Source: Botrimarina colliarenosi (lineage in GTDB: Bacteria; Planctomycetota; Planctomycetia; Pirellulales; Lacipirellulaceae). Taken from it: DNA of 64,000 nt. How positions within the stretch are numbered: position 1 is the first letter of the stretch; each line of letters opens with the position of its first letter. The stretch lies in contig NZ_SJPR01000004.1 of NCBI RefSeq assembly GCF_007859955.1, forward strand, positions 248,001 through 312,000, given 5' to 3'. The notes beneath the pieces were generated by a model. That model made no database searches. It was given only the letters and a program-made list of their open reading frames with translations, and had not been told where the DNA came from. The position numbers were made by a program, and so were the translations under genes. Positions 1-64,000 of this stretch are shown here, piece by piece.

Positions 1-176
1 GTCTCATTGAGCGCCTGGTAGGCGGCCCCGTTGAGATCGACATTGAAATACTGCGCGCCGATCCACAGGCCCCCGGCGACACCGACCAAGCAGCCGAGCG
101 TCTCGAAGTACGACAACCCGCGGCGGTTCTTGCGAACCGGGGCGGAGGACGGGAAAGACAAAGACGGGGTCGACAT
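1..176 (-). CDS. Membrane protein of unknown function, N-terminal part only
   Basis: An open frame starts with ATG at 176 and runs off the left edge, giving 58 codons. The first 20 or so residues are Ser/Pro-rich, followed by a basic patch (RKNRRG) and one hydrophobic helix beginning ETLGCLVGVAGGLWIGAQYF, so the protein is probably anchored in the membrane with its N-terminus inside. I do not recognise a family. Codon use is normal for the window. The frame is partial, so length and function cannot be judged. Confidence 0.55.
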   Translation of the reverse strand, partial: MSTPSLSFPSSAPVRKNRRGLSYFETLGCLVGVAGGLWIGAQYFNVDLNGAAYQALNE

Positions 177-304
177 GGGCGGGCCTCTGCACGGCGGGCA
201 TGGCGTGCGGCGTAGGCGGCCGCAGCGCTTCCGCGCAAGGCTAGCTCACGCCCAAGCGTCTCTCGGTGCGAACCCGCAGAAGCCCGTTGTAACGGCTGCG
301 CCGG

Positions 305-2194
305 TTACGCGGTCGTCACCGCAGCGGCTCGGCGCGACTCGCGGCGCCGCGAGGACTCATTGAGGATGACTTTCCGCATCCGGATAGAAGTCGGGGTCAC
401 CTCGACCAGCTCGTCGTCGTCGATGTACTCCAGGCACGCTTCGAGCGACATATCGCGGGGCGGCCGGACCTGCGAATTGTCGTCCTTGCCGGAGGCCCGC
501 ATGTTGGTGAGCTTTTTGCCCTTGACGACGTTCACGACGATGTCGTCGGACTTGCAGTTCTCGCCGACAATCTGGCCCTCGTAGACCTGATCGCCGGGAC
601 GGACGAAGAAGACGCCCCGGTCGTCGAGGGCGTCCATCGCGTAGGCGGTGGCTTGGCCCGGCTCGCTGGCGATCATCACGCCGTTGGCGCGGAGCGTCAC
701 GGAGCCACGCGGCGGCTCGAAACCGAGCACCGTATGGTGCACCACGGCGTTCCCCTGGGTCGCGGCCAAGAGGCGGGTCCGCAGCCCGATCAGGGAGCGG
801 GAGGGGATTGAAAACTCGAGGTGGGTGAACGACGCCCCGCTGGTCTTTTTGCCCATCTTGAGCACTTGCGCCCGGCGGTCGCCGACCAGTGACATGACGG
901 CGTTCTCGAACTCCTCGGGCACGTCGACGACGAGCAACTCGACCGGCTCGAGCCGTTTGCCGTCCTCGAACTTCGAAACGACCTGTGGCTTGCCGACGCA
1001 GAGCTCGAAGCCTTCCCGCCGGAAGTTCTCAATCAGAATGCCCAGGTGCATCAATCCGCGTCCCGCGACGCGGTACTGCTCCATGGTGTCGCCCGGTGAG
1101 ACGCGGAGGGCGACGTCCGAACGGAGCTCGCGCTCCAGACGCTCGCCGATCTTGCGGCTGGTGACGTGGTCCCCTTCCTTGCCGGCGAAGGGGCCGTCGT
1201 TGACCCGGAACATCATGTGGAGCGTCGGCTCGTCGATGGTCACCGCCGCGGCGACGCGGGGCGCCTCGGGGGCGGCGACCGTGTAGCCCATCCCAATCGG
1301 GTCGAGGCCGACAATCGCGCACAAGTCGCCGCACTCGACCCGTTCGGCCTGGACCTTTCCGAGTCCGTCGAACGTGAAGAGCTGCCCGATCTGCTGCTGG
1401 GTGATGTCGCCGTCACGGTTGAGCACGGCGACACGCTGTCGGTCGACCACCGCTCCGGCCAGGACGCGGCCGACGGCGATCCGACCGACATAGTCGGAGT
1501 AGTCGATCGTGGTGATGAGCACTTGGGTCGGCTCGTCGGGCTCGCCACGCGGCGCCGGAACCTCGGTGACGATTTTCTCAAGCAGCGCCCGCATGTCGGC
1601 CGGCCGCTCGTCGGGCCGCAGGCCGGCGTAGCCCTGCTTGGCGGAGGCGAACACCACCGGGAAGTCGAGCACGTGGTCGTCGGCGCCCAGGTCCACCAAC
1701 AAGTCGAAGATCTCGGTGACCACCTCGTCCGGTCGGGCGTCGGGGCGGTCGATTTTGTTGACCACGATGATCGGCTGCAGACCCTGTGCGAGGGCCTTCT
1801 GTAGAACGAATCGAGTTTGCGGCATCGGGCCGTCGAAGGCGTCGACCACCAGCAGGGCGCCGTCGGCCATCATCAGCACCCGCTCGACTTCGCCGCCGAA
1901 GTCGGCGTGGCCCGGGGTGTCGATCAGATTGATCCGGTACCGATCCCCGGCGAGCGACTCGTAGCCGATCGCGCAGTTTTTGCTGAAGATCGTGATGCCC
2001 CGTTCGCGCTCCAAGTCGTTGGAGTCGAAAACCAGGCCGTGCTGGCCGCCGGCCAGCTTGTCCAGTTCGGCGTCGCGGTAGCGGCCGGATTGGTACAACA
2101 GCTGGTCAACCAGCGTTGTTTTGCCGTGGTCAACGTGGGCAATGATCGCGACGTTACGAAGGGCGGGCTGGCCGCCGCGGGAGGGGGAAGACAT
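305..2194 (-). CDS. typA: Ribosome-associated GTPase TypA/BipA
   Basis: A 629-residue translation-factor GTPase of the EF-G/LepA superfamily; family members bind the ribosome and act in stress adaptation and 50S subunit maturation. G1 ([10 protein letters not shown]), switch I (ERERGITI), G3 ([12 protein letters not shown]) and G4 (NKID) are all present in the first 150 residues, followed by the EF-Tu-like beta-barrel, two EF-G-like domains and the BipA-specific C-terminus. Length is close to the usual 605-615 residues. I chose ATG at 2194 because the conserved N-terminus ([13 protein letters not shown]) starts about 12 residues later; an upstream GTG at 2257 would add 21 low-complexity residues. 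No clear Shine-Dalgarno precedes either start. It is transcribed away from the signalling gene at 2777. Confidence 0.95.
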
Positions 2195-2776
2195 GGGGCG
2201 GGGGGTCGGGGAGGGCGTCTCGCTACTTCGTGGGGGCCCGCGAGCCGGGCGCAGCACAACAGTCTACGGGGCGGAGGCCTCCGCGTCTGCGCGGTCGTTA
2301 CCGCTGTAAACGGAGCAAAGCGGTGTAACCCGCCCCCATGAGCCCGCAACCCTCGCGTAAACCGCCAAGAGCTCTCAATCGGTAGACCCAACGGGACCGA
2401 TGTTTCGTAAGTACTGACAGCAGTTGTGTTGTTCCCCAGCAGCGGGGTCCCTATACTTTGAAGAATAGGAAGAGCCGGCGTGGCCGCCGACTCTCCTGCT
2501 GTAGCTATCCCGCCGGAGGTCGCCCTAACCTCGCCGGCCAGTCGCCTGAATCGCTGAAGAAGGCCTTTTTTAAGGTTTTCACACCCGATTAACGCGGCTG
2601 GAGGGGGGGTGTTGGCAACCTCGAACTGCCCTCCCGAAGTTTTCGGCCCCACCACAACTTACGCAGGCGCCCGCGTGTCCCATCCCGGCACGACCACCCG
2701 CGCCGAGTCGCAAGCCCCTGGCTGCGAATCGACCAAGACGCTCAACGAAGCCCCTGCGGGCGACTGCTCAGCGTCT
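2195..2776. other. Divergent intergenic region
   Basis: About 580 bases separate typA (minus) from the PAS/GAF/REC gene (plus). It is less GC-rich than the flanking genes around 2400-2480 and holds one convincing sigma70-like promoter on the plus strand (listed separately). I see no tRNA, terminator or convincing small gene. The plus-strand frame stays open upstream to 2609, but those residues do not resemble the family N-terminus. Confidence 0.5.
2429..2457 (+). promoter_or_regulatory. Sigma70-like promoter for the PAS-GAF-REC gene
   Basis: TTGTTC at 2429-2434 and TATACT at 2452-2457 are separated by exactly 17 bases. A start near 2464 would give a leader of about 310 bases before the ATG at 2777. 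This is pattern matching only. Confidence 0.4.
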
Positions 2777-4501
2777 ATGCATCGCATCCTGTGCCTCTGT
2801 AGCGAGCGGAAGGCGTCGGACGAGCTCGCCCAGCAGCTCGGTCCCCACTACGAAGTGACCCCCGTCCGATCCCTTGCCCGGGCCGTGAGCCGGCTGGCGA
2901 CAGGCGAGTACGAGGGCGTCTACGCCGAAGCGGAAGGCCTGGGAGTCGCCGCTGACGCGACGCAGATGATCCTCAACGTCCAGATGCTACGGGGCATGCC
3001 GGACGGTGTTGTGCTGCTGGACAGGGAAAATCGCATCGTTTGGGGCAATGGCCGCCTGTGTGAATGGACCGGCCGCAGCGAAGTCGTCGGCGACAGCTTC
3101 TACAGCGTGCTCGGCGCCCCCGAGATCCTCGGCCCCGAATTCAAGCCGTTCGACGCCGCGTTCTCGTCCGGCAAGTCGGCCGCTTCGACGCTGCGGTGCG
3201 ACGACAACCGCTATTACCGCGTCAACGCCGCCCCCGTTGAGTGCTTCGATGGCGAGGCCGCCGACCATCTAATCGTGACGATCCGCGACGTCACCTCCGA
3301 ACAGCTCGAGCAGCAGAAGCTGGCGGCGATTCACCAAGCGGGCATCGAATTGGCCGACCTCACGCCCGAGGAGGTCGCCGAGATGGAGTTCGACGAGCGT
3401 ATCGAACTGCTCAAGTCGAACATCCTCCACTGCACCCAAGACGTGCTGCAGTACGATGTCGTCGAGGTCCGCACGCTCGACGAAGAGACCAACGAGCTTC
3501 TCCCGCTCTTAGCCTTTGGAATTATCCCCGAAGCCGAAGGCCGGGCGTTGCAGAGCGCCACCACCGGCAACGGGGTGACCGGTTTCGTCGCCGCCACCGG
3601 CAAGAGCTACCTCTGCGAAGACACCGGCGAAGACCCCCTCTACATCGAGGGCGCCCAGGGGGCCCGCAGTTCGCTCACGGTGCCGCTCTTGCTGCACGAG
3701 CGCGTGATCGGCACCTTCAACGTCGAGTCGCCCGAGGCGGGCGCCTTCACCGAGAGCGACCGGCAGTTCCTTGAGATCTTCGCCCGCGATGTCGCGGCCG
3801 CCCTCAACACGATGGAGCTGCTCGCCGCCGAGAAGGCGACGACCGCCGTCGCAAGCGTCGAGGCGATCCATTCAGCCGTCGCGATGCCGGTCGATGACAT
3901 CCTGAACGACGCCGTCAACGTCATGGAACGCTACATCGGGCACGACCCCGACGTGGTGGAACGGCTGCAGAAGATCCTCCGCAACGCCCGCGACATCAAG
4001 CAGGTGATCCAGGACGTCGGCCGCTCGATGGCGCCGACCGAGGCCCGTCCCGCCTGCGTGCGGGTCGAGGAGCGGCCTTTGCTGTTCGGCGCTCGCGTCT
4101 TGGTGGCGGACGCCGACGACACCGTCCGGTCGGCCGCCCACGACCTGCTGGAACGCTACGGCTGTGTCGTCGAGACGGCTCACGACGGCAAAGAGGCTTT
4201 GTCGATGGCCCGGCACGCCTCGGAAGAGTCGGGCTGTAAGCTCTACGACGCGATCCTCGCCGACATCCGCCTGCCCGACTGCAGCGGTTACGAGTTGCTC
4301 GTGCAGCTCAAAGAGCTGCAAGAAACGCCGCCGCTGATCCTGATGACCGGATTCGGCTATGATCCGGGCCACGTGATCGTCAAGGCGCGGCAGGCGGGTC
4401 TCAAGGCGGTTCTCTTCAAGCCTTTCCGGCTCGATCAACTCCTCGAGACGGTCGAAAGAGCCGTCGGGGCGCACCGGGGCGACGAAACGCCCGTCGCTTA
4501 G
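2777..4501 (+). CDS. PAS-GAF-REC signalling protein with dimerisation helix but no kinase ATPase domain
   Basis: A 574-residue multidomain sensor. Residues 1-55 look like half of a degenerate receiver. A PAS domain (about 72-172) begins MPDGVVLLDRENRIVWGN. A GAF domain (about 205-345) carries GNGVTGFVAATGKSYL and SLTVPLLLHERVIGTFNVES. A helical stretch (about 350-430) resembles a histidine-kinase dimerisation region (IHSAVAMPVDDIL...). A complete receiver (about 437-565) has the expected Asp in ADIRLPD, Thr in LMTG and Lys in FKPF. There is no HATPase domain (no N, G1 or G2 boxes), so it cannot phosphorylate itself in the usual way. It probably acts as a phosphorylation-regulated scaffold or accepts phosphate from another kinase. 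ATG 2777 is chosen because the conserved start MHRILCLCSERK fits; the open frame upstream has no domain. Confidence 0.85.
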   Translation: MHRILCLCSERKASDELAQQLGPHYEVTPVRSLARAVSRLATGEYEGVYAEAEGLGVAADATQMILNVQMLRGMPDGVVLLDRENRIVWGNGRLCEWTGRSEVVGDSFYSVLGAPEILGPEFKPFDAAFSSGKSAASTLRCDDNRYYRVNAAPVECFDGEAADHLIVTIRDVTSEQLEQQKLAAIHQAGIELADLTPEEVAEMEFDERIELLKSNILHCTQDVLQYDVVEVRTLDEETNELLPLLAFGIIPEAEGRALQSATTGNGVTGFVAATGKSYLCEDTGEDPLYIEGAQGARSSLTVPLLLHERVIGTFNVESPEAGAFTESDRQFLEIFARDVAAALNTMELLAAEKATTAVASVEAIHSAVAMPVDDILNDAVNVMERYIGHDPDVVERLQKILRNARDIKQVIQDVGRSMAPTEARPACVRVEERPLLFGARVLVADADDTVRSAAHDLLERYGCVVETAHDGKEALSMARHASEESGCKLYDAILADIRLPDCSGYELLVQLKELQETPPLILMTGFGYDPGHVIVKARQAGLKAVLFKPFRLDQLLETVERAVGAHRGDETPVA

Positions 4502-4555
4502 CCTCGTGGGTCGCTCGGCTGCGCCCGACGCGGCGCACGACCTCCGAGTTCGTCC

Positions 4556-5680
4556 ATGCAATCGGTGTTCTGGTTTCTCGCTTTCATCGGCCATGGCGCC
4601 CTCTGGGTTGAACTGGTCAATCGGCTGCACGGCCTCGGCTGGAATCGCAAGCTGATCGACTTCTTCACGCAGCTCTGCGGGGCGGCCTGCTGTGGGCTGC
4701 CGCTCGTCGCGGCCGCCATCTTGCTATTGCGTTCGCCCGGCGAGGCGGCGCCGAGCTGGCTCGTCGCCTACGCCTGGTTGTCGATCGCCGCCCTGGCGGT
4801 CGTCGCCGTGACGCGGGTCGGCCTGCATTGGGATCCATCCCGCGACCGACGAACCAAGATCACCCGGGTCGTCCCGGTCGAATTGCACGCCAAACTGGGC
4901 CGCGGGGCGACGCGTGATCGCACACTCGATCGCATCGCGACGCTGCCCGGCAACACGCTGCTGCGGCCGCAACTCGAGCACCTCACCGTTCCGCTAGAGC
5001 GACTGCCCAAGCCGCTCGAGGGCCTCCGGGTCGCCCACCTCACCGACCTGCACATGTCGGGACGGCTCACCGAGGCGTACTTCGCCGAGTTGGTGGATGA
5101 GGTCAACGCCTGGCGGCCCGATCTCGTCTGCGTCACGGGCGACATCGTCGAGCACACGCCTCAGCTCGAGTGGGTCGACACAACGCTCGGGCGGCTCGAA
5201 TCAACGCTCGGCAGTTACTTCGTGCTCGGCAACCACGACGCCAAGATCGACGCCGCCGAGCTCCGGCGACGGCTCGCCGAAGCCGGACTCGTCGACGTCG
5301 GGGGCTTGCTCGCTGCGGTCGAGCGACAGGGCGAAACGATCACGCTCTGTGGCGACGAACGGCCTTGGTTCGTCGCCGAGCCGCCGCTCACCGGCGCCGA
5401 ATCGTTGGTGCTCTGCCTAGCCCATACACCCGATCGCTTCGGATGGGCGGTTCGGCAAAGCGTCGATCTCGTTCTTGCGGGTCACAACCACGGCGGGCAG
5501 GTCTGCTTCCCGGCGATCGGCCCCCTGCTCTGCCCGAGCCGCCACGGGGTCCGTTACGCCGCCGGGACGTTCCGCCGCGGACGGACGGTGATGCATGTCG
5601 GACGCGGGAGCGGTTCGCTCTTCCCGCTGCGGTACAACTGCCCGCCGGAAGTGGCGCTGCTAACGCTAACGAAGGGGTAA
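4556..5680 (+). CDS. Membrane-anchored metallophosphoesterase (YkuE/LpxG-like fold)
   Basis: 374 residues: three hydrophobic segments in the first 100 residues, then a calcineurin-like phosphoesterase domain. The metal-binding motifs appear in order: DLH near residue 162, GDIVEH near 195, GNHD near 224 and AGHNHGGQ near 310. These are the residues that hold a dinuclear metal centre in this superfamily. The arrangement of N-terminal membrane helices plus this GDIV/GNHD/GHNHGGQ set matches YkuE-type and LpxG-type enzymes, some of which cleave UDP-2,3-diacylglucosamine in lipid A synthesis; that substrate is only a possibility here. The gene starts 54 bases after the signalling gene and may share its transcript. 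A palindromic repeat follows the stop codon. Confidence 0.85.
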   Translation: MQSVFWFLAFIGHGALWVELVNRLHGLGWNRKLIDFFTQLCGAACCGLPLVAAAILLLRSPGEAAPSWLVAYAWLSIAALAVVAVTRVGLHWDPSRDRRTKITRVVPVELHAKLGRGATRDRTLDRIATLPGNTLLRPQLEHLTVPLERLPKPLEGLRVAHLTDLHMSGRLTEAYFAELVDEVNAWRPDLVCVTGDIVEHTPQLEWVDTTLGRLESTLGSYFVLGNHDAKIDAAELRRRLAEAGLVDVGGLLAAVERQGETITLCGDERPWFVAEPPLTGAESLVLCLAHTPDRFGWAVRQSVDLVLAGHNHGGQVCFPAIGPLLCPSRHGVRYAAGTFRRGRTVMHVGRGSGSLFPLRYNCPPEVALLTLTKG

Positions 5681-5698
5681 AGCATTTCGTTCTTACGT

Positions 5699-5764
5699 GA
5701 GCCGACGGCGCTAGCCGCGGGTTGCGGCGGAGGTTGCTCAACCCGCGGCTAGCGCCGTCCGCTC
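5699..5764. repeat. Palindromic repeat, CTAGCGCCG family, copy 1
   Basis: Two inverted arms of about 26 bases (5699-5724 and 5739-5764) around a 14-base loop. The arm core is CCGCGGCTAGCGCCG. It lies between the converging metallophosphoesterase and FAH genes. The same core recurs at 6746-6798, 7153-7224 and, as a single arm, at 55016-55042. As RNA it would form a very stable hairpin; it may also act as a bidirectional terminator. Confidence 0.8.
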
Positions 5765-5794
5765 AGAAGCCCCGCGTCAGCGAAAACAACTGAC

Positions 5795-6664
5795 CTACTC
5801 GGCGGGGAGGGTCCAATGCGTCAGCCCGTCGGCCTCTTCCTCGACGACCGGGTTGGTGAGTTTGCCAATGCCCTCGATCTCGACCGTCACCTCGTCGCCG
5901 GGCAGCAGCCACCGCGGCGGGGTGCGGGCGAAGCCGACGCCTGACGGCGTGCCGGTGAAGATCACCGTCCCGGCGGCGAGCGTCGTGCTCGCGCTAAGGA
6001 ACTCGACGAGCGTCGGCACGTCGAAAATCAGGTCGCTGGTGCGCGAGTCTTGAAGAAGTTCGCCGCCGAGGGTCGTCGTGATCCGCAGGTCGCCGGCGTC
6101 GCCGAGCTCGTCGGTCGTCACGATCGCCGGGCCAAGCGGGGCGAACGTGTCGAACGTCTTGCCGCGGCAGAACTGGCCCCCGCCGCCGCCACGCTGCCAA
6201 TCGCGGGCCGAAACGTCGTTGCCACAGGTGTAGCCCAACACGTAGTCGAGCGCGTCGGCGCGCGAAACGTTCTTGCAAGGCTTGCCGATGACGACGACGA
6301 GTTCGGCCTCGTAATCGACACGGGTGCTGAGGAGCCGCCGCGGCAGGAGGATCGAGCCGCCGGGCCGTTGGACAGCCGTGGGCGTCTTCATGAACAGCAC
6401 GGGCCGTTCGGGCGCCGACTTGCCCCCTTCGGCGGCGTGGGCGGCGTAGTTCAGGCCGATGCAGAGGATCGATGTCGGCTGGACCGGGGCGAGCAGCTCG
6501 GCGACTTCGGCCGGTTCGCCCGTGTCGGCCAGCCCGCCGTCGAAGGGATCACCCGACGCGACGTTCACCATGCCGTTGGGGAGCTGGAGGCCCCAGTGAG
6601 CGCGATGGTCCGTGGGGACAGCACTCGGGGTGTCGCTCGAGACCTTGTAGCGGACGATTCGCAT
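5795..6664 (-). CDS. Fumarylacetoacetate hydrolase family protein
   Basis: 289 residues. The C-terminal two thirds is a FAH domain: IGLNYAAHA near residue 80, YEAELVVVIGK with the metal-binding glutamates, DVSARDWQ, and FTGTPSGVGF near the end. The family includes acylpyruvases, oxaloacetate decarboxylases and 2-hydroxyhepta-2,4-diene-1,7-dioate isomerases, so the exact substrate cannot be assigned. A non-catalytic N-terminal domain (about 70 residues) is typical of the two-domain members. ATG 6664 is chosen because GGAGG lies 4-5 bases upstream. The gene stands alone on the minus strand between two copies of the palindromic repeat. Confidence 0.88.
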   Translation of the reverse strand: MRIVRYKVSSDTPSAVPTDHRAHWGLQLPNGMVNVASGDPFDGGLADTGEPAEVAELLAPVQPTSILCIGLNYAAHAAEGGKSAPERPVLFMKTPTAVQRPGGSILLPRRLLSTRVDYEAELVVVIGKPCKNVSRADALDYVLGYTCGNDVSARDWQRGGGGGQFCRGKTFDTFAPLGPAIVTTDELGDAGDLRITTTLGGELLQDSRTSDLIFDVPTLVEFLSASTTLAAGTVIFTGTPSGVGFARTPPRWLLPGDEVTVEIEGIGKLTNPVVEEEADGLTHWTLPAE

Positions 6665-6745
6665 GGATCCTCCGCCGACCGCCGTCGGGCGGCTCGCCAA
6701 TTAAATAGGAAAGCAGCCAGGCTAAACCACCCAACTTGGCGCCAC

Positions 6746-6798
6746 CCGCGGCTAGCGCCGACGGCTCATAGACCGTGAGCCGTCGGCGCTAGCCGCGG
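6746..6798. repeat. Palindromic repeat, CTAGCGCCG family, copy 2
   Basis: Arms at 6746-6768 and 6776-6798 are perfect inverted copies over about 23 bases, ending in TCA / TGA around a 7-base loop. The core CCGCGGCTAGCGCCGACGGC matches copy 1 except for minor changes. Confidence 0.8.
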
Positions 6799-6873
6799 AT
6801 AGAACTCCAGGAGATGTCGGCGAAAAGATCGTGGCGACCGCCCAGCCGATTCCCACCGAAACCCCCCGCGCGA

Positions 6874-6953
6874 CGAGGTCTTGGCAAAGCCAATCCGAGA
6901 CCGCGCCGAAAACACTGCGCGGCGAGGTCTTGGCGATAGCCAAGCCGAGACCG
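6874..6953. repeat. Tandem pair of small hairpins downstream of tRNA-Leu
   Basis: Two direct copies of about 31 bases at 6874-6904 and 6923-6953, spaced 49 bases apart start to start. Each begins CGAGGTCTTGGC and ends CCGAGACCGC and is itself an interrupted inverted repeat (GGTCTTGGC against GCCAA-GAGACC). They lie immediately past the 3' end of tRNA-Leu on its strand, so they could act in 3' processing or termination of the tRNA transcript, or be a simple local duplication. Confidence 0.55.
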
Positions 6954-6967
6954 CACAAAAAAACCAA

Positions 6968-7051
6968 TACCGCCGAGAGGAGTCGAACCTCCACGCCCTT
7001 GCGGGCACATGGACCTGAACCATGCGCGTCTGCCAATTCCGCCACGGCGGC
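6968..7051 (-). tRNA. tRNA-Leu (anticodon CAG)
   Basis: An 84-nt class II tRNA on the minus strand. Acceptor GCCGCCG pairs with CGGCGGT (last pair G-U), discriminator A. D-arm GCGGAATTGGCAGACGC; anticodon loop TTCAGGT inside a CATGG/CCATG stem; long variable arm GCCCGCAAGGGC; T-arm with TTCGACT. CCA is not encoded. The long variable arm and CAG anticodon identify leucine. Confidence 0.95.
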
Positions 7052-7152
7052 GTGTGGAATTATCCCGCGTCTCGCGACGCGAGCCCCCTATAGTGCCAAC
7101 CGTTCGCCACTTCCGCAAGGGGATCGTAACGCAACGGCCCCTTGCTTTGCTT

Positions 7153-7224
7153 CTGCCCGAGGCTAGCGCCAACGGCTCAAGCGCCGGCCCACTTTTTTGA
7201 GCCGTCGGCGCTAGCCTCGGGCAG
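7153..7224. repeat. Palindromic repeat, CTAGCGCCG family, copy 3
   Basis: Arms at 7153-7180 and 7197-7224 (about 28 bases) with core CGAGGCTAGCGCC. The loop between them contains a T-run just before the right arm. It sits between tRNA-Leu and the rhodanese stop codon. The left arm is nearly identical to the orphan arm at 55016-55042. Confidence 0.75.
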
Positions 7225-7259
7225 CGCTACCACAACGTCTTCCAAAAGACTCGACGGCC

Positions 7260-7592
7260 TCAGTACCGCGGCAGCGTCGGGTCGATTTCGGTCGCCCAAG
7301 CGTCGACGCCGCCGGCGAGGCTCTGGGCCTGCGGGACGCCGTTCTCGCGCAGCCACGCGGCGGTCTGGGCGCTGCGCATCCCGTGGTGGCAGTAGACGAC
7401 CAGGGGCCCCTCGACAGCCGCCAGTTCGGCGACCCGGGACGGGATCGTCCCCATCGGCATCAGGCAGGCGTCTGGCAGTCGCACTACCTCATGCTCGAAC
7501 GGTTCGCGGCAATCGACGAGCATTAGCTCGACGCCGTCGTCGAGACGCCCCTTCAGTTCGGCACAAGAGACTTCAAGCGGCAACTCGTTCAC
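7260..7592 (-). CDS. Single-domain rhodanese-like protein
   Basis: 110 residues, essentially one rhodanese domain. The hallmark DCREPFEHE (GlpE/ThiF-associated type) is near residue 27, and the active-site loop CHHGMRS near residue 68 supplies the catalytic cysteine that would carry a persulfide. The C-terminus LAGGVDAWATEIDP is the usual closing helix. Such proteins move sulfane sulfur or serve as carriers for thiolation; the partner is not shown by neighbours. The downstream (minus) side has the palindromic repeat at 7153-7224. Confidence 0.9.
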   Translation of the reverse strand: MNELPLEVSCAELKGRLDDGVELMLVDCREPFEHEVVRLPDACLMPMGTIPSRVAELAAVEGPLVVYCHHGMRSAQTAAWLRENGVPQAQSLAGGVDAWATEIDPTLPRY

Positions 7593-7631
7593 TGCAACGC
7601 TCCGTCATCCAGATTGATCAGGGTTCCAATG

Positions 7632-7668
7632 AAAAAACCGTCGCGGCGACTCGGGGTCGCCGCGACGG
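7632..7668 (-). terminator. Rho-independent terminator of the DUF1559 gene
   Basis: A perfect 13-bp stem (7638-7650 with 7656-7668, arm CCGTCGCGGCGAC) with a five-base loop, followed on the minus strand by six T residues (7637-7632). It lies 45 bases past the stop codon of the pseudopilin gene. Confidence 0.9.
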
Positions 7669-7712
7669 TCGATCGTTTCACAACAGTCGGCGTTGGGACG
7701 CCTAGGCGATCA

Positions 7713-8954
7713 CTACTGGTTGACCGGCTCGTTGCCGGACATCGTGATCAGGTGCATGTAGACGTCACCGACGATGTCGTCCTTCACGGCGCCCGAGTGC
7801 CCGTCACCGTAGGCGTGCAGCGTGACGCCGGGGTGGTTCGAGCTCGGTCCCCAACGACGCTCCTTGTTGAAGTGAGGAAACACTGCCGCCGAGGCGTACC
7901 ACTTGGCGGTTTCGTTGGTCGGGGTGGTCGTCGACTTGTTGGAGCCCTGGTTCAAAGCAACCCCCTTGTTGCTGTTCAACGTCCAGGTGCCGACCGGGCC
8001 GGTCGCGGTCCCGGCGGTGATCTGCGGGTTGGTCGCCGCGGCCGGGAAGGCGTTGGCGGGGCGGTTCGGCCAAATGCCGACGACGTACGAGGCCGCGGCG
8101 CTGTACCAAGCGGAGAAGTTTTGCTCGCGGGATTCGGTGAAGACGACGGTCTTGGCCGTGCCGTCACGCATCGCCGCGAAGTTGCGGCCCTTGCGTGTGA
8201 ACTGGTTGTTCACGATTCCGGGGAACGAGAGGATGCCGTTGCCACAGTAGGCGCCGGTCCGGCAGTCGTCACCGCCCGGGGCGGCGGGTGACGAGGTCGC
8301 CAACGAGCTCCCGAGCGAGCCCCCTTGGACGTCGTAGTGGGTCGACGGAATCGCCACGTAGTTGCCCGAAGCCATTTCCGAGCTACCGGGTCCGGCTTGA
8401 CCGGCCGTGTCGTCACCATCGAAGCTGGGGCACTTTACGGCGTCGAGCTGAACTTCCCAGAAGTAGGGGTTGGTCTTCGCGACGCGCGCAGTCGTCCCGC
8501 CGGTCAGTGTGTAGTTCGGCGCCGTATTGGCGGTCACGAACGCGTCACCTCGGAGGTTGTTCGACGCATCGGCGATCTTGTCGTAGAGGGTGTTCTCCTC
8601 GATGAAGGGGAGCACCTGGACGATCCAGCTGAAGCTATCCAGGTTGTTTGCTACAGCGGTGCCGTTCGGGGCCGTGGCCGAGGCCGTTCCCACGCTAACA
8701 AATTGCCCGGCGTTGCCGGTGCCAGCGAACATGGCCCGCGAGCCGGCGAGCGGGAAGTACTGCTTCGTGTCGTGGCTATTGTGAAGAGCCAAGCCGAGCT
8801 GCTTGATGTTGTTCAAGCAGGAGTTGCGGCGGGCCGCCTCACGGGCCGCCTGAACCGCCGGCAGCAACAGCGCCACCAAGATGCCGATGATGGCGATCAC
8901 CACCAGCAGCTCCACGAGGGTAAAACCCCGTGGAAGTCGTGTGTTGGTCCTCAT
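7713..8954 (-). CDS. DUF1559 domain protein with prepilin-type N-terminus
   Basis: 413 residues. The N-terminus [18 protein letters not shown] is a type IV prepilin-like cleavage and methylation motif followed by the classical hydrophobic helix, then [20 protein letters not shown], the signature that links it to DUF1559. The C-terminal part has the family's DGTAKTV and [12 protein letters not shown] motifs. These proteins are greatly expanded in planctomycetes and are thought to be pseudopilins displayed or assembled at the cell surface; their function is not established. ATG 8954 is chosen because GGAGG lies 5 bases upstream. A TTGACA promoter (9187-9159) and a strong terminator (7668-7632) frame it as a single-gene unit. 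Confidence 0.95.
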
Positions 8955-9321
8955 GGGAACCTCCGTCGAAAGAAAGAAAAATAGGAATAAGATCTCCGCC
9001 CGAACGGGCGGTAGAACCCTCAATTGAACCGCTCAACAGCAAGCTCGCAGTGGACCCTGAGAAGAGCAGAAAGCTCCCCTAATTCAGAACGAGGCGCCAG
9101 CGAACGGGCCCCGTCAGTCTTGGCGGAAGGAATCTCCCGCTACACTGTTCCGTTAAGAAGTAAAGCACTGTGGCTGCTTGCTGTCAACAATTGCGTGAAA
9201 AACCCCTCCTGCGAGGTATACGCCGGCGGGGCTAACCCCGCTGTAATTGCCCCTTCGGCCACCGAGCGATCGGCCGCCTCCGCAACGCCCCTCTTTCTCC
9301 GTTCCCGCCACAGGAGCCGCC
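8955..9321. other. Divergent intergenic region with leader hairpin
   Basis: About 370 bases between the DUF1559 gene (minus) and addB (plus). It carries the DUF1559 promoter at 9159-9187. In the roughly 200-base leader of that gene, 8996-9011 is a perfect inverted repeat (CCGCCCG-AA-CGGGCGG), which could be a small regulatory hairpin. No gene was recognised. The addB frame is open upstream to a TTG at 9247, but that part is Pro/Arg-rich and is probably untranslated. Confidence 0.5.
9159..9187 (-). promoter_or_regulatory. Sigma70-like promoter for the DUF1559 gene
   Basis: On the minus strand, a perfect TTGACA (9187-9182), a 17-base spacer and TTTACT (9164-9159). It is the best -35 box seen in the window and implies a leader of roughly 200 bases. 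Confidence 0.6.
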
Positions 9322-12300
9322 GTGCCGCCTCGCTCGATCCAGGCGGTCGCCGGTTCCCCCGTCGCACGGCGTTCGGCGTTGCTGCGGGTGATTGACGAAG
9401 GCCCCCCGGCCTGGTGGATCGTCGCCACCCCCGCCGCGGCGGCGGCCGTCCGCCGAGAAATGGCGTCGTCAGGCGCCGCCGGCCGACTCGCGCCGGGCGT
9501 CATGACGCTCCGGCAAGCCGCGAACGCCCTGACGCGGCTCGCGGAGCGGTTGCCGCTCGGACCGGCCGCCCGGTCGACGCTGATCGGCGAGCTCGCCGCC
9601 GCGGTGAAACACCGGGCGGGTCTGGGGCCTTTGGAGTCGCTGCTCGAATCGCCCGGCTTGGTCGAGTTTCTCGGCTCGCGGTTCCGCCAGCTCCGTCGCC
9701 AAGGGGTCGGCCCCGAACAAGCCGGCAGCGCCTTGCGGAAGCTCGACGGCGAGGAGGCGGGGGGCGCCATCGCGCGAATCTACCGCGACTACCTCGCCGC
9801 TATCGACCGCGACCAGCTGCTGGACGACGAAGAAGCGCTGCTCGTCGCGATGCAGCAGGCGGATCGCTCCAACACGCCACGGCGGTTGATCCTCGACCTG
9901 CCGCTGTCGATCACGCCGATCGAAGAACAGCTGATCGCCGCCCTCGCCGAATTGGCGGACGAGGTCTTCGTCGCGGTCGCGGGACCAACGCCCGACCTGC
10001 CGGCGGCAGCGTCGCTCGCGGGGGCGGTGACGCTCCGCGAGCGTTGGCTCAAGACCCTGCGAGTTGATGAGTTGTCGCCGTCGCTTGCCACGGAAGACTC
10101 GCTGCCGCCGTCCGGGCTGGAGCGGTTACGTCGCGGACTGTTTGATGACGATTCGGCAAGCCACGGCGGCCATGAGGGGGTCGCCATCGTCGCGGGCGGC
10201 AGCGCGCAAGACACGGCCCGCCGGGTCGCACGGCGGGTCAAGGCGCTGCTGGTCTCGGGCGTGAAGCCGGCCGAGATCCTCGTTGCGGCCCCGCAGATCG
10301 ACTCGGCGGCGCCCCGCTACGCCGAGGCCTTGCGGGAGTATGGCGTCCCCGTGTCGGTCGATGCGGCGGACCGGCTCAGTGTGGCGCCGTGTGTCGCGGC
10401 GGCGACGGCGCTGCTAGAGGTGGTCACCAGCGATTGGGCGTTCGGCCCGCTGGTCGATTTCGTTTCACGCAGCGACCTGACGGCGTGGTCGGCGCCCGGC
10501 CCCGGCGAAGGCTTCGCCTCGGTCCGCGCCGCCACGGAGTGGTTGATCCGCGAGCTGCAGATCCCCCAACGGCGTGGCTACGTCCTCCACCAGATCGAAC
10601 AGCTCGCCGCCCGCGAAGCGACCACCTCGACGGTGCGGCGGCTGGCGGAAGCGGCGCGGTCCGCGTCGCAGGCGTTGCAGACGCTTGCCGACGCTTGCGA
10701 CACGCTCCCCGACGAGGCGACGCCGCTCGAATGGCTCGACGCGACCGACGCCGTGCTGCGCCGGCTCGGCCACGCCGGCCTCCGCGACGGGGCCGACGCG
10801 GTCAATCGTCAAGCGGGCGACGCCCTCGAAGAAGCCGCCGCGGCGGTTGAATCGCTCGCCCGCTGGCGTGGTCGCGAGCCGCGCGCGGTGTCGCTCAAGG
10901 ATTGGGCGTGGCTGGTGCGATGTTGGGCGACCCGATTGCGGCTGTCCAAGCGGAGCGACAGCGAAGGAACGGTGCGGGTCGTCGGTCTGACGACCGCGAT
11001 CGGGCTTCCGTGCGAGCATCTGCTGGTGGTCGAGGCGGGCGAGAGCGCCCTCGCGGCGTCCGACGCCGAGGGCGCGGACGAAGCGATGCTGCTGTTCTAC
11101 GAGCTGTGCGCGACGCCGTCGGCGAGCCTGACGTTTGCCTACGCGGCGCTCGACGACGCGGCCCAGCCGTTGTTTGCCAGCCCCTACCTGACCGACGTCG
11201 AACGTCTTTTCGAGCCCGGCGCCCTGCGTGGTGGTGAGCCGCCGCTGCTCAGCGTGGCAGTCGCCGAGGGCGAGCCGCATTCGCGACGCGAAGCGCGCCA
11301 GGCGGCGGTGCAGCGGGCCGTCGCGGGCGACGCCCAGGGCCTCGCGACCGTTGCCGCGGCGGGAGACCTTTCGCTTGTTGACGCGTTGCGATCTGTCGAC
11401 GCCCGCGCCCGGGGCGACTCGTTTGGCCCTTGGGAAGGGGCGCTCGAGAGCGACGCCGCGGCCGCCGCTCTGAAGGAACGTTTCGGAACCGATCACCTCT
11501 GGAGCGCCAGCCAGCTCGAGCTGATGGCGACCTGCCCGTTCAAGTTCTTCTCCCGCCAGGTGCTGCGGATGCAGCCCGCTGGGGAGTTGACGCTCGGCGT
11601 CGACTATCGCCGCCGGGGGCTGCTGATGCACGACGCGTTGGCCGAGAGCTTGGCGGAGCTTCTCGCCGAGTTGCCCGAGGGCAAGCGTCTGAGCTCGGAG
11701 TTCGCCGGGCGGCTCACCGAACGGATCGTCGACCGGATCAACGCCGCCGTCGAGAGTGGCAAGCTCCCCGCGCACGAGGCGGCGCTTGCCCGCATCGAAG
11801 CCCGCCAAGCGACCGAATGGGCCCAGAACTACGCCGACCAGCAGGAACGCTTCGAGAACGACAAGCGTTGGAGCGACGCCGGCGTCGCGATGCGGCCGGC
11901 GTTGTTCGAGGCCCGCTTCGGCCCGGGGAAATCGACGGAGGAACCGGAGGACCCACACAGCGTCGACCAACCGCTCGCGCTGTCGTTGCCTTCGGGCGAG
12001 ACGCTCCAGGTGACCGGCCGCATCGACCGCATCGACACCGCCAAGATGGGCGACCGGACGCTCTTTGTCGTCATCGACTACAAGACGGCCAAGCAGTACA
12101 CCGTCAAGGTGGAACACATCGAGTCGGGCAAGCAACTGCAGCCGGTCCTCTACGCGCTGGCGGCGCAAGAGCTGCTACTCGACGCGGGCGCGATCCCCGT
12201 CGGCGCCGGCTACTGGGTGCTGCAGCGCAACGGCTTCGTCGCGCCGGCGCCGAAGGAGCTGCCGCTTGTCGTGTTCGAAGACGGCGTCGCGCGACCCTCC

Positions 12301-12498
12301 GACGAATGGCAGGCCACCGTCGGCACGGTGCTGCGGCGCTGCGAGTCGCTCGTCGGTGAGATCCGGAGTGGCGATTTCCCGATGCTGAACGACGACGAGG
12401 ACTGCGGCAAAAGCTGCGAGTTCCGCACCATCTGCCGTGTCGGCCAGACGCGGGCGCTCGGCAAGACGAAACCCGCCGAAGCGGAGGGGTCGTCATGA
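9322..12498 (+). CDS. addB: AddB-like helicase/nuclease subunit, PD-(D/E)XK and Fe-S cluster
   Basis: 1058 residues, the partner of the UvrD-type protein encoded immediately downstream. The N-terminal 700 residues resemble the inactive helicase scaffold of AddB/RexB (no intact Walker A seen). The C-terminal nuclease has VVIDYKTAKQ with Asp919 and Lys921. Four cysteines at 738 (MATCPFKFF), 1028, 1032 and 1038 (CGKSCEFRTIC) form the C...C-x3-C-x5-C pattern that holds the 4Fe-4S cluster closing the nuclease ring in AddB. GTG 9322 is chosen because AGGAG lies about 7 bases upstream. The stop overlaps the next start by 4 bases (ATGA), so the two subunits should be made together for end resection in recombinational repair. 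Confidence 0.9.
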   Translation: MPPRSIQAVAGSPVARRSALLRVIDEGPPAWWIVATPAAAAAVRREMASSGAAGRLAPGVMTLRQAANALTRLAERLPLGPAARSTLIGELAAAVKHRAGLGPLESLLESPGLVEFLGSRFRQLRRQGVGPEQAGSALRKLDGEEAGGAIARIYRDYLAAIDRDQLLDDEEALLVAMQQADRSNTPRRLILDLPLSITPIEEQLIAALAELADEVFVAVAGPTPDLPAAASLAGAVTLRERWLKTLRVDELSPSLATEDSLPPSGLERLRRGLFDDDSASHGGHEGVAIVAGGSAQDTARRVARRVKALLVSGVKPAEILVAAPQIDSAAPRYAEALREYGVPVSVDAADRLSVAPCVAAATALLEVVTSDWAFGPLVDFVSRSDLTAWSAPGPGEGFASVRAATEWLIRELQIPQRRGYVLHQIEQLAAREATTSTVRRLAEAARSASQALQTLADACDTLPDEATPLEWLDATDAVLRRLGHAGLRDGADAVNRQAGDALEEAAAAVESLARWRGREPRAVSLKDWAWLVRCWATRLRLSKRSDSEGTVRVVGLTTAIGLPCEHLLVVEAGESALAASDAEGADEAMLLFYELCATPSASLTFAYAALDDAAQPLFASPYLTDVERLFEPGALRGGEPPLLSVAVAEGEPHSRREARQAAVQRAVAGDAQGLATVAAAGDLSLVDALRSVDARARGDSFGPWEGALESDAAAAALKERFGTDHLWSASQLELMATCPFKFFSRQVLRMQPAGELTLGVDYRRRGLLMHDALAESLAELLAELPEGKRLSSEFAGRLTERIVDRINAAVESGKLPAHEAALARIEARQATEWAQNYADQQERFENDKRWSDAGVAMRPALFEARFGPGKSTEEPEDPHSVDQPLALSLPSGETLQVTGRIDRIDTAKMGDRTLFVVIDYKTAKQYTVKVEHIESGKQLQPVLYALAAQELLLDAGAIPVGAGYWVLQRNGFVAPAPKELPLVVFEDGVARPSDEWQATVGTVLRRCESLVGEIRSGDFPMLNDDEDCGKSCEFRTICRVGQTRALGKTKPAEAEGSS

Positions 12499-15400
12499 GT
12501 CAACTCGAGTACACCGAAGAACAAGACAAGGCGCTGAAGGCGACGGTCCCGTCGATCGCCGTCGACGCAGGCGCGGGCTGTGGCAAGACGTTTGTATTGA
12601 CCGAGCGGTTCCTGTCGCACCTTGACCCGTCGCGCGAAGAAGTGGCGACCGTCGCCGACCTCGATCACCTGGTTGCGATCACCTTCACCGACGCCGCCGC
12701 CCGCGAGATGCGTGGCCGGATCCGCGCGCGGTGCCGCGAGCGGTTGCTGACGGCGGACGCCGCCGACGCGCCGTTCTGGCGGACCCTGCTGCGGAAGCTC
12801 GACACGGCGCGGGTCTCGACGATTCACTCGTTCGCCAGCACCCTGATCCGCAACCATGCGATCGAGTTGGGCGTCGACCCGGCGTTTACGGTGCTCGATC
12901 CCGCCGCGGCGGCGGTGCTCAAGTCATCCGCGGTCGACGCGACGCTGCGGGCCCGGCTCGCGCCGCGCGACGGCGAGCTCGACGAGGACCTGATCGCGAC
13001 AGCCGCCGAGTTCGATCTCAACGGCCTCCGTAATCACATCCGCGCGCTGGCCGAAAGCTCGAAGACGCCCGAGTTTGCTAAGTGGCGGAAGGCGACGGCC
13101 GACGACCTGATAGCTTCCTGGCGCCAGTTTTACGTCACGGAAGTGGCGCCTCGGTATGCGCGAGAGTTCCTTACGAATCCGCTGGTCGAAGAACTCCTCG
13201 ACCTCACGGCGTCGGCGACACCCGTTAAAGAGGGTTTTGCCGACTGGATCATCGACGTCCGCACCGCTCTTCAGCAAATCCCCGACGCAGACGACCAAGA
13301 CGACGCGATCCGGCAGTTGCGCCCCTACTTGAATTTCCGGAACCCCGCGACCGGCAAGGACCTGTGCGGCGTTAAGGACTGGCCCGACAAAGCGTCCAAA
13401 CAGCAATTCACGGCGCTTCTGAAGTCGCTCCGCGAGGTTCTCGACAAGCAACGCCGCCCCGGCAATCCGGAGTCGATGCGACGTGCCGCGGAACTCGGGC
13501 TGCAGGTGCTCCACCTGGCGCACGATACGGCGAAGCGGTACGACCGCCTCAAGCGCGACCGCGGCGTGCTCGACAACGACGACCTGCTCACCGAGGCGCA
13601 CCGCTTGTTGACCGACCCGGCGCTCGCCGACGCCCGCGGCCGCATTGCGGGGCAGGTGCGGGTGCTGCTGGTCGATGAGTTCCAAGACACCGATCCGCTG
13701 CAGGCCGAACTCGTGCGGGCGATCGTCGCCGGGACCCCGAGTGACGCGGCGCCGCTCGACGGCCTCGAAGGCGAGCGGACGCTATTTTTCGTCGGCGACT
13801 TCAAGCAATCGATCTACCGCTTCCGCGGCGCCGTGCCGCAGGTCTTCCAAGATTTGCGAGCGGCCGCTCCCGAGGCGGGGCGGCTCACCCTCTCGAAGAA
13901 CTTCCGCAGCCAGCCGGCGGTGCTGGATTTTGTCAACACGTTGTTCGAGCCGCTGTTCGTCGCGGGTTACGCCAAGCTGTCGGCGAACCGCCCGCAGGTC
14001 GGCCCGGCGCCGGCCGTTGAGATGCTCTGGACTCCGCCGCCCGAAGAGCAAGGCGTGTCGGCGCAGCGGAGCGCCGAGGCGGCGACCGTCGCGGCGCGGA
14101 TCCGGCAGCTGATCGACGAAGGGGCGCCGCTCGTCTACGACAAGGCCGCCGACGCGGCCCGCCCCGTGCGGCAGGGGGACTTCACCATCCTGCTCCGCGC
14201 GTTGAGCGACGTCGCCGAGTACGAGCAGGCTCTGCGTGAGGCGGGGCTTGAGTACTACTTGGTGGGCGGCCACGCGTTCTACGCCCAGCAAGAGGTCTAC
14301 GACGTTCTCAACCTGCTGCGGACGCTCCTCAGCGAGAGCGACGAGATCGCCCTGGCCGGCGTGCTCCGCAGCCCGATGTTCGGTCTGCCTGATAACGCCC
14401 TCTTCTGGCTGGCGCAACGGGGGGGTCTCAACGCGGGGCTGGCGGCGGGGTCGCTGCCACCCGAGCTCTCGGCCGACGAGAAGCGGATCGCTCGCCACGC
14501 CCGCGACACCCTCGTGCGGTTGCGGCGTGAGAAGGACCGCGTCGGCGCCGCCGAGTTGCTCCGCCAAGCATGGGACGCGACCAGCTACGACGCCACGCTG
14601 TTGGCCGATTTCCTCGGCGAGCGGAAGTTGGCCAACCTCGAGAAACTCCACGAGCAAGCCCGCCAATCGGACGCCACCGGGACGGGAGTACGAGGCCTCA
14701 CGGCGCGGCTTACCGAGTTTGTGAACACGCCCCCCAAGGAAGCGCTCGCCGCGACGACCGAAGGCGACGCCGACGTCGTGCGGCTGATGACGGTCCATGC
14801 CTCGAAGGGGCTCGAGTTCCCCGTGGTGGTGCTCCCCGACCTCAACCGGAGAACCCGCAGCGAGTCGGCCCAAGCGGTCTTCGACCCGCGGCTCGGTCCG
14901 TTGGTGCGCCCAGCGCCACGACGCGATGACGACAAAGAAAAGGGCCCACCGATCGGCCTCGACTTCTGGCGGGCGACCGAGAAGCCGCTCGACGAGGAGG
15001 AACGCGATCGCTTGTTCTACGTCGCCTGCACCCGCGCTGCGGATCGATTGATCCTGTCGAGTTGCTACGACGGCGAAATCAAACTAGAAGGGCCCTGGTT
15101 GAAACGGTTGGCCGAGCGCTTCGACCTGACGACCGGCAAGTTGCTCGACGATGAGCCAGCTCCGCCGTTGGTTGAGGTCGTCCCACCGCCAGCCGCGGTC
15201 GCGGGACGGGGAGAGACCACGCGCCGCCAGTTGCACCACGCGCTCGAGGCCTTCGACGCGGGCGCCACGCCGGCGGCGCCGGTGGGAGACGCCGCCCCGA
15301 TCGCGATCCTCCCCGAGGACCTCGTCACTTTCAGCGTCTCGCGGCTTTCGGGCAAACTACACCGCGGAGCGAGCGGCGAGACCTCCGAAGAACCGACGGC

Positions 15401-16004
15401 GGCCAAGGGCGTCGATCCGCGTCGGCTGGGGACGCTCGTGCATGCCGTCATCGAACGGCTCGACCCGGCGGCCGACTCCTGGGAGAGTGCGATCGACCGC
15501 TGGTCCGACGCGCTGGCGCCGCGCGAGCTGCGCCGTGCGGCGCCAGAGGGCGCCCGCGAAGCGAAGCGGCTCGTGCGGCGGTTCATCGCGACGCCCGAAT
15601 GGGCGGCGATGCGGTCGGCGGCCCGGCTCGATCGTGAAACGGAGTTCCTGCTCCGCTGGCCCCCCGAGGCGAGCGCGGCGAATCCCGCCATGATTCGGGG
15701 CTACTTGGACGCCCTCTACCAAGACGCCGCGGGCGGCTGGCATTTGGTCGATTACAAAACGAACTCGGTCGACGCCAAGGGGGTCCCTGCTCTGGCGAAG
15801 GAATACGCCTTGCAGATGGCCGTGTATGCTCACGCTATCGAGGCGGCGACCGGCGCCCGCCCCGCGTCGCTGACGCTCGTGTTCCTGGCGCCTGGTGTCT
15901 CGCACGCGATCACGTGGGACGACGCCGCCCGGGCCGCGTCGGTTGGAGCGATTTCGGGCGCCATCGCCGATGCCCGACAAGCCGCGACCGTGACTACCTT
16001 GTGA
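12495..16004 (+). CDS. addA: AddA-like ATP-dependent helicase/nuclease (UvrD family)
   Basis: 1169 residues. Walker A (DAGAGCGKTFVLTERF) is near residue 30, the DExx box VDEFQDTDPLQ near residue 392, then superfamily 1A motifs GDFKQSIYRFRGA and, further on, TVHASKGLEFPVVV and LFYVACTRAADRL. The C-terminus is a second PD-(D/E)XK nuclease: GYLDALYQD, then HLVDYKTN near residue 1086. This is the domain order of AddA. With AddB it forms the double-strand-break resection enzyme that prepares ends for RecA. Its ATG overlaps the addB stop. Whether it recognises a Chi-like octamer cannot be told from this window. Confidence 0.93.
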   Translation: MSQLEYTEEQDKALKATVPSIAVDAGAGCGKTFVLTERFLSHLDPSREEVATVADLDHLVAITFTDAAAREMRGRIRARCRERLLTADAADAPFWRTLLRKLDTARVSTIHSFASTLIRNHAIELGVDPAFTVLDPAAAAVLKSSAVDATLRARLAPRDGELDEDLIATAAEFDLNGLRNHIRALAESSKTPEFAKWRKATADDLIASWRQFYVTEVAPRYAREFLTNPLVEELLDLTASATPVKEGFADWIIDVRTALQQIPDADDQDDAIRQLRPYLNFRNPATGKDLCGVKDWPDKASKQQFTALLKSLREVLDKQRRPGNPESMRRAAELGLQVLHLAHDTAKRYDRLKRDRGVLDNDDLLTEAHRLLTDPALADARGRIAGQVRVLLVDEFQDTDPLQAELVRAIVAGTPSDAAPLDGLEGERTLFFVGDFKQSIYRFRGAVPQVFQDLRAAAPEAGRLTLSKNFRSQPAVLDFVNTLFEPLFVAGYAKLSANRPQVGPAPAVEMLWTPPPEEQGVSAQRSAEAATVAARIRQLIDEGAPLVYDKAADAARPVRQGDFTILLRALSDVAEYEQALREAGLEYYLVGGHAFYAQQEVYDVLNLLRTLLSESDEIALAGVLRSPMFGLPDNALFWLAQRGGLNAGLAAGSLPPELSADEKRIARHARDTLVRLRREKDRVGAAELLRQAWDATSYDATLLADFLGERKLANLEKLHEQARQSDATGTGVRGLTARLTEFVNTPPKEALAATTEGDADVVRLMTVHASKGLEFPVVVLPDLNRRTRSESAQAVFDPRLGPLVRPAPRRDDDKEKGPPIGLDFWRATEKPLDEEERDRLFYVACTRAADRLILSSCYDGEIKLEGPWLKRLAERFDLTTGKLLDDEPAPPLVEVVPPPAAVAGRGETTRRQLHHALEAFDAGATPAAPVGDAAPIAILPEDLVTFSVSRLSGKLHRGASGETSEEPTAAKGVDPRRLGTLVHAVIERLDPAADSWESAIDRWSDALAPRELRRAAPEGAREAKRLVRRFIATPEWAAMRSAARLDRETEFLLRWPPEASAANPAMIRGYLDALYQDAAGGWHLVDYKTNSVDAKGVPALAKEYALQMAVYAHAIEAATGARPASLTLVFLAPGVSHAITWDDAARAASVGAISGAIADARQAATVTTL

Positions 16005-16032
16005 CCGGACTACCTTGTGCCTGGACTGGCCC

Positions 16033-17247
16033 GTGACCGTTGAATCCCCGCAACGCGACTTCGCCGTCGAGGTGGTCCGCCGCCTCCGCGACGCGGGCCA
16101 CGAGGCGCTGTGGGCGGGGGGGTGCGTCCGCGACCAGCTCCTCGGCAAGACGCCGAAGGACTACGACGTCGCTACCGACGCCCCGCCCGACGTGGTTCGC
16201 GCGTTATTCGGCAAGCGACGCACCTTGGCCGTCGGCGCCGCGTTTGGCGTGATCACCGTGCTCGGCCCGAAGGACGCCGATCCGATCGAAGTCGCCACGT
16301 TCCGCAACGACGGCGGCTACAGCGACGGACGCCGGCCCGACTCGGTCGAGTTCACCAGCGCCGAGGAAGACGCCAAGCGGCGTGACTTCACGATCAACGG
16401 CATGTTCTACGATCCGACGACCGAGCTGGTGATCGACTTCGTTGGTGGCCAAGTCGACTTGGCGGCGGGCGTCGTGCGCGCGATCGGCGACGCCGACGAG
16501 CGCTTCGCCGAGGACCGCCTGCGGATGCTCCGCGCGGTACGGTTCGCGGCGTCGCTCCGCTTTGCGCTCGACCGGGAGACCGCCGACGCCATCCGCCGGC
16601 ACGCCGAGGCGATCCGCGACGTCAGCGCCGAACGCATCGGCGTCGAGGTGCGGCGGATGCTGACCGAGACCGACCCACCGCGCGCGGTGCGACTGCTGAC
16701 GGCGACGGGCCTGCTGCCGTGGGTGTTGCCCCCACTTGCCGCGGCGGGTGAAGCAATGATCGCCGACGCCGAAGAGCGACTGGGGCGGCTTGAGAGCCCC
16801 TCGGCGCCGCTTGCCTTGGCGGCGACGCTCCTCGACGCGGCCGAGCCCGCTCAAGTTGCAAAGGTCGGGCGCTCGCTGCGTTGGACGAATAGAGAGATCG
16901 ACCTTGGCGCTTGGCTCGTTGAGCATCACGACCGACTAGACGGAGCCGAGTCGTCGCCCTGGTCGCAGGTTCAGCCGTTGCTCGCCGCTGAGGGGGGGCC
17001 GGCATTGGTCTCCCTGCGTCGCGCCGCCGGCGCCGAAGACGCGGCGCAGCGTTTCTGCGAGGAGCGCCTGGCCTGGCGGCCCGATTTATTGGACCCGGCG
17101 CCCCTGCTGGTCGGCGCCGACCTGATCGCGGCCGGCAAACGACCCGGGCCTGATTTCGGCTCCCTGCTGCAGAAAGCGAGGGCGGCTCAGCTCGATGGCG
17201 AGGTCACCGACAAACAACAGTCGCTCCGATTGCTAGGTCTGTCATGA
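16033..17247 (+). CDS. cca: CCA tRNA nucleotidyltransferase / poly(A) polymerase family
   Basis: 404 residues. The nucleotidyltransferase core is at the N-terminus: LWAGGCVRDQLLGKTPKDYDVAT has the GG...RD pair and the DxD metal ligands, followed by FRNDGGYSDGRRPDSVEF and RRDFTINGMFYDP. Next comes EDRLRMLRAVRFAASLRF, the neck region of class II CCA enzymes and poly(A) polymerases. None of the tRNA genes in the window encodes its CCA, which fits a need for such an enzyme. A GTG at 16033 is proposed; a TTG at 16015 would add six residues, and neither has a clear ribosome site. It starts 28 bases after addA and may be co-transcribed. Confidence 0.88.
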   Translation: MTVESPQRDFAVEVVRRLRDAGHEALWAGGCVRDQLLGKTPKDYDVATDAPPDVVRALFGKRRTLAVGAAFGVITVLGPKDADPIEVATFRNDGGYSDGRRPDSVEFTSAEEDAKRRDFTINGMFYDPTTELVIDFVGGQVDLAAGVVRAIGDADERFAEDRLRMLRAVRFAASLRFALDRETADAIRRHAEAIRDVSAERIGVEVRRMLTETDPPRAVRLLTATGLLPWVLPPLAAAGEAMIADAEERLGRLESPSAPLALAATLLDAAEPAQVAKVGRSLRWTNREIDLGAWLVEHHDRLDGAESSPWSQVQPLLAAEGGPALVSLRRAAGAEDAAQRFCEERLAWRPDLLDPAPLLVGADLIAAGKRPGPDFGSLLQKARAAQLDGEVTDKQQSLRLLGLS

Positions 17248-17332
17248 AACGCCGCCCCGGGGGCCGTGGACGCTCGGCTTCGGGGGCCCTACGATCCCCT
17301 CACACGCCCCTCGCCTGACGGAAGCTCGTTCT

Positions 17333-17896
17333 ATGGATATCACCGCGATCCTCGCCGCTGCGACGCCGACTTACGACGCCGGCTACCTCGCCAGCCTGCT
17401 TTCACGCGTGGTTCACACGACCTGCGCCGGCACGCTGCTGGGAGGGCTCATCTACTTGCGGTTTGTGCTCGCCCCCGCAGCGCCCGCGGACGGCGCCGAG
17501 GCCGCCCTCTTCGCCGATCGCCGCAAGACCTGGGCCCGCTGCGTCGCGGCCTGCACCGGGCTGCTCCTGCTCAGCGGTTTCTACAACCTGATCTTCGTCG
17601 TGGGCGCCTACGAGAACCTGCCGGCGCTCTACCATCCGTTGTTCGGTGTGAAGTTCTTGCTCGCGCTGGGCGTCATGGTGATCATGGCCCTCGTCGCCGG
17701 CAAAACCTCATTGGCGGAACGCATGCGGGGTTCCTTGAAGCTGTGGCTCAACGTGGCGCTGGTCCTGTGCCTGGCGACCTATGTCACGGGGGCGATGCTC
17801 CGGTCGTTCCGCGACCTGCCCGACGCCCGCGTCGCGACGCCCTTGATGGACGAAGCGCCGGCGTTCGGCGACCCCCTCATTGTCGACCCTGAATAA
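17333..17896 (+). CDS. Four-helix integral membrane protein, CopD-like appearance
   Basis: 187 residues with four predicted membrane helices (near 18-42, 62-85, 97-118 and 133-155). The first helix, VVHTTCAGTLLGGLIYLRF, has the His and Gly pattern seen in CopD and HemJ type proteins, so a haem- or metal-linked role is possible, but the resemblance is weak. It lies 85 bases after cca and 18 bases before a small coiled-coil gene, in the same direction. A second frame (17266-17892) overlaps it almost entirely and is Arg/Pro-rich, so it was not accepted. Confidence 0.75.
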   Translation: MDITAILAAATPTYDAGYLASLLSRVVHTTCAGTLLGGLIYLRFVLAPAAPADGAEAALFADRRKTWARCVAACTGLLLLSGFYNLIFVVGAYENLPALYHPLFGVKFLLALGVMVIMALVAGKTSLAERMRGSLKLWLNVALVLCLATYVTGAMLRSFRDLPDARVATPLMDEAPAFGDPLIVDPE

Positions 17897-17914
17897 GCCG
17901 CCCGGAGGCGCCGC

Positions 17915-18085
17915 ATGGATAAGAAAGCCAAGAAACGCGTTGAAGTCATCCGCAAGAAGCTCGACACCTTGCAGCAACAGCTCAACGGCGCCAAGCAGCA
18001 GATGGACGACCCCGACGAGGTCGCCCAGCTCGAGCGCGAGATCGGATCGCTGAAGGCGGAGCTGACGCAGTTGAAGGCGAGTTGA
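17915..18085 (+). CDS. Small coiled-coil protein, 56 residues
   Basis: Short reading frame starting MDKKAKKRVEVIRKKL and ending LKAELTQLKAS. It is highly charged and has a continuous heptad pattern of Leu/Val/Ile (KLDTLQQQL, VAQLEREIGSLKAEL), so it should form a helical coiled coil of the SlyX-like size class. A good ribosome site (CGGAGG) lies 7 bases upstream of ATG 17915. It follows the membrane protein by 18 bases and is probably in the same transcript. No catalytic function is suggested; it may be an oligomerising adaptor. Confidence 0.75.
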   Translation: MDKKAKKRVEVIRKKLDTLQQQLNGAKQQMDDPDEVAQLEREIGSLKAELTQLKAS

Positions 18086-18108
18086 ACGCGGCGGCGCAGT
18101 CGGGCTCT

Positions 18109-18184
18109 CTCCGCTTACTTCGTGCGCGGCTCTATGCCGATTTGTCAGCGAAGTTGTTTAGAGCCGCGCACGTAGTAAGCGGAG
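18109..18184. repeat. Long inverted repeat between convergent genes
   Basis: Arms at 18109-18134 and 18159-18184 are inverted copies over about 26 bases (CTCCGCTTAC...GCGGCTCTA) with two mismatches and a 24-base loop. It lies between the small coiled-coil gene (plus) and the end of the SdrD_B gene (minus), where a shared terminator would be expected, but no T-run follows either side. The arm sequence differs from the CTAGCGCCG family. Confidence 0.7.
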
Positions 18185-18203
18185 TGCGCCCCCCCGCCAA
18201 CTT

Positions 18204-21200
18204 TCACCCCGCTTTGCGGAGCGACACGCGCACCTCCGGGCCCTCCGCACCAGCGCCCTCGGCCGGGCTGTAGAGCGCCGGCTCGTCGCGGCCGTCGCCG
18301 TCCCAGTCGCCCACGACCGGCTTGCCGTCCGTTCCGTCGGCGAGCGCCTGGTCGGTCGCTGCGAGCTCCATCTCTTCGAGCTCGCCATCGCCGTCCGCGT
18401 CGACCAGCCAGCGGCCGTGGCGATAGACGCCCAGGTCGTCGACGCCGTCGCCGTTGAAGTCGCCCACCAACGGGGTGTCGCCCGCCTGGCCGAGCGTGAC
18501 CGCGCGGTCGTGCTCGTCGAGCCGGCCGTCGCCGTTCGTGTCGAGGTTCCACGAGCCATCGCGGAAGACGCCGATCGTGCGGACGCCGTCGCCGTTCCAG
18601 TCGCCGACCACCGGGGCGTCACCCGGGGCGCCGTAGTGGAAGACGTGGTCGATCAGGTCGGCGCGCCGGCCCTGAATCTTCTCACGGAGTCGCGCCAGTA
18701 AGCGGGCGCCGCTGGTGGCGTTCTCTTGCGTCGGCGGCATGTTCTTCGCGAGATCGGCGTGCGATCCAGGGTAGTTGGCGACGTCGGGCATGCCGGGCTC
18801 GCGCTCGATCGCGTGCGGGTCGCGGGGCCAAGCGGGGCCGTAGATGCCGATGTCGGTCTTGCCGTCGCCGTCCCAGTCACCGGTGACCGGCAGGTCGTCC
18901 CGCGAACCGAGCTGCGCCCACAGGTCGCCGACGCCCCACCGGCCATCGCCGTCGAGGTCGAGGTACCAGTCGCCGTCGATAAAGACGCCGACATCGGTGA
19001 CGCCGTCGCCGTCCCAATCGCCCGCCACGGGGATCGCATCCTCTAAGCCGAAGAGCAGGTCGCTCAGTTCGGTCCCCTCGACGTCGTTGGCAAGCAGCCG
19101 CCACTTGGCCTGGCTGAGTTGCGACTCGCTCCGCTCGGAGCCCTGCCAGAGGTCGTCCGTCGATTGCGACGCAAACCGCATCGGGGTGTTCTCCGAAGCG
19201 TACGCGCGGGGCTGGCCCGCGTTGACGACGCTAAGGTGCCACGTGTAGCCGACCGCCTGGCTTGAGCCGCCGTAGATCTCTTCGCCCGGCCGTGGCGGCG
19301 GCGGCAAGGGCCGTAGTGGCAACGGCGTGCCGGGCGTCAGCGCTGTCGGCGGGGTGTAGGGCGGCTCGGGCGTCGGTGTGTCGGGCGGGAGCCAACCACG
19401 GTAGGTCGTCACCTCGCTGAAGTTGTTTTCTCGAGAGAAATCGCCGGCGGTGATGTCGATCCGCGCGATAAAGTCGTCGCCATAATCGAGCCCAAACGGG
19501 ATCGGATTCTGCGGCACGCTGGGGTCGGTCGGGTTGCGGGCGTCGCCGCCGGTGGTCCCCGCCGTGTCGAGGCCGTCGAGGAAGCCGCTCGGCTGCACCT
19601 CGACAACGCCGTACGAACCGGCCGGCAGCCCGAGGAACTCGTAGTAGCCGTTGGCGTCGGTGACGGTCTCGAAAACCCCGTCGGTGTAGGTCCCCGGCAA
19701 AGCGACGATCAAGGCGGCGCCAAGCGGCGCGTCGAGCTCGGTCTCGCCCGGCTTGAGCTGATAGAGCGGGGCGCCCGTCGTCCCGTTAACGAGCCGCACC
19801 ACAACGCCCGCCAGTGGCGTATCGTCAGCGGTCCGCTGGCCGTCCTTCAGGTTGTAGATACTGTCCGGCAGGGCGCCGTTGTTCGACAGGATCGCGCCGC
19901 CGTCTACGAAGACGTAGCCCGACAGCGCCGCCGGAGGGGCCTCGCAGAAGTCGTAATGGACGCCATGGATGTCCGAGCCAATCGTGATCTGGCTTACAAG
20001 GTCGTTTGTGACGACGCCGCCGACCGACCCCGCCATCTCGACGCCGTCGAAGTAACCCGCTGGCTGCACCTCGCGGACCGAGTAGACGCCCGGCGCGAGA
20101 TTGTCGAAGCGATAAGCGCCAGACGCGTCGGTTGTCGTCGTGCGGATCACGGCGCCACTGGCGTCGAGCAGCTGGATCACGACTCCCAGGATCGGCGTCT
20201 GCGGGCTGCCGTCCATGCAGTCGCCGGTGGGCGAGCTGGTGACGCGGCCCGCGATCGAGCCGGGCAGCAGCTCGCCGAAGTTGTACTCACGGGCGTCGTC
20301 GCCAAACTCGAGCGTGATCTCACAGATCATATCGCCCGGGTTGGTCGCGTCGCCCCCCTCGGTGCCGGCCGTATCGAGGCCGTCGAGCCAGCCGGTCGGC
20401 TGAACCTCCATGACGCAGTAAGTGCCCGCGTCGAGGTTCGTGAACTGATAGAAGCCGCGGCTGTCGGTCACCGCCCGCAGGCCGGTGTCCGTGCCATCGC
20501 CACGGAGCAGCTTGAGAGTCACCTGCGGGATCGGCTCTTCGCCCGGATCGCGGACGCCGTCGTTGCTGCGGTCGTGGTAGACGTAGCCCGACAAGTTAAC
20601 GCCGACATGCTCGCAGAAGTCGTACTCGGTGGCGTGGACGTCCGAGCCGATCACGACGTTCGACAGCAGGTCGTCGGTCGCGACGCCGCCGGCGGTGCCG
20701 ACGTGCTCATCGCCGTCGTAGTAGCCGGTCGGCTGCAGCTCGCGCACCTGGTACTCGCCCGGCTTCAGGCCGGTGAACGAATAGCGGCCCAGCGAGTCGG
20801 TCGTCGTGGTCTGCAGCACCGCGCCCTGCGGCGACAGCAGCTGAATCGTCACGCCCGACAGCAAGATCTCCGGGTCATCGAAGCTGCAGTCGCCGTCGGT
20901 CGAGGCGTGCACGCGCCCGGCGATCGACCCGGCCAGCAGCTCGCCGAAGTTGTAGTTGACCGCGTTGTCGCCGTACTGCAGCACCGCGCCGGTCAGCAGG
21001 TCGTTGGCGACCGCGCCCCCCTTCGAGCCGATCGTGTCCTTGCCGTCGAACCAGCCGGCGGGCTGCGTCTCGCGGACGCCGTAGGTCCCCGCGTCGAGGT
21101 TCGTGAACTCGTAGTAGCCCAGCGCGTCGGTCGTCGCAAAAACGCCGGTCCCTTGCCCCGCCGCATCGAGCAGTTCGAGCGTCACCCCCGCGATCGGGTC

Positions 21201-23321
21201 CTCGCTCGCGTCCTTCACGCCGTCGTCCGACTGGTCGTGATAGACGTAGCCCGAGAGGCTAGCGCCGACGTGCTCGCAAAAGTCGTAACGGACCGCGTCG
21301 ATGTCCGAGCCGAGGTCGATCGAGGCGATCACGTCGTTGGTTGCCAAGACGCCACCCACCGAGCCAATGTGCTCGTCGCCGTCGTAGTAGCCCGCGGGCT
21401 GCAGCTCACGAACCTGGTAAACGCCGGGCGGCAGGTTGTCGAACTTGTACTCGCCCGCCGCATTGGTCTGGGTCGTCCGCAGGAGGTTCCCCTGCGCGTC
21501 GAGCAGTTGGATCGTGACGTTCGGGATCACGAAGTCGGGGTCGTCCGGGTCGCAGTCGGGCGTGTTGTGCCCCGTCACTCGGCCCGCGATGGAGCCGGGC
21601 TGCAATTCGCCGAAGTTGTACTCGCGGGCGTCGTCGCCGAAGTCGAGCGTGATCTCGCAGATCATGTCGCCCGGATTGGTCGCGTCGCCGCCGAGCGTGC
21701 CGGCCGTGTCGAGGCCGTCGATCCAGTTTTCGGGATGGACCTCCATGACACAGTACGTGCCGCGGTCGAGGTTGTTGAACTTGTAGAGGCCCGTGGAGTC
21801 GGTCACCGCCCGGAGGCCGGTGTCCGTCCCGTCGGCGCGGAGCAATTTGACCGTCACGCCGGCGATCGGCTCCTCGCCCGGGTCGCGCGAGCCGTCGTTC
21901 GAGCGGTCGTGATAGACGTAGCCCGAGAGCATCGCGCCGACGTGCTCGCAGAAGTCGTACTCGACGGCGTCCTCGTCCGACCCGATGGCGATGCCGGAGA
22001 TCAGGTCGTCGCTCGAGACCACGCCGCCCGCCGAGCCGACGTGCTCGTCGCCGTCGTACCAGCCGGTCGGCTGCAGTTCGCGGACTTGGTATTCGCCGGG
22101 ACGCAAGCCGGTAAACGAGTAGCGGCCTTCCTCGTCGGTCGTGGTCGTCTGCAGCACCACGCCTTGAGGCGAGAGCAGCTGAATCGTAACGCCTTCAATG
22201 ACAAAGTCGGGATCGTCCGGGTCGCAGTCGGGACGGTTGTGGCCGGTGACACGGCCCGCGATCGAACCGGCCAGCAGCTCGCCGAAGTTGTAGTTGACCG
22301 CGCGGTCGCCCCAGTTGAGGACGGCGCCGCTCAGCAGGTCGTTGGCGACGGCGCCGCCGTTCGAGCCGATCGTGTCCTTGCCGTCGAACCAGCCGGTGGG
22401 CTGCGTCTCGCGGACGCCGTACGTGCCAGCGACCAAGTCGCGGAACTCGTAGTAGCCTTGGGCGTTGGTGGTCGTGTAGACGCCGGTCCCCTGCCCCGCG
22501 GCGTCGAGCAGCTCGACCGTCACGCCAGAGATCGCCTCTTCGCCGGCGTCACGGGCGCCGTCGTCGTCGCGGTCGTGGTAGACGTAGCCCGAGATCCGCG
22601 CAAGCTCGACCTGCTGCGCCCGCGCGACGGCGCCGGCGGTGCGGTCGACGTAGTTGACGCTCGTGTCGTAGGCGTCGTTGGGTAGCCTGCTAAGCGTCGC
22701 CCCGGCGGCGGCCTCCTCGGCGGCGAAGTTGGCGTCGAACGCGTCGAAGTACAACGCCTCCATCGTCAGATCGACAAAGCCCGGCGCGCTGAAGTCGCCG
22801 GTGAGGGTCGTCCCTTCGAACTCGGCGCCCTCGGCGAGCGGGTTCGGGTTCGGGCCGAGCTTGGTGACGCCCCACTCGTCGACGTCGATCGAGAAGACCA
22901 GCTTCTCGCCCGCCTCGAAGCCGCTGAAGTTGAAGACGATCGTCATGCCGCCGTCGAGCACCTCGACGCTGGTCACCGTGAAGCCGTCGCTCTCGACCTC
23001 CGCGTAGCCGACCGAGCCGAACGAGCCCGGGGTCGCCGGCAGGGTGTCGAAGAAGATGTCGCCGGCGGTCAGGCCGTCGCCCAGCTTGTCGCCGTCGATG
23101 ACGAGGCGGTCGAGCGTCGTCCCCGCGGCGCCGCCGACGAACGACACCTGGATCGTGTCGGGGCGGCTGTCGTCACCGGTGGCCTCCTCGAAGTAGACCG
23201 AGCCCAGCAGCACGTCGGCCGCCATCATACGGCGGTCCTCCACCTGCTCGAAGCGCGTGCGTCGGGGGGCGCGTAGCGCCTGACGCGAGGGGCGGCCGAG
23301 TAGCTTGGTGAATAGTCCCAC
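18204..23321 (-). CDS. Giant SdrD_B/Cna-B repeat surface protein with FG-GAP-like C-terminus
   Basis: 1705 residues. The start has a basic segment and RTRFEQVEDRRMMAADV, a planctomycete leader type found on very large secreted proteins. Residues 40-240 form a domain with an EEATGDDSRPDTIQVSF opening. From residue 245 to about 1330 there are nine Cna-B/SdrD_B folds in alternation: GYVYHDxxxDGxRD types at 245, 467, 691, 912 and 1135, and AGRVTxxxxxDC types between them, so the unit is a pair of about 222 residues. The pair includes YYEFTNLDAGTYGVRETQP and YNFGELLAGSIAGRV. After a Pro-rich linker, residues 1430-1690 have VxGDWDGDGxTDxGVF repeats, the calcium-binding FG-GAP/VCBS type. GTG start at 23321 with AAGGA upstream. 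Likely a stalk or adhesin outside the cell. Confidence 0.9.
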   Translation of the reverse strand: MGLFTKLLGRPSRQALRAPRRTRFEQVEDRRMMAADVLLGSVYFEEATGDDSRPDTIQVSFVGGAAGTTLDRLVIDGDKLGDGLTAGDIFFDTLPATPGSFGSVGYAEVESDGFTVTSVEVLDGGMTIVFNFSGFEAGEKLVFSIDVDEWGVTKLGPNPNPLAEGAEFEGTTLTGDFSAPGFVDLTMEALYFDAFDANFAAEEAAAGATLSRLPNDAYDTSVNYVDRTAGAVARAQQVELARISGYVYHDRDDDGARDAGEEAISGVTVELLDAAGQGTGVYTTTNAQGYYEFRDLVAGTYGVRETQPTGWFDGKDTIGSNGGAVANDLLSGAVLNWGDRAVNYNFGELLAGSIAGRVTGHNRPDCDPDDPDFVIEGVTIQLLSPQGVVLQTTTTDEEGRYSFTGLRPGEYQVRELQPTGWYDGDEHVGSAGGVVSSDDLISGIAIGSDEDAVEYDFCEHVGAMLSGYVYHDRSNDGSRDPGEEPIAGVTVKLLRADGTDTGLRAVTDSTGLYKFNNLDRGTYCVMEVHPENWIDGLDTAGTLGGDATNPGDMICEITLDFGDDAREYNFGELQPGSIAGRVTGHNTPDCDPDDPDFVIPNVTIQLLDAQGNLLRTTQTNAAGEYKFDNLPPGVYQVRELQPAGYYDGDEHIGSVGGVLATNDVIASIDLGSDIDAVRYDFCEHVGASLSGYVYHDQSDDGVKDASEDPIAGVTLELLDAAGQGTGVFATTDALGYYEFTNLDAGTYGVRETQPAGWFDGKDTIGSKGGAVANDLLTGAVLQYGDNAVNYNFGELLAGSIAGRVHASTDGDCSFDDPEILLSGVTIQLLSPQGAVLQTTTTDSLGRYSFTGLKPGEYQVRELQPTGYYDGDEHVGTAGGVATDDLLSNVVIGSDVHATEYDFCEHVGVNLSGYVYHDRSNDGVRDPGEEPIPQVTLKLLRGDGTDTGLRAVTDSRGFYQFTNLDAGTYCVMEVQPTGWLDGLDTAGTEGGDATNPGDMICEITLEFGDDAREYNFGELLPGSIAGRVTSSPTGDCMDGSPQTPILGVVIQLLDASGAVIRTTTTDASGAYRFDNLAPGVYSVREVQPAGYFDGVEMAGSVGGVVTNDLVSQITIGSDIHGVHYDFCEAPPAALSGYVFVDGGAILSNNGALPDSIYNLKDGQRTADDTPLAGVVVRLVNGTTGAPLYQLKPGETELDAPLGAALIVALPGTYTDGVFETVTDANGYYEFLGLPAGSYGVVEVQPSGFLDGLDTAGTTGGDARNPTDPSVPQNPIPFGLDYGDDFIARIDITAGDFSRENNFSEVTTYRGWLPPDTPTPEPPYTPPTALTPGTPLPLRPLPPPPRPGEEIYGGSSQAVGYTWHLSVVNAGQPRAYASENTPMRFASQSTDDLWQGSERSESQLSQAKWRLLANDVEGTELSDLLFGLEDAIPVAGDWDGDGVTDVGVFIDGDWYLDLDGDGRWGVGDLWAQLGSRDDLPVTGDWDGDGKTDIGIYGPAWPRDPHAIEREPGMPDVANYPGSHADLAKNMPPTQENATSGARLLARLREKIQGRRADLIDHVFHYGAPGDAPVVGDWNGDGVRTIGVFRDGSWNLDTNGDGRLDEHDRAVTLGQAGDTPLVGDFNGDGVDDLGVYRHGRWLVDADGDGELEEMELAATDQALADGTDGKPVVGDWDGDGRDEPALYSPAEGAGAEGPEVRVSLRKAG
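19900..22595. repeat. Approximately 666-bp tandem super-repeat coding for paired SdrD_B domains
   Basis: The five GYV(Y/F) domain starts fall at 22589, 21923, 21251, 20588 and 19919, giving spacings of 666, 672, 663 and 669 bases. Within each unit an A-type and a B-type domain alternate, and A repeats resemble A repeats more than their B neighbours. This indicates duplication of a two-domain unit. The near-identity would favour recombination and copy-number change, and could collapse in short-read assemblies. Confidence 0.85.
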
Positions 23322-23398
23322 GGGTTTTCGTCCTTGAAACCGGCGGTGAGTACGGTTGTTTCTGGTGCGGGCTCGGCGTCCTTGCCGAGGGACCGACT

Positions 23399-24469
23399 TC
23401 AGCGTGTTTTTGGCGCCGTTTTGGCGGCGGTCGTCGCGACGGGCAGATTGGCGGGGTCGAGGTCCCAGACCCGGACCGTCGTATCAAATGAGCCCGACAC
23501 GAGTCGACGGCCATCGTCGCTGACCGCCAGCGCCGCCACCGTCCCGGTGTGGCCCCGGAGCACGGTCCGCTCGGCCCGGGTCTCGGCGTCCCACAGCGTG
23601 ATTTCGTTCTGCGTGTCGCCGACCGCTAGCACCCGCTCGTCAAGAAACGCCAACGAGTGGACCTTGCCGGGCCGGACCAGCAGTTCGTCCGGGACGCCGC
23701 CGAAGCCGTCTCGGTCGCGACGCCAGAGCCGCACCGCGGGGCTGTCGCCGCCGGCGGCGAGCGTCTCTCCGTCCGGCGAGAACGCCAGCGCGCGGACGCG
23801 GCGGCCATCGCTCGGCAAGTCGCGTGGTCCGCCCGACGCCACCTGATCCCACATCCGCACGACCCCGTTGCGGCCCGCCGCGGCGACCCAGCGACCGTCC
23901 GGTGAGAACGCCACCGCCCGGGTGTCTTCGCAGGCGCAGCCCTGCTCTTCCGGCGCCGCGTCGTCCGCCGCGTCGAGGTCGAACACCCGCAGCGAATCAC
24001 CGAACCCAGCGGTGGCGACCGCCTGCCCGTCCGGGCGCCAAGCGACCGCTTGCAGCGCGCCGCCAGCCAGTCGGCGTACGACCAACTCGGGCGAACCAAC
24101 GCCGAGGCTCCAGAGGCAGACCGTATGGTCGGCCGACACCGTCGCGAGCCGGCGGCCGTCGGCGGCGAAGCGGGCCCCGCGGACCCAATCGCCGTGGGCG
24201 GTCAGGTTGTTGAGCGCGACGCCATCGGCGGCGTTCCAGATGCGGACGTGGTGGTCGTCTCCGCCGGCGGCGATCCGCTGTCCGTCGCCAGAAATCGCGA
24301 CCGCCGTGACGACCGTCGGGCGGTTGTCGTCGGCTTCCGCGCCGCGCATCCGCAGCACCAGCCTCTCGGCCGGCGACGACGCCAGCGTAGCGCCAGCGCA
24401 GAGCACGAGCGCCAGCGTGCAGAGCACGAGCGCCAGCATCGTGGCGGCTCGGGTCGACGGAATTCGCAC
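23399..24469 (-). CDS. Secreted WD40 repeat protein, one seven-blade propeller
   Basis: 356 residues. A signal-like hydrophobic start (MLALVLCTLALVLCAGATLA after a short basic segment) is followed by seven WD40 blades ending RIWN, CLWS, RVFD, RMWD, RLWR, TLWD and RVWD, which would close one seven-blade propeller. Phrases such as VAFSPDGRWVAAAG are typical. GTG 24469 is proposed because GGGAG lies about 9 bases upstream; the next ATG is at 24439 and an upstream GTG at 24583 would bury the signal peptide. It ends 77 bases before the SdrD_B gene on the same strand, so the two may be co-transcribed as a surface pair. Partner and ligand are unknown. Confidence 0.85.
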   Translation of the reverse strand: MRIPSTRAATMLALVLCTLALVLCAGATLASSPAERLVLRMRGAEADDNRPTVVTAVAISGDGQRIAAGGDDHHVRIWNAADGVALNNLTAHGDWVRGARFAADGRRLATVSADHTVCLWSLGVGSPELVVRRLAGGALQAVAWRPDGQAVATAGFGDSLRVFDLDAADDAAPEEQGCACEDTRAVAFSPDGRWVAAAGRNGVVRMWDQVASGGPRDLPSDGRRVRALAFSPDGETLAAGGDSPAVRLWRRDRDGFGGVPDELLVRPGKVHSLAFLDERVLAVGDTQNEITLWDAETRAERTVLRGHTGTVAALAVSDDGRRLVSGSFDTTVRVWDLDPANLPVATTAAKTAPKTR

Positions 24470-24607
24470 GGCGTTATCTCCCGCAAGGTCAACCGAAAAG
24501 ACAGAGTCCTTTCCGGTATCGTCGCGGGGGTCGCCGTCGCCTGACAGAATTGGCGAGAGAAGGCCGCTTCGCCGTGCTAGCACAGCCGGCAGTGGCTCTA
24601 AGAAGGC

Positions 24608-24676
24608 GAACCACTAAGGAACGACGGAACCAAGGGATCGATTCCCTTCATAGCACTCCTCGGTTCCTTTGTGGTT
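24608..24676. repeat. Nested inverted repeat of the AACCACnAAGGAAC type
   Basis: Outer arms GAACCACTAAGGAAC (24608-24622) and GTTCCTTTGTGGTT (24663-24676) enclose a smaller palindrome AAGGGATCGATTCCCTT (24632-24648). The right arm covers the TAA stop of the gene at 24675-26354. It may be an interspersed repeat that also ends that transcript. Confidence 0.65.
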
Positions 24677-26354
24677 AATCGACCTCGTCCGCTTCGGCCG
24701 CGTCATCTTGGTCGGCTTGCTCGGCGCCATCGTCCGACGCCTCTGGATCGACGGATTGCGTGGAGGGATCGACCGACTCGGCAGCGTCTTCTTGCTCGAT
24801 GGCCCCGAGCCTCTGGCGACGTTCCCTGAGCTGCAGCTGGAAGACCTGTTCGCTGTCAAAGTTCTCGATGATCTCCCAGAGGGGGAAGTCCTCGGGGACC
24901 TCTTCGTCAAGTTGCTCGAGCACGTCGTTGTACTCGGTGATGAAGACCATCACGTCGTCGCCGGTTGTCCCCTCGCCGTCCTTCAGCTTGGGGAACTCTT
25001 CGAAGACCTCGGCCCAGCGGTCGAACGCCTCTTCGTAGAGGGCCTTCGCAGCGACCGGGTCGGCCTCCTCGAGGAACTGACGCCGCGCCCGATAGAGCAG
25101 CGACCGCGCCGCGACGGCGGGCTTCGACTGCTCGAACGCACAACGCAGCGCCCAATAGTCGTAGTTCGTGGTGTCTTTGTAGTTGTGGATGTAGCGGGTG
25201 AGCAGCTCTTTCTCCATCAGCTCCGCGGCGATTTCCTTGGCTTCGCGGGCCTTCTCGGGCGCTAGCTCGGCCGCCTTCGCGGCGAGCTTGGCGGGCGTCA
25301 CCTCCAGGATCTGCTTGGCCTCGTAATAGGCTTCGGTCTGCTCCTCGGTCAGCTTGCTAGGATCCGTCTCAGAGGCGACCTTCTGCTCTTCGGTGAGTTG
25401 GGCGCGGGCTTCCGCTTCGACCTCCGCGCGGAGCCCGTCGGCGATCCCTTCGAGTTCGGCGCGCAGCCGCTCGACCTCACCCTGCAGGTACTCCTCGTCG
25501 TTAAAGACCAGGATCTTGCCGGTCGAGTGCTCGATGGGGATGTTGCCGAACTCGCGCCAATCTTGGCCGGCGAGCTTCCAGGCGGCGACCGCCGTGTCGA
25601 AGAGGCCTTCGTCCTCGATCGCCTCGGCGTAGTTCATCTGCGACTTCGGCGCGCTGGAATAGAAGATCGCGGGGCTCTTCTTCCCGAGACTCTTGCCCAG
25701 TTCGTCGACCGAGCGGACGCTGTCGAGGTACGCCTTCTTGCTGACCAACCAGTTGTCGCGCTCCGCGGGCGGACGGTCGACCGGGTGGTATTCGTCGTCG
25801 GTCTTAAAGAGGCGGCGGTACTGCACCTTCTCGTCGGCGCGACCGATCTTCTGGCCGAGGACCCAGCCGTGCTCCCATTGGAGCGTCGGATTGTCGCGGT
25901 TGTAATTAAGCCCCTCTTCGAGGAACTGGATGCCGCGGCGGACCCAGTAGTAGCGGTCGTGATAGTCGTCGAACTCGACCGAGACGTTGTAGCTGAGGTT
26001 CCAACTTTGGAACTTCCAGAACGTGATGAAGTTCGGCTGGAGCTTCGCGAGCTGCTCGAGGGTCGCGGTGAGGTTGGTCCAGTCCTCGACCTTCTTGTAG
26101 TGGTTGGCGTTGTTCCAGAGGAACTGCACGGCCAAGCCCCGCAGGCCGAGCGTCGCCAGCTTGATCGTCTCGCTAGCGGGGTCGATCTCGCCCAAGCCGG
26201 CTTGGCTGAGGCCGTTCTCGGCGCGAAGCTGGGCAAGCTTGCCCCCCTTCGAGTCGACCGTCGCCGGCGCGCTCAGCAGCGACAGCGGGAACAGGAGCGC
26301 AGCGATCACCACGCCGTAGGTGACTTTGCGATAGAAGCTGCTGCGTCGGTTCAT
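24675..26354 (-). CDS. Conserved membrane-anchored protein linked to an ABC exporter, helical repeat type
   Basis: 559 residues. A basic N-terminus and one hydrophobic helix (VTYGVVIAALLFPLSLLSA) anchor or export it. Residues 55-200 have the look of helical TPR-like repeats (WTNLTATLEQLAKLQPNFITFWKFQSWNL split over two helices; RGIQFLEEGLNYNRDNPTLQWEHGW). Residues 290-390 are a long charged helical region rich in Glu, Ala and Lys, and the last 40 residues are an acidic tail of Asp/Glu/Ala. No enzymatic motif was seen. It starts 54 bases after the ABC permease on the same strand, in the order ATPase-permease-this protein, so it is probably a partner of that transporter. I recognise it as a planctomycete-type conserved protein but cannot assign a role. 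Confidence 0.75.
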   Translation of the reverse strand: MNRRSSFYRKVTYGVVIAALLFPLSLLSAPATVDSKGGKLAQLRAENGLSQAGLGEIDPASETIKLATLGLRGLAVQFLWNNANHYKKVEDWTNLTATLEQLAKLQPNFITFWKFQSWNLSYNVSVEFDDYHDRYYWVRRGIQFLEEGLNYNRDNPTLQWEHGWVLGQKIGRADEKVQYRRLFKTDDEYHPVDRPPAERDNWLVSKKAYLDSVRSVDELGKSLGKKSPAIFYSSAPKSQMNYAEAIEDEGLFDTAVAAWKLAGQDWREFGNIPIEHSTGKILVFNDEEYLQGEVERLRAELEGIADGLRAEVEAEARAQLTEEQKVASETDPSKLTEEQTEAYYEAKQILEVTPAKLAAKAAELAPEKAREAKEIAAELMEKELLTRYIHNYKDTTNYDYWALRCAFEQSKPAVAARSLLYRARRQFLEEADPVAAKALYEEAFDRWAEVFEEFPKLKDGEGTTGDDVMVFITEYNDVLEQLDEEVPEDFPLWEIIENFDSEQVFQLQLRERRQRLGAIEQEDAAESVDPSTQSVDPEASDDGAEQADQDDAAEADEVD

Positions 26355-26408
26355 AACGGAGGTCGCGAGATCGGGCGGACGAGCGGAAAAGTTAGGGCGT
26401 CTACTTGC

Positions 26409-28250
26409 TTACGACTTAGCGACTTCGCGGGTTCGCAGGCAGAAATAACCGACGATCGCCATGCCGACGACGTAGGCGAGGCTAACGGTCAGGTCGTGCA
26501 GGACCGCGTCGGTCGGGATCGAGAAGCCCTCGGCCACGTAACGCACCCGGTCGAGGTAGGTGCTGAAGTCGGGCAGCACGTTCGAGACGGCCCGCATCGC
26601 CCCCTTGAGAACGCCGTCAATCGCCTTCATGGCGTCGACCGAGGGGGTCCGTTCGAAGGGACTCATCACGTTCATCTGCGTCACGAGCCGCACCAGGGAC
26701 TCGACCGGTCCGCCGCCGTAGGATTCGCCCAAGGCGATCTGCAGGAAGAAGGTCCGGAAGAAGCCGAGCACGATAAAGGTGATGGCGGTCACCATCGCGA
26801 TCGGGCCGCTGAGGAACGTGCTCATCATCACCGCCACGGCGATGACGATCACCATCTGCATCCAGATCGAGAGGAAGCCTTTCACGAAGTTCCAGAGCGG
26901 CGAACCCTCGGGCAGCCGGATAAAGCAATCCGCCTGGGCGAAGCCGAAGTACTGGCCGCGGTCGAGGCACTGGATGATCACCTCGATCCGGCCGTCCTCC
27001 GTGACGAGGTCGTCGAGGATCGTGATGTCGTTTTGGTCGGTGTCGGTCTGCTCGTTGGCGAATTCGAACGAGTCAATCGCGAAGTCCTTCGCCGGGAAGA
27101 CCCGCAGCGTCGACTTGACGCCTGTCTCGGGATTGCGGAGCTGGATGCTCCCCTGGATCGCCTGCTCGATGATCCCCTTGTAAGAGCGGTAGACGCGGAC
27201 GATGGCGGCGACCGGCAGGTACTTCGAGCCGTCCTCGTACTCCATCAAGGTCGACTCGTTAACGCCGTCGAAGGTCCAGACCGCCGCCGCCTGGGTCGAG
27301 CCCTGGATGAAGCTGCGGTAGGACCACTCGTTGCCGACGCTGATGCCCTTGGCGACCGGCACGCCTTGGGGGTTCAGGAAGCTGATCTTGCCCCGCAGCG
27401 GCACCCGGGCCCGCAGGTAGCCTTCCGCCGGGCCGACGACGATCGCGTCGCCATCCGCTGTGAGGGCGTGCGAGTGCTCGCTCACCTGATCGGTGAAACC
27501 GTAACCTTCGGCGTCCACGCTGAAGGGGTGGGTGTGGAAGGCGTCGCGCGAGGTCTCGCCCTCTTTGCCGATCGTCTCGCCGTCGGCGCCGCGGATCGCT
27601 TCGAGCGACCGCGTATCAACCGTGTGCGTATGGGCGAGCGCGCCGTTGACGAAGAACCAGCTCGCCGCCGCCATGATCGCCAGCAGCGCGGTGCCGAGAA
27701 CGGTAAAGCCTAAGATCCGTCCGAGGACGATGTCGCCGGAGCGAACCGGCTTGGTCGTGACGGTGTAGAGGGTCTTGTTCTTGATGTCGGTCGGCAGGCT
27801 GAACGCCGCCAGCACCAGTGACAGCAACAGCATCAGGTAGCTGGTCGCCGCGGTGACGAAGCTCAGGTAGAGACGGGCCGGCTCGCGGTTGTTGACGCCC
27901 AGGTACCAGCTCGCAAAGAGCAAGATCATCGCGAACACGACCAGGGCGACCCACACCCGGCGGCGGAGCGACTCCTTGATCGCCAGCGATGCGAGCGCGG
28001 CGATCCGGCGGAACGACAGCCGGAACAGGTCGCCGAAGCCGCCCACCAGCGTCCGGTAGGTGATCTCGCCCGCCCGGACGGGGCCTTGCCGCACGAGGGC
28101 CACGAGGAAACCGCCCACCAGCCCGAGGACGAAGATCGTCAGCGCGATAATCGCAAACTGAACAAGCGCGCCCTTGCCGTCGACAAACGAGGCGCCGTCG
28201 CCACGCCAGAGCCACTGTAGGTAGGGGAGGACTTCGTTCTCGACGACCAT
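26409..28250 (-). CDS. ABC-2 type transporter permease with large extracytoplasmic domain
   Basis: 613 residues. One helix near residue 30 (FAIIALTIFVLGLVGGFLVAL), a cluster near 95-190 (VALVVFAMILLFASWYLG; YLMLLLSLVLAAFSLPTDI; VLGTALLAIMAAASWFFVNG), a soluble segment of about 240 residues, then helices near 455-510 and at the C-terminus. LPTDIKNKTLYTVTTKPVRSG is the characteristic cytoplasmic loop of ABC-2/NosY-type permeases. The soluble domain includes a stretch rich in HTHxxD and HSHALTADGD motifs, suggesting metal contact. It lies 74 bases after the ATPase gene. Substrate unknown; the class exports drugs, polysaccharides or proteins, or works in gliding and copper-enzyme maturation. Confidence 0.85.
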   Translation of the reverse strand: MVVENEVLPYLQWLWRGDGASFVDGKGALVQFAIIALTIFVLGLVGGFLVALVRQGPVRAGEITYRTLVGGFGDLFRLSFRRIAALASLAIKESLRRRVWVALVVFAMILLFASWYLGVNNREPARLYLSFVTAATSYLMLLLSLVLAAFSLPTDIKNKTLYTVTTKPVRSGDIVLGRILGFTVLGTALLAIMAAASWFFVNGALAHTHTVDTRSLEAIRGADGETIGKEGETSRDAFHTHPFSVDAEGYGFTDQVSEHSHALTADGDAIVVGPAEGYLRARVPLRGKISFLNPQGVPVAKGISVGNEWSYRSFIQGSTQAAAVWTFDGVNESTLMEYEDGSKYLPVAAIVRVYRSYKGIIEQAIQGSIQLRNPETGVKSTLRVFPAKDFAIDSFEFANEQTDTDQNDITILDDLVTEDGRIEVIIQCLDRGQYFGFAQADCFIRLPEGSPLWNFVKGFLSIWMQMVIVIAVAVMMSTFLSGPIAMVTAITFIVLGFFRTFFLQIALGESYGGGPVESLVRLVTQMNVMSPFERTPSVDAMKAIDGVLKGAMRAVSNVLPDFSTYLDRVRYVAEGFSIPTDAVLHDLTVSLAYVVGMAIVGYFCLRTREVAKS

Positions 28251-28324
28251 GGGGAGGGGCTGCCAGCTATCGGCTGTCGGCGGTCAGCCGACTGGGGATC
28301 AGTTCACCGTGAGACAACGGGGCG

Positions 28325-29266
28325 TCAGTTCGCCGTAGCGGGGGGGGCGGGGGTGTCGCCTCCCGCGGTTGATTGAGGACCGACGACCCGGCGGCCGGGC
28401 CGCTCCTCGCTGTCGCGGACGATCGAGAGGAAGAGGTCCTCGAGCGTCGTTGTCGGGTTGTCCATCTCTAACAGATCGCCGCCGTGCCGCTGAATGACGT
28501 CCCGCAGCTCGTTCTTGCAGTCGTCGCTCAGGTTGCGGGCCCGCACCTGGGTGACGTCCTCGACGGTCAGCAACGAGTCGACACGGCCCAGCTCTTTGAG
28601 CTCCCCCTGGTGGAGGATGGCGATCCGGTCGCAGACGTCCTGCACGTCGGCCAGCAGGTGGCTGCACATGACGACGGTTTTCCCTTGGTCGCGGAGCTGG
28701 AGGATCATGTCCTTCATCTCACGCGTGCCGATCGGGTCGAGGCCGCTGGTCGGCTCGTCGAGGAGGATCAGCTCGGGGTCGTTGATCAGCGCTTGGGCGA
28801 GGCCGATACGGCGCGTCATGCCCTTGGAGTACTCGCGGAGCTGTCGCTTGCGGGCCCGGTCGATGCCGACGAGCTTCAGCAGCTTCTCGATCCGCTCCTT
28901 GCGGACTTCGGCCGGGATGTCGAAGAGCCGGCCGTAGAAGTCGAGCGTTTCCTCGGCGTTGAGGAACTTGTAAAGGTACGACTCCTCGGGGAGATAGCCG
29001 ATCCGCTCGTTCTTCGAGACGTCGGTCGCCTCTTTGCCGAAGACGAGCGCCTGGCCGTCGGTCGGGAAGAGCAAGCCCAGCAAGAGCTTGATCGTCGTCG
29101 ACTTGCCGGAGCCGTTGGGCCCGAGCAGGCCGAAGATCTCGCCCTGGTAGACCTCCAGATCGAGCGCCTTCAGAGCACGGACCTTTTGCCGGCCCCAAAA
29201 GTCTCGATAGACCTTCGAAAGGGCGCGGGTCTCGATGACGGCAGTGCCTGGCGAGGTGCCTGACAT
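28325..29266 (-). CDS. ABC transporter ATP-binding protein
   Basis: 313 residues. Walker [11 protein letters not shown] near residue 51, Q-loop region [11 protein letters not shown], signature [15 protein letters not shown] (a variant of LSGGQ), Walker [14 protein letters not shown], and switch histidine in [12 protein letters not shown]. The signature and the C-terminal extension of about 80 residues match CcmA/NatA-type ATPases that drive ABC-2 permeases. It is the first gene of a three-gene minus-strand set with the permease and the TPR-like partner. ATG 29266 is the natural start, giving [20 protein letters not shown]. Confidence 0.93.
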
Positions 29267-29406
29267 CCGAGTTCCTCGGTGGATGAGCGGTGGCGGGTAG
29301 CGAGCTGTAAGTCGGTTGGGCGCCTAATGTTATCGATCGGTTAAGGCGGCCTCGCCGAGCCTCACACTATACGCGGGGCCGGGGCGGGCTTACAAGCGAC
29401 CCGCGG

Positions 29407-30696
29407 CTACACCATCCGCAGCAACGCGTATTTCTTCCGCCCGCTGCGGAGGACGATGACCGACTCGCTCGCTAAATCGGCCGCGGTGAGCGTGCGGTCG
29501 AGTCCGTCAACACGGCGATTGTTGACGTATGCCCCCCCCTGCTCGACCGTGCGGCGGGCGTCTCCCTTGCTCTTGGCGAGCCCGGCGGCGACCAGGGCGT
29601 CGACGATCGCCAGTCCCTCGCCGGCCAGCTGCGACTTGGGCATTTCGCCAGCCGGCACGTCGGCGAAGATCTGCCCCAGCGTGCGGTCGTCGAGGCCGTC
29701 GATCTCGGCGCCGAAGAAGATTTCCGTCGCCTGCTGGGCGGTGGCGAGCCCCGCGTCGCCGTGCACCAGCCGTGTCAGCTCCTCGGCGAGCCGTTTCTGG
29801 CTCTCTCTTGCTGAGGCGTTTTCCGAGCGGGCCGCGTCGAGCGAGGCGATTTCTTCGTGCGACAGCTCCGTGAGCATCCGCAGGCAGCCCCCTACGTCGG
29901 CGTCGTCGGTGTTCACCCAGTACTGGAAGAATTCGTACGGGCTGGTGCGATCGGCGTCGAGCCAGATGGCGCCCGACTCGGTCTTGCCCATCTTCGTGCC
30001 GTCGCTCTTGGTGAGCAGCGGCCACGTCATGCCATAGACTTGCCGCGAGTGCATCCGGCGGGCCAGGTCGATCCCGGCAGTGATGTTGCCCCACTGGTCG
30101 CTGCCGCCGGCCTGGAGCTCACAGCCGTACTCTTCGGCGAGGTAAACGAAGTCGTACGCCTGCAGCAGCATGTAGCTGAACTCGGTGTAGCTCATCCCGG
30201 CGTCTCCGCCCAAGCGGCTCTTCACCGAGTCCTTGCCGAGCATGACGTTGACCGGGAAGTTCTTGCCGATGTCGCGCAAGAACTCGAGGTAACTCCAACC
30301 GCCGGTCCAGTCATGGTTGTTGGCGACCAGCGCGGGCCCCTGCCCGTTGTGCGTGACGGCGGGGTCGAAGTCGAGGAACCGCCGCATCTGTCGGGCGAGA
30401 CCGTCGACGTTTCGCTCGAGCGTCTCCTTGTCGAGCAGTTTGCGCTCGGCGCTCTTGCCGCTCGGGTCGCCGATCATGCCGGTCGCGCCGCCCACGACCG
30501 CGATCGGCCGGTGGCCCGCCTTCTGGTAGCGCCGCAGCACAATCAGTCCCAGCAAACTGCCGACGTGCAGGCTGTCGGCCGTGGGATCGAAACCGGCGTA
30601 AACGGTCCGAGGCTTCGCGGCGAGCCACTCGCCGAGCTTCGGGTCGGTCGCTTGGTGGACGAGGCCACGAGCCTGGAGGTCGGCGAAGAAGTCCAT
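29407..30696 (-). CDS. tyrS: Tyrosine--tRNA ligase
   Basis: 429 residues, class I synthetase. VYAGFDPTADSLHVGSLLGL holds the HIGH-equivalent HVGS near residue 43; DFVYLAEEYGCELQAGGSDQWGNI is the tyrosine pocket; KMGKTESGAIWLD is the KMSKS equivalent; and the last 65 residues (LVAAGLAKSKGDARRTVEQGGAYVNN) are the S4 RNA-binding domain. Length is typical of the bacterial TyrS type 1 enzyme. It attaches tyrosine to tRNA-Tyr. No T-box or other leader was recognised upstream. ispD follows 130 bases upstream on the same strand. Confidence 0.96.
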   Translation of the reverse strand: MDFFADLQARGLVHQATDPKLGEWLAAKPRTVYAGFDPTADSLHVGSLLGLIVLRRYQKAGHRPIAVVGGATGMIGDPSGKSAERKLLDKETLERNVDGLARQMRRFLDFDPAVTHNGQGPALVANNHDWTGGWSYLEFLRDIGKNFPVNVMLGKDSVKSRLGGDAGMSYTEFSYMLLQAYDFVYLAEEYGCELQAGGSDQWGNITAGIDLARRMHSRQVYGMTWPLLTKSDGTKMGKTESGAIWLDADRTSPYEFFQYWVNTDDADVGGCLRMLTELSHEEIASLDAARSENASARESQKRLAEELTRLVHGDAGLATAQQATEIFFGAEIDGLDDRTLGQIFADVPAGEMPKSQLAGEGLAIVDALVAAGLAKSKGDARRTVEQGGAYVNNRRVDGLDRTLTAADLASESVIVLRSGRKKYALLRMV

Positions 30697-30826
30697 AGTC
30701 TCAACAGAAGAAAGGAACGCGATACGACGCCGAGGCGGCAGCGGCTGGCCGCTGATTTTGAGCCCTCAACCGATCGGTGTCGATCCGCTCCCTTCGTCCC
30801 GTCGAGCAATCGCCTCTCGGGACTGG

Positions 30827-31564
30827 TCACGACCAGAAATCATCGTCCTCGACTAACCGACCCGGCTTTTTTGCAGCCGAGCGCGTCTTGTCGGCGAAGA
30901 TCGCGGCGGCGAGCTTCAGGTCGTCTTGTGTCGTGATTTTGAGGTTTTGCGGCGAGCCCTCGACGATCGCGACCGGCTCGCCGAGCCGTTCGATCAGTTG
31001 GGCGTCGTCGGTCACGACGGCGCCTTCGGCGGCGGCGACCGCTCGGCGGAACAGGCCCAGCTCGAACGCCTGGGGCGTTTGGGCGGCCCACAGCCCGTCA
31101 CGCGGCGCTGTCTCGGTGACTCGGTTGTCGGCGACCCGTTTCAGCGTGGCGGTGACCGGTGTGGCGAGGATCGCGGCGCCGGTCTCGACGGCGGCGGCGA
31201 AGACGCGATCGACCTCGTCGACGGTCACCAGCGGCCGGGCCGCGTCGTGGATGGCAATGTGTGTCGCGTCGCCTGAGACCTTGGCGAGCCCCGCCCGGAC
31301 CGAGTCGGCCCGCTCGGCGCCCCCTTCGCAAAGGTCAGCGCCCATGAACAGCAGGTTCGCGCCAAAGTTGCGATGGAAATCCTCGCGGTCTTCGGACGAA
31401 ACCACCACAATCGTCTGGCAGACGTCGGTGCGGGCGACGAACCGCTCGACCGAGTGCATCCACACGGCCCGGCCATCGAGCGTCACGAACGGTTTCTTGT
31501 CGGTGGCGTCGCCGAAACGGGAACTCCGTCCCGCAGCGAGTACGAGCACAGCAAACTTGCTCAC
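30827..31564 (-). CDS. ispD: 2-C-methyl-D-erythritol 4-phosphate cytidylyltransferase
   Basis: 245 residues. The N-terminal AVLVLAAGRSSRFG is the CTP-binding loop of the family, KKPFVTLDGRAV carries the conserved lysine, and IHDAARPLV with the VTATLKRV segment matches IspD. It makes CDP-ME in the MEP isoprenoid pathway. The GTG start at 31564 overlaps the TGA stop of the upstream gene by 4 bases (GTGA), and a longer frame upstream is in the wrong phase for that gene, so I take 31564 as the start. Translation is likely coupled to the peptidase-like gene. Confidence 0.93.
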   Translation of the reverse strand: MSKFAVLVLAAGRSSRFGDATDKKPFVTLDGRAVWMHSVERFVARTDVCQTIVVVSSEDREDFHRNFGANLLFMGADLCEGGAERADSVRAGLAKVSGDATHIAIHDAARPLVTVDEVDRVFAAAVETGAAILATPVTATLKRVADNRVTETAPRDGLWAAQTPQAFELGLFRRAVAAAEGAVVTDDAQLIERLGEPVAIVEGSPQNLKITTQDDLKLAAAIFADKTRSAAKKPGRLVEDDDFWS

Positions 31565-32226
31565 GCTTCGCCTCGCTTTGCCGGAATCGCCGAGACAATC
31601 GCAGCCGACGGTGAGACGGTCTCGGCGGCCCAAGTGACCAGCAGCCGGAGGGCGTGCGCGCTGATCTCGCTGGGCAGGCTCGGCAGGGGCCGTTCGAGGC
31701 GCGCCGTCTGCGAGACATCGAGCGGCAAGTGAACGAACGCGACGAGCGGGCGCCGGCCTGCCGACTCGAGCAGGTAGTGCGACCAGTACATCGCCGCATT
31801 GCAGAGGTAGTCGCCCGCATGCAGCGACAGTTCCGTCGGGACGCCGCATTCGCGTAACCGACGGGTCCAATCGCCCAGCGGCAAGTCACTGCGGTAAGCC
31901 GGTGGGCCCTCTGCTTCGAGACTTCGCACCGTCTCCGGCGTGTCGCCACGTTGGCGGCAGGCGTTGAGGGCGAACTGCTCGAGCCGCACCGCCGCCGAGC
32001 CGGCCGCTTGGCCGATAAGGAGCACGACGTCGTAAGACGCCTGGAGGTCCATCGCTAGACGGGGCCGTAGCTCTTTGTAATCGACGGGGTATAGACGCGT
32101 CGTGATCTCGACCGCCTCGGAGAGTTGCGGCGGCAGGTCGCGCGTCAGCGCCTGCAGGGCCAGCCAACTGGCGTTCTGGTCCCAGTCGTCGAACGGCCGG
32201 AACGCGGTGAGCAGGATTCGCAGCAT
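31561..32226 (-). CDS. Pyroglutamyl-peptidase I-like (peptidase C15) protein
   Basis: 221 residues. The order of motifs follows peptidase C15: LLTAFRPFDDWDQNAS (usually TGFxPFGGxxxNPS), IGQAAGSAAVRLEQFALN with the catalytic Glu, HAGDYLCNAAMYWSHY with the nucleophilic Cys, and AFVHLPLDV with the catalytic His. The fold would remove N-terminal pyroglutamate from peptides. The first motif has diverged (FDDWD instead of FGG), so activity or specificity may differ. It overlaps ispD by 4 bases and is followed upstream by a cysteine desulfurase gene 63 bases away. The pairing with ispD has no obvious metabolic reason. Confidence 0.82.
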   Translation of the reverse strand: MLRILLTAFRPFDDWDQNASWLALQALTRDLPPQLSEAVEITTRLYPVDYKELRPRLAMDLQASYDVVLLIGQAAGSAAVRLEQFALNACRQRGDTPETVRSLEAEGPPAYRSDLPLGDWTRRLRECGVPTELSLHAGDYLCNAAMYWSHYLLESAGRRPLVAFVHLPLDVSQTARLERPLPSLPSEISAHALRLLVTWAAETVSPSAAIVSAIPAKRGEA

Positions 32227-32289
32227 GGGACGATTGGAGTCGATCGCAGGCGGGGGGGCAATCGCCAGCGATCTGCGGGCGGGGGGGCT

Positions 32290-33483
32290 CTACCGAGAGC
32301 TTAGCCCACGCAGCGCCGTCGCCGCCGCGACGATCCGATCGGCGGCGGCCTCTACCTCTCCAGCCGTCGTAAACCGCCCTAGGCCGATCCGCAGCGTGCA
32401 GCGGGCCTCGTCGGGCGACATCCCCAGGGCCTGCAGCACGTGGCTCGGCTCGGGGTCCGACGCCGAGCATGCCGCCCCGCTGCTCAGGGCAATCTCAGGC
32501 GTCTGCAGCATGAGCGTCTCGCCGTCGATCCCGGGCAGCGACACGTTCAGGTTGTGGGCCAGCCGCAACGGCTGGCCCGAGGCGTCGACCGTGTCGAGGC
32601 CGGGCCCCACCAAGGCGAGGCCCGCGATTCCATCCCGCAGCCGGCTAAACAACTGGTCGCGGAGACCGCCGAGCCGCTCCGCCTCGGCCGGTTGCTCCGC
32701 TTGGCACAGCGAAACCGCCTTGGCGAACCCGACAATGCCCGGGACGTTGAGGGTGCCGCTCCGCCGACCCCGCTCTTGGCCGCCGCCATTGATTTGGCCT
32801 TCGAGCCGGACAATGGGGTTGCTCCGGCGCACGTAGAGGGCGCCGATTCCTTTTGGCCCGTACAGCTTGTGGGCGGTGAAACTCATCAAGTCGACGCCGA
32901 GGTCGCGGACCGAAACCGGCCGTTTGCCAACCGCCTGGGTCGCGTCGCAGTGCAGCAGCACGCCGCGCTCGCGGCAGGCTTCGGCGACTTCGCGGATCGG
33001 CTGAAGGACGCCAATCTCGTTGTTGGCCAACATCACCGAGACGAGGCACGTCTTATCGGTGAGGGCGTCGGCCACCTGCTGTGGGTCGAGACGGCCGGCC
33101 CGAGGCGAGCCGTGCGATTCGACGCCGAGCAGCGTCACGGCATAGCCACGCTGGCGGAGCTTGTTGAGCGGGTCAAGCACCGCCCGGTGCTCGGTCGCGA
33201 CGCTCACCAAGTGGTCGCCCCGCTGGCGGGGCCGTTCGACCACGCCTCGGATCGCCAGGTTGTTGCTCTCGGTGGCGCCGCTCGTGAAGACGATCTCCTC
33301 GGGATCGGCGTCGATCACGGCGGCAATCGTCGAGCGGCTCTCGGCGACCGCTTCACGGGCCGCCTCGCCGAAGGGATGGACCACGCTCCCCGGGTTGCCG
33401 TACTCCTCGGTGAACCACGGCAGCATCGCCTCGACAACTCGAGGATCGACGCGCGTCGTGGCGTGGTTGTCAAGGTAGATCAT
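32290..33483 (-). CDS. Cysteine desulfurase, IscS/NifS family
   Basis: 397 residues, PLP-dependent. YLDNHATTRVDPRV at the start, VFTSGATESNNLAI, the PLP lysine in SFTAHKLYGPKGIGALY, and the active cysteine in LSSGAACSASDPEPSHVLQALG are all present. The short SSGAACS loop is the NifS/IscS (group I) type. It supplies persulfide for Fe-S clusters or thiolation of tRNA; an IscA-type gene is present 9 kb away at 42495. No iscU, iscR or suf gene is adjacent, so the system is scattered. ATG 33483 gives the expected MIYLDNHATT start. Confidence 0.95.
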   Translation of the reverse strand: MIYLDNHATTRVDPRVVEAMLPWFTEEYGNPGSVVHPFGEAAREAVAESRSTIAAVIDADPEEIVFTSGATESNNLAIRGVVERPRQRGDHLVSVATEHRAVLDPLNKLRQRGYAVTLLGVESHGSPRAGRLDPQQVADALTDKTCLVSVMLANNEIGVLQPIREVAEACRERGVLLHCDATQAVGKRPVSVRDLGVDLMSFTAHKLYGPKGIGALYVRRSNPIVRLEGQINGGGQERGRRSGTLNVPGIVGFAKAVSLCQAEQPAEAERLGGLRDQLFSRLRDGIAGLALVGPGLDTVDASGQPLRLAHNLNVSLPGIDGETLMLQTPEIALSSGAACSASDPEPSHVLQALGMSPDEARCTLRIGLGRFTTAGEVEAAADRIVAAATALRGLSSR

Positions 33484-33522
33484 CTCGGGAGTCTCGGTAG
33501 GCAGCGGGACCTGCCCTCCAGC

Positions 33523-34161
33523 CTAACCGCCGGCGCCGTAGCGCGCCCGGATCGCGATCTGCGACCACGACTCGTAGGCGTCGATCTCCGCGACGAGTTG
33601 CTCGGCGGGCAAGAACCGCCCTTCGGCAAGGTCCGCCTCGGCCGACGAGACGCGGGGTTCCTGCAGCTCAAAGACGTGGACCACGCCCAGATGAACCCGG
33701 CCAACGGCGGTTTCGTCGTCGTTGATCAGCCCCACCAGCCGCTCGGTGAAGGCCGACTCGATGCGGACCTCCTCAGAAAGCTCACGCTCAAGGCCACGGC
33801 GATAGAGCCCTTCGTCCGCGCAGGCGTCGTCGTGGGACGCGTCCTCGGTCGAAATGTGGCCGCCGACGCCGACGCTCCGCTTGGCGTGTAGCCGCTTCTC
33901 GCCCCCGCCACCGCCACGGGTGTAGGAGAACACCGTCACGACGCCGTCGGCGTCGGTGTGCTCCATGAGCACGTAAGGGATCAATTGCTTGAAGGACGGG
34001 TCCTCTTCCATGGCTCCACGCGGCTTGTAAGCGAGCCGTTCGCACCGCAGCAGCGGCTGGAGGTACCGGTCGACGTCGGCCGAAAAGCCCTGGAAGCGGC
34101 CCAACTCATCGAGCACCTCGGCGGGGACGACCAGGATCTGTTCTTCGGCGACAGCGGGCAT
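33523..34161 (-). CDS. NUDIX-like protein
   Basis: 212 residues. The central segment GVGGHISTEDASHDDACADE followed by GLYRRGLERELSEEV fits a NUDIX box with a longer than usual first loop; the RELxEE core that binds metal is intact. An N-terminal region of about 70 residues precedes it (QLIPYVLMEHTDADGVVTVFSYTR), resembling the beta-grasp start of large NUDIX proteins sometimes called phosphoesterases. NUDIX enzymes cleave nucleoside diphosphates linked to another moiety, but this set is not assigned to a substrate. Downstream of the cysteine desulfurase it stands alone. Confidence 0.75.
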   Translation of the reverse strand: MPAVAEEQILVVPAEVLDELGRFQGFSADVDRYLQPLLRCERLAYKPRGAMEEDPSFKQLIPYVLMEHTDADGVVTVFSYTRGGGGGEKRLHAKRSVGVGGHISTEDASHDDACADEGLYRRGLERELSEEVRIESAFTERLVGLINDDETAVGRVHLGVVHVFELQEPRVSSAEADLAEGRFLPAEQLVAEIDAYESWSQIAIRARYGAGG

Positions 34162-34241
34162 CGGGGACTCCTTTCCAGGCAGGTATTGAGCAAGCGCCCT
34201 TAAAGCTAACGACGCACCGTCGAATCGCCAACCGACGGACC

Positions 34242-34316
34242 CTGAGCCGGGGGCGCGAGCCCTCGGAGTGAAGTGGGTAGCCGGCGCAGCTCCGAGGGCT
34301 CGCGCCCCCGGCTCAG
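34242..34316. repeat. Long perfect palindrome after nuoD
   Basis: Arms at 34242-34267 and 34291-34316 are inverted copies over about 26 bases (CTGAGCCGGGGGCGCGAGCCC core) with a 23-base loop. The layout matches the CTAGCGCCG family but the arm sequence is different, so it is a second family. It lies between the converging ends of nuoD (minus) and the NUDIX gene start, downstream of nuoD. Confidence 0.75.
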
Positions 34317-34363
34317 GTCTCTTCTGTAGTGCCGGTACAGCGTTGGGGCTGGTTCAGCGGGGG

Positions 34364-35584
34364 CTACCGGTCGATCTCGCCCATCACGATGTCGAGCGAG
34401 CCGACGATCGCGGGGATGTCGGCGATCAGGCAGCCGCGGCCGATTTCGCCGATTGTCGACAGGTTGCTGAAGCAGCTGCTGCGGGCCCGCGTCCGCCACG
34501 GGATCGGCGTGCCGCCGAGGCTCACCAGGTAAAAGCCCATCTGCCCGCGGGGCGACTCGGTCTCGAGGTACGCCTCGCCCGCCGGCAATTTGTCGGTGAG
34601 CTTGAAAGGCACGCCGTGGTCGCGGGGCAGGTCGTTGTCGGTCGAGTGGTAGCGGTCGATCGCCTGACGCACGAGCCAGATCGACTCGACCACCTCGAGC
34701 ATCCGCACATAGAACCGATGCCAACAATCGCCGAGGACCGCGTCGTAAGGGGGCGCCGGCGCGCTCGGCGGAGCGGCGTAGGCGCCGTCGCGTTGGCAGA
34801 CGACCTTGAAGTCGTACCCGTCGTACATCCGGGTGTAGCACGCCTCGCCGTCGCGGCGGAGGTCCCAATCGACGCCGCTGGCGCGGAGCACCGGCCCGCT
34901 GGTGCCGTAGGAGATCGCGTTCGCCCGCGACAAGACGCCGACACCCGCAGTCCGTTTTACAAAGATCGCGTTGCTAGTGAGCAGCGTGTGATAGTCGGCG
35001 ATGACCGGCTCGAAGTTCTCAAGGACCTTCAAACAGCGGTCGGTCCAGCCGGGCGGCAAATCGGCGGTCGCCCCGCCGGGCGTCAAGTAGCTGTACGTCA
35101 GCCGCGCGCCGCAGGCGGCCTCGAAGAGGTCGAGGATCCGTTCTCGCTCACGGAACGCGTACAGGAAGGGGCTGAACGACCCCAGGTCGAGGCCGTAGGC
35201 GCCCATCCCCACGAGGTGGCTCGCGATGCGGCCCATCTCGGCGATGATCACCCGCAGGTGCCGGCCCCGTTCGGGCGGCTCGTACCCGAGGAGTTTCTCG
35301 ACGGTCAGCGACCAGCCGAGGTTCATGTTCATCGCCGCCAAATAATCCATCCGGTCGGTGTACGGGATCCACTGCCGCACGGCGAGGTTCTCGCCAATCT
35401 TCTCCGCGCAGCGGTGCAGGTAGCCAATGTGGGGCGTCACCTCCGACACCACCTCGCCGTCCGTCCGCAGCACCAGCCGCAGCACGCCGTGCGTGCTCGG
35501 ATGCTGCGGCCCCATGTTGACGAGCATCTCGTCCGTACGGACGTCGAACTCGACGGTGCGGGGGTCTTCTACCGTAGTGGGCAT
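34364..35584 (-). CDS. nuoD: NADH-quinone oxidoreductase subunit D (NuoD)
   Basis: 406 residues, the 49-kDa subunit homologous to the large subunit of NiFe hydrogenases. The N-terminal MGPQHPSTHGVLRL is the quinone-cavity loop with the conserved histidine; IGYLHRCAEKIGE, TDRMDYLAAMNMN and the C-terminal GEIDR are all family marks. It forms the quinone-binding site with NuoB at the top of the peripheral arm. It is the last gene of the cluster nuoI-nuoA-nuoC-nuoD on the minus strand. About 100 bases separate it from nuoC, and that gap holds a small repeat. Confidence 0.96.
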   Translation of the reverse strand: MPTTVEDPRTVEFDVRTDEMLVNMGPQHPSTHGVLRLVLRTDGEVVSEVTPHIGYLHRCAEKIGENLAVRQWIPYTDRMDYLAAMNMNLGWSLTVEKLLGYEPPERGRHLRVIIAEMGRIASHLVGMGAYGLDLGSFSPFLYAFRERERILDLFEAACGARLTYSYLTPGGATADLPPGWTDRCLKVLENFEPVIADYHTLLTSNAIFVKRTAGVGVLSRANAISYGTSGPVLRASGVDWDLRRDGEACYTRMYDGYDFKVVCQRDGAYAAPPSAPAPPYDAVLGDCWHRFYVRMLEVVESIWLVRQAIDRYHSTDNDLPRDHGVPFKLTDKLPAGEAYLETESPRGQMGFYLVSLGGTPIPWRTRARSSCFSNLSTIGEIGRGCLIADIPAIVGSLDIVMGEIDR

Positions 35585-35606
35585 TGCGGAAGGCTGAATG
35601 CGAAAT

Positions 35607-35671
35607 TTGGATTGCGGATTAAAGCCAGATCAAGGCAAGTCGAAAGGAATCCGCAATCCGCAATCCGAATT
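35607..35671. repeat. GGATTGCGGATT-type inverted repeat between nuoC and nuoD
   Basis: TTGGATTGCGGATT at 35607-35620 is inverted at 35648-35671 as two direct copies of AATCCGC and AATCCG. It is the only such repeat recognised in the window and is AT-richer than the flanks. It may be a mobile palindromic unit or an mRNA processing site between nuoC and nuoD. Confidence 0.55.
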
Positions 35672-35683
35672 CCACAATCGATC

Positions 35684-36223
35684 TCAGCGTCCCCGAATGC
35701 CGTGGTACTCCAGCGGCATCGCGTAGTCCTTGCGGAGCGGGTGGCCTTCCCAGTCCTCGGGGCAAAGCAGGCGGCGTAGGTTGGGGTGGCCCGTGAAGCG
35801 GACGCCCGACAGGTCGTACGCCTCGCACTCCTGCCAATCAGCCGTCTTCCAAATGCCCGCCACCGAAGGGACCTCGGGGAGCCCGCCGTCGACCGATCGC
35901 GGCGTCACCACCTTGAGCGTCAGCCGCTTGCGACGCGACAGGCTCGTGAGGTGGTAAACCACTTCGAGGCGTTCCTCCCCGACAGCGGCGGCGAGCTTCT
36001 TGTCGATCGGCAGATAGTCAACGACCGTCACGCTGTTGAGACAGTCAAACACCGACGCCGGGTCGTTGCGGAGGAATCTCGCCACTTCCGCGAGACGCGG
36101 CGTCTCGACGAGGAGCCAAGGATCCGAGGTCGGGCTCGCCTTCTCGCGCGGGGCGGGCGCCGTCACCCCGTCGCCGAACTTGGCCTGCAGTCGCGACAGC
36201 GCTTCTTCGTCGTCGTGCGTCAT
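35684..36223 (-). CDS. nuoC: NADH-quinone oxidoreductase subunit C (NuoC)
   Basis: 179 residues, the 30-kDa subunit. NSVTVVDYLPIDKK, ERLEVVYHLTSLSRRKRLTLKV and the C-terminal CPEDWEGHPLRKDYAMP are the family marks (usual form: WxGHPLRKDY). It binds NuoD in the peripheral arm. It lies 27 bases downstream of nuoA, in the place where nuoB is normally found between A and C; nuoB is missing from this cluster. NuoC and NuoD are not fused here. Confidence 0.93.
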   Translation of the reverse strand: MTHDDEEALSRLQAKFGDGVTAPAPREKASPTSDPWLLVETPRLAEVARFLRNDPASVFDCLNSVTVVDYLPIDKKLAAAVGEERLEVVYHLTSLSRRKRLTLKVVTPRSVDGGLPEVPSVAGIWKTADWQECEAYDLSGVRFTGHPNLRRLLCPEDWEGHPLRKDYAMPLEYHGIRGR

Positions 36224-36250
36224 GGCTTTTTCGAGGGGATTGGTCGCGGA

Positions 36251-36829
36251 TCAGGCGGCTTGCGGCGCGGCGGCGTTGTCTTGGCGGCCCGGGGCGGCGT
36301 TGACGGTGGTGCGGACCCAGTTGAGGTCGCCCCGGCTCCAGACGTAAGCGAACCCCACCATCAGCACCGCGAAAAAGACGAAGATCTCCGCACACAGCGC
36401 CCAACTCAGCGACTGGGCAGCGACGGCAATGTCGCCCGCCGAAGCCGCGGCGTCCGACATCCCCAGCTCGTTCAGCTGCGCGGCGAGGGCTTGGTTCAAC
36501 ACCTCGGCCGCGGGGCCTTCGGCGTGGACCGCCGCGTCGGCTGTCGCCGTGAGGTGCGTCGCCTTGCCGAAGACCACCGCCCACGGAAAGAAGAACGCCA
36601 CCTCGACGTCGAAGACAATGAACAGCAACGCGACGACATAGAAACGGATGTCGAACTGCACGAAGCTCGAACCGATCACCGGCTCGCCACATTCGTAGAT
36701 TTCCCCCTTCTCGACGCTGGGGTTCTTCGGCCGCAGCAGTCGGCCGAGCGTCAAGTTGACGAGCACGAACAAGACCGCCGCCGCGGCGAATAGCACAAGG
36801 TAGGCGGCGATAGAGCTTGGCGTGGCCAT
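36251..36829 (-). CDS. nuoA: NADH-quinone oxidoreductase subunit A (NuoA), enlarged
   Basis: 192 residues, against about 120-150 usual. Helix 1 is AYLVLFAAAAVLFVLVNLTL; the loop has YECGEPVIGSSFVQFDIRFY; helix 2 is FYVVALLFIVFDVEVAFFFPWA with the conserved Asp and Glu; helix 3 is AEIFVFFAVLMVGFAYVW. Between helices 2 and 3 there is an insertion of about 50 residues (ATHLTATADAAVHAEG and onward), rich in Ala, and a C-terminal tail of about 25 residues. ATG 36829 is chosen because MATPSSIAAYL fits; the frame upstream overlaps nuoI. It belongs to the membrane arm of complex I. Confidence 0.9.
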   Translation of the reverse strand: MATPSSIAAYLVLFAAAAVLFVLVNLTLGRLLRPKNPSVEKGEIYECGEPVIGSSFVQFDIRFYVVALLFIVFDVEVAFFFPWAVVFGKATHLTATADAAVHAEGPAAEVLNQALAAQLNELGMSDAAASAGDIAVAAQSLSWALCAEIFVFFAVLMVGFAYVWSRGDLNWVRTTVNAAPGRQDNAAAPQAA

Positions 36830-36852
36830 AACGTACGAGCTTGGGGAGACGA

Positions 36853-37410
36853 TCAAACCGAAGCGTTCAGACCACCCGGCGCGGGCCGGGTCGCGGTCTT
36901 CGAGGCGGCGACTGCGGTCGGATTGAGTGTCGCCTTGCCCCACGCCACCTCAAGGGGGAGACGCGAAAAATCGACCACCGCTCCGTCGCGGCTGTAGCTC
37001 GACAGGTCGTGCGTCGCGCCCATGAAGATGCAATCGACGGGGCACGGCTCGACGCACAGCGCGCAGAACATGCACTTGGTGTAGTCGATGGTGTAGCCGG
37101 TGACGCGGAATCCCTTCGCTCCCTCGGCCCGTTCCTTACCGATGTAGATGCAGTCGACGGGACACGCCTTGGCGCATTGGTCGCAGGCGATGCAAGTCGT
37201 CAGATCAAAGCGGTGGTAACCCCGGTAGCGGGCCGCCACGGGGGCGCCAAGTTCGGGGTACTCGAACTCCTCGGTGAAGGTCTGCCGGCCCGCCTGATGG
37301 GTCCCTAGCCAGGTCCGCAACGTGACCAACATGCCGCGGGCGACCGTCGTCACCGCGGTGACGAGATTCGTAAACCAGGGCCAAATCGGGCGGATGGAGC
37401 GGTTCGACAT
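36853..37410 (-). CDS. nuoI: NADH-quinone oxidoreductase subunit I (NuoI)
   Basis: 185 residues. Two 4Fe-4S ferredoxin motifs are intact: CIACDQCAKACPVDC and CMFCALCVEPCPVDC, each C-x2-C-x2-C-x3-C followed by a distant partner, holding clusters N6a and N6b. The first 30 residues include an amphipathic segment that would lie on the membrane. It is the first gene of the cluster, 23 bases before nuoA, whereas nuoI normally sits after nuoH. The C-terminal 30 residues (Ala/Thr/Pro-rich) are variable. Confidence 0.94.
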   Translation of the reverse strand: MSNRSIRPIWPWFTNLVTAVTTVARGMLVTLRTWLGTHQAGRQTFTEEFEYPELGAPVAARYRGYHRFDLTTCIACDQCAKACPVDCIYIGKERAEGAKGFRVTGYTIDYTKCMFCALCVEPCPVDCIFMGATHDLSSYSRDGAVVDFSRLPLEVAWGKATLNPTAVAASKTATRPAPGGLNASV

Positions 37411-37818
37411 GCTAGCGGGGCCGGTTTTTAGGAAGTTTTCTCAGCTCGCCAAGACGAAAAACCGGCCCGAATTGGTGTTCATTGGGTGAATCGGGCCCGC
37501 CAGCATGACCGTTATGGCCGTTTCAGGCCTCCTGATTCTTGACTGTCAAGCCCCTGACCGTAGATTAGTGGTGTCCGAACTCATGCGCAATACGTTACCG
37601 CCGGGCGTCTGCTTGGCGGCGACAGGCGTGTGAGGAGTTGAGGGAGCCGCCCACAACGCGACATTGAATCTAGCCCTACCCAACGAACCAGCGAGTTAGG
37701 CCGACCGCTCTTGCTAAGAGCACGCTCCTTCAAAGGAGCATGAAGCCGGCTCGCCATACCCAATCTGAAAGTCCGAGCGGCTGCCAGGAAGTCCCTCCCG
37801 ACAAGCGAAGGAATCGAA
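37411..37818. other. Divergent intergenic region and csrA leader
   Basis: About 400 bases between nuoI (minus) and csrA (plus). It has one sigma70-like promoter facing csrA (37539-37566). The csrA leader, about 245 bases, contains a small hairpin GCTCCTT-CA-AAGGAGC at 37724-37739 that displays GGA, the trinucleotide CsrA prefers, and another GGA at the ribosome site. No gene was recognised. Confidence 0.5.
37539..37566 (+). promoter_or_regulatory. Sigma70-like promoter for csrA
   Basis: TTGACT at 37539-37544, a 16-base spacer and TAGATT at 37561-37566. A start near 37573 leaves a leader of about 245 bases before the csrA ATG. Confidence 0.5.
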
Positions 37819-38040
37819 ATGTTGGTCCTCTCTCGTAAAAAGAACGAGAGCATCGTCATCAACGACGACATCACCATCGTGGTGGTAGAAATCCGCGGTG
37901 ACAAGGTGCGCCTCGGCATCGAAGCCCCGAAAGAGGTGCCGGTGCATCGTAATGAAGTCTACGAAGCAATCCGCAAGAGCCAGGAGTCGGAATCGGCTCC
38001 CGGGTCCGCCGCCGACGAGACGCAAGCCGCCGAGACCTAA
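37819..38040 (+). CDS. csrA: Carbon storage regulator CsrA
   Basis: 73 residues. MLVLSRKKNESIVI starts the family motif (MLxLxRKxGExIxI), EIRGDKVRLGIEAPKEVPVHRNEVYEAI follows in two halves, and the arginine of VHRNEV that contacts RNA is present. The last 17 residues are acidic. CsrA binds GGA motifs in mRNA leaders and represses or activates translation. The ribosome site AAGGA is 6 bases from the ATG and is itself a possible CsrA site, so self-regulation is plausible. FliW and flagellar genes are not seen in the window. Confidence 0.95.
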   Translation: MLVLSRKKNESIVINDDITIVVVEIRGDKVRLGIEAPKEVPVHRNEVYEAIRKSQESESAPGSAADETQAAET

Positions 38041-38337
38041 ACTCCAATTGCGAGGACAGTGTCCGGCGTTGGGCTTTCTGTCTGACGCTGGGCATTCTGG
38101 CGATTGTGTCAGACGAGGCTTGAATTGGGTCCAAGGGTCCGGTCGCGCCATTTCTCGCGGCTTTGCGTCGCCAATCGCCTCGTTTTTTTGACGAAGATTC
38201 GGTGATCGGTCGTTAGCGGGTTGACCCGGCGGCCCGCCGCTCTTAGCTTCCTTCGCTGCGGCAGCAAACGTGCCGCTGCTCCCCTGCAGGTTTCCACACC
38301 GAAGGGAGGAGCGTCCTCGCCCCACCAGGGCAACCAC

Positions 38338-38410
38338 GGCCCCATCGTCTAGTGGTCTAGGACTCCGCCCTTTCACGGCGGCAACACGGGTTCGAACCCC
38401 GTTGGGGTCA
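38338..38410 (+). tRNA. tRNA-Glu (anticodon TTC)
   Basis: 73 nt. Acceptor GGCCCCA pairs with TGGGGTC (one G-U pair), discriminator A. D-arm GTCTAGTGGTCTAGGAC; anticodon stem CCGCC/GGCGG with loop CTTTCAC; T-arm ACGGG-TTCGAAC-CCCGT. CCA is not encoded. A strong terminator follows after three bases. Confidence 0.96.
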
Positions 38411-38413
38411 CTT

Positions 38414-38451
38414 AAGGCTCTCCCCATGATTCAGTGGGGAGAGCCTTTTTT
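38414..38451 (+). terminator. Rho-independent terminator after tRNA-Glu
   Basis: A perfect 13-bp stem (AAGGCTCTCCCCA at 38414-38426 with 38435-38447), 8-base loop, then a T-run to 38451. Placed to end the tRNA-Glu transcript. Confidence 0.92.
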
Positions 38452-38999
38452 GTTGGGGCGTCCCCCCCGGGACAGGTCGTCGTTGCTGGCGGCCGAATGA
38501 GCGCAAGTCCTTAAGATCCGGACCGGATTGAAAGCGGGACGGCGACACGGCCCGCAGCCTTCGACGTCCGCACAGCCTTCGACGAGGGAAGTAGGGGCTT
38601 TGATCAAAACGTGAGCTCAGCGACATCCGAATCGGGACTCGGTCGCCTTTCTCAAGCAGGTCAGCCTCCAGCAGGTCAGCGCCCGCCAGCCGCCGGAACT
38701 CGCTTGCACTCGATTCACCGGCTGCGAGGCGACCCACGAGCGCGAGGATGGCTCCTCCTTTGGCTGAACCGAGTCGAACGTCTTCGCTGATCAGCCATCC
38801 AAACGAAATGGCGCCGCACGCTCCGCAATGGGCTGGGCAGGCGCGGGCGAATGGGGCTGAAGAGCGATAGCGATCGGCGTGGCACTCGCCGCGCCGTTCG
38901 ATTTTTTTGGTTGACCAGATGCCGCATGGGGAGGATAACGCCAGTCGACTGCAAGCGCTTTCAATCCACTCTTCTTCTCTTCATTGCATAGGCGTCGAT
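38452..38999. other. Intergenic region before the esterase gene
   Basis: About 550 bases. It contains a possible promoter for the esterase (38911-38939). A minus-strand frame at 38408-38737 runs across the tRNA terminator and is Arg/Ser-rich without family resemblance, so I do not call it. Nothing else was recognised. Confidence 0.4.
38911..38939 (+). promoter_or_regulatory. Possible promoter for the esterase gene
   Basis: TTGACC (38911-38916), 17-base spacer, GATAAC (38934-38939). A start near 38946 would leave a leader of about 55 bases. Confidence 0.35.
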
Positions 39000-40175
39000 A
39001 TGCACAGGTCGATCCGATTCTTGGCGATCGTCGCCGTCCTCGCGGCAGTCCATCACCGTGCCGATGCGCAGGACTGGTCGAACTCGGTGGCGCTTACGTA
39101 CAGCGACGGCCTCGGGAACACGCTGCCGTACCGCCTCTTCTTGCCGCCGGGGCACGACGCTCCGGATGCGAGCTTTCCCCTGGTGTTGCACCTGCACGGC
39201 TCGGGGGAGCGTGGCTCCAACAACTCGTCGCAGCTGGCTTACATCAACGGTTTGATCGAAGCGACACGCACCGAACACCCCGCCTTCCTGCTCGTCCCAC
39301 AGGCGCCGCTCAACACGCGCTGGGACGCCTTCGGCAGCCCGAACCTGTCGCTGCCATCACAGATGACCGTCGACCTCATCGCCCAGATCGAGCAGCAGTA
39401 CGCGGTCGATACGTCGCGTCGTTACGCGACCGGGCTCTCGCTGGGCGGCTTCGGCACGTGGGACCTGATCGGCAAAATGCCGAGCTTGTTCAGCAAGGCC
39501 TTCCCGCTATCGGGCTACGGAGACCCGTCCCGCGCCAACGATTACCTCCAGACGCCGGTCTGGACCTTCCACGGATCGGGGGACGGCACCGTCCCGGTTG
39601 TGCCGAAGCGGCAGACCGTCCAGGCGATCCGCGACGCCGGCGGTGACCCTCTCTACACCGAAGTGCTCGGCGGGCATGGCATCTGGACGCCGGTCTATGA
39701 CGATCCCAACGGCGAACTCTATGACTGGGTCTTCGATGGGGTGGCGCCCAAACTGGTCGATTGGCAGTACGACCCCAACACCGGTACGGTTCGTATCGAC
39801 GCCCGCCAGGCGCCCGGCGGCGTCGTATCGATCTTCAACCTCTCGGTGAACCAACTCGACGCCATCAACGTCCCTGCGAACGTCGTGATTGACGGCGTCG
39901 TAACGCCCACCACCGAAGTGCTGAGGACGAGCCGGATCTCCGTCGACTACAACGACCCGGAAGGCTTCGATGGTGTGATGGAGATCCCCGGCCTGCTGCC
40001 GACAGGGCTCGACTTCCTGTCGCTTAGTGCTATCACGTCGCGGCAGTTTTACTTTTCACCCGATACGGGGACGAACCGTCGGTTCTTCAATCTGACGATC
40101 GTAGAGATCCCTGAGCCCGTCGGGGCATTGCTCGCCCTCGTCGGTGTCGGCGCCGCGACTGTCCGCCGCAGATAA
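39000..40175 (+). CDS. Secreted alpha/beta-hydrolase esterase with PEP-CTERM-like tail
   Basis: 391 residues. A signal peptide (MHRSIRFLAIVAVLAAVHHRADA, in two halves) leads. The catalytic domain has LVLHLHGSGERGSNN (oxyanion region), the nucleophile elbow ATGLSLGGFGTW with Ser near 146, and HGSGDGTVPVVP with the acid and GGHGIW with the histidine; the layout resembles PHB-depolymerase and LpqC-type esterases. Residues 270-365 are a beta-rich region. The C-terminus is EIPEPVGALLALVGVGAATVRRR split as PEP, hydrophobic stretch and RRR, a PEP-CTERM sorting signal. ATG 39000 is chosen to start at the signal peptide; the frame is open upstream to 38907. It probably acts on esters outside the cell. 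Confidence 0.85.
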   Translation: MHRSIRFLAIVAVLAAVHHRADAQDWSNSVALTYSDGLGNTLPYRLFLPPGHDAPDASFPLVLHLHGSGERGSNNSSQLAYINGLIEATRTEHPAFLLVPQAPLNTRWDAFGSPNLSLPSQMTVDLIAQIEQQYAVDTSRRYATGLSLGGFGTWDLIGKMPSLFSKAFPLSGYGDPSRANDYLQTPVWTFHGSGDGTVPVVPKRQTVQAIRDAGGDPLYTEVLGGHGIWTPVYDDPNGELYDWVFDGVAPKLVDWQYDPNTGTVRIDARQAPGGVVSIFNLSVNQLDAINVPANVVIDGVVTPTTEVLRTSRISVDYNDPEGFDGVMEIPGLLPTGLDFLSLSAITSRQFYFSPDTGTNRRFFNLTIVEIPEPVGALLALVGVGAATVRRR

Positions 40176-40268
40176 ACCCGAGGCTGAAAACTGAAGGAGG
40201 GGAGGGTTCGTCGAACCGGGGAGCTCTACTAGAGTGGGCGGTTAGCCCCGACTCAGCCCACCTTATCG

Positions 40269-41354
40269 ATGACCACCGCAAGCGAAACGCTCCCCTACGA
40301 GGCCGTCCTGATCGTCTCCTTCGGTGGGCCCGAGGGGCCCGACGACGTGATGCCGTTCCTCGAGAACGTGCTGCGCGGCAAAAACGTCCCGCGGGAGCGG
40401 ATGCTCGAGGTCGCCGAGCATTACCAGCACTTCGGGGGCGTGAGCCCCATCAACGAGCAGTGCCGGAAGCTGATTGGGGCGCTCGAAGCGGAGTTGGCGG
40501 AGCACGGGCCGCACCTGCCGGTCTATTGGGGAAACCGCAACTGGGCGCCGATGCTGCCCGACACGCTGCGGCAGATGCGGGATGACGGCGTCCGCCGAGC
40601 GATCGCCTTCTTCACCAGCACCTTCAGCAGTTACTCGGGATGCCGGCAGTACCGCGAAAACCTCGCCGCGGCGCAAGAGGCCGTCGGTGACGGGGCGCCG
40701 CAAATCGACAAACTGCGGATGCCCTACAACCATCCCGGCTTCATCGAGACGTGCGCCGAGCACTTGCGCGACGCCCTCGCCCAATTCCCCGCCGAGCGGC
40801 GCGAAGCGGCCAAGGTCCTGTTCACGGCCCACAGCATCCCGCTGGGGATGGCGGAGAACTGCGCCTACGAGCGGCAACTGCTGGAAGCAAGCCGGCTCAC
40901 CGCCGAGGCGGTCAGCGCCAACCACTGGGAACTCGTCTATCAGAGCCGCAGCGGCCCGCCGCAGCAGCCGTGGCTCGAGCCCGACGTGTGTGACCGAATC
41001 GAATCGCTGCACGCCGAAGGGGGGCTGACCGACGTGGTGATCCTGCCGATCGGCTTCGTCTCGGACCATATGGAAGTGCTGTTCGATCTCGACACCGAGG
41101 CGCGGCAACTCTGTGAGAAACTGGGGGTCGGACTGGTGCGGGCTTCGACGATGGGAACCCACCCCCGCGCTGTGCGGATGATCCGCGAGTTGATCGAAGA
41201 GCGGATCGCGACCGAGCGGGGCGCCAAGCCCGACCGGCCTGCGGTGGGACGGTTCCCGGCGAATCATGACGTTTGCCCGAAAGACTGCTGCCTCTACACG
41301 CCCCAGCGGCCCGGCGGGCGCCCCGCCGGCGCCGCGGGAGGAAGTCGACCATGA
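40269..41354 (+). CDS. hemH: Ferrochelatase, probably with a 2Fe-2S cluster
   Basis: 361 residues. IVSFGGPEGPDDVMPFLENV, HYQHFGGVSPIN, the catalytic histidine in FTAHSIP (near 187) and PIGFVSDHMEVLFDLDTEA are standard. It inserts iron into a porphyrin at the end of haem synthesis. Cys125 in SSYSGCRQY and Cys336, Cys340 and Cys341 near the C-terminus (DVCPKDCCLY) match, in position, the one internal and three C-terminal cysteines that hold a 2Fe-2S cluster in mycobacterial ferrochelatase, though the C-terminal spacing (C-x3-C-C) differs. The last 17 residues are Gly/Pro/Arg-rich. The stop overlaps the aldo/keto reductase start by 4 bases. Confidence 0.93.
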   Translation: MTTASETLPYEAVLIVSFGGPEGPDDVMPFLENVLRGKNVPRERMLEVAEHYQHFGGVSPINEQCRKLIGALEAELAEHGPHLPVYWGNRNWAPMLPDTLRQMRDDGVRRAIAFFTSTFSSYSGCRQYRENLAAAQEAVGDGAPQIDKLRMPYNHPGFIETCAEHLRDALAQFPAERREAAKVLFTAHSIPLGMAENCAYERQLLEASRLTAEAVSANHWELVYQSRSGPPQQPWLEPDVCDRIESLHAEGGLTDVVILPIGFVSDHMEVLFDLDTEARQLCEKLGVGLVRASTMGTHPRAVRMIRELIEERIATERGAKPDRPAVGRFPANHDVCPKDCCLYTPQRPGGRPAGAAGGSRP

Positions 41355-42331
41355 AGCGACCGCTGGGTAAGACAGAACTCGAAGTCACGCCCGTTGCTCT
41401 GGGCTGCTGGCCGCTGGCGGGGGTGACGACCCTCGAAGCGACGCACGCCGACGGCGTCGCCACGGTGCTGGCCGCGATCGACAGCGGGATCAATCATCTC
41501 GACACGGCCTACGTTTACGGCCCCAATGGCGAGAGCGACCGCATCCTCGCCGAGGCGCTCGCGGGTCGCCGCGATGAGGTCGTCCTCGCGTCAAAGGTGG
41601 GGGTCCATTACGCCACGACCGACAGCGGCGGCGAGCCCGAGATGGTCACCTGCGGCCATCCCGAGCAGTTGCGGCAAGAGTGCGAGGAGCTGCTCCAGCG
41701 ACTCAACACCGATCGGGTCGATCTGCTCTACCTCCACTCGCCCGACCCGGAGGTCCCCCTCGCCGATTCGGCCGGGGCCTTGGCCGAATTGATGTCGGAG
41801 GGGAAGACGCGGAGCGTCGGCGTCTCGAACACACAGCTGGAGCAGACGAAGGAGTTCGCGGCGGCCTGCCCCCTCAGCGCGGTGCAGCTCCCCTACAACA
41901 TGCTGCAACGCGACATCGAAGAGCGGACGCTCCCCTGGTGTCAGGAGCAGGGCGTGGCGGCGATGGTCTACTGGCCGCTGATGAAGGGCCTGCTTGCCGG
42001 CAAGCTGGGTCGTGACGCCACGCTCGACGAGCGGGACAGCCGCCGCAAGTACCCGATGTACCAGGGGGACGAGTGGCGGCGTAACCAAGACTTTCTCGAC
42101 GCCCTCCGCGCGGTCGCCGAGGCCGCCGACGTCACGGTCGCCCAGCTAGCGGTCCACTGGACGCTCAGCCAACCCGGCGTGACGAGCGTCCTCTGCGGGG
42201 CCAAACGACCCGAACAGATCCGCGAAACGGCCGCCGCCATGCGTCTCGCGCTATCAGCCGACCTCGCCGAGCGGGTGGCGGGGGCGATCCGGAACCGCGG
42301 CGAGGCCGCCTCGAAGCGGACGTTCACGTAG
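41351..42331 (+). CDS. Aldo/keto reductase
   Basis: 326 residues, single AKR barrel. The catalytic tetrad can be read: Asp and Tyr in HLDTAYVYGPNGESD, Lys in VLASKVG and His in LLYLHSPDP. VSNTQLEQ and the C-terminal LSQPGVTSVLCGAKRPEQIRE (two halves) bind NADPH. The substrate cannot be assigned; it resembles the oxidoreductases of the YghZ/Tas group. ATG 41351 is the start because it overlaps the hemH stop (ATGA); an upstream in-frame start at 41273 would only add Arg/Pro-rich residues. Coupling with hemH suggests joint expression, not necessarily a shared pathway. Confidence 0.93.
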   Translation: MKRPLGKTELEVTPVALGCWPLAGVTTLEATHADGVATVLAAIDSGINHLDTAYVYGPNGESDRILAEALAGRRDEVVLASKVGVHYATTDSGGEPEMVTCGHPEQLRQECEELLQRLNTDRVDLLYLHSPDPEVPLADSAGALAELMSEGKTRSVGVSNTQLEQTKEFAAACPLSAVQLPYNMLQRDIEERTLPWCQEQGVAAMVYWPLMKGLLAGKLGRDATLDERDSRRKYPMYQGDEWRRNQDFLDALRAVAEAADVTVAQLAVHWTLSQPGVTSVLCGAKRPEQIRETAAAMRLALSADLAERVAGAIRNRGEAASKRTFT

Positions 42332-42494
42332 CCCGCCGAATTCCCCCAAACGGCGCGCCGAGGGGGTCCTCTTGCCCCCACCGCAGAAAGAACGCGTTTC
42401 CACCGACCGGCGGATGGGTATACTTGGGAGAATCGAATGCAGCCGCGGACGGGTCGCCGTTCGCCCCCCTCCCGAAAATCGGAGCTGAGAGACG

Positions 42495-42827
42495 ATGTCT
42501 TTGGTACTGACCGAACGCGCCGCCGAGGAAGTCCGGCGGATTGTTGAGCAGCAGAAGCTCGAAGAGGGCGCTTTCCTGCGGGTCGGCGTCACGGGCGGCG
42601 GCTGCAGCGGGTTTAGCTACTCGCTCGGATTCGACAATACCTTCGACGAAAAGGCCGACAGCAAGGCGTCTTGCCACGGCGTCGATGTCGTTGTCGACAA
42701 AAAGTCGGCCCTCTACCTTGATGGCACGACGGTCGACTTCTACGACGGTATCGAGAAGCGTGGCTTTACGTTCGAGAACCCGAACGCCGTGAAATCGTGC
42801 GGCTGCGGCAGTTCGTTCCAGGCCTAG
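42495..42827 (+). CDS. IscA/ErpA/HesB-type iron-sulfur cluster assembly protein
   Basis: 110 residues. The three ligand cysteines are in [16 protein letters not shown] and KSCGCGSSF, the A-type carrier pattern C-x(n)-C-x-[14 protein letters not shown] at the start and [13 protein letters not shown] near the end are typical. A-type proteins receive a cluster and deliver it to apo-proteins. The gene stands alone with a leader of about 160 bases; ErpA or IscA cannot be separated from sequence alone. Confidence 0.93.
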
Positions 42828-43026
42828 TCGAAAAGCGGGCCCCGCCGAAAAGGGCTCATTCAACCGCTAGAACCGGCCCAGCCGGTCGCGAGACGGTCGG
42901 TTCGTCGGCAAGGAGCCACTCCTTCGCTGCGTACGGGCGGGATGCGTGTTAGCTTTCAGATGAACGGGCTTCTGGCCCTGTTCCTCTTGTCTGCCAATTC
43001 CCCTCGTCCACCCCCCTCTGACCGCC

Positions 43027-43206
43027 ATGCGAAGCGTCATACGCCACCTGCTGCGTTCTGAGGACGGGGCTACCGCCGTCGAGTACGCGGTGATGCTTTC
43101 GCTGATTGCCGGCGTTTGCATCGGATCGGTTTTGGTCATGTCCAACGCTGCGGGTCAAAGCTTTGACGACTCCGCGTCGCAGTTGACCAGCGCCCTGGGC
43201 TCGTGA
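43027..43206 (+). CDS. Flp/Fap-type pilin
   Basis: 59 residues. SEDGATAVEYAVMLSLIAGVC is the class IVb pilin motif: Gly before the cleavage site, the processed N-terminus ATAVEYAVML with Glu5, then a hydrophobic helix that packs the fibre, and a short C-terminal end (DDSASQLTSALGS). These pilins make tight-adherence (Tad) fibres; no tad assembly or prepilin peptidase gene is nearby, so they must be elsewhere. A long structured region with a strong terminator follows. Confidence 0.9.
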   Translation: MRSVIRHLLRSEDGATAVEYAVMLSLIAGVCIGSVLVMSNAAGQSFDDSASQLTSALGS

Positions 43207-43427
43207 GCAACTCCGCGATTACGGCATGCGCGTCACGAAAGAGTTCGTGCGGGTTACCGTCTCGAAGTGGGTGATTTGTCCAAAGATTCCCGGGCCGCAA
43301 CCTGTTTTGCGGCTTTCCCAGAAGGACAACTTAAGGCTCTATTGGGACCGGCCGATACGGATACCGTCGCAAGGAGACCCAACGCAGATTCCGCTGTCGG
43401 TCCATTAAAGACTATCTAGCGTTTACA
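43207..43427 (+). ncRNA. Structured region between the Flp pilin and its terminator
   Basis: Transcribed from the pilin side and ended by the terminator at 43428. It holds a hairpin GCCGCAA-loop-TTGCGGC at 43294-43313 followed by TTTCCC, and a longer-range pair GGACCG (near 43345) with CGGTCC (near 43398). The pilin frame also stays open for 70 codons after its TGA (to TAG at 43417), and a frame from GTG 43267 would encode 50 residues. Whether this is a 3' UTR, an sRNA or a small gene is not decided; the RNA call is an inference. Confidence 0.35.
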
Positions 43428-43494
43428 GCGTGACCCTTTCGCGTGCCGGGACAGTCTGCCCTCTGTCCCTCGCGCGAGGGTCACGCTTTTTTTT
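43428..43494 (+). terminator. Rho-independent terminator of the Flp pilin transcript
   Basis: Outer stem GCGTGACCCT (43428-43437) with AGGGTCACGC (43477-43486), an inner stem GGGACAG (43448-43454) with CTGTCCC (43463-43469), then eight T (43487-43494). The T-run overlaps the stop codon of queA on the other strand. Confidence 0.9.
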
Positions 43495-44557
43495 ACACGA
43501 TCAACATCGTGTCGCCGTAGCTGTAGAAGCGGTAGCGTTCGGCGATTGCCTCCCGATACGCGGCCCGGATCAGTTCGACCCCTCCGAACGCCTGCACCAG
43601 CAGCAACAGCGTGGTGCGGGGGAAATGGAAGTTGGTCATCAAGGCGTCGACCGCCCTGAATTGATGGGGAGGTCTCAGGAAGAGCGTGGTGTCGCCGCTC
43701 CAAGGGGCGACCGCTTGACCTGCCGGCGCGGTCGCCGCAGCGGTCTCCAGCGTCCGGACCGACGTGGTCCCCACCGCGATGATCCTGCCGTCAGTGGCCC
43801 GGGTCTGGTTGATCGCGTCGGCAGCGGAGGGGAGCAACTCTCCCCATTCGGCGTGCATCTGGTGCCCGTCCGAGGTGTCGGCCTTGATTGGCCTGAACGT
43901 CCCCAAGCCGACGTGGAGCGTCACCGCCGTGAACTCGACGCCCCGCGCCTCGATCTGCCGGAGCAGGCTCTGGGTGAAATGCAGCCCCGCGGTGGGGGCC
44001 GCTACCGCGCCCGGCTTACGGGCGAAAACGGTCTGGTAGCGGGCGATGTCGTCATCGACCATCTTTCCGTCGCGGATGTAGTGGGGCAGCGGCACGCGGC
44101 CGACCCGCGTCAGCACCTCGTCGACGCTGGCGCCGCTCTCGGGCCGGGCGACCCACTGCCCCTCGCTGAGCTTTTCAACCAGCCACAGGCGCTCGGCCTC
44201 ACGATTCTCGCGGTCCAGTAAGACCACCTTCTCAAACGGCTCGAGCGTGCCGCGTGTTTTGCAGACGATCCGCCAGTCGCCGCTCGGCTCGGCCGACAGG
44301 AACAATCCGCGCCAGGCGCCCCCGGTCTTGAGGCGTTTGCCGGTCAGCGTCGCGGGGAGGACCTTCGTGTCGTTGAGGACCATCCGGTCCCCACCGCCGA
44401 CAAAGTCGGGGAGGTCGCGGACATGCCAGTGGGTGATCGACTGCTTCTGGCGATCGACCAGCATCAGGCGTGCGTCGGCTCGGTTGGCGAGCGGCTCCTG
44501 CGCGATCAACTCGCGCGGCAGCTCGTAGTCGAACAGGAGGGGGTCACTCTCTGACAC
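43493..44557 (-). CDS. queA: S-adenosylmethionine:tRNA ribosyltransferase-isomerase
   Basis: 354 residues. FDYELPRELIAQEPLANRADARLMLVDR (in halves) is the family start; DRMVLNDTKVLPATLTGKR, PHYIRDGKMVDDDIARYQTVFA, APTAGLHFTQ and NFHFPRTTLLLLVQAFGG are diagnostic. It transfers the ribosyl part of S-adenosylmethionine to preQ1 in tRNA, the penultimate step of queuosine synthesis. GTG 44557 is chosen because the family starts there; the frame is open upstream into a Pro/Arg-rich stretch. Its end overlaps the pilin terminator on the opposite strand. Confidence 0.94.
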   Translation of the reverse strand: MSESDPLLFDYELPRELIAQEPLANRADARLMLVDRQKQSITHWHVRDLPDFVGGGDRMVLNDTKVLPATLTGKRLKTGGAWRGLFLSAEPSGDWRIVCKTRGTLEPFEKVVLLDRENREAERLWLVEKLSEGQWVARPESGASVDEVLTRVGRVPLPHYIRDGKMVDDDIARYQTVFARKPGAVAAPTAGLHFTQSLLRQIEARGVEFTAVTLHVGLGTFRPIKADTSDGHQMHAEWGELLPSAADAINQTRATDGRIIAVGTTSVRTLETAAATAPAGQAVAPWSGDTTLFLRPPHQFRAVDALMTNFHFPRTTLLLLVQAFGGVELIRAAYREAIAERYRFYSYGDTMLIV

Positions 44558-44756
44558 GGATACTGGCGGGAGGGAGACTTCGGGAAGGTGCAAGGCGAAC
44601 CATCGTAGACGCCGCCGCACCTCAAGACGACGGTGAATCTGTCGGTAGGCCCCTTCGGGCGTCATCAGGACCACCGGCCTGTCGCCCGGCCGGCGACGCC
44701 CGGCCGGCGGGCGGCTACGATCGGGGGCAATCTGACCGTCTCCCCAGCCCCGACGT

Positions 44757-45635
44757 ATGAGCCACACGATCCACATTCCCGTCATGCCGGCGGAGGTGAT
44801 TGAGCAACTTGCTCCTCAGCCAGGGATGCAGATGTTCGACGGCACGCTCGGCGGAGGGGGGCACACCCGGATGCTCGCCGAGCGGGTCGCACCGGATGGC
44901 CGCGTCGTCGCGGTCGATCGCGACCCGGGGGCGGTCGAACGGGCCGAGACCGCTCTCCGCGGCCTGCCAATCGCCGTCGCTTGCGCCAGCTACGCCGAGG
45001 CGCCCGAGGTTCTCGCCGAGGCGGGCGTCGGGCCGCTCGACGGCATTCTGCTCGACCTGGGCCTCTCGAGCGACCAGCTCGAGGACCGCGAGCGGGGCTT
45101 TAGCTTCCACGCCGACGGGCCGCTCGACCTGCGGTTCGACCCCACCGAAGGGAAGCCCGCTGCGCAGCTCATCGCCCGGCTCTCGGCCGAACACCTGGCG
45201 GACGTCATCTACCGCTACGGCGAGGAGCGCTGCAGCCGTCGCATCGCGCGCGCCATCGTCGAACGCCGCAGCATCGCGCCGATCCAGACCGCCGGTGACC
45301 TCGCTGCCGTAATCCGTCGCGCCGTCCCCCGCAATTACGACGCCCGGATCGACCCCGCGACACGGACGTTTCAGGCCTTGCGGATCGCCGTCAACAACGA
45401 GCTCGACCAACTCGAGCTTGCGCTGCGTCGGTTGCCGGCGTTGCTGGCGCCGGGGGGGCGGATCGTCATCATCAGCTTTCACTCGCTGGAGGACCGGCTC
45501 GTTAAGGAGGCGTTCCGCGGCGACGAAAGCCTCCAGGTGCTGACCAACAAGCCGCTCCGACCGACCGACGACGAGGTGGCGGTAAACCCGCGTTCGCGGA
45601 GCGCCAAGCTGCGGGTCGCCCAACGGATCGTTTAG
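44757..45635 (+). CDS. rsmH: 16S rRNA (cytosine1402-N4)-methyltransferase RsmH
   Basis: 292 residues. HIPVMPAEVIEQL, FDGTLGGGGHTRMLAE (S-adenosylmethionine loop), AVDRDPGAV, GILLDLGLSSDQLEDRERGFSF (in halves), TRTFQALRIAVNNELDQL and IISFHSLEDRLVK are diagnostic. It methylates C1402 in the ribosomal decoding site. In most bacteria it is in the mraZ-rsmH-ftsL-ftsI cluster; here the neighbours are queA, a one-helix protein and an ATPase, in keeping with the loss of the FtsZ-based division cluster in planctomycetes. Confidence 0.95.
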   Translation: MSHTIHIPVMPAEVIEQLAPQPGMQMFDGTLGGGGHTRMLAERVAPDGRVVAVDRDPGAVERAETALRGLPIAVACASYAEAPEVLAEAGVGPLDGILLDLGLSSDQLEDRERGFSFHADGPLDLRFDPTEGKPAAQLIARLSAEHLADVIYRYGEERCSRRIARAIVERRSIAPIQTAGDLAAVIRRAVPRNYDARIDPATRTFQALRIAVNNELDQLELALRRLPALLAPGGRIVIISFHSLEDRLVKEAFRGDESLQVLTNKPLRPTDDEVAVNPRSRSAKLRVAQRIV

Positions 45636-45687
45636 CGGCTTCAATGGCGTTGACGCCGAGGAAGGGGGCTGCGAAAAGCGACGCCCC

Positions 45688-46062
45688 ATGCAGACCGCCC
45701 CCGCCAAACCCGCCCCCCGTCCCTGGTACGCCACCGATTCGGGCCGCGCCGGCGCCGCCCTGTCGATCGTCACGATTGCTGTGCTGGCGGTCGGCATCGC
45801 GGTCATCAACGGCTCGCGGTCGGCCGAGCCGGTCGAACAAGCCAGCAACGAAGACTTCGATAGCTACACGACGCGCGCCCCGGCCGGCGAGAAGCCGAGT
45901 AACCAACCCGAAGTGATTGTGGTCACCGGCACGGCGCCGCCCCCCACGGCGTTGCCCGCCCCCGAAGAGGCGCCCCCACTGTCGGAGGTCGAGTTGCCCC
46001 TCGTCGAAGGCTCCTCGGCGACGGCGCAGCGTGACCAGCCCTTCGAACCGGATCGGCGCTGA
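45688..46062 (+). CDS. Small one-helix membrane protein of unknown function
   Basis: 124 residues. About 20 Pro/Ala-rich residues, one hydrophobic helix (AGAALSIVTIAVLAVGIAVI), then a Pro/Glu-rich segment that would lie outside the cytoplasm. It occupies the position of ftsL (directly after rsmH, same strand, one helix, N-terminus inside), but the external part is proline-rich and not a coiled coil, so FtsL is not supported. The start ATG 45688 lies 52 bases after rsmH. A frame at 45644-45916 overlaps it and is Pro-rich without a helix, so it was rejected. Confidence 0.6.
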   Translation: MQTAPAKPAPRPWYATDSGRAGAALSIVTIAVLAVGIAVINGSRSAEPVEQASNEDFDSYTTRAPAGEKPSNQPEVIVVTGTAPPPTALPAPEEAPPLSEVELPLVEGSSATAQRDQPFEPDRR

Positions 46063-46072
46063 AGCGTAACGA

Positions 46073-46825
46073 CTACACCGAATCGTCGCCGAGCAATTGG
46101 CGTAGCATGCGTTCGGGTGATTCGAGAAGCGCCCTCGTAACGCGGTAGTGCTCGGTCTGCTCGTAGTCGATCGGTTCGATACCGCGGCCGTTGAACTCGT
46201 AGATCCGCGCCGTCGGATAGCTCATCAGGAGGGGCGAGTGGGTCGCGATCACCAGCTGCGACCCCTTCTTCACTAGATCGTCGAGCAGCACCAGAAACGA
46301 CAGTTGCCGCTGGGGCGAAAGCGCCGCCTCGGGCTCGTCGAGCAGGTAGAGCCCCTGCCCGAATCGATTTTCGGCCAGCGACAGAAACGCCTCGCCGTGG
46401 GACTGCTCATGCAGCGACCGATCACTGTATCCATCCAGCGAGCCGACACGTTCGATCTCCGTGGCCACGTTATAAAGGCTCTCGGCCCGCAAGAACCACG
46501 CGTCGGGAACCAGGGCCGTGTAGCGACGCAGCCGGAGCGCCTGGTGCAAGTCGGAATGGCTGTCGCGCGTACCAAATCGCAGATTACGGCTGCCTCCCTC
46601 CGCACAGAGTCCGTTGGCGATCGCGATCGCTTCGAGCAGTGTTGATTTGCCCGACCCGTTTTCTCCAACGAAGAACGTGACCTGAGGGTGCAGATCGAGC
46701 GAGGAGAACTCACGCAGCGCCGGCAGCTGAAACGGATAATGCGCGGGATTGACGATTCGGTCCCGCTCGAGCGAGACAGACTCGATGTAGGGCCCCGGCG
46801 TCACGCCGTGTCGAAAATGGGTCAT
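46073..46825 (-). CDS. AAA family ATPase (ABC/SMC-like, single domain)
   Basis: 250 residues. Walker A VGENGSGKSTLLEAIAI near residue 55, signature-like HEQSHGEAFLSLAENRF, Walker B GLYLLDEPEAALSP, and a switch histidine in VIATHSPLLMS. The order is that of the AAA_21/OLD-like ATPases without the TOPRIM nuclease domain, close to YhbJ- or RecF-like chromosomal ATPases of 240-260 residues. The partner and role are unknown; stand-alone copies occur both as house genes and as parts of defence systems, but there is no nuclease or effector beside it here. It converges with the small membrane protein, with 10 bases between the stops. Confidence 0.85.
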   Translation of the reverse strand: MTHFRHGVTPGPYIESVSLERDRIVNPAHYPFQLPALREFSSLDLHPQVTFFVGENGSGKSTLLEAIAIANGLCAEGGSRNLRFGTRDSHSDLHQALRLRRYTALVPDAWFLRAESLYNVATEIERVGSLDGYSDRSLHEQSHGEAFLSLAENRFGQGLYLLDEPEAALSPQRQLSFLVLLDDLVKKGSQLVIATHSPLLMSYPTARIYEFNGRGIEPIDYEQTEHYRVTRALLESPERMLRQLLGDDSV

Positions 46826-47366
46826 CCCTCTCCCGATTCTGTCTGACAGCTCAACAGCAGGTTTTACCCGAGGGTCGAGGCCGTGAGGACCAAGAAGTTG
46901 GGCTTAGGTCGGGCAGCGGCCTTGGGTTTCGGGGACCAACGTTAAACTGGTAGACCTCCGTCATTCGCATCGGGAGGTATTCAGCGAGCAACGACACGTA
47001 GGGCTGGCCGCGGGTCGTGGTTGTTTCAACCCCCTAGCCGCGGGGCCTAGCCGTGGGGCGGCGAGGGGCATTGAGCGGCCCCGAGGATACCGACAGGGCC
47101 TTCCAGTCGCCTTCCAAACCGAGGCAAAATAGCCAAAATCGTTGCCGACGACTAATTCCGACAATTTACGTTGCGCCACCGCAGCGGCTCGGCCTATAGC
47201 ACAAGTCGCATGGGCTGTTTTCAATGATGCCTGCCGGGCCGGAACAATCCTGCCGGGCTGGTCGGTGCATCAGTTTCCAGGATGTCCCTGCCCCCCGTCT
47301 GGCTCTCGTTGGTGTTCCAACGATCAGCTGGGGTCGCCGCCTTTTCCGCTTCAACCGTTTCGCGTT
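46826..47366. other. Intergenic region before the giant Ig-repeat protein
   Basis: About 540 bases between the ATPase (minus) and the surface protein (plus). The last 225 bases are in frame with the surface gene, but they do not read as a signal region, so ATG 47367 is preferred. A weak promoter-like pair (TTGCCG at 47142, 17 bases, TTTACG at 47165) is present. Around 46980-47060 the sequence has a Gly/Cys-rich look with partial palindromes (CCGCGGGTC, CTAGCCGCGGGGCCTAGCCG) that echo the CTAGCGCCG repeat family. No gene was recognised. Confidence 0.4.
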
Positions 47367-50300
47367 ATGAAAAAGAACTGGCGTCGCGCCGCTGTGGAAC
47401 AACGGAAGAAGCGGCGGGGTCTCGGGCTCGAAAAACTTGAGAGCCGCTTGGCCTTCGATGTGCAGGGCGCCACGCTCGGCGACGACGTCTTCTCAACGAG
47501 TGAGAACGGCCCGCAAGTCGAGCTCGATGTGCTGGCGAACGACCTCTTCGACGCCGACTACGTCGGCGGCCGTCTAATCACGTCGGTCAGCTTTGGCAGC
47601 GAAGGGGGACGCCTCGAGATCGCCCCCGACGGCAGTCGGTTGCGGTACACCCCGCCCGCTGACTTTGACGGAGTCGAAACCTTCGACTACGCCGTCGATG
47701 GCGCGCACACCGCCACCGTTCGGGTGAACATCACTTCGCCGCTCGGGGACGACACCTACAACGTGCTCCCGACGGGCCAGAGCGTGTTGCTGCCGGTGCT
47801 CGAGAACGACCCGTTCTGGACGGGCTACGGCGGCGCACGGCGGATCACCTCGGTGAGCGTCGGGAGCCTTGGCGGCCTGATTGAAGTCGCCGACGACGGT
47901 AAGTCGATCCGCTACACGGCGCCGCTGGACGCTGTCAAATCGGAGACCTTCATCTATGTCATCGACGACCTCTACTCGGCGACGGTGACGATCGAAATCC
48001 CCGACCCGCTAGAGCCTGACCGGTACGAGCTGATCCAGCACGATCCGGCGACGCGGCTCGACGTGCTGGCGAATGACCCCTTCTGGACCGGGTACACGGG
48101 CGAACGACGGATCACGAACGTCGTCGCCGGCCGCTCGGAGGGCGCCGTCGTGATCGCGCCCGACGGCAAGTCGCTGATCTACACCCCCGATACGGCGAAA
48201 ACTTCTTCCGGGTGGTACGACACCGTGACGTACGTGGTCGACGGGCTCTATGAAGAACGAGCGACCGTCATCGTCTACCGCCCCGTCGTGGATGACACGT
48301 TCGACGTTGACGAGAACAGCACCGGCTTTGTGTACAACGTCACAGAGAACGACCGCTTTCGGAACGCTGGCGGCAGCTATCGGGACGTGGTCGATTTCGT
48401 CACCGCCGTAACGCAGCCCGACAGCGGCGGAACGGTGGCCATCTCGGACGACGGGCGTGGCGTCGTGTACTCGCCGGCGCCGGGCTTCTCGGGCGTCGAC
48501 ACCTTCACCTACCTCGCCGACGGGAAGCACGAGGCGACCGTCCGAGTCAACGTCACCCAACCCGTGCGTGACGACCAGTTTGGCGCCCTCTACCAGGACA
48601 CGCCCGATCAGGCGCTCGCGGTCCTGGCGAACGACTTTCTCGGCAACGGATACGCGGGCGCCAAGATCATCACCTCTTTCGGCGCCACCGAGAACGGCGG
48701 AACTTTGCGGATTGGGTCGGACGGCAAAACGCTCTTCTACACGCCAGCCGCCGGCTACACCGGCCCCGACCGTTTCGAGTACACCGTCGATGGCGCGCTC
48801 ACGGCGACGGCCGAGTTGACCGTCCATGCCCTGGCCGTCAACGATTCGGAGACGATCCGCTACTACACGCTTGGGCAGAGCTTCGTCGTCGACCTGCTGG
48901 CGAACGACAAGTTCCAATTCGGCTACCAGGGAGCCGGACAGGTAACGGCGGTTGAGCTGGTCACCGGCTCGGCCGACTTCACGTACACCGCCTCGGGACG
49001 CCTCTCGATCACGCCGCACAGCCCTTGGGTGTCGATCCGCTACACGGTCGATGGCAAGTACGAAGCGATGTTGAGTTTCTCTGTCCCGCGACAGACGACG
49101 GGGGACGCCTTCGTCTTCGACCAGAACTCCGGCGAGCACGCCCTCTCGGTTCTTACCAACGACTTCAAAAACTACCGCCAATCCTATAGCGGACCTCGCA
49201 AAGTCACCGCCGTCTCGGCGTCGACCAACGGCGGAGGGGTGTCGATCGACTCCGACGGGCGAACCGTTCTTTACACGCCCCCTGCCGACTTCTACGGCCG
49301 CGACACGTTCACCTACACGGTCGACGACGTCTGGACCGAGACCGTCGTGGTCAATGTGATCCGCCGCGTTCGCGACGATAAGTTCCGCGTCGATGCCGCG
49401 GACGGCGCCCAGACGTTGCCGGTGCTCGTCAACGACCTCTTCGGCGCGAATTATTCCGGCGTTGGACAGATTACGGGGGTCACGGCCGCGGCTTCGGGGG
49501 CGTCACTCTCGATCGGTCCTGATGGGCAATCGATCGTCTACACCCCGGCGCCAGGATTCACGGGGGTCGATTCGTTCGGCTACACCGTTGATGGCGTTTT
49601 GAAGGCGACCGTCCAGGTGGTGGTCGACACCGGCGCGCCGGGTTCCGCCGAAACGTTTGCTGGCGTCGATGACTATTTTGACTTTTTGCTGGCTGGCGCT
49701 TTAGAGCGGTACGGCAACGCTTTTGGTGCGGCAGCTTGGAATACCGTTTACTTGAACTCGACAGGAGTCCTGTTCGCTTACGACAGCGACAGTTTGACCG
49801 CTACTCGCTCGCACTCCGAGACGAACGTGCAGGTCGCCGGCGTCGATGAAGGGGACGTCGTCGAGTTCGATTCGGACTACAGCTATGTGCTGACCGACTC
49901 GGGCGTCGCGATCCTCGACGCTTGGCCCGCCGACGAATTGTCGGTCGTTTCCAACATCGACGTCACGGGCCGCCCCGTCGCGGAGTTTCTTTATGGCGAT
50001 CGGCTAACCGTCATTTCAGAAATCGGCAACCAGAATCCCTACTTGCTCAACTACCCGCGTGGGGTCGTTGTCTCCGACTTTGCCGACTCGTTCTCCGATA
50101 GTTTCGGCTGGCCGGGCTACCCGGCGACCCCGTCCCAGACCGTCATCACCGTGATCGACGTGTCCGATCGGCACGCGCCGCAGGTCGTCCAGTCCACGAC
50201 CCTCGACGGTCGCTACGTCGATTCACGATCGATTGACGGGCAGGTGTACGCCATTGTCAGCAACACGCCGACGTCGCCGTTCGATCTGCGGGTTATCGAT

Positions 50301-52418
50301 GAAGACGACGACCCCCAAACAACCAATCGCTACGAGACCCAGGAAGAGTTTGTCGCGCGGGTCTCGGCCAACCGCGGCGCCTCCGTGGAAGCGGCGTTGC
50401 CTAGCTACACCACGTCGGGAGCCGATGGCGAAACAGTCCGGACCGGCCTGCTCAACACACCGGACACCGTCCATAGGCCGCTTGTCGATGGGGCCAATAC
50501 GTTGATCTCGATCGTGTCGATCGACGCCACCTCGGACACGCCCGGTCTGACCGACACGACGGCCGTCTACAGCACCGGCGCCGGGACGATCTACGCGACT
50601 CGCGATAGCCTCTATGTCCTCGATTCGGAATCGTCTGCCGAGGATGGCCAATCGACGCGGATCGCTAAGTTCAACTGGGACCCGGCGAGCGGCGGCGTCG
50701 ACTTCGCTACGAGCGCCACCGTTCCAGGAACCATTGTCAACCAGTTCGCGGTCGACGAAACCGACGGCCTGCTGCGGATCGCCACGACCGTCACCAACAC
50801 GGGTTCAGGAAACTGGTCGGGCCGCGACGAGAATCTGTTGTTCGTGCTCCGTGAGGACGACGGCGTTATGGAGGCGGTCGGTTCGGTAAAGAATTGGGCG
50901 TTGGACGAAGACATCCGCTCGGTGCGATTCCTCGGCGACCGGGCGTTCGTCACCACGTTCCGCACGGTGGACCCGCTGTTCGCACTGGACCTCTCCGACC
51001 CGTCACGCCCCGAGGCGGTCGGTCACGTGACGCTGCCCGGGTTCAGCAGCTACATGCACCTGGTGGACGAGAACCACCTGCTGACCGTCGGGATGAATAC
51101 GCCGACCGGCCATGGCGGGCCGACACAGGTCTCGCTGTTCGATATCTCGGACTTGCTGCAACCACTTCGCATCGGTGAGTACACCTTCCCAAGGTTCACA
51201 ACCAGCGAGGCGCAGGTCGACCACCACGCCTTCGGGTACTTCGACGAGCACGGCTTGCTGGCGATCCCCGTTGCCGGAACATCCATCGAACGTGTCGACC
51301 TCGACGGCGACGGGTACAACGAAACCCGCGAGGTGGTCCATTCGAATGAGCTCGCCATCTTTACCATCGACATCACGGCCGCCGTCCCCGCGGACCGCCT
51401 ACAGTTCACCGCTGCGATCGAACACGACGCAACCGTCCAGCGGAGCGGCTACATCGGCGACAAGCTCTACTCGATTGGCCGCGACGCCGTGAAGGTGGTC
51501 GACGTGGCGAACCCGGGCGTCGTCATCGCATCGGCCGAGCTACCTGCCGCGCATATCCCCGACTTCGATCTAACGAACTTTACCAGCGCCGACCTCGTTC
51601 TGGTGGCGGCGCCGACGCTCCCCACTCCCATCGATGTATCGACGGGAGACCGTCGTCGCCAAACCCTCTCGGCAGCGCGAGAGCATTTGGCGGCCCGTCT
51701 CGGTGTCGCTGAAGGAGAACCGCTGTTGGTGACCGTTGAGCGCACCCCCACGGCGCCGGGCGGTGGCGACACCGCCGTCTTTCAGGTCGCCGGCGTCGCT
51801 TATCTCTATCGGATTGGCGCGAACGGCCGCTTCGAGCCGGCCACGCCGGCCTACGCCATCGACCCCAACTCAGAGGTTTGGAACGCGGTCCGGGCGCCTT
51901 CGATCGGTCCCTCAACCGCGACGCGGGGCGACTTCAATGGCGACGGACTCGTCAACGATGACGACGCCGAAGTCTGGCGGAACGCCTACGGAGACTGGTC
52001 GTTGACGCAACCGCTCGACGCCGACGCGAATCAAGATGGCGTCGTTGACACAGCGGACTACTCGATATGGAGAGATCACGTGCCGGCTAGCGAGCCAACC
52101 GTTGTCGATCCCGACCAGGGTCGCGAAGTGGCGCCGCGGGAGCGGGCGTTTGCGGACTTACGAGCGCCCTTCCAACCCGCCACCCGACACCCACTCGCAG
52201 CGCAAACCCGAGTGAGTCGTCCGCGGCTGAGCACCGGGACGGTTCCGACCAGGCCCGCCTTGTTGCTACTCTCGGCCGCTGACCAGGGGGGGCGTTCAAC
52301 ACCACAGCGCGACGGGGAGGATTACTCGCTAGGGCGTCAACCCTCGAACGACGAGACCGAAGAAAGCTCCGGCGCCATCGGCACAGACCCACGACGGATC
52401 CTCGAGCCGACTTTCTAG
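47367..52418 (+). CDS. Giant secreted protein: eight Ig-like repeats, beta-propeller, dockerin-like end
   Basis: 1683 residues. A basic start and LGLEKLESRLAFDVQ form the planctomycete leader for large secreted proteins. Eight repeats of about 90 residues start at nt 47482, 47749, 48016, 48292, 48571, 48842, 49102 and 49375; each has xxVLANDxFxxGYxGxxxITxV and ends YTxDGxxxATVxV, a cadherin/Ig-like fold. From about residue 762 to 1411 is a Beta_propel-type domain beginning SETNVQVAGVDEGDVVEFD. Residues 1522-1572 hold a dockerin-like pair, GDFNGDGLVNDDDAEVWR and DANQDGVVDTADYSIWRDH, with calcium-loop aspartates. The C-terminal 110 residues are low-complexity. It is probably an extracellular assembly or adhesion protein; a cohesin partner is not in this window. 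Confidence 0.9.
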   Translation: MKKNWRRAAVEQRKKRRGLGLEKLESRLAFDVQGATLGDDVFSTSENGPQVELDVLANDLFDADYVGGRLITSVSFGSEGGRLEIAPDGSRLRYTPPADFDGVETFDYAVDGAHTATVRVNITSPLGDDTYNVLPTGQSVLLPVLENDPFWTGYGGARRITSVSVGSLGGLIEVADDGKSIRYTAPLDAVKSETFIYVIDDLYSATVTIEIPDPLEPDRYELIQHDPATRLDVLANDPFWTGYTGERRITNVVAGRSEGAVVIAPDGKSLIYTPDTAKTSSGWYDTVTYVVDGLYEERATVIVYRPVVDDTFDVDENSTGFVYNVTENDRFRNAGGSYRDVVDFVTAVTQPDSGGTVAISDDGRGVVYSPAPGFSGVDTFTYLADGKHEATVRVNVTQPVRDDQFGALYQDTPDQALAVLANDFLGNGYAGAKIITSFGATENGGTLRIGSDGKTLFYTPAAGYTGPDRFEYTVDGALTATAELTVHALAVNDSETIRYYTLGQSFVVDLLANDKFQFGYQGAGQVTAVELVTGSADFTYTASGRLSITPHSPWVSIRYTVDGKYEAMLSFSVPRQTTGDAFVFDQNSGEHALSVLTNDFKNYRQSYSGPRKVTAVSASTNGGGVSIDSDGRTVLYTPPADFYGRDTFTYTVDDVWTETVVVNVIRRVRDDKFRVDAADGAQTLPVLVNDLFGANYSGVGQITGVTAAASGASLSIGPDGQSIVYTPAPGFTGVDSFGYTVDGVLKATVQVVVDTGAPGSAETFAGVDDYFDFLLAGALERYGNAFGAAAWNTVYLNSTGVLFAYDSDSLTATRSHSETNVQVAGVDEGDVVEFDSDYSYVLTDSGVAILDAWPADELSVVSNIDVTGRPVAEFLYGDRLTVISEIGNQNPYLLNYPRGVVVSDFADSFSDSFGWPGYPATPSQTVITVIDVSDRHAPQVVQSTTLDGRYVDSRSIDGQVYAIVSNTPTSPFDLRVIDEDDDPQTTNRYETQEEFVARVSANRGASVEAALPSYTTSGADGETVRTGLLNTPDTVHRPLVDGANTLISIVSIDATSDTPGLTDTTAVYSTGAGTIYATRDSLYVLDSESSAEDGQSTRIAKFNWDPASGGVDFATSATVPGTIVNQFAVDETDGLLRIATTVTNTGSGNWSGRDENLLFVLREDDGVMEAVGSVKNWALDEDIRSVRFLGDRAFVTTFRTVDPLFALDLSDPSRPEAVGHVTLPGFSSYMHLVDENHLLTVGMNTPTGHGGPTQVSLFDISDLLQPLRIGEYTFPRFTTSEAQVDHHAFGYFDEHGLLAIPVAGTSIERVDLDGDGYNETREVVHSNELAIFTIDITAAVPADRLQFTAAIEHDATVQRSGYIGDKLYSIGRDAVKVVDVANPGVVIASAELPAAHIPDFDLTNFTSADLVLVAAPTLPTPIDVSTGDRRRQTLSAAREHLAARLGVAEGEPLLVTVERTPTAPGGGDTAVFQVAGVAYLYRIGANGRFEPATPAYAIDPNSEVWNAVRAPSIGPSTATRGDFNGDGLVNDDDAEVWRNAYGDWSLTQPLDADANQDGVVDTADYSIWRDHVPASEPTVVDPDQGREVAPRERAFADLRAPFQPATRHPLAAQTRVSRPRLSTGTVPTRPALLLLSAADQGGRSTPQRDGEDYSLGRQPSNDETEESSGAIGTDPRRILEPTF

Positions 52419-52490
52419 TCCGGCCACACCTCGCTAGTCCGGCCACGCCTCGAGAGTCAAACGCACCAGGGCCGGCCCCCTCCAAACGGA

Positions 52491-52523
52491 AAACCCCGCG
52501 AAACACCTTGTTTCGCGGGGTTT
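52491..52523. terminator. Bidirectional terminator-like hairpin
   Basis: Stem AAACCCCGCGAAA (52491-52503) with 52511-52523 and a seven-base loop. T-runs are short on both sides (three on plus, four on minus). It lies between the end of the giant surface gene (plus) and the end of tRNA-Met (minus), so it can serve both. Confidence 0.7.
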
Positions 52524-52538
52524 ATCGCTGATTGAAGA

Positions 52539-52612
52539 TAGCCCGGGAGGGACTTGAACCCCCGACCAAGGAATTATGAGTTCCCTGCTCTAACCAACTG
52601 AGCTACCGGGCC
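52539..52612 (-). tRNA. tRNA-Met (elongator, anticodon CAT)
   Basis: 74 nt on the minus strand. Acceptor GGCCCGG pairs with CCGGGCT (G-U at the end), discriminator A. D-arm AGCTCAGTTGGTTAGAGC; anticodon loop CTCATAA; T-arm GGGGG-TTCAAGT-CCCTC. The paired first base and loop type indicate elongator Met; tRNA-Ile2 (lysidine, also CAT) cannot be excluded fully. CCA is not encoded. Confidence 0.93.
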
Positions 52613-52794
52613 GAGTCGTGTCGCAGCCAATATGGCTTAACCGGCGGGCGGGCTCAACGGAGTGGCGGAATCGTCGCGGGGGGCGCCGCCCCGGTTCTCT
52701 TGACCGCGACGGGCCGTTACCCTGTCGCCGGCGGCGGCGGGGCGTTTGCTCTGTGACGCCTGGACTCTTCTTGCTCCCCTTGAGGCTCTCGCCG

Positions 52795-53037
52795 ATGGCT
52801 GGCCGGAACGCCCGATTGGGCTTGGTGCTGTTTACCGTCTACGCGGTTTTTTACGCGGCCTTTGTGCTGGTCAACGCCTTCGCGGCCGACTGGATGGACG
52901 CCAAACCGTTGGCGGGACTCAACGCGGCCGTGCTGAGCGGATTCGGGTTAATCGTCTTGGCGCTCGTGCTGGCGCTCTTCTATGGGGTGACCGCGAGCAG
53001 CGCCCCGAGCGACATGCAGAACGGGGAGGGGCGATGA
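52795..53037 (+). CDS. DUF485 membrane protein (YjcH-like)
   Basis: 80 residues, two membrane helices: LGLVLFTVYAVFYAAFVLVNAF and LSGFGLIVLALVLALFYGVTA. The pattern RLGLVLFxVYxxxYxxFVxxN and its position just before an ActP-type symporter identify the YjcH/DUF485 family. Its stop overlaps the symporter start by 4 bases (ATGA). ATG 52795 is proposed; a GTG at 52753 would give 94 residues, nearer to the usual 100, so the start is uncertain. It is thought to help the symporter fold or work. Confidence 0.82.
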   Translation: MAGRNARLGLVLFTVYAVFYAAFVLVNAFAADWMDAKPLAGLNAAVLSGFGLIVLALVLALFYGVTASSAPSDMQNGEGR

Positions 53038-54995
53038 TTTACGAAGTCTCGCCGCTGGCGATCGCGGTGTTTGCCGCGTTTGTCGCCCTCACGCTCGGCA
53101 TCAGTTTCTACATGGGCCGCAGCGCCACCTCGTCGGCGGGGTACTTTGCGGCGCACGGACAGATCCCCTGGTTCGTCAACGGCGTCGCGTTCGCCGGCGA
53201 CTACCTGTCGGCCGCGTCGTTTCTCGGCATCTGCGGGATGATCGCGTTCTACGGGTACGACGGCTTTCTCTACTCGATCGGCTATCTGGCCGGCTGGATC
53301 GTGGCGCTCTTCGTCGTCGCCGAGCCGATGCGGCGGCTGGGCCGCTATACGTTCGCCGACGCTCTGAACTACAAGTTCCAGTCGCGTGGCATCCGGATCA
53401 TCGCCGGCGTGAGCACGCTGGCGGTGAGCGTCTTCTACCTGATCCCGCAGATGGTCGGCGCCGGCGTGCTCGTGCAACCGCTGCTCGGCCTGCCGCACTG
53501 GGCGGGCGTGGTGCTGGTCGGCGTGGTGGTGATCCTGATCGTCGTCACGGCCGGCATGGTGTCGACGACGTGGGTGCAGTTCCTCAAGGGCGCGCTGCTG
53601 GTGATCTTCAGCGCCGTGCTGTCGATGATCGTTCTCAACCGGGGTCTGGAGGCGAACCCGACCACCGAAACGGCCACGTTGCGGACGCTCGGCCCGCTCC
53701 CGGCCAACGACAACGACGAAGGCCCCTCGCTCTCCTCGACCCGTTCCGCCCTGCCTGACTTGGAGGGGGAAGAGGTTCTTCAGCCCACCGGGGGCTGGGA
53801 CGGGACGCCGTTCCTCCGGACCCGCGTCACCGCTACCGGGCGGATCAACGTCTGGCTGCCGCGTCAGGCGAGCGACGGGCTGCATTACCTCGACGAATGC
53901 CAGGTTGTGACGCAGGCCGCCGACGGCAAGACCCTCGTCGCGGGCTTGCCGCGGGGGACGGGCGAGGGTGAGGCAACGCTTCTGCCGGTTGGCAGTATCG
54001 ATCGGTTGCCCGAGGGAGAGACCAAGACCGGCCCGCTCGGCCCGCTCGAGTTCTTCCGCACGGTGGGCGGCAGCGAGGTGCGTCTCTGGCGGAACCAACG
54101 CGTCGACGAAGCGGACGGCGGCGTTAGCACGGTCTATTACCCCCAGCCAACGTCGGGCGACAAAATCCTCCGTCCGGGTGAGCACCCGGCCTTCGCCGGC
54201 ATCCGCGGCGGCAGTTGGTTCGACCGGCTGAACTTCCTGTCGCTGATGCTGGCCCTCTTCGGCGGAACGGCGTCGCTGCCACACATCCTCATCCGCTACT
54301 ACACGGTGAAGGACGAGGCGGCCGCGCGGAAGAGCACGATCGTCGGCATCGCCTGCATCGGATTCTTCTATGTGCTGACGCTCTATCTGGGCCTCGGGGC
54401 CATGACGAGCGGCGCGATGGACGTCACCGACAGCAACATGGCGGCGCCGCTGCTGGCGCGGAGCGTCAGCGAGACCCTCTTCGCGGTGATCTCGGCGATC
54501 GCCTTCACCACGGTGCTCGGCACCGTGAGCGGCCTGATCCTGGCGTCGGCCGGCGCGGTGACGCACGACCTGATCGACAGCTTCCGCAGCGAGCCGCTCG
54601 CCGACGACAAGAAAGTCGCGGTCGCCAAGATCGCCTCGGTCGTGGTGGGTGTGATCGCCGTCGCCCTCGGCATCCTCTTCAAGGGGATGAACGTCAGCTA
54701 CCTGGTTGGCTGGGCCTTTAGCGTGGCGGCGTCGGCCAACCTGCCGGCGCTGGTGATGCTGCTCTTCTGGCCCCGTGTCACCAAGCAAGGGATCATCGCC
54801 AGCGTGGCGGTAGGCATGGTCAGCTCGCTGACGTGGATCCTGCTGTCGGCCGACACCTTCTCGAAGGTCTATGGCCTGCCGGCAAGCGACGCCCCGATGC
54901 CGTTTAGCCAGCCGGGGTTGGTGACGATTCCGCTGTCGTTCCTGACTCTCGTCGTGGTGTCTTTGATGACGCCACGGCATATTGAGTCGGCTTGA
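53034..54995 (+). CDS. Cation/acetate symporter (ActP-like) with large soluble insertion
   Basis: 653 residues against about 550 for ActP. The sodium:solute symporter fold is clear: GRSATSSAGYFAAHGQIPWFVNGVAFAGDYLSAASFLG (in halves), the YTFADALNYKF motif, WVQFLKGALLVI, FGGTASLPHILIRYYTV and the later helices to LSFLTLVVVSLM. Between helix ending near residue 199 (SMIVLNRGL) and the next near 396 (FLSLMLALFGG) lies a soluble segment of about 190 residues rich in Gly, Thr, Glu and Pro. The short loop there in E. coli ActP is much smaller. It probably imports acetate or a similar monocarboxylate with sodium. Together with DUF485 it forms a coupled pair. Confidence 0.88.
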   Translation: MIYEVSPLAIAVFAAFVALTLGISFYMGRSATSSAGYFAAHGQIPWFVNGVAFAGDYLSAASFLGICGMIAFYGYDGFLYSIGYLAGWIVALFVVAEPMRRLGRYTFADALNYKFQSRGIRIIAGVSTLAVSVFYLIPQMVGAGVLVQPLLGLPHWAGVVLVGVVVILIVVTAGMVSTTWVQFLKGALLVIFSAVLSMIVLNRGLEANPTTETATLRTLGPLPANDNDEGPSLSSTRSALPDLEGEEVLQPTGGWDGTPFLRTRVTATGRINVWLPRQASDGLHYLDECQVVTQAADGKTLVAGLPRGTGEGEATLLPVGSIDRLPEGETKTGPLGPLEFFRTVGGSEVRLWRNQRVDEADGGVSTVYYPQPTSGDKILRPGEHPAFAGIRGGSWFDRLNFLSLMLALFGGTASLPHILIRYYTVKDEAAARKSTIVGIACIGFFYVLTLYLGLGAMTSGAMDVTDSNMAAPLLARSVSETLFAVISAIAFTTVLGTVSGLILASAGAVTHDLIDSFRSEPLADDKKVAVAKIASVVVGVIAVALGILFKGMNVSYLVGWAFSVAASANLPALVMLLFWPRVTKQGIIASVAVGMVSSLTWILLSADTFSKVYGLPASDAPMPFSQPGLVTIPLSFLTLVVVSLMTPRHIESA

Positions 54996-55015
54996 GCTGA
55001 GATGATAAACAGGGG

Positions 55016-55042
55016 CTGCCCGAGGCTAGCGCCTACGGCTCA
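55016..55042. repeat. Orphan arm of the CTAGCGCCG palindromic repeat
   Basis: CTGCCCGAGGCTAGCGCC followed by TACGGCTCA matches the left arm of the copy at 7153-7180 with one mismatch in 27 bases. No inverted partner is present within 150 bases, so it is a solo arm. Confidence 0.75.
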
Positions 55043-55221
55043 AGAAAATGGCGACCCTACCTCGGCGCCACTCAGAACATGCGCTGTCGCTGTGACCAGA
55101 GGTGTCGCTACGAAGCTTCAATAAGATATGTCGGACGATGAAGCCGAGGCTGATTTGTTGTCTCGCCGAGGCTCCATAATCGCTTCTGTCCGCGCAAGTC
55201 ATTCCCGCTCTTCGAGAGTCT

Positions 55222-55758
55222 ATGAACGACGCATTTCTTACCGAATTGACGAAGCACTTCCCCCAGTTCGCTGAAAAACTGCTCGCACGTTCAGATGCAG
55301 ACATTGGGAACGTTGCGGCGGGAGCGAGCAGTCTGGATTTGGCTGAGCTGGAATCCCGTCTCGGAATCCAGCTGCCGGAGAGCTACAAGACGCTGCTCCG
55401 ATGTGGTCGGGAGTTTTGGTTGTTCGGCGGATCCATCCAGTTCAGTTTCCAGCACCCATTCTTTCACGATTTTCAAACGTACGAAGCGCTAACGCCTCAG
55501 CAGAAACAGGTTGTTAAACGTAAGAGCGGAGGTGCGTGGCCGCCCCCAAGTCAAGGGATGCTGTGTTTCGCCGAGTTCTTTATGGAGGCTGATGGTGACC
55601 AAGTTCTATTCGACGTCACCAAAGGAATGACGAACGGCGAATACCCAGTGATGTACTACGATCATGAAGATCACCCTCCATCGGTTCGCAAGCTCGCAGA
55701 TGATTTTGTCACGTTTATAGATGGATTTCTTGACTACGAGCAGTGGGCCATCGAATAG
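55222..55758 (+). CDS. SMI1/KNR4 family protein
   Basis: 178 residues. LAELESRLGIQLPESYKTLLR is the SMI1/KNR4 opening helix, followed by a Phe/Trp-rich core (FWLFGGSIQFSF) and GQDxxxF-like DGDQVLFDV, with FxDFVTFIDGFLDYEQW at the end. Members are often immunity proteins that bind and block polymorphic toxins or nuclease effectors. Codon use and AT content differ from neighbours, with frequent A/T third positions. No toxin, Rhs or CdiA gene is beside it, so it is an orphan immunity-like gene, perhaps acquired by transfer. An orphan arm of the palindromic repeat lies 180 bases upstream. Confidence 0.88.
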   Translation: MNDAFLTELTKHFPQFAEKLLARSDADIGNVAAGASSLDLAELESRLGIQLPESYKTLLRCGREFWLFGGSIQFSFQHPFFHDFQTYEALTPQQKQVVKRKSGGAWPPPSQGMLCFAEFFMEADGDQVLFDVTKGMTNGEYPVMYYDHEDHPPSVRKLADDFVTFIDGFLDYEQWAIE

Positions 55759-55964
55759 AAGCTTGACCCTGGCAGTGACAGCCAGTTCAGCGAATTAACC
55801 CCACCACTCTCGACGCCTCGGCGTGAAACTTCGACGCGGATTCCGCCACTCCAAAGTTAATAGTTGCATTAGGTATCGCCGACCTTGCTCCCGAACTGCC
55901 TTTGAGGCTTGGGCCGTAGGCGAATCCAAGTGACTCCTTCAACCGGCGACGGTCCGCCACTACG

Positions 55965-58376
55965 TCAAGAAACGCCGGCGCCGGCGGTGATCCGGCGAGG
56001 GGAAGGCGAAGACGCTTCAATCGTTTCGGCCGGCGGCGTATCGACCGGCTCCCGACGGGCCAGCAGCGCGAAGTAGCACGGCACGACCACCGTCCGGACG
56101 AAGAACGTGTCGAGCAGCACGCCGAACGCCAGCGCGAAGCCTAGCTCGACCATGCCGCGGAGCGTGCCGGTCGCCATGGCGATAAAGGTGCCGGCCATGA
56201 TGACGCCGCAGCTGGTGATAATGCCGCCCGTCTGGACGATCGCCCGCCGGAGGCCCTTGCGAAGGCCAAGCGTCCGCTGCTCTTCGAAGACGCGGGTCAC
56301 GAGGTAGATGTTGTAGTCTTGCCCCACCGCGATGAGGATCACGAACAAGAAGACCGGCACCTTCCAGTCGATGCCGCGGAAGGTGTCGCCGTACAGCCAT
56401 TCGAAGAAGAGGCTCGTCGCGCCGAGCGTCACCCAATAGCTCACCAGCACCGTGGCGATCAAGAACGCACACGCCAGCGGGCGGCGGAGAAGCAAAACCA
56501 GCACGAGGTAGACGGCCGTGACGGTCAGCACCTGGATGCGGATGCGGTCGCTGTTGGTGACCACCTCCAGGTCGCGCATGCCGGGCGTGGTGCCGACCAG
56601 TTCGAAGGTCGCGCCAAGCCAGGGGTTCGGCGCGCCGTCGAGGGTGGGCTGCTTCGCGAACTCGGCCAGGGCCTCTTGGATCGATGGGATCTGGTCGCGG
56701 GCCGTCTTGCTAAAGGGGTTCTCCGCCAGGACGACCGCCAGCTGCGTCACCCGGCCCTTGTACGGCGCCGTGTGCGAAACAAACGTGTCGGCCGTGATGG
56801 GGCTCCCCGCGGCCGCCAGGTCGCGGAACGCCGAGCTGCCGATGAAGCTGCGGTTGCGCGGGTCGCCCCCGGTTGGCAGGTAGAGGCTGCGGACGTCGGC
56901 GACGGGCGCAAGGTCGTGCAGCATCGAGTGCAATGGGGCGAGCGCAAACCGGCCGTCGGGCGTCCGCAGGTCGAGCGGTTCGCCATCGTCGGCCGCGACG
57001 CTGTCGCCAAGCTTGGCCACCACCTTCATCGGGGCGATGGTCCCCTTGCCGTAGTAACGACCGACCGTCTCGGCGCCGACGACCGAGACGCGGTCGGGGG
57101 CGAGGTCGGCCATAAAGTCGTGCGTCACGCCGACGCCTGCCCCGTAGTAAACGAGCGGCGCCGAGAGCCAGACCGTGACGGCCAAGATCGTCGCGGGCCG
57201 TTTCATCACGGCGTCGGCGATCCAACCCCAGAGCGGGGCGTCGGTCGGCTGACCGTCGGCGTTGAGCTCCGCCTCGATCAATCGACTGCCGAAGGGCCAG
57301 AAGACCAGCGGCCCGAGCGCCCGCAGCAGTGCCGGGGCGAACGTCACGCACGCCAGCAGCGCGATGAAGAGGCAGACCGCGACGATCGGTCCCGAGCTGA
57401 CAAACTTGCCATACTGGGCGAAGACCATCGTCGCCAAGCCAAGAATCGTCGTGAGGGCGCTCCCCAGCAACGCGTCGGCGACGTTCGCCAGGGCGAGCCC
57501 GGCCGCCTCACCGCGGGGAACGCCCCGCGACAGCTCTTCTTTATAGCGGGCGATCAAGAACAGGCAGTAGTCGGTCCCCGCGCCGAACAGGATTACGACC
57601 ACAAAGATCTTCGTCGTCGTGAAGATCTTGAAGTCGGACCACTCGTACGCCTCGGGGCCGAAGTGCTGCGCCAGAAGCGCCACCGCGTTGGTCGCCACCG
57701 ACATCGAGACGGCGATCGTCGCCAGTGGGATCAGCACCAATACCGGCGCCCGATAGATGACGACCAAACAGCCGAGCACCAGCAGCACGGTGGTCGCCTC
57801 GGTGCTGGCGAGGCTCTCGGCGATCGACGCCCGCATGTCGCCGCCGATCATCGCCGAGCCGGTGAGGTCGACGCGCAGGCCCTCGGGCTGCTCGCTCCGA
57901 AAGTCGGCGGTGAGCTGCTCCATCCGCCTCAGCAGGGCGACGTTCGCCACGTCCATCAGGCCGCTCGTGAGCCGGGCGACGACCATGGTCGCCTTCCCAT
58001 CCTTCGCCTGCAGCATGTCGCCCACGACTTGCGTGGTTTCGTCCCACACATCGACCAGCGGCAGGCGTTTGTCGGTGCGGATCGCCTCGGCGATTTTTAG
58101 CCCGAACCGGCGGTCGTCGGGCGTCAGCGGATCGCCGCCGCGCGACAGCACGACGCTCACCTGGCTGTGGGCCTTCTCGTTGGGGAAGGCCTCTTGCAAC
58201 AAGCGCTCGCCGCGGAGGCTCGGCACGCTCGCCGGCAGGTACTCGAGGTCCCCGTCCTTAGCGATATCTTCCCAGGTGGGGGCGATCATCTTCAGCCCGA
58301 CCGCCAGCACGATCCAACCAACGAGCAACCACAGCCAGTGGCGGTTGATCAGCGATGCAAACCGCTTGGCGAGCAT
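55965..58376 (-). CDS. MMPL/RND-superfamily membrane exporter
   Basis: 803 residues with the two-half RND layout: one helix (WLWLLVGWIVLAVGLKMI), a soluble loop of about 170 residues (VLSRGGDPLTPDD), then five helices including the GTDYCLFLIARYKEEL motif of MMPL proteins, and the whole pattern repeated (second half near VVYLVLVLLLRRPLACAFL, IAVGQDYNIYLVTRVFEEQR). The paired GTDY and GQDY motifs carry the proton-relay Asp-Tyr typical of MmpL3-like exporters. It would export a lipid, hopanoid or drug, not assignable here. ATG 58376 is chosen at MLAKRFASLI; 19 more residues would extend it. No membrane-fusion or outer-membrane partner is adjacent. Confidence 0.9.
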   Translation of the reverse strand: MLAKRFASLINRHWLWLLVGWIVLAVGLKMIAPTWEDIAKDGDLEYLPASVPSLRGERLLQEAFPNEKAHSQVSVVLSRGGDPLTPDDRRFGLKIAEAIRTDKRLPLVDVWDETTQVVGDMLQAKDGKATMVVARLTSGLMDVANVALLRRMEQLTADFRSEQPEGLRVDLTGSAMIGGDMRASIAESLASTEATTVLLVLGCLVVIYRAPVLVLIPLATIAVSMSVATNAVALLAQHFGPEAYEWSDFKIFTTTKIFVVVILFGAGTDYCLFLIARYKEELSRGVPRGEAAGLALANVADALLGSALTTILGLATMVFAQYGKFVSSGPIVAVCLFIALLACVTFAPALLRALGPLVFWPFGSRLIEAELNADGQPTDAPLWGWIADAVMKRPATILAVTVWLSAPLVYYGAGVGVTHDFMADLAPDRVSVVGAETVGRYYGKGTIAPMKVVAKLGDSVAADDGEPLDLRTPDGRFALAPLHSMLHDLAPVADVRSLYLPTGGDPRNRSFIGSSAFRDLAAAGSPITADTFVSHTAPYKGRVTQLAVVLAENPFSKTARDQIPSIQEALAEFAKQPTLDGAPNPWLGATFELVGTTPGMRDLEVVTNSDRIRIQVLTVTAVYLVLVLLLRRPLACAFLIATVLVSYWVTLGATSLFFEWLYGDTFRGIDWKVPVFLFVILIAVGQDYNIYLVTRVFEEQRTLGLRKGLRRAIVQTGGIITSCGVIMAGTFIAMATGTLRGMVELGFALAFGVLLDTFFVRTVVVPCYFALLARREPVDTPPAETIEASSPSPRRITAGAGVS

Positions 58377-58545
58377 GACGCGGTAAACAAGGTAAGACGG
58401 AACGGCCCCACGACCGTGAGGGCTCCTCCGCAAAAGGGGCGCAAACTGCCGAAGCTATCCCTGCCCCGCACGATTGCCAAGGTCGTCACAGGCCGCGGAC
58501 TTCGCTAAACCTACCTTCGGTGCGGAATTATGGCCGACAGGCAAT

Positions 58546-59448
58546 TTAGGGGCTCTGCGGCGGCTGCGGCGATATCTTCGGAAGTGGTGACGCATACACG
58601 CCCAGATGACACGCCGAGACACGCTCTGTGCCGGGGACCTTCCCGTCGATCGGCTGATTGACCAAGCGGAAAGCGCCGCCGGTTGTTTCGACCACCAAGG
58701 TGGTTGAGCCCCCCCCGTCGAGGTTCACCGCGTCGTCGGCGCCGAGTCGGCGGAGTAGCTCACCGAGTTCGTTGAGGTCGACTCCCTCGCTGTAGCCCGG
58801 CTGACGGCCATCGACGACGACTAGGTAAAGCAGCCGACCGCCATCCCCCACGCCGACCGCCGTGCGCGGATGGAGCGAATCGATGAACGAGGCAATCTCG
58901 TTTTTGGGCCGCACCACCGCGCCCCCTTCGACGATCACGCCGTAGCCGCCGATCGCGGTGACGACGCCGCTGAGGTCGACCGGCGGCCGCACGATCGCAG
59001 CCCGCCGGTTCTCACGCACGACGAGCGCCGCACGTGGTTTGTCCGTATCGACCGGCGACACCAGCTTGCCGGCCGAAACAACGAGGCCCGCCACGTTCTG
59101 CGGCCGCTCTTCCTCCTTCTGACCGGGCCAGAAGCCCGTGGCGTTGATCGCGGCCTGGCACTTTTTCTGGAGAAGGAAGGTGCTCGTCTTCAGACCATCG
59201 ACTTCCTCGGGCCGGTCGCCGTTGTCGTCGTCCGTAACGAGCGACAAGCCGTCGGCGTCGAGATCAACCCGCAAGACAAAAGCACGCAGCGGCCGGGGCT
59301 CAGTGATCGTAATCGCCGCCGAGTCGACGCCGACGAACTGGGGCGTCCAACCCGGCTCCGCAGGCCAATCGGGCCGAGGAGCTCCGGCGACGCCCGAGGT
59401 GGCTGCAAAAACGAGGGCCACGACGATCGCCAATCGACGCGTATTCAT
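58546..59448 (-). CDS. Secreted NAGPA-family (phosphodiester glycosidase) protein
   Basis: 300 residues. Signal peptide MNTRRLAIVVALVFAATSGVAGA (in halves) and then the NAGPA domain (PF09992): AAINATGFW, HPRTAVGVGDGGRLLYLVVVDGR, GVDLNELGELLRRLGADDAVNLDGGGSTTLV (in halves) near residues 215-250. NLDGGGSTTL carries the conserved Asp that is thought to act in phosphodiester glycosidic cleavage. It should work outside the cytoplasm on surface sugars or exopolysaccharide. ATG 59448 starts at the natural signal; ATG 59469 would add seven residues. Confidence 0.88.
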   Translation of the reverse strand: MNTRRLAIVVALVFAATSGVAGAPRPDWPAEPGWTPQFVGVDSAAITITEPRPLRAFVLRVDLDADGLSLVTDDDNGDRPEEVDGLKTSTFLLQKKCQAAINATGFWPGQKEEERPQNVAGLVVSAGKLVSPVDTDKPRAALVVRENRRAAIVRPPVDLSGVVTAIGGYGVIVEGGAVVRPKNEIASFIDSLHPRTAVGVGDGGRLLYLVVVDGRQPGYSEGVDLNELGELLRRLGADDAVNLDGGGSTTLVVETTGGAFRLVNQPIDGKVPGTERVSACHLGVYASPLPKISPQPPQSP

Positions 59449-59539
59449 CGAGCTGTCGCGCGGGATCATGTCGGCTTTGGGCGCGGGTGGATTGCGAGGC
59501 GGGGGCTTGCCCCCCGGTACGTTCCAGTTGATTCAACGA

Positions 59540-60883
59540 TCATCCGATCAGCGAACTCGCTTCTTCGCACACCGCCACAGCGGCCGGCCTCTCGGGCGCC
59601 TCGGCGATGAGGCGGACGATCGGCTCGGTGTTGCTGGCGCGAACCAGCAGCCATTTTCGCTCGGCCGGCCAGTCGAGGCGCAGGCCGTCCATCTTATCAA
59701 CGGTCGCGTCCGCGAAGTGCTTCTCCATCCGCTCGAGCGTCGCCGCGAGCTGCGCCGGGTCGAGCGTCGCCTTCGTCTTATGGATCGCGTAGCGGGGCAG
59801 TTCGTCGGCGAGTTCGGCCAGCGTCTTGCCGCGGGACGCCATCGCGTCGAGCACCATCGCCATGCCGACGAAGCTGTCGCGCACCAGCACCACCGAGGGG
59901 TGGATCACGCCGCCGGCGCCCTCGCCACCCAGAACGGCGCCGTTGGCGAGCATCGCGTCGACGACGTTCGCCTCGCCGACGGCCGAGCGGTGGAATGGCA
60001 CGCCATGCCGCTCGGCGAGGTCCTGCGTCACACGGCTCGACGAGCAGTTCGAGACGATCGGCCCCGGCGTTTGTCGCAACTGGTGCTCGACACATAGGGC
60101 GAGCGTCAGCTCCTCGCCCAAGTAGCGGCCCGCGGCGTCGATGATCGCCAAGCGGTCGGCGTCAGGGTCTTGGCAGAAGACCGCGTCGAAGCCCCCCGCG
60201 GCTCCCCGCCCCGCCACGCCGGTCAGGTTGGTTTCGGTCGGCTCGGGGAGATGTTGGAACAACCCCGTCGGCGCCTCGCCGAGGACGGTCACGTCGCAAC
60301 TGAGTTCCTCGAGGAGTTGGCGCCCGAGGACGGCCCCCGAACCGTGGTTCGCGTCGAGCAAAACCCGGAAGCGGCGCCCCCGGATCCGCTCGACATCAAC
60401 GATCGCCAGCACGAGCCGCAGGTGTTCGCTGGTCGAATCGGCGAGCGTCTCCGCGACGCCCACCTCGCTGTGCGGCGCCCAGGGGATCGGCCCCTCGATG
60501 TAGCGTCGCTTCACCTCCTCGCCACGGGGCGCGGGGATGATGCGGCCGTCGTCGCCGAACAGTTTGAGGCCGTTGTATTCGGCCGGGTTGTGGCTGGCGG
60601 AGATCTGGACGCCGCCGACGCACCCCTCGGATCGGACTAGCACGCCGGCAGTCGGCGTCGCGGCGACCCCCGCGTCGAGGGGCGTCCGCCCCGCCGCGGC
60701 AATCGCCGCCCGGACCGCGTCGGCGACCATCGGCCCCGTGGCCCGGCCGTCGCGGGTGACGAGCACCTTGCCCGGCGGCAGCGACCCGGCAAACGCGGCC
60801 ACGTAGCGGGCGGCGACATCGGGCGTCAGCGATTCGCCGATGACGCCCCGTAGGCCAGAAACACTGATAATCGGTTGAGACAT
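59540..60883 (-). CDS. glmM: Phosphoglucosamine mutase family protein
   Basis: 447 residues, alpha-D-phosphohexomutase superfamily. The phosphoserine loop is VQISASHNPAEYNGLK near residue 97, the magnesium loop DPDADRLAI near 240, the sugar-binding loop GGEGAGGVIH near 315, and the phosphate loop RASNTEPIVRLI near 415. GEGAGG and RASNTEP fit GlmM, which converts glucosamine-6-phosphate to glucosamine-1-phosphate for UDP-GlcNAc; phosphomannomutase activity cannot be ruled out. It is divergent from the ApbE-like gene and ends 70 bases before the NAGPA gene. Confidence 0.88.
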   Translation of the reverse strand: MSQPIISVSGLRGVIGESLTPDVAARYVAAFAGSLPPGKVLVTRDGRATGPMVADAVRAAIAAAGRTPLDAGVAATPTAGVLVRSEGCVGGVQISASHNPAEYNGLKLFGDDGRIIPAPRGEEVKRRYIEGPIPWAPHSEVGVAETLADSTSEHLRLVLAIVDVERIRGRRFRVLLDANHGSGAVLGRQLLEELSCDVTVLGEAPTGLFQHLPEPTETNLTGVAGRGAAGGFDAVFCQDPDADRLAIIDAAGRYLGEELTLALCVEHQLRQTPGPIVSNCSSSRVTQDLAERHGVPFHRSAVGEANVVDAMLANGAVLGGEGAGGVIHPSVVLVRDSFVGMAMVLDAMASRGKTLAELADELPRYAIHKTKATLDPAQLAATLERMEKHFADATVDKMDGLRLDWPAERKWLLVRASNTEPIVRLIAEAPERPAAVAVCEEASSLIG

Positions 60884-61000
60884 ACGCGTCGGAGTTCCGT
60901 CAAGAAGCGAGCCGGGAGGCGTCGACCGCCGCAGCGGCTTGCCGGTTGTTCTACCTCACCCACCACGCCGCGCCAGCGTCCCGCCGCCTATACTGGGGAG

Positions 61001-62119
61001 ATGGCCGACCCGCAACACAGCCGACGCGACTTCCTCCGCGGGCGGGCCGCCCTCGCCGCCGCCGCCGACGCGGTCGAGGCGGTCCTCGACGCGGCGACCG
61101 AAACTGCCGGCGACGCCATCGATCGCCGACTCGGCGGGACCGCTTCGCCCGAAACGATCCGCCGCGGCCCGCGGACCGTGACCCTCTCTCGCCGGGCGAT
61201 GGCGTGCGACTTTGAGCTGATGCTCGCCGATGAGAACGCCGTCGCCCAAGGGATGGCGGCGCTCGATCGGGTCGAACGACTCGAAGACCAGCTAACCGTC
61301 TACCGCGACGACAGCGAGCTCGTCGATCTCAACCGCCGCGCCGCCAGCGAGCGGGTCGCCGTCGAACCGCGGCTGTTTTCACTGTTGGAGCTTTGCGGCC
61401 GCATCCATACTGACAGCGAGGGGGCGTTCGACCCCACCAGCGGGCCGCTCTCACGGGTCTGGGGGTTTCATCGCCGCGAGGGGCGGATGCCGTCCGACGA
61501 CGAGCGTCGGGCGGCCCTCGGCCGCGTCGGCTGGCGCCACGTCGAACTCGATGCGACTGAGCAAACCGTCCGGTTCACTCACGACGGGGTCGAGATCAAC
61601 GTCAACAGCATCGGCAAAGGCTACGCCCTGGATCGGGTTGCTGAAGACCTTGCCGAGAGGGAGGTCCACGACTCGTTGATGCACGGCGGCCGAAGCACCC
61701 TGCTGGCGCGGGGCGACGATCATCTGCGGGAGGGAGGGGGCTGGCTCGCGGCTATCCGCAACCCGCTCCACCCCCAGCAACGCCTGGCGGAGTTCGTCCT
61801 GCGGGACGAGGCGCTCAGCACCAGCGGCTCGGGGACGCAGTTCTTCGAGCACGAGGGACGCCGCTACGGCCACCTGATCGATCCGCGGACCGGCTGGCCG
61901 GCGGAGGGGCTCTATTCGGCCACCGTGATCGCGCCGACAGCCGCCGAAGCGGACGCCCTCTCGACGGCGGCCTATCTGCTGGGGGTCGAGGGGACTCGCC
62001 GCCTGTGCGGGCGTCGCCCCGGTTTGCGGGCTCTTTTGCTGGCGCCGGAGGAAGAAGGGGTGGTCGCCGTCCACGCCATCAACCTCGAAGACTCCGCTTG
62101 GCGGCCTGCGTCGGCTTGA
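61001..62119 (+). CDS. FAD:protein FMN transferase (ApbE-like) with twin-arginine start
   Basis: 372 residues. The N-terminus has SRRDFLRG followed by an Ala-rich stretch, which fits the twin-arginine export motif although the hydrophobic part is weak. The enzyme domain has MACDFELMLADEN, LDRVERLEDQLTVYRDDSEL, the DPTSGPLSRVWGFH motif, INVNSIGKGYALDRV and HLIDPRTGWPAEG with the conserved His-x3-Asp. ApbE transfers FMN from FAD to a Thr in partners such as NqrC or RnfG. No nqr or rnf gene is in the window. ATG 61001 is the start, with GGGGAG directly before it. Confidence 0.9.
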   Translation: MADPQHSRRDFLRGRAALAAAADAVEAVLDAATETAGDAIDRRLGGTASPETIRRGPRTVTLSRRAMACDFELMLADENAVAQGMAALDRVERLEDQLTVYRDDSELVDLNRRAASERVAVEPRLFSLLELCGRIHTDSEGAFDPTSGPLSRVWGFHRREGRMPSDDERRAALGRVGWRHVELDATEQTVRFTHDGVEINVNSIGKGYALDRVAEDLAEREVHDSLMHGGRSTLLARGDDHLREGGGWLAAIRNPLHPQQRLAEFVLRDEALSTSGSGTQFFEHEGRRYGHLIDPRTGWPAEGLYSATVIAPTAAEADALSTAAYLLGVEGTRRLCGRRPGLRALLLAPEEEGVVAVHAINLEDSAWRPASA

Positions 62120-62243
62120 CGCTACTGGCCAGAGACCCCGGCCGCTACAATGCCGGACTTCCCACCATGGCCCTCCCGGCGGTGGGGGCGACGCAGGCGG
62201 AACCTGTCGCCCCCCGCCCGGCCGACGAACGACGACTAGCGAC

Positions 62244-63020
62244 GTGCTGCAGTTCCTTGTTGATCACCATCTGGGCTACCTGGGCATCGTCCTGTTCCTG
62301 GCGTTGTGCGGGTGCGGGGTGCCGATTCCCGAAGAGGCGCCGCTCGTGCTCGCCGGGGTGCTGAGCTCGCAGGGGACCCTCGAGCCGTGGCTCGCTTTCT
62401 CGTCGTGCTTGTTGGGCGCCCTGCTCGGCGACTCGATCATGTACGCCATCGGCCGCCGGTTCGGCCACGCCTGGCTCACCAAGCACCCGACCGTGTCGCG
62501 CTTCATCGACGCCGACAAGGAAGAGAAGTTCGAGCACGCCGTCCGCCGGCACGGCTTCAAGATGCTGCTGCTGACGCGGTTCTTGGTCGGGGTCCGCGGG
62601 CCCGTCTACTACGCCGCGGGCGCGGCCAAGGTCCCCTACTTCCGCTTCCTGCTGTGGGACCTGATCGGGGCGACCACCGTCGTTGGCATCGTCTTCTGGC
62701 TCGGGTACCGCTTCGGCAACGGGATCACGAAGATCGTCCGCGACGCCGAGGAGGTCGCCACGGCGGTCATCATTCTCGGGCTGATGGGCGTGGGGGTCTA
62801 CTTCCTCTACAAGAAGCAGACCGCCAAGGTGGCCGAGGCGTTGGAGGACATCACCGAGCAAGACGCCGACGAGGCCGCCCTTGAGCAGGCCGACCGAGTT
62901 GAGGCCAACCCCGACGACGCCAACCGAGACGACGCCGAGGGACGTCCGACCCCCGCGCCGCCCTCAAAGAACGGAGCCGTCGCCTCGCCAAGCGACCAGC
63001 CGAACGACGTCGCCATGTAA
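62244..63020 (+). CDS. DedA family membrane protein with acidic C-terminal tail
   Basis: 258 residues. GIVLFLALCGCGVPIPEEAPLVLAGVL is the DedA/SNARE-associated start with the conserved Pro-Glu pair, LGALLGDSIMYAIGRRFG the second motif, and LLTRFLVGVRGPVYYAAGAAKV the Arg/Gly-rich re-entrant part. DedA proteins move undecaprenyl phosphate or lipids across the membrane and help with pH and peptide resistance. The last 65 residues form an extra tail rich in Asp, Glu and Ala, unusual for the family. GTG 62244 is the start, 124 bases after the ApbE-like gene. Confidence 0.9.
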   Translation: MLQFLVDHHLGYLGIVLFLALCGCGVPIPEEAPLVLAGVLSSQGTLEPWLAFSSCLLGALLGDSIMYAIGRRFGHAWLTKHPTVSRFIDADKEEKFEHAVRRHGFKMLLLTRFLVGVRGPVYYAAGAAKVPYFRFLLWDLIGATTVVGIVFWLGYRFGNGITKIVRDAEEVATAVIILGLMGVGVYFLYKKQTAKVAEALEDITEQDADEAALEQADRVEANPDDANRDDAEGRPTPAPPSKNGAVASPSDQPNDVAM

Positions 63021-63227
63021 CGCGGGCCCAACCGCGACCGAGCCTCGCCTCACCTAGCCCAGGTCGTGAGAGGGCTTGCTCCCTTCAAAGGGAGCCCTAA
63101 GCGCGAGCGCCGGGAGTTGAACAACGCTCGCGTCGATCGCGGCGCCACTCCGGGCGCTGACGCTAACGGCTCCCCTTTGACTTTAGGGGGATTCAAATCG
63201 TTGCGAAACAGATTCCTCGCGTCCCGT

Positions 63228-63270
63228 AAAAACACCAACCGCCGCCGGGCCAGATGAGGCCCGACGGCGG
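63228..63270 (-). terminator. Rho-independent terminator of the Cys-rich gene
   Basis: Stem 63239-63251 (CCGCCGCCGGGCC) with 63258-63270, 12 of 13 paired, six-base loop. On the minus strand a GGTTGGTG spacer and five T (63232-63228) follow. It lies 75 bases past the stop codon of the Cys-rich gene. Confidence 0.75.
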
Positions 63271-63343
63271 TGAGGCGTTTCGTTATCAGCTTCCTCGCCG
63301 ACTGCCGGTTGGTGTGCCGGTCGCCGCGGGGGATTCAGCAAGC

Positions 63344-63871
63344 TCAGCCACCACAGCCACAGCTGGGCTCAGCGGCGCAACCGCACGACGGCTCGACGCA
63401 GCACGACGGCTCGCAGCAGTGGTGACGCTTGAACAGGCCCTTCAGGCCGTCAAACAGGCAGCAACGACGCGGGGCGCAGCACGGGTCGCAGCAATCGGCT
63501 TCGCAGCCACAGCTGGGCTCAGCGGCACAGCAGGAAGGCTCGGCAGCACAGCAGCTCGGCTCAACCGCACAGCACGACGGCTCGCAGACGGGCTCGCAGC
63601 AGACCGGCTCGCAGCAACCGTGATGACGCTTGAACATGCCCTTCAGGCCGCCGAACAGACCGCAACGCGGCGCACAGCAGGGGTCACAGCAGACCGGCTC
63701 GGCGACGCAGCACGAGGGCTCGCAACCGCAGGAGGGCTCGGCGTCACAGCAAGCGGGGGCGGCGCAGCCGCAGCCACCCAACAGGCCAAAGCCGAAGGCG
63801 TTGGCGCTCGAAGCGCCCGACGACAAGGCCGCGCCCATACAGAGGGCGATCGCAGCAAAACGCAAGTTCAT
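63344..63871 (-). CDS. Cys-rich secreted repeat protein
   Basis: 175 residues. A signal peptide ([19 protein letters not shown], then ASSANA with likely cleavage before FGFG) leads to a mature part with 40 cysteines, mostly as CC pairs separated by AEPS, VEPS, EPV and DP. Two large units repeat: [29 protein letters not shown] occurs twice, with variable numbers of EPSCC repeats between. The GLKGxFKRHH parts are basic and could be amphipathic helices. A strong ribosome site (AAGGAG) lies 8 bases upstream of ATG 63871. I do not recognise a named family; planctomycete cell-wall proteins are known to be Cys-rich, and metal binding or disulfide cross-linking are the obvious possibilities. Confidence 0.85.
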
Positions 63872-64000
63872 GGTAGGACTCCTTAACGAAACGGGGGGGG
63901 AGGGGATTCACGCGGACCGCCGTCAGCTTTGACCGCTCGGAGGAGACCGGCCTCGGCCTGGTTCCTCGCTCCGACGGCGACCTAGCGGACAGCGTTCGCT
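63872..64000. other. Right edge, upstream of the Cys-rich gene
   Basis: About 130 bases of leader and promoter for the minus-strand Cys-rich gene. Apart from the ribosome site and an eight-G run at 63893-63900 no clear signal was seen, and no gene start can be identified at the edge. Confidence 0.4.

Follow-up and report, generated by a model that had tools for sequence, protein, structure and literature searches.

The YTV proteins of planctomycetes (PF07639; Rhodopirellula baltica, Gemmataceae) are cysteine-rich proteins that occur in wall preparations and have been proposed to contribute to a wall of cross-linked protein (PMC8567305 and PMC10632474). The protein of Botrimarina colliarenosi analyzed here likewise carries an export signal, is rich in cysteine and is specific to planctomycetes, but it lacks the YTV domain (Pfam, E <= 1) and its mature part contains neither Tyr nor Thr. 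YTV genes lie at three separate loci of the same genome. Judged by its sequence, the protein is comparable with the YTV wall proteins and not a member of their family, and its own family is not named in the available text of PMC8567305 or PMC10632474.

Resemblances also extend to proteins of other organisms. The keratin-associated (ultra-high-sulfur) proteins of hair are built of CC-x-P-S/T repeats with Pro beside the Cys pairs and form a disulfide matrix. The same repeats and the same placement of Pro are seen here, and a disulfide matrix is what we infer; by contrast, this protein has a bacterial export signal, acidic Glu within its repeats and two basic Cys-free spacers, and no homology was found. 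Within the PVC superphylum, to which this organism also belongs, the chlamydial OmcA and OmcB are disulfide-linked cysteine-rich envelope proteins, as the present protein may be, but they are not repeat proteins of this kind and there is no Pfam match. Neither Pfam (E <= 1) nor the PDB sequences gave any homology to the keratin-associated or chlamydial proteins. Bacterial metallothioneins of the SmtA type, which are cytoplasmic and short, share the high Cys content and some His, whereas the protein described here is predicted to be exported (the predicted signal peptide is conserved in its orthologs), has 40 Cys, and does not conserve its His; a metallothionein profile match was found neither in Pfam nor in NCBIfam at E <= 1.

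A conserved gene for a cysteine-rich protein

The gene lies in the window, by which we mean the whole stretch of 64,000 nucleotides that was analyzed (contig NZ_SJPR01000004.1, positions 248,001 to 312,000). The features discussed below are:

62244..63020, plus strand: VTT/DedA-family membrane protein, a convergent conserved neighbor (PF09335, 9.6e-22)
63228..63271, minus strand: intrinsic terminator after the stop codon, a 14-pair stem with 12 GC pairs followed by TTTTT (L007 3239-3272)
63344..63871, minus strand: gene for the 175-residue cysteine-rich protein (41 Cys), exported by prediction, from the open reading frame and its conservation in the genus
63419..63457, minus strand: second basic spacer, residues 139-151, GLKGxFKRHH motif, from the spacer compilation
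63617..63661, minus strand: first basic spacer, residues 71-85, GLKGxFKRHH motif, from the spacer compilation
63797..63871, minus strand: predicted signal peptide, residues 1-25, assigned by eye like all signal peptides here; the aligned orthologs keep both the hydrophobic core and the A-x-A end
63879..63884, minus strand: ribosome-binding site AAGGAG, 7 nt before the ATG, its GGAG retained in most orthologs

The open reading frame is an exact match to the one in the original prediction, and the two GLKGxFKRHH copies, the ribosome-binding site of its own, the signal peptide and the terminator named there are all present. The forty cysteines counted there are those of the mature part, the remaining one of the 41 lying within the signal peptide; at 40 of 150 residues (26.7%), their share is somewhat higher than the "nearly a quarter" first given, while the cysteine-richness itself stands. 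The mature part also holds 17 Pro and 13 Glu, with zero Tyr, Thr, Trp, Ile, Asn and Gln.

Homologs with a conserved reading frame, whose absence would have spoken against the original prediction, were found in the genus and in the wider order, and the planctomycete origin supposed there is correct. The frame is present in 4/4 genomes of the genus, pairwise dN/dS is 0.17-0.25 at dS 0.76-0.98, and the aligned cysteines are largely retained relative to the window gene (37/40, 36/38 and 40/40); the open reading frame is therefore no product of chance but a real gene under purifying selection. Since the two other sense frames contain stops in 11/11 orthologs and one antisense frame is open in 9/11, the overlapping plus-strand frame 63254-63886 is likely a compositional shadow.

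A family found almost only in Pirellulales

Protein searches placed the family in 29 of 44 genomes of the same taxonomic family, and a profile search matched 147 of the 247 Pirellulales genomes sampled, a number to be taken as an upper figure for true orthologs because weak profile matches may be other cysteine-rich proteins. Outside the order, profile matches were confined to four genomes in the class sample, and the phylum sample gave none at 1e-8. The sequences thus sampled suggest an unnamed family that occurs almost only in Pirellulales. Scans of the protein against Pfam and NCBIfam returned no family at E <= 1, with the caution that the composition filters of HMMER could hide weak matches of so cysteine-rich a protein; PHROGs, PDB sequences and plasmid records gave no match either, nor did an Rfam scan of the region. 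Literature searches returned no description of the family, of DUF1598 (see below) or of planctomycete metallothioneins.

The same genome encodes a longer paralog of 335 residues with 82 Cys (L008:4742-5749, on the minus strand of C1), which contains three CLLDKLFGK(L/M)KCHKSCC units. Its tail (APMPPAPMADPNASIGRQRDVVRVSFAR) is conserved and free of Cys, ends in VVRVSFAR and is in part common to L094; it could act as a signal for sorting or anchoring.

Acidic cysteine blocks and basic spacers

The orthologs share one order of parts. A signal peptide and a brief G-rich start are followed by a Cys block, a spacer, a longer Cys block, a second spacer, and a Cys tail that mostly has PSCGC or TCCG at its end. 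Acidic blocks of Cys, Pro and Glu thus alternate with short, basic, Cys-free spacers, typically two per protein; two are recognizable in most orthologs, and a few have one or an interrupted copy. In three distant members the spacers contain 6-12 K/R and 0-1 D/E, the blocks 2-4 K/R and 14-17 D/E. The sequence of the spacer depends on the genus, with GLKGxFKRHH here and AKLRARRAARK, SRLKARLAAKH or GLFHHLKHKL in others. All 60 spacers compiled carry a net positive charge (mean KR minus DE +3.6) but only 39 contain His, counts that are descriptive because the set was compiled by hand.

Two spacers within one protein have a mean identity of 81%, as against 37% for the same position between genera, and in 15 of 20 cases the partner spacer is as close as, or closer than, the spacer of any other genus. 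These identities suggest concerted evolution of the two copies, and the likeness of such pairs (e.g., 63419-63457 and 63617-63661) points to gene conversion or to selection for matched units. An amphipathic-helix reading of the spacers was dropped, as their amphipathic moment is barely above that of shuffled sequences (mean z 0.29). The number of Cys is even in 40 of 65 proteins, which are not independent of one another, so that parity is a weak test of full pairing. AlphaFold2 with a four-row alignment gave a pLDDT of 34 and no usable fold.

A fixed-spacing promoter-like element

CGATA occurs in 26/26 upstream regions compared, and 24 of these sites align without gaps to the consensus YSAAR-N16-GWCGATANC, about 80-190 bp before the ATG. 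The copy belonging to the gene itself lies at C4:312018-312047, 148 bp before the gene and 18-47 bp past the end of the window. A matrix built on the element scored 16.6 and 18.0 in two other families, for members outside the matrix set, compared with a background whose best score was 14.5 and with just two sites of at least 10 in the 64-kb window; for several other distant members it gave no convincing site. A scan for sigma-70 promoters found none. The spacing is fixed, the upstream box contains AA and the downstream box begins with GWC, features that suggest recognition by an ECF-type sigma factor, although the identity of that factor does not follow from the element by itself, a point that weighs against the reading we favor below.

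Upstream of the longer paralog a variant, TCAAG-N16-GCCGATA, is present in the same genome, and similar TCAAG...CCGATA sites precede the paralogs of five relatives. The strict pattern has three sites in the genome against one in the reversed control, of which the one at C1:1675394 stands before a recombinase gene and probably reflects chance; the relaxed pattern has 12, with 5 in the control. Apart from those of the two cysteine-rich genes, three relaxed-pattern sites lie about 100-120 bp before genes for exported proteins. One exported protein without a Pfam match (L141:2-1396, minus strand) has its start 106 bp downstream of a perfect match to the pattern and is a candidate member of the same regulon; an exported frame of 450 residues and a lipoprotein-like frame of 80 residues (L155 and L147) lie ~100-120 bp downstream of relaxed matches. 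At the YTV-domain and DUF1598 loci of this genome, as far as their partial upstream coverage extends, the matrix found no convincing site.

Neighboring genes and DUF1598

Within the genus it is located downstream of serS and converges on genes for VTT, ApbE and a phosphohexomutase-like protein, serS and the phosphohexomutase being named from their sequence alone. We do not think that the VTT/DedA neighbor is functionally tied to the cysteine-rich gene. Across a wider range, 15 of 41 loci, in five Pirellulales families, have on the same strand a gene for a DUF1598 protein (PF07643) with a signal peptide, its start 114-851 bp further downstream; the assignment is confirmed by Pfam for three and made through the BLAST cluster for the others, and the genomes are related and the counts hence not independent. 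As a 5-Mb genome has about two DUF1598 copies, chance is unlikely to have placed the two genes side by side so often. The genome analyzed here has two DUF1598 genes, both away from the cysteine-rich gene. The adjoining DUF1598 proteins (L106:7644-9356, with equivalents in L077, L081, L084, L087, L095, L099, L103, L107-L112 and L114) mostly end in or near WWWD. Among the conserved genes flanking the family no metal-handling gene, and near the gene itself no immunity or dedicated export gene, was recognized.

Possible functions of the protein

Two VKOR proteins are encoded in the genome, one of which is fused to a thioredoxin-like domain with CPHC (L157:1483-2898); from its domains this fusion is likely a disulfide-forming enzyme, so that oxidation of Cys pairs after export is possible in principle. 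A search of the genome for DsbA with PF01323 found none, the CPHC domain of the fusion scoring under that cut-off. Both export, from the predicted signal peptide, and an oxidative folding enzyme in the genome, the VKOR fusion, are thus as expected for a disulfide-cross-linked envelope protein, and a disulfide-bonded protein sacculus has been described in this planctomycete group (cited in PMC2754498). On these grounds a disulfide-linked envelope matrix, one of the two functions in the original prediction, fits best, and we put the probability that the protein is a regulated envelope protein forming a disulfide-cross-linked mesh, rather than a metal store, at roughly 0.6. Counting against it are the AlphaFold model of low confidence, the weak Cys parity, the slight amphipathicity of the spacers and the missing PF01323 match.

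The signal peptide would export the protein to an oxidizing compartment outside the inner membrane, where disulfides would form from the CC, SCC and CGC pairs, with the VKOR-thioredoxin fusion as a plausible oxidase. The acidic Cys/Pro/Glu blocks could then form a flexible, cross-linkable mesh in the manner of keratin-associated proteins, while the two basic spacers may bind acidic partners such as the blocks of neighboring molecules, envelope lipid or acidic polysaccharide, the outcome being an insoluble disulfide-bonded layer or reinforcement of the envelope. Expression would depend on a dedicated fixed-spacing promoter, common to the longer paralog, and on an alternative, possibly ECF, sigma factor, and the secreted DUF1598 protein encoded next to the gene in many relatives may be a partner.

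The other proposed function was an exported metallothionein-like store or buffer, in which Cys pairs bind soft metals such as Cu, Zn, Cd or Hg outside the cytoplasm with the spacer His as additional ligands. A Cys content of 26.7% with CC and CGC patterns is in keeping with it, as is the His in 39/60 spacers, plentiful in relatives with GLFHHLKHKL. However, 21/60 spacers, including those of some whole genera, have no His, and positive charge is the constant feature (60/60); the FKRHH histidines, replaced by AKLRARRAARK or SRLKARLAAKH in other genera, were accordingly rejected as conserved metal ligands. The conserved neighbors include no recognized metal-handling gene, Pfam gives no metallothionein match, and the compartment is likely oxidizing, given the VKOR fusion. 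Shorn of its histidine argument, metal storage is possible but unlikely. The very high Cys content, the predicted regulated promoter and the VKOR fusion would suit a periplasmic redox buffer or oxidation sink, expressed through an alternative sigma factor, whose reversible thiol/disulfide pairs absorb oxidative stress; this leaves the constant layout of acidic blocks and basic spacers and the DUF1598 linkage unexplained, and we regard it as quite improbable. Lower still we place a secreted membrane-active protein for antimicrobial action or competition, with basic GLFxxLKxKL spacers as cationic membrane-binding helices on a disulfide scaffold: the uniform spacer charge and the short, Cys-bounded spacers, often with GLF or GLL at their start, speak for it, but the amphipathic moment barely exceeding that of shuffles, the lack of a recognized immunity or export gene nearby, and a family widespread across the order with partly conserved synteny speak against it.

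Implications for the planctomycete wall

The composition of the planctomycete wall is a long-standing question. Early chemistry found a sacculus of disulfide-bonded, cysteine-rich protein, for which few candidate proteins have been named beyond the YTV family. New here are the fixed-spacing promoter element, the downstream linkage to DUF1598 and the VKOR-thioredoxin fusion in the genome, with the reservation that the statistics are drawn across related genomes and hence not independent. As a tentative extension, more doubtful than the disulfide-cross-linked mesh itself, Pirellulales may possess a wall or envelope polymer, hitherto undescribed and specific to the order, in which acidic disulfide blocks are combined with basic spacers; it would be assembled with the secreted DUF1598 protein and have an alternative-sigma regulon of its own, to which the longer paralog family and further exported proteins would belong. 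The cysteine-rich family would be a second candidate for the protein wall, one that is unrelated to YTV, is widely conserved and carries a promoter signature, and DUF1598, a domain of unknown function, becomes a candidate partner.
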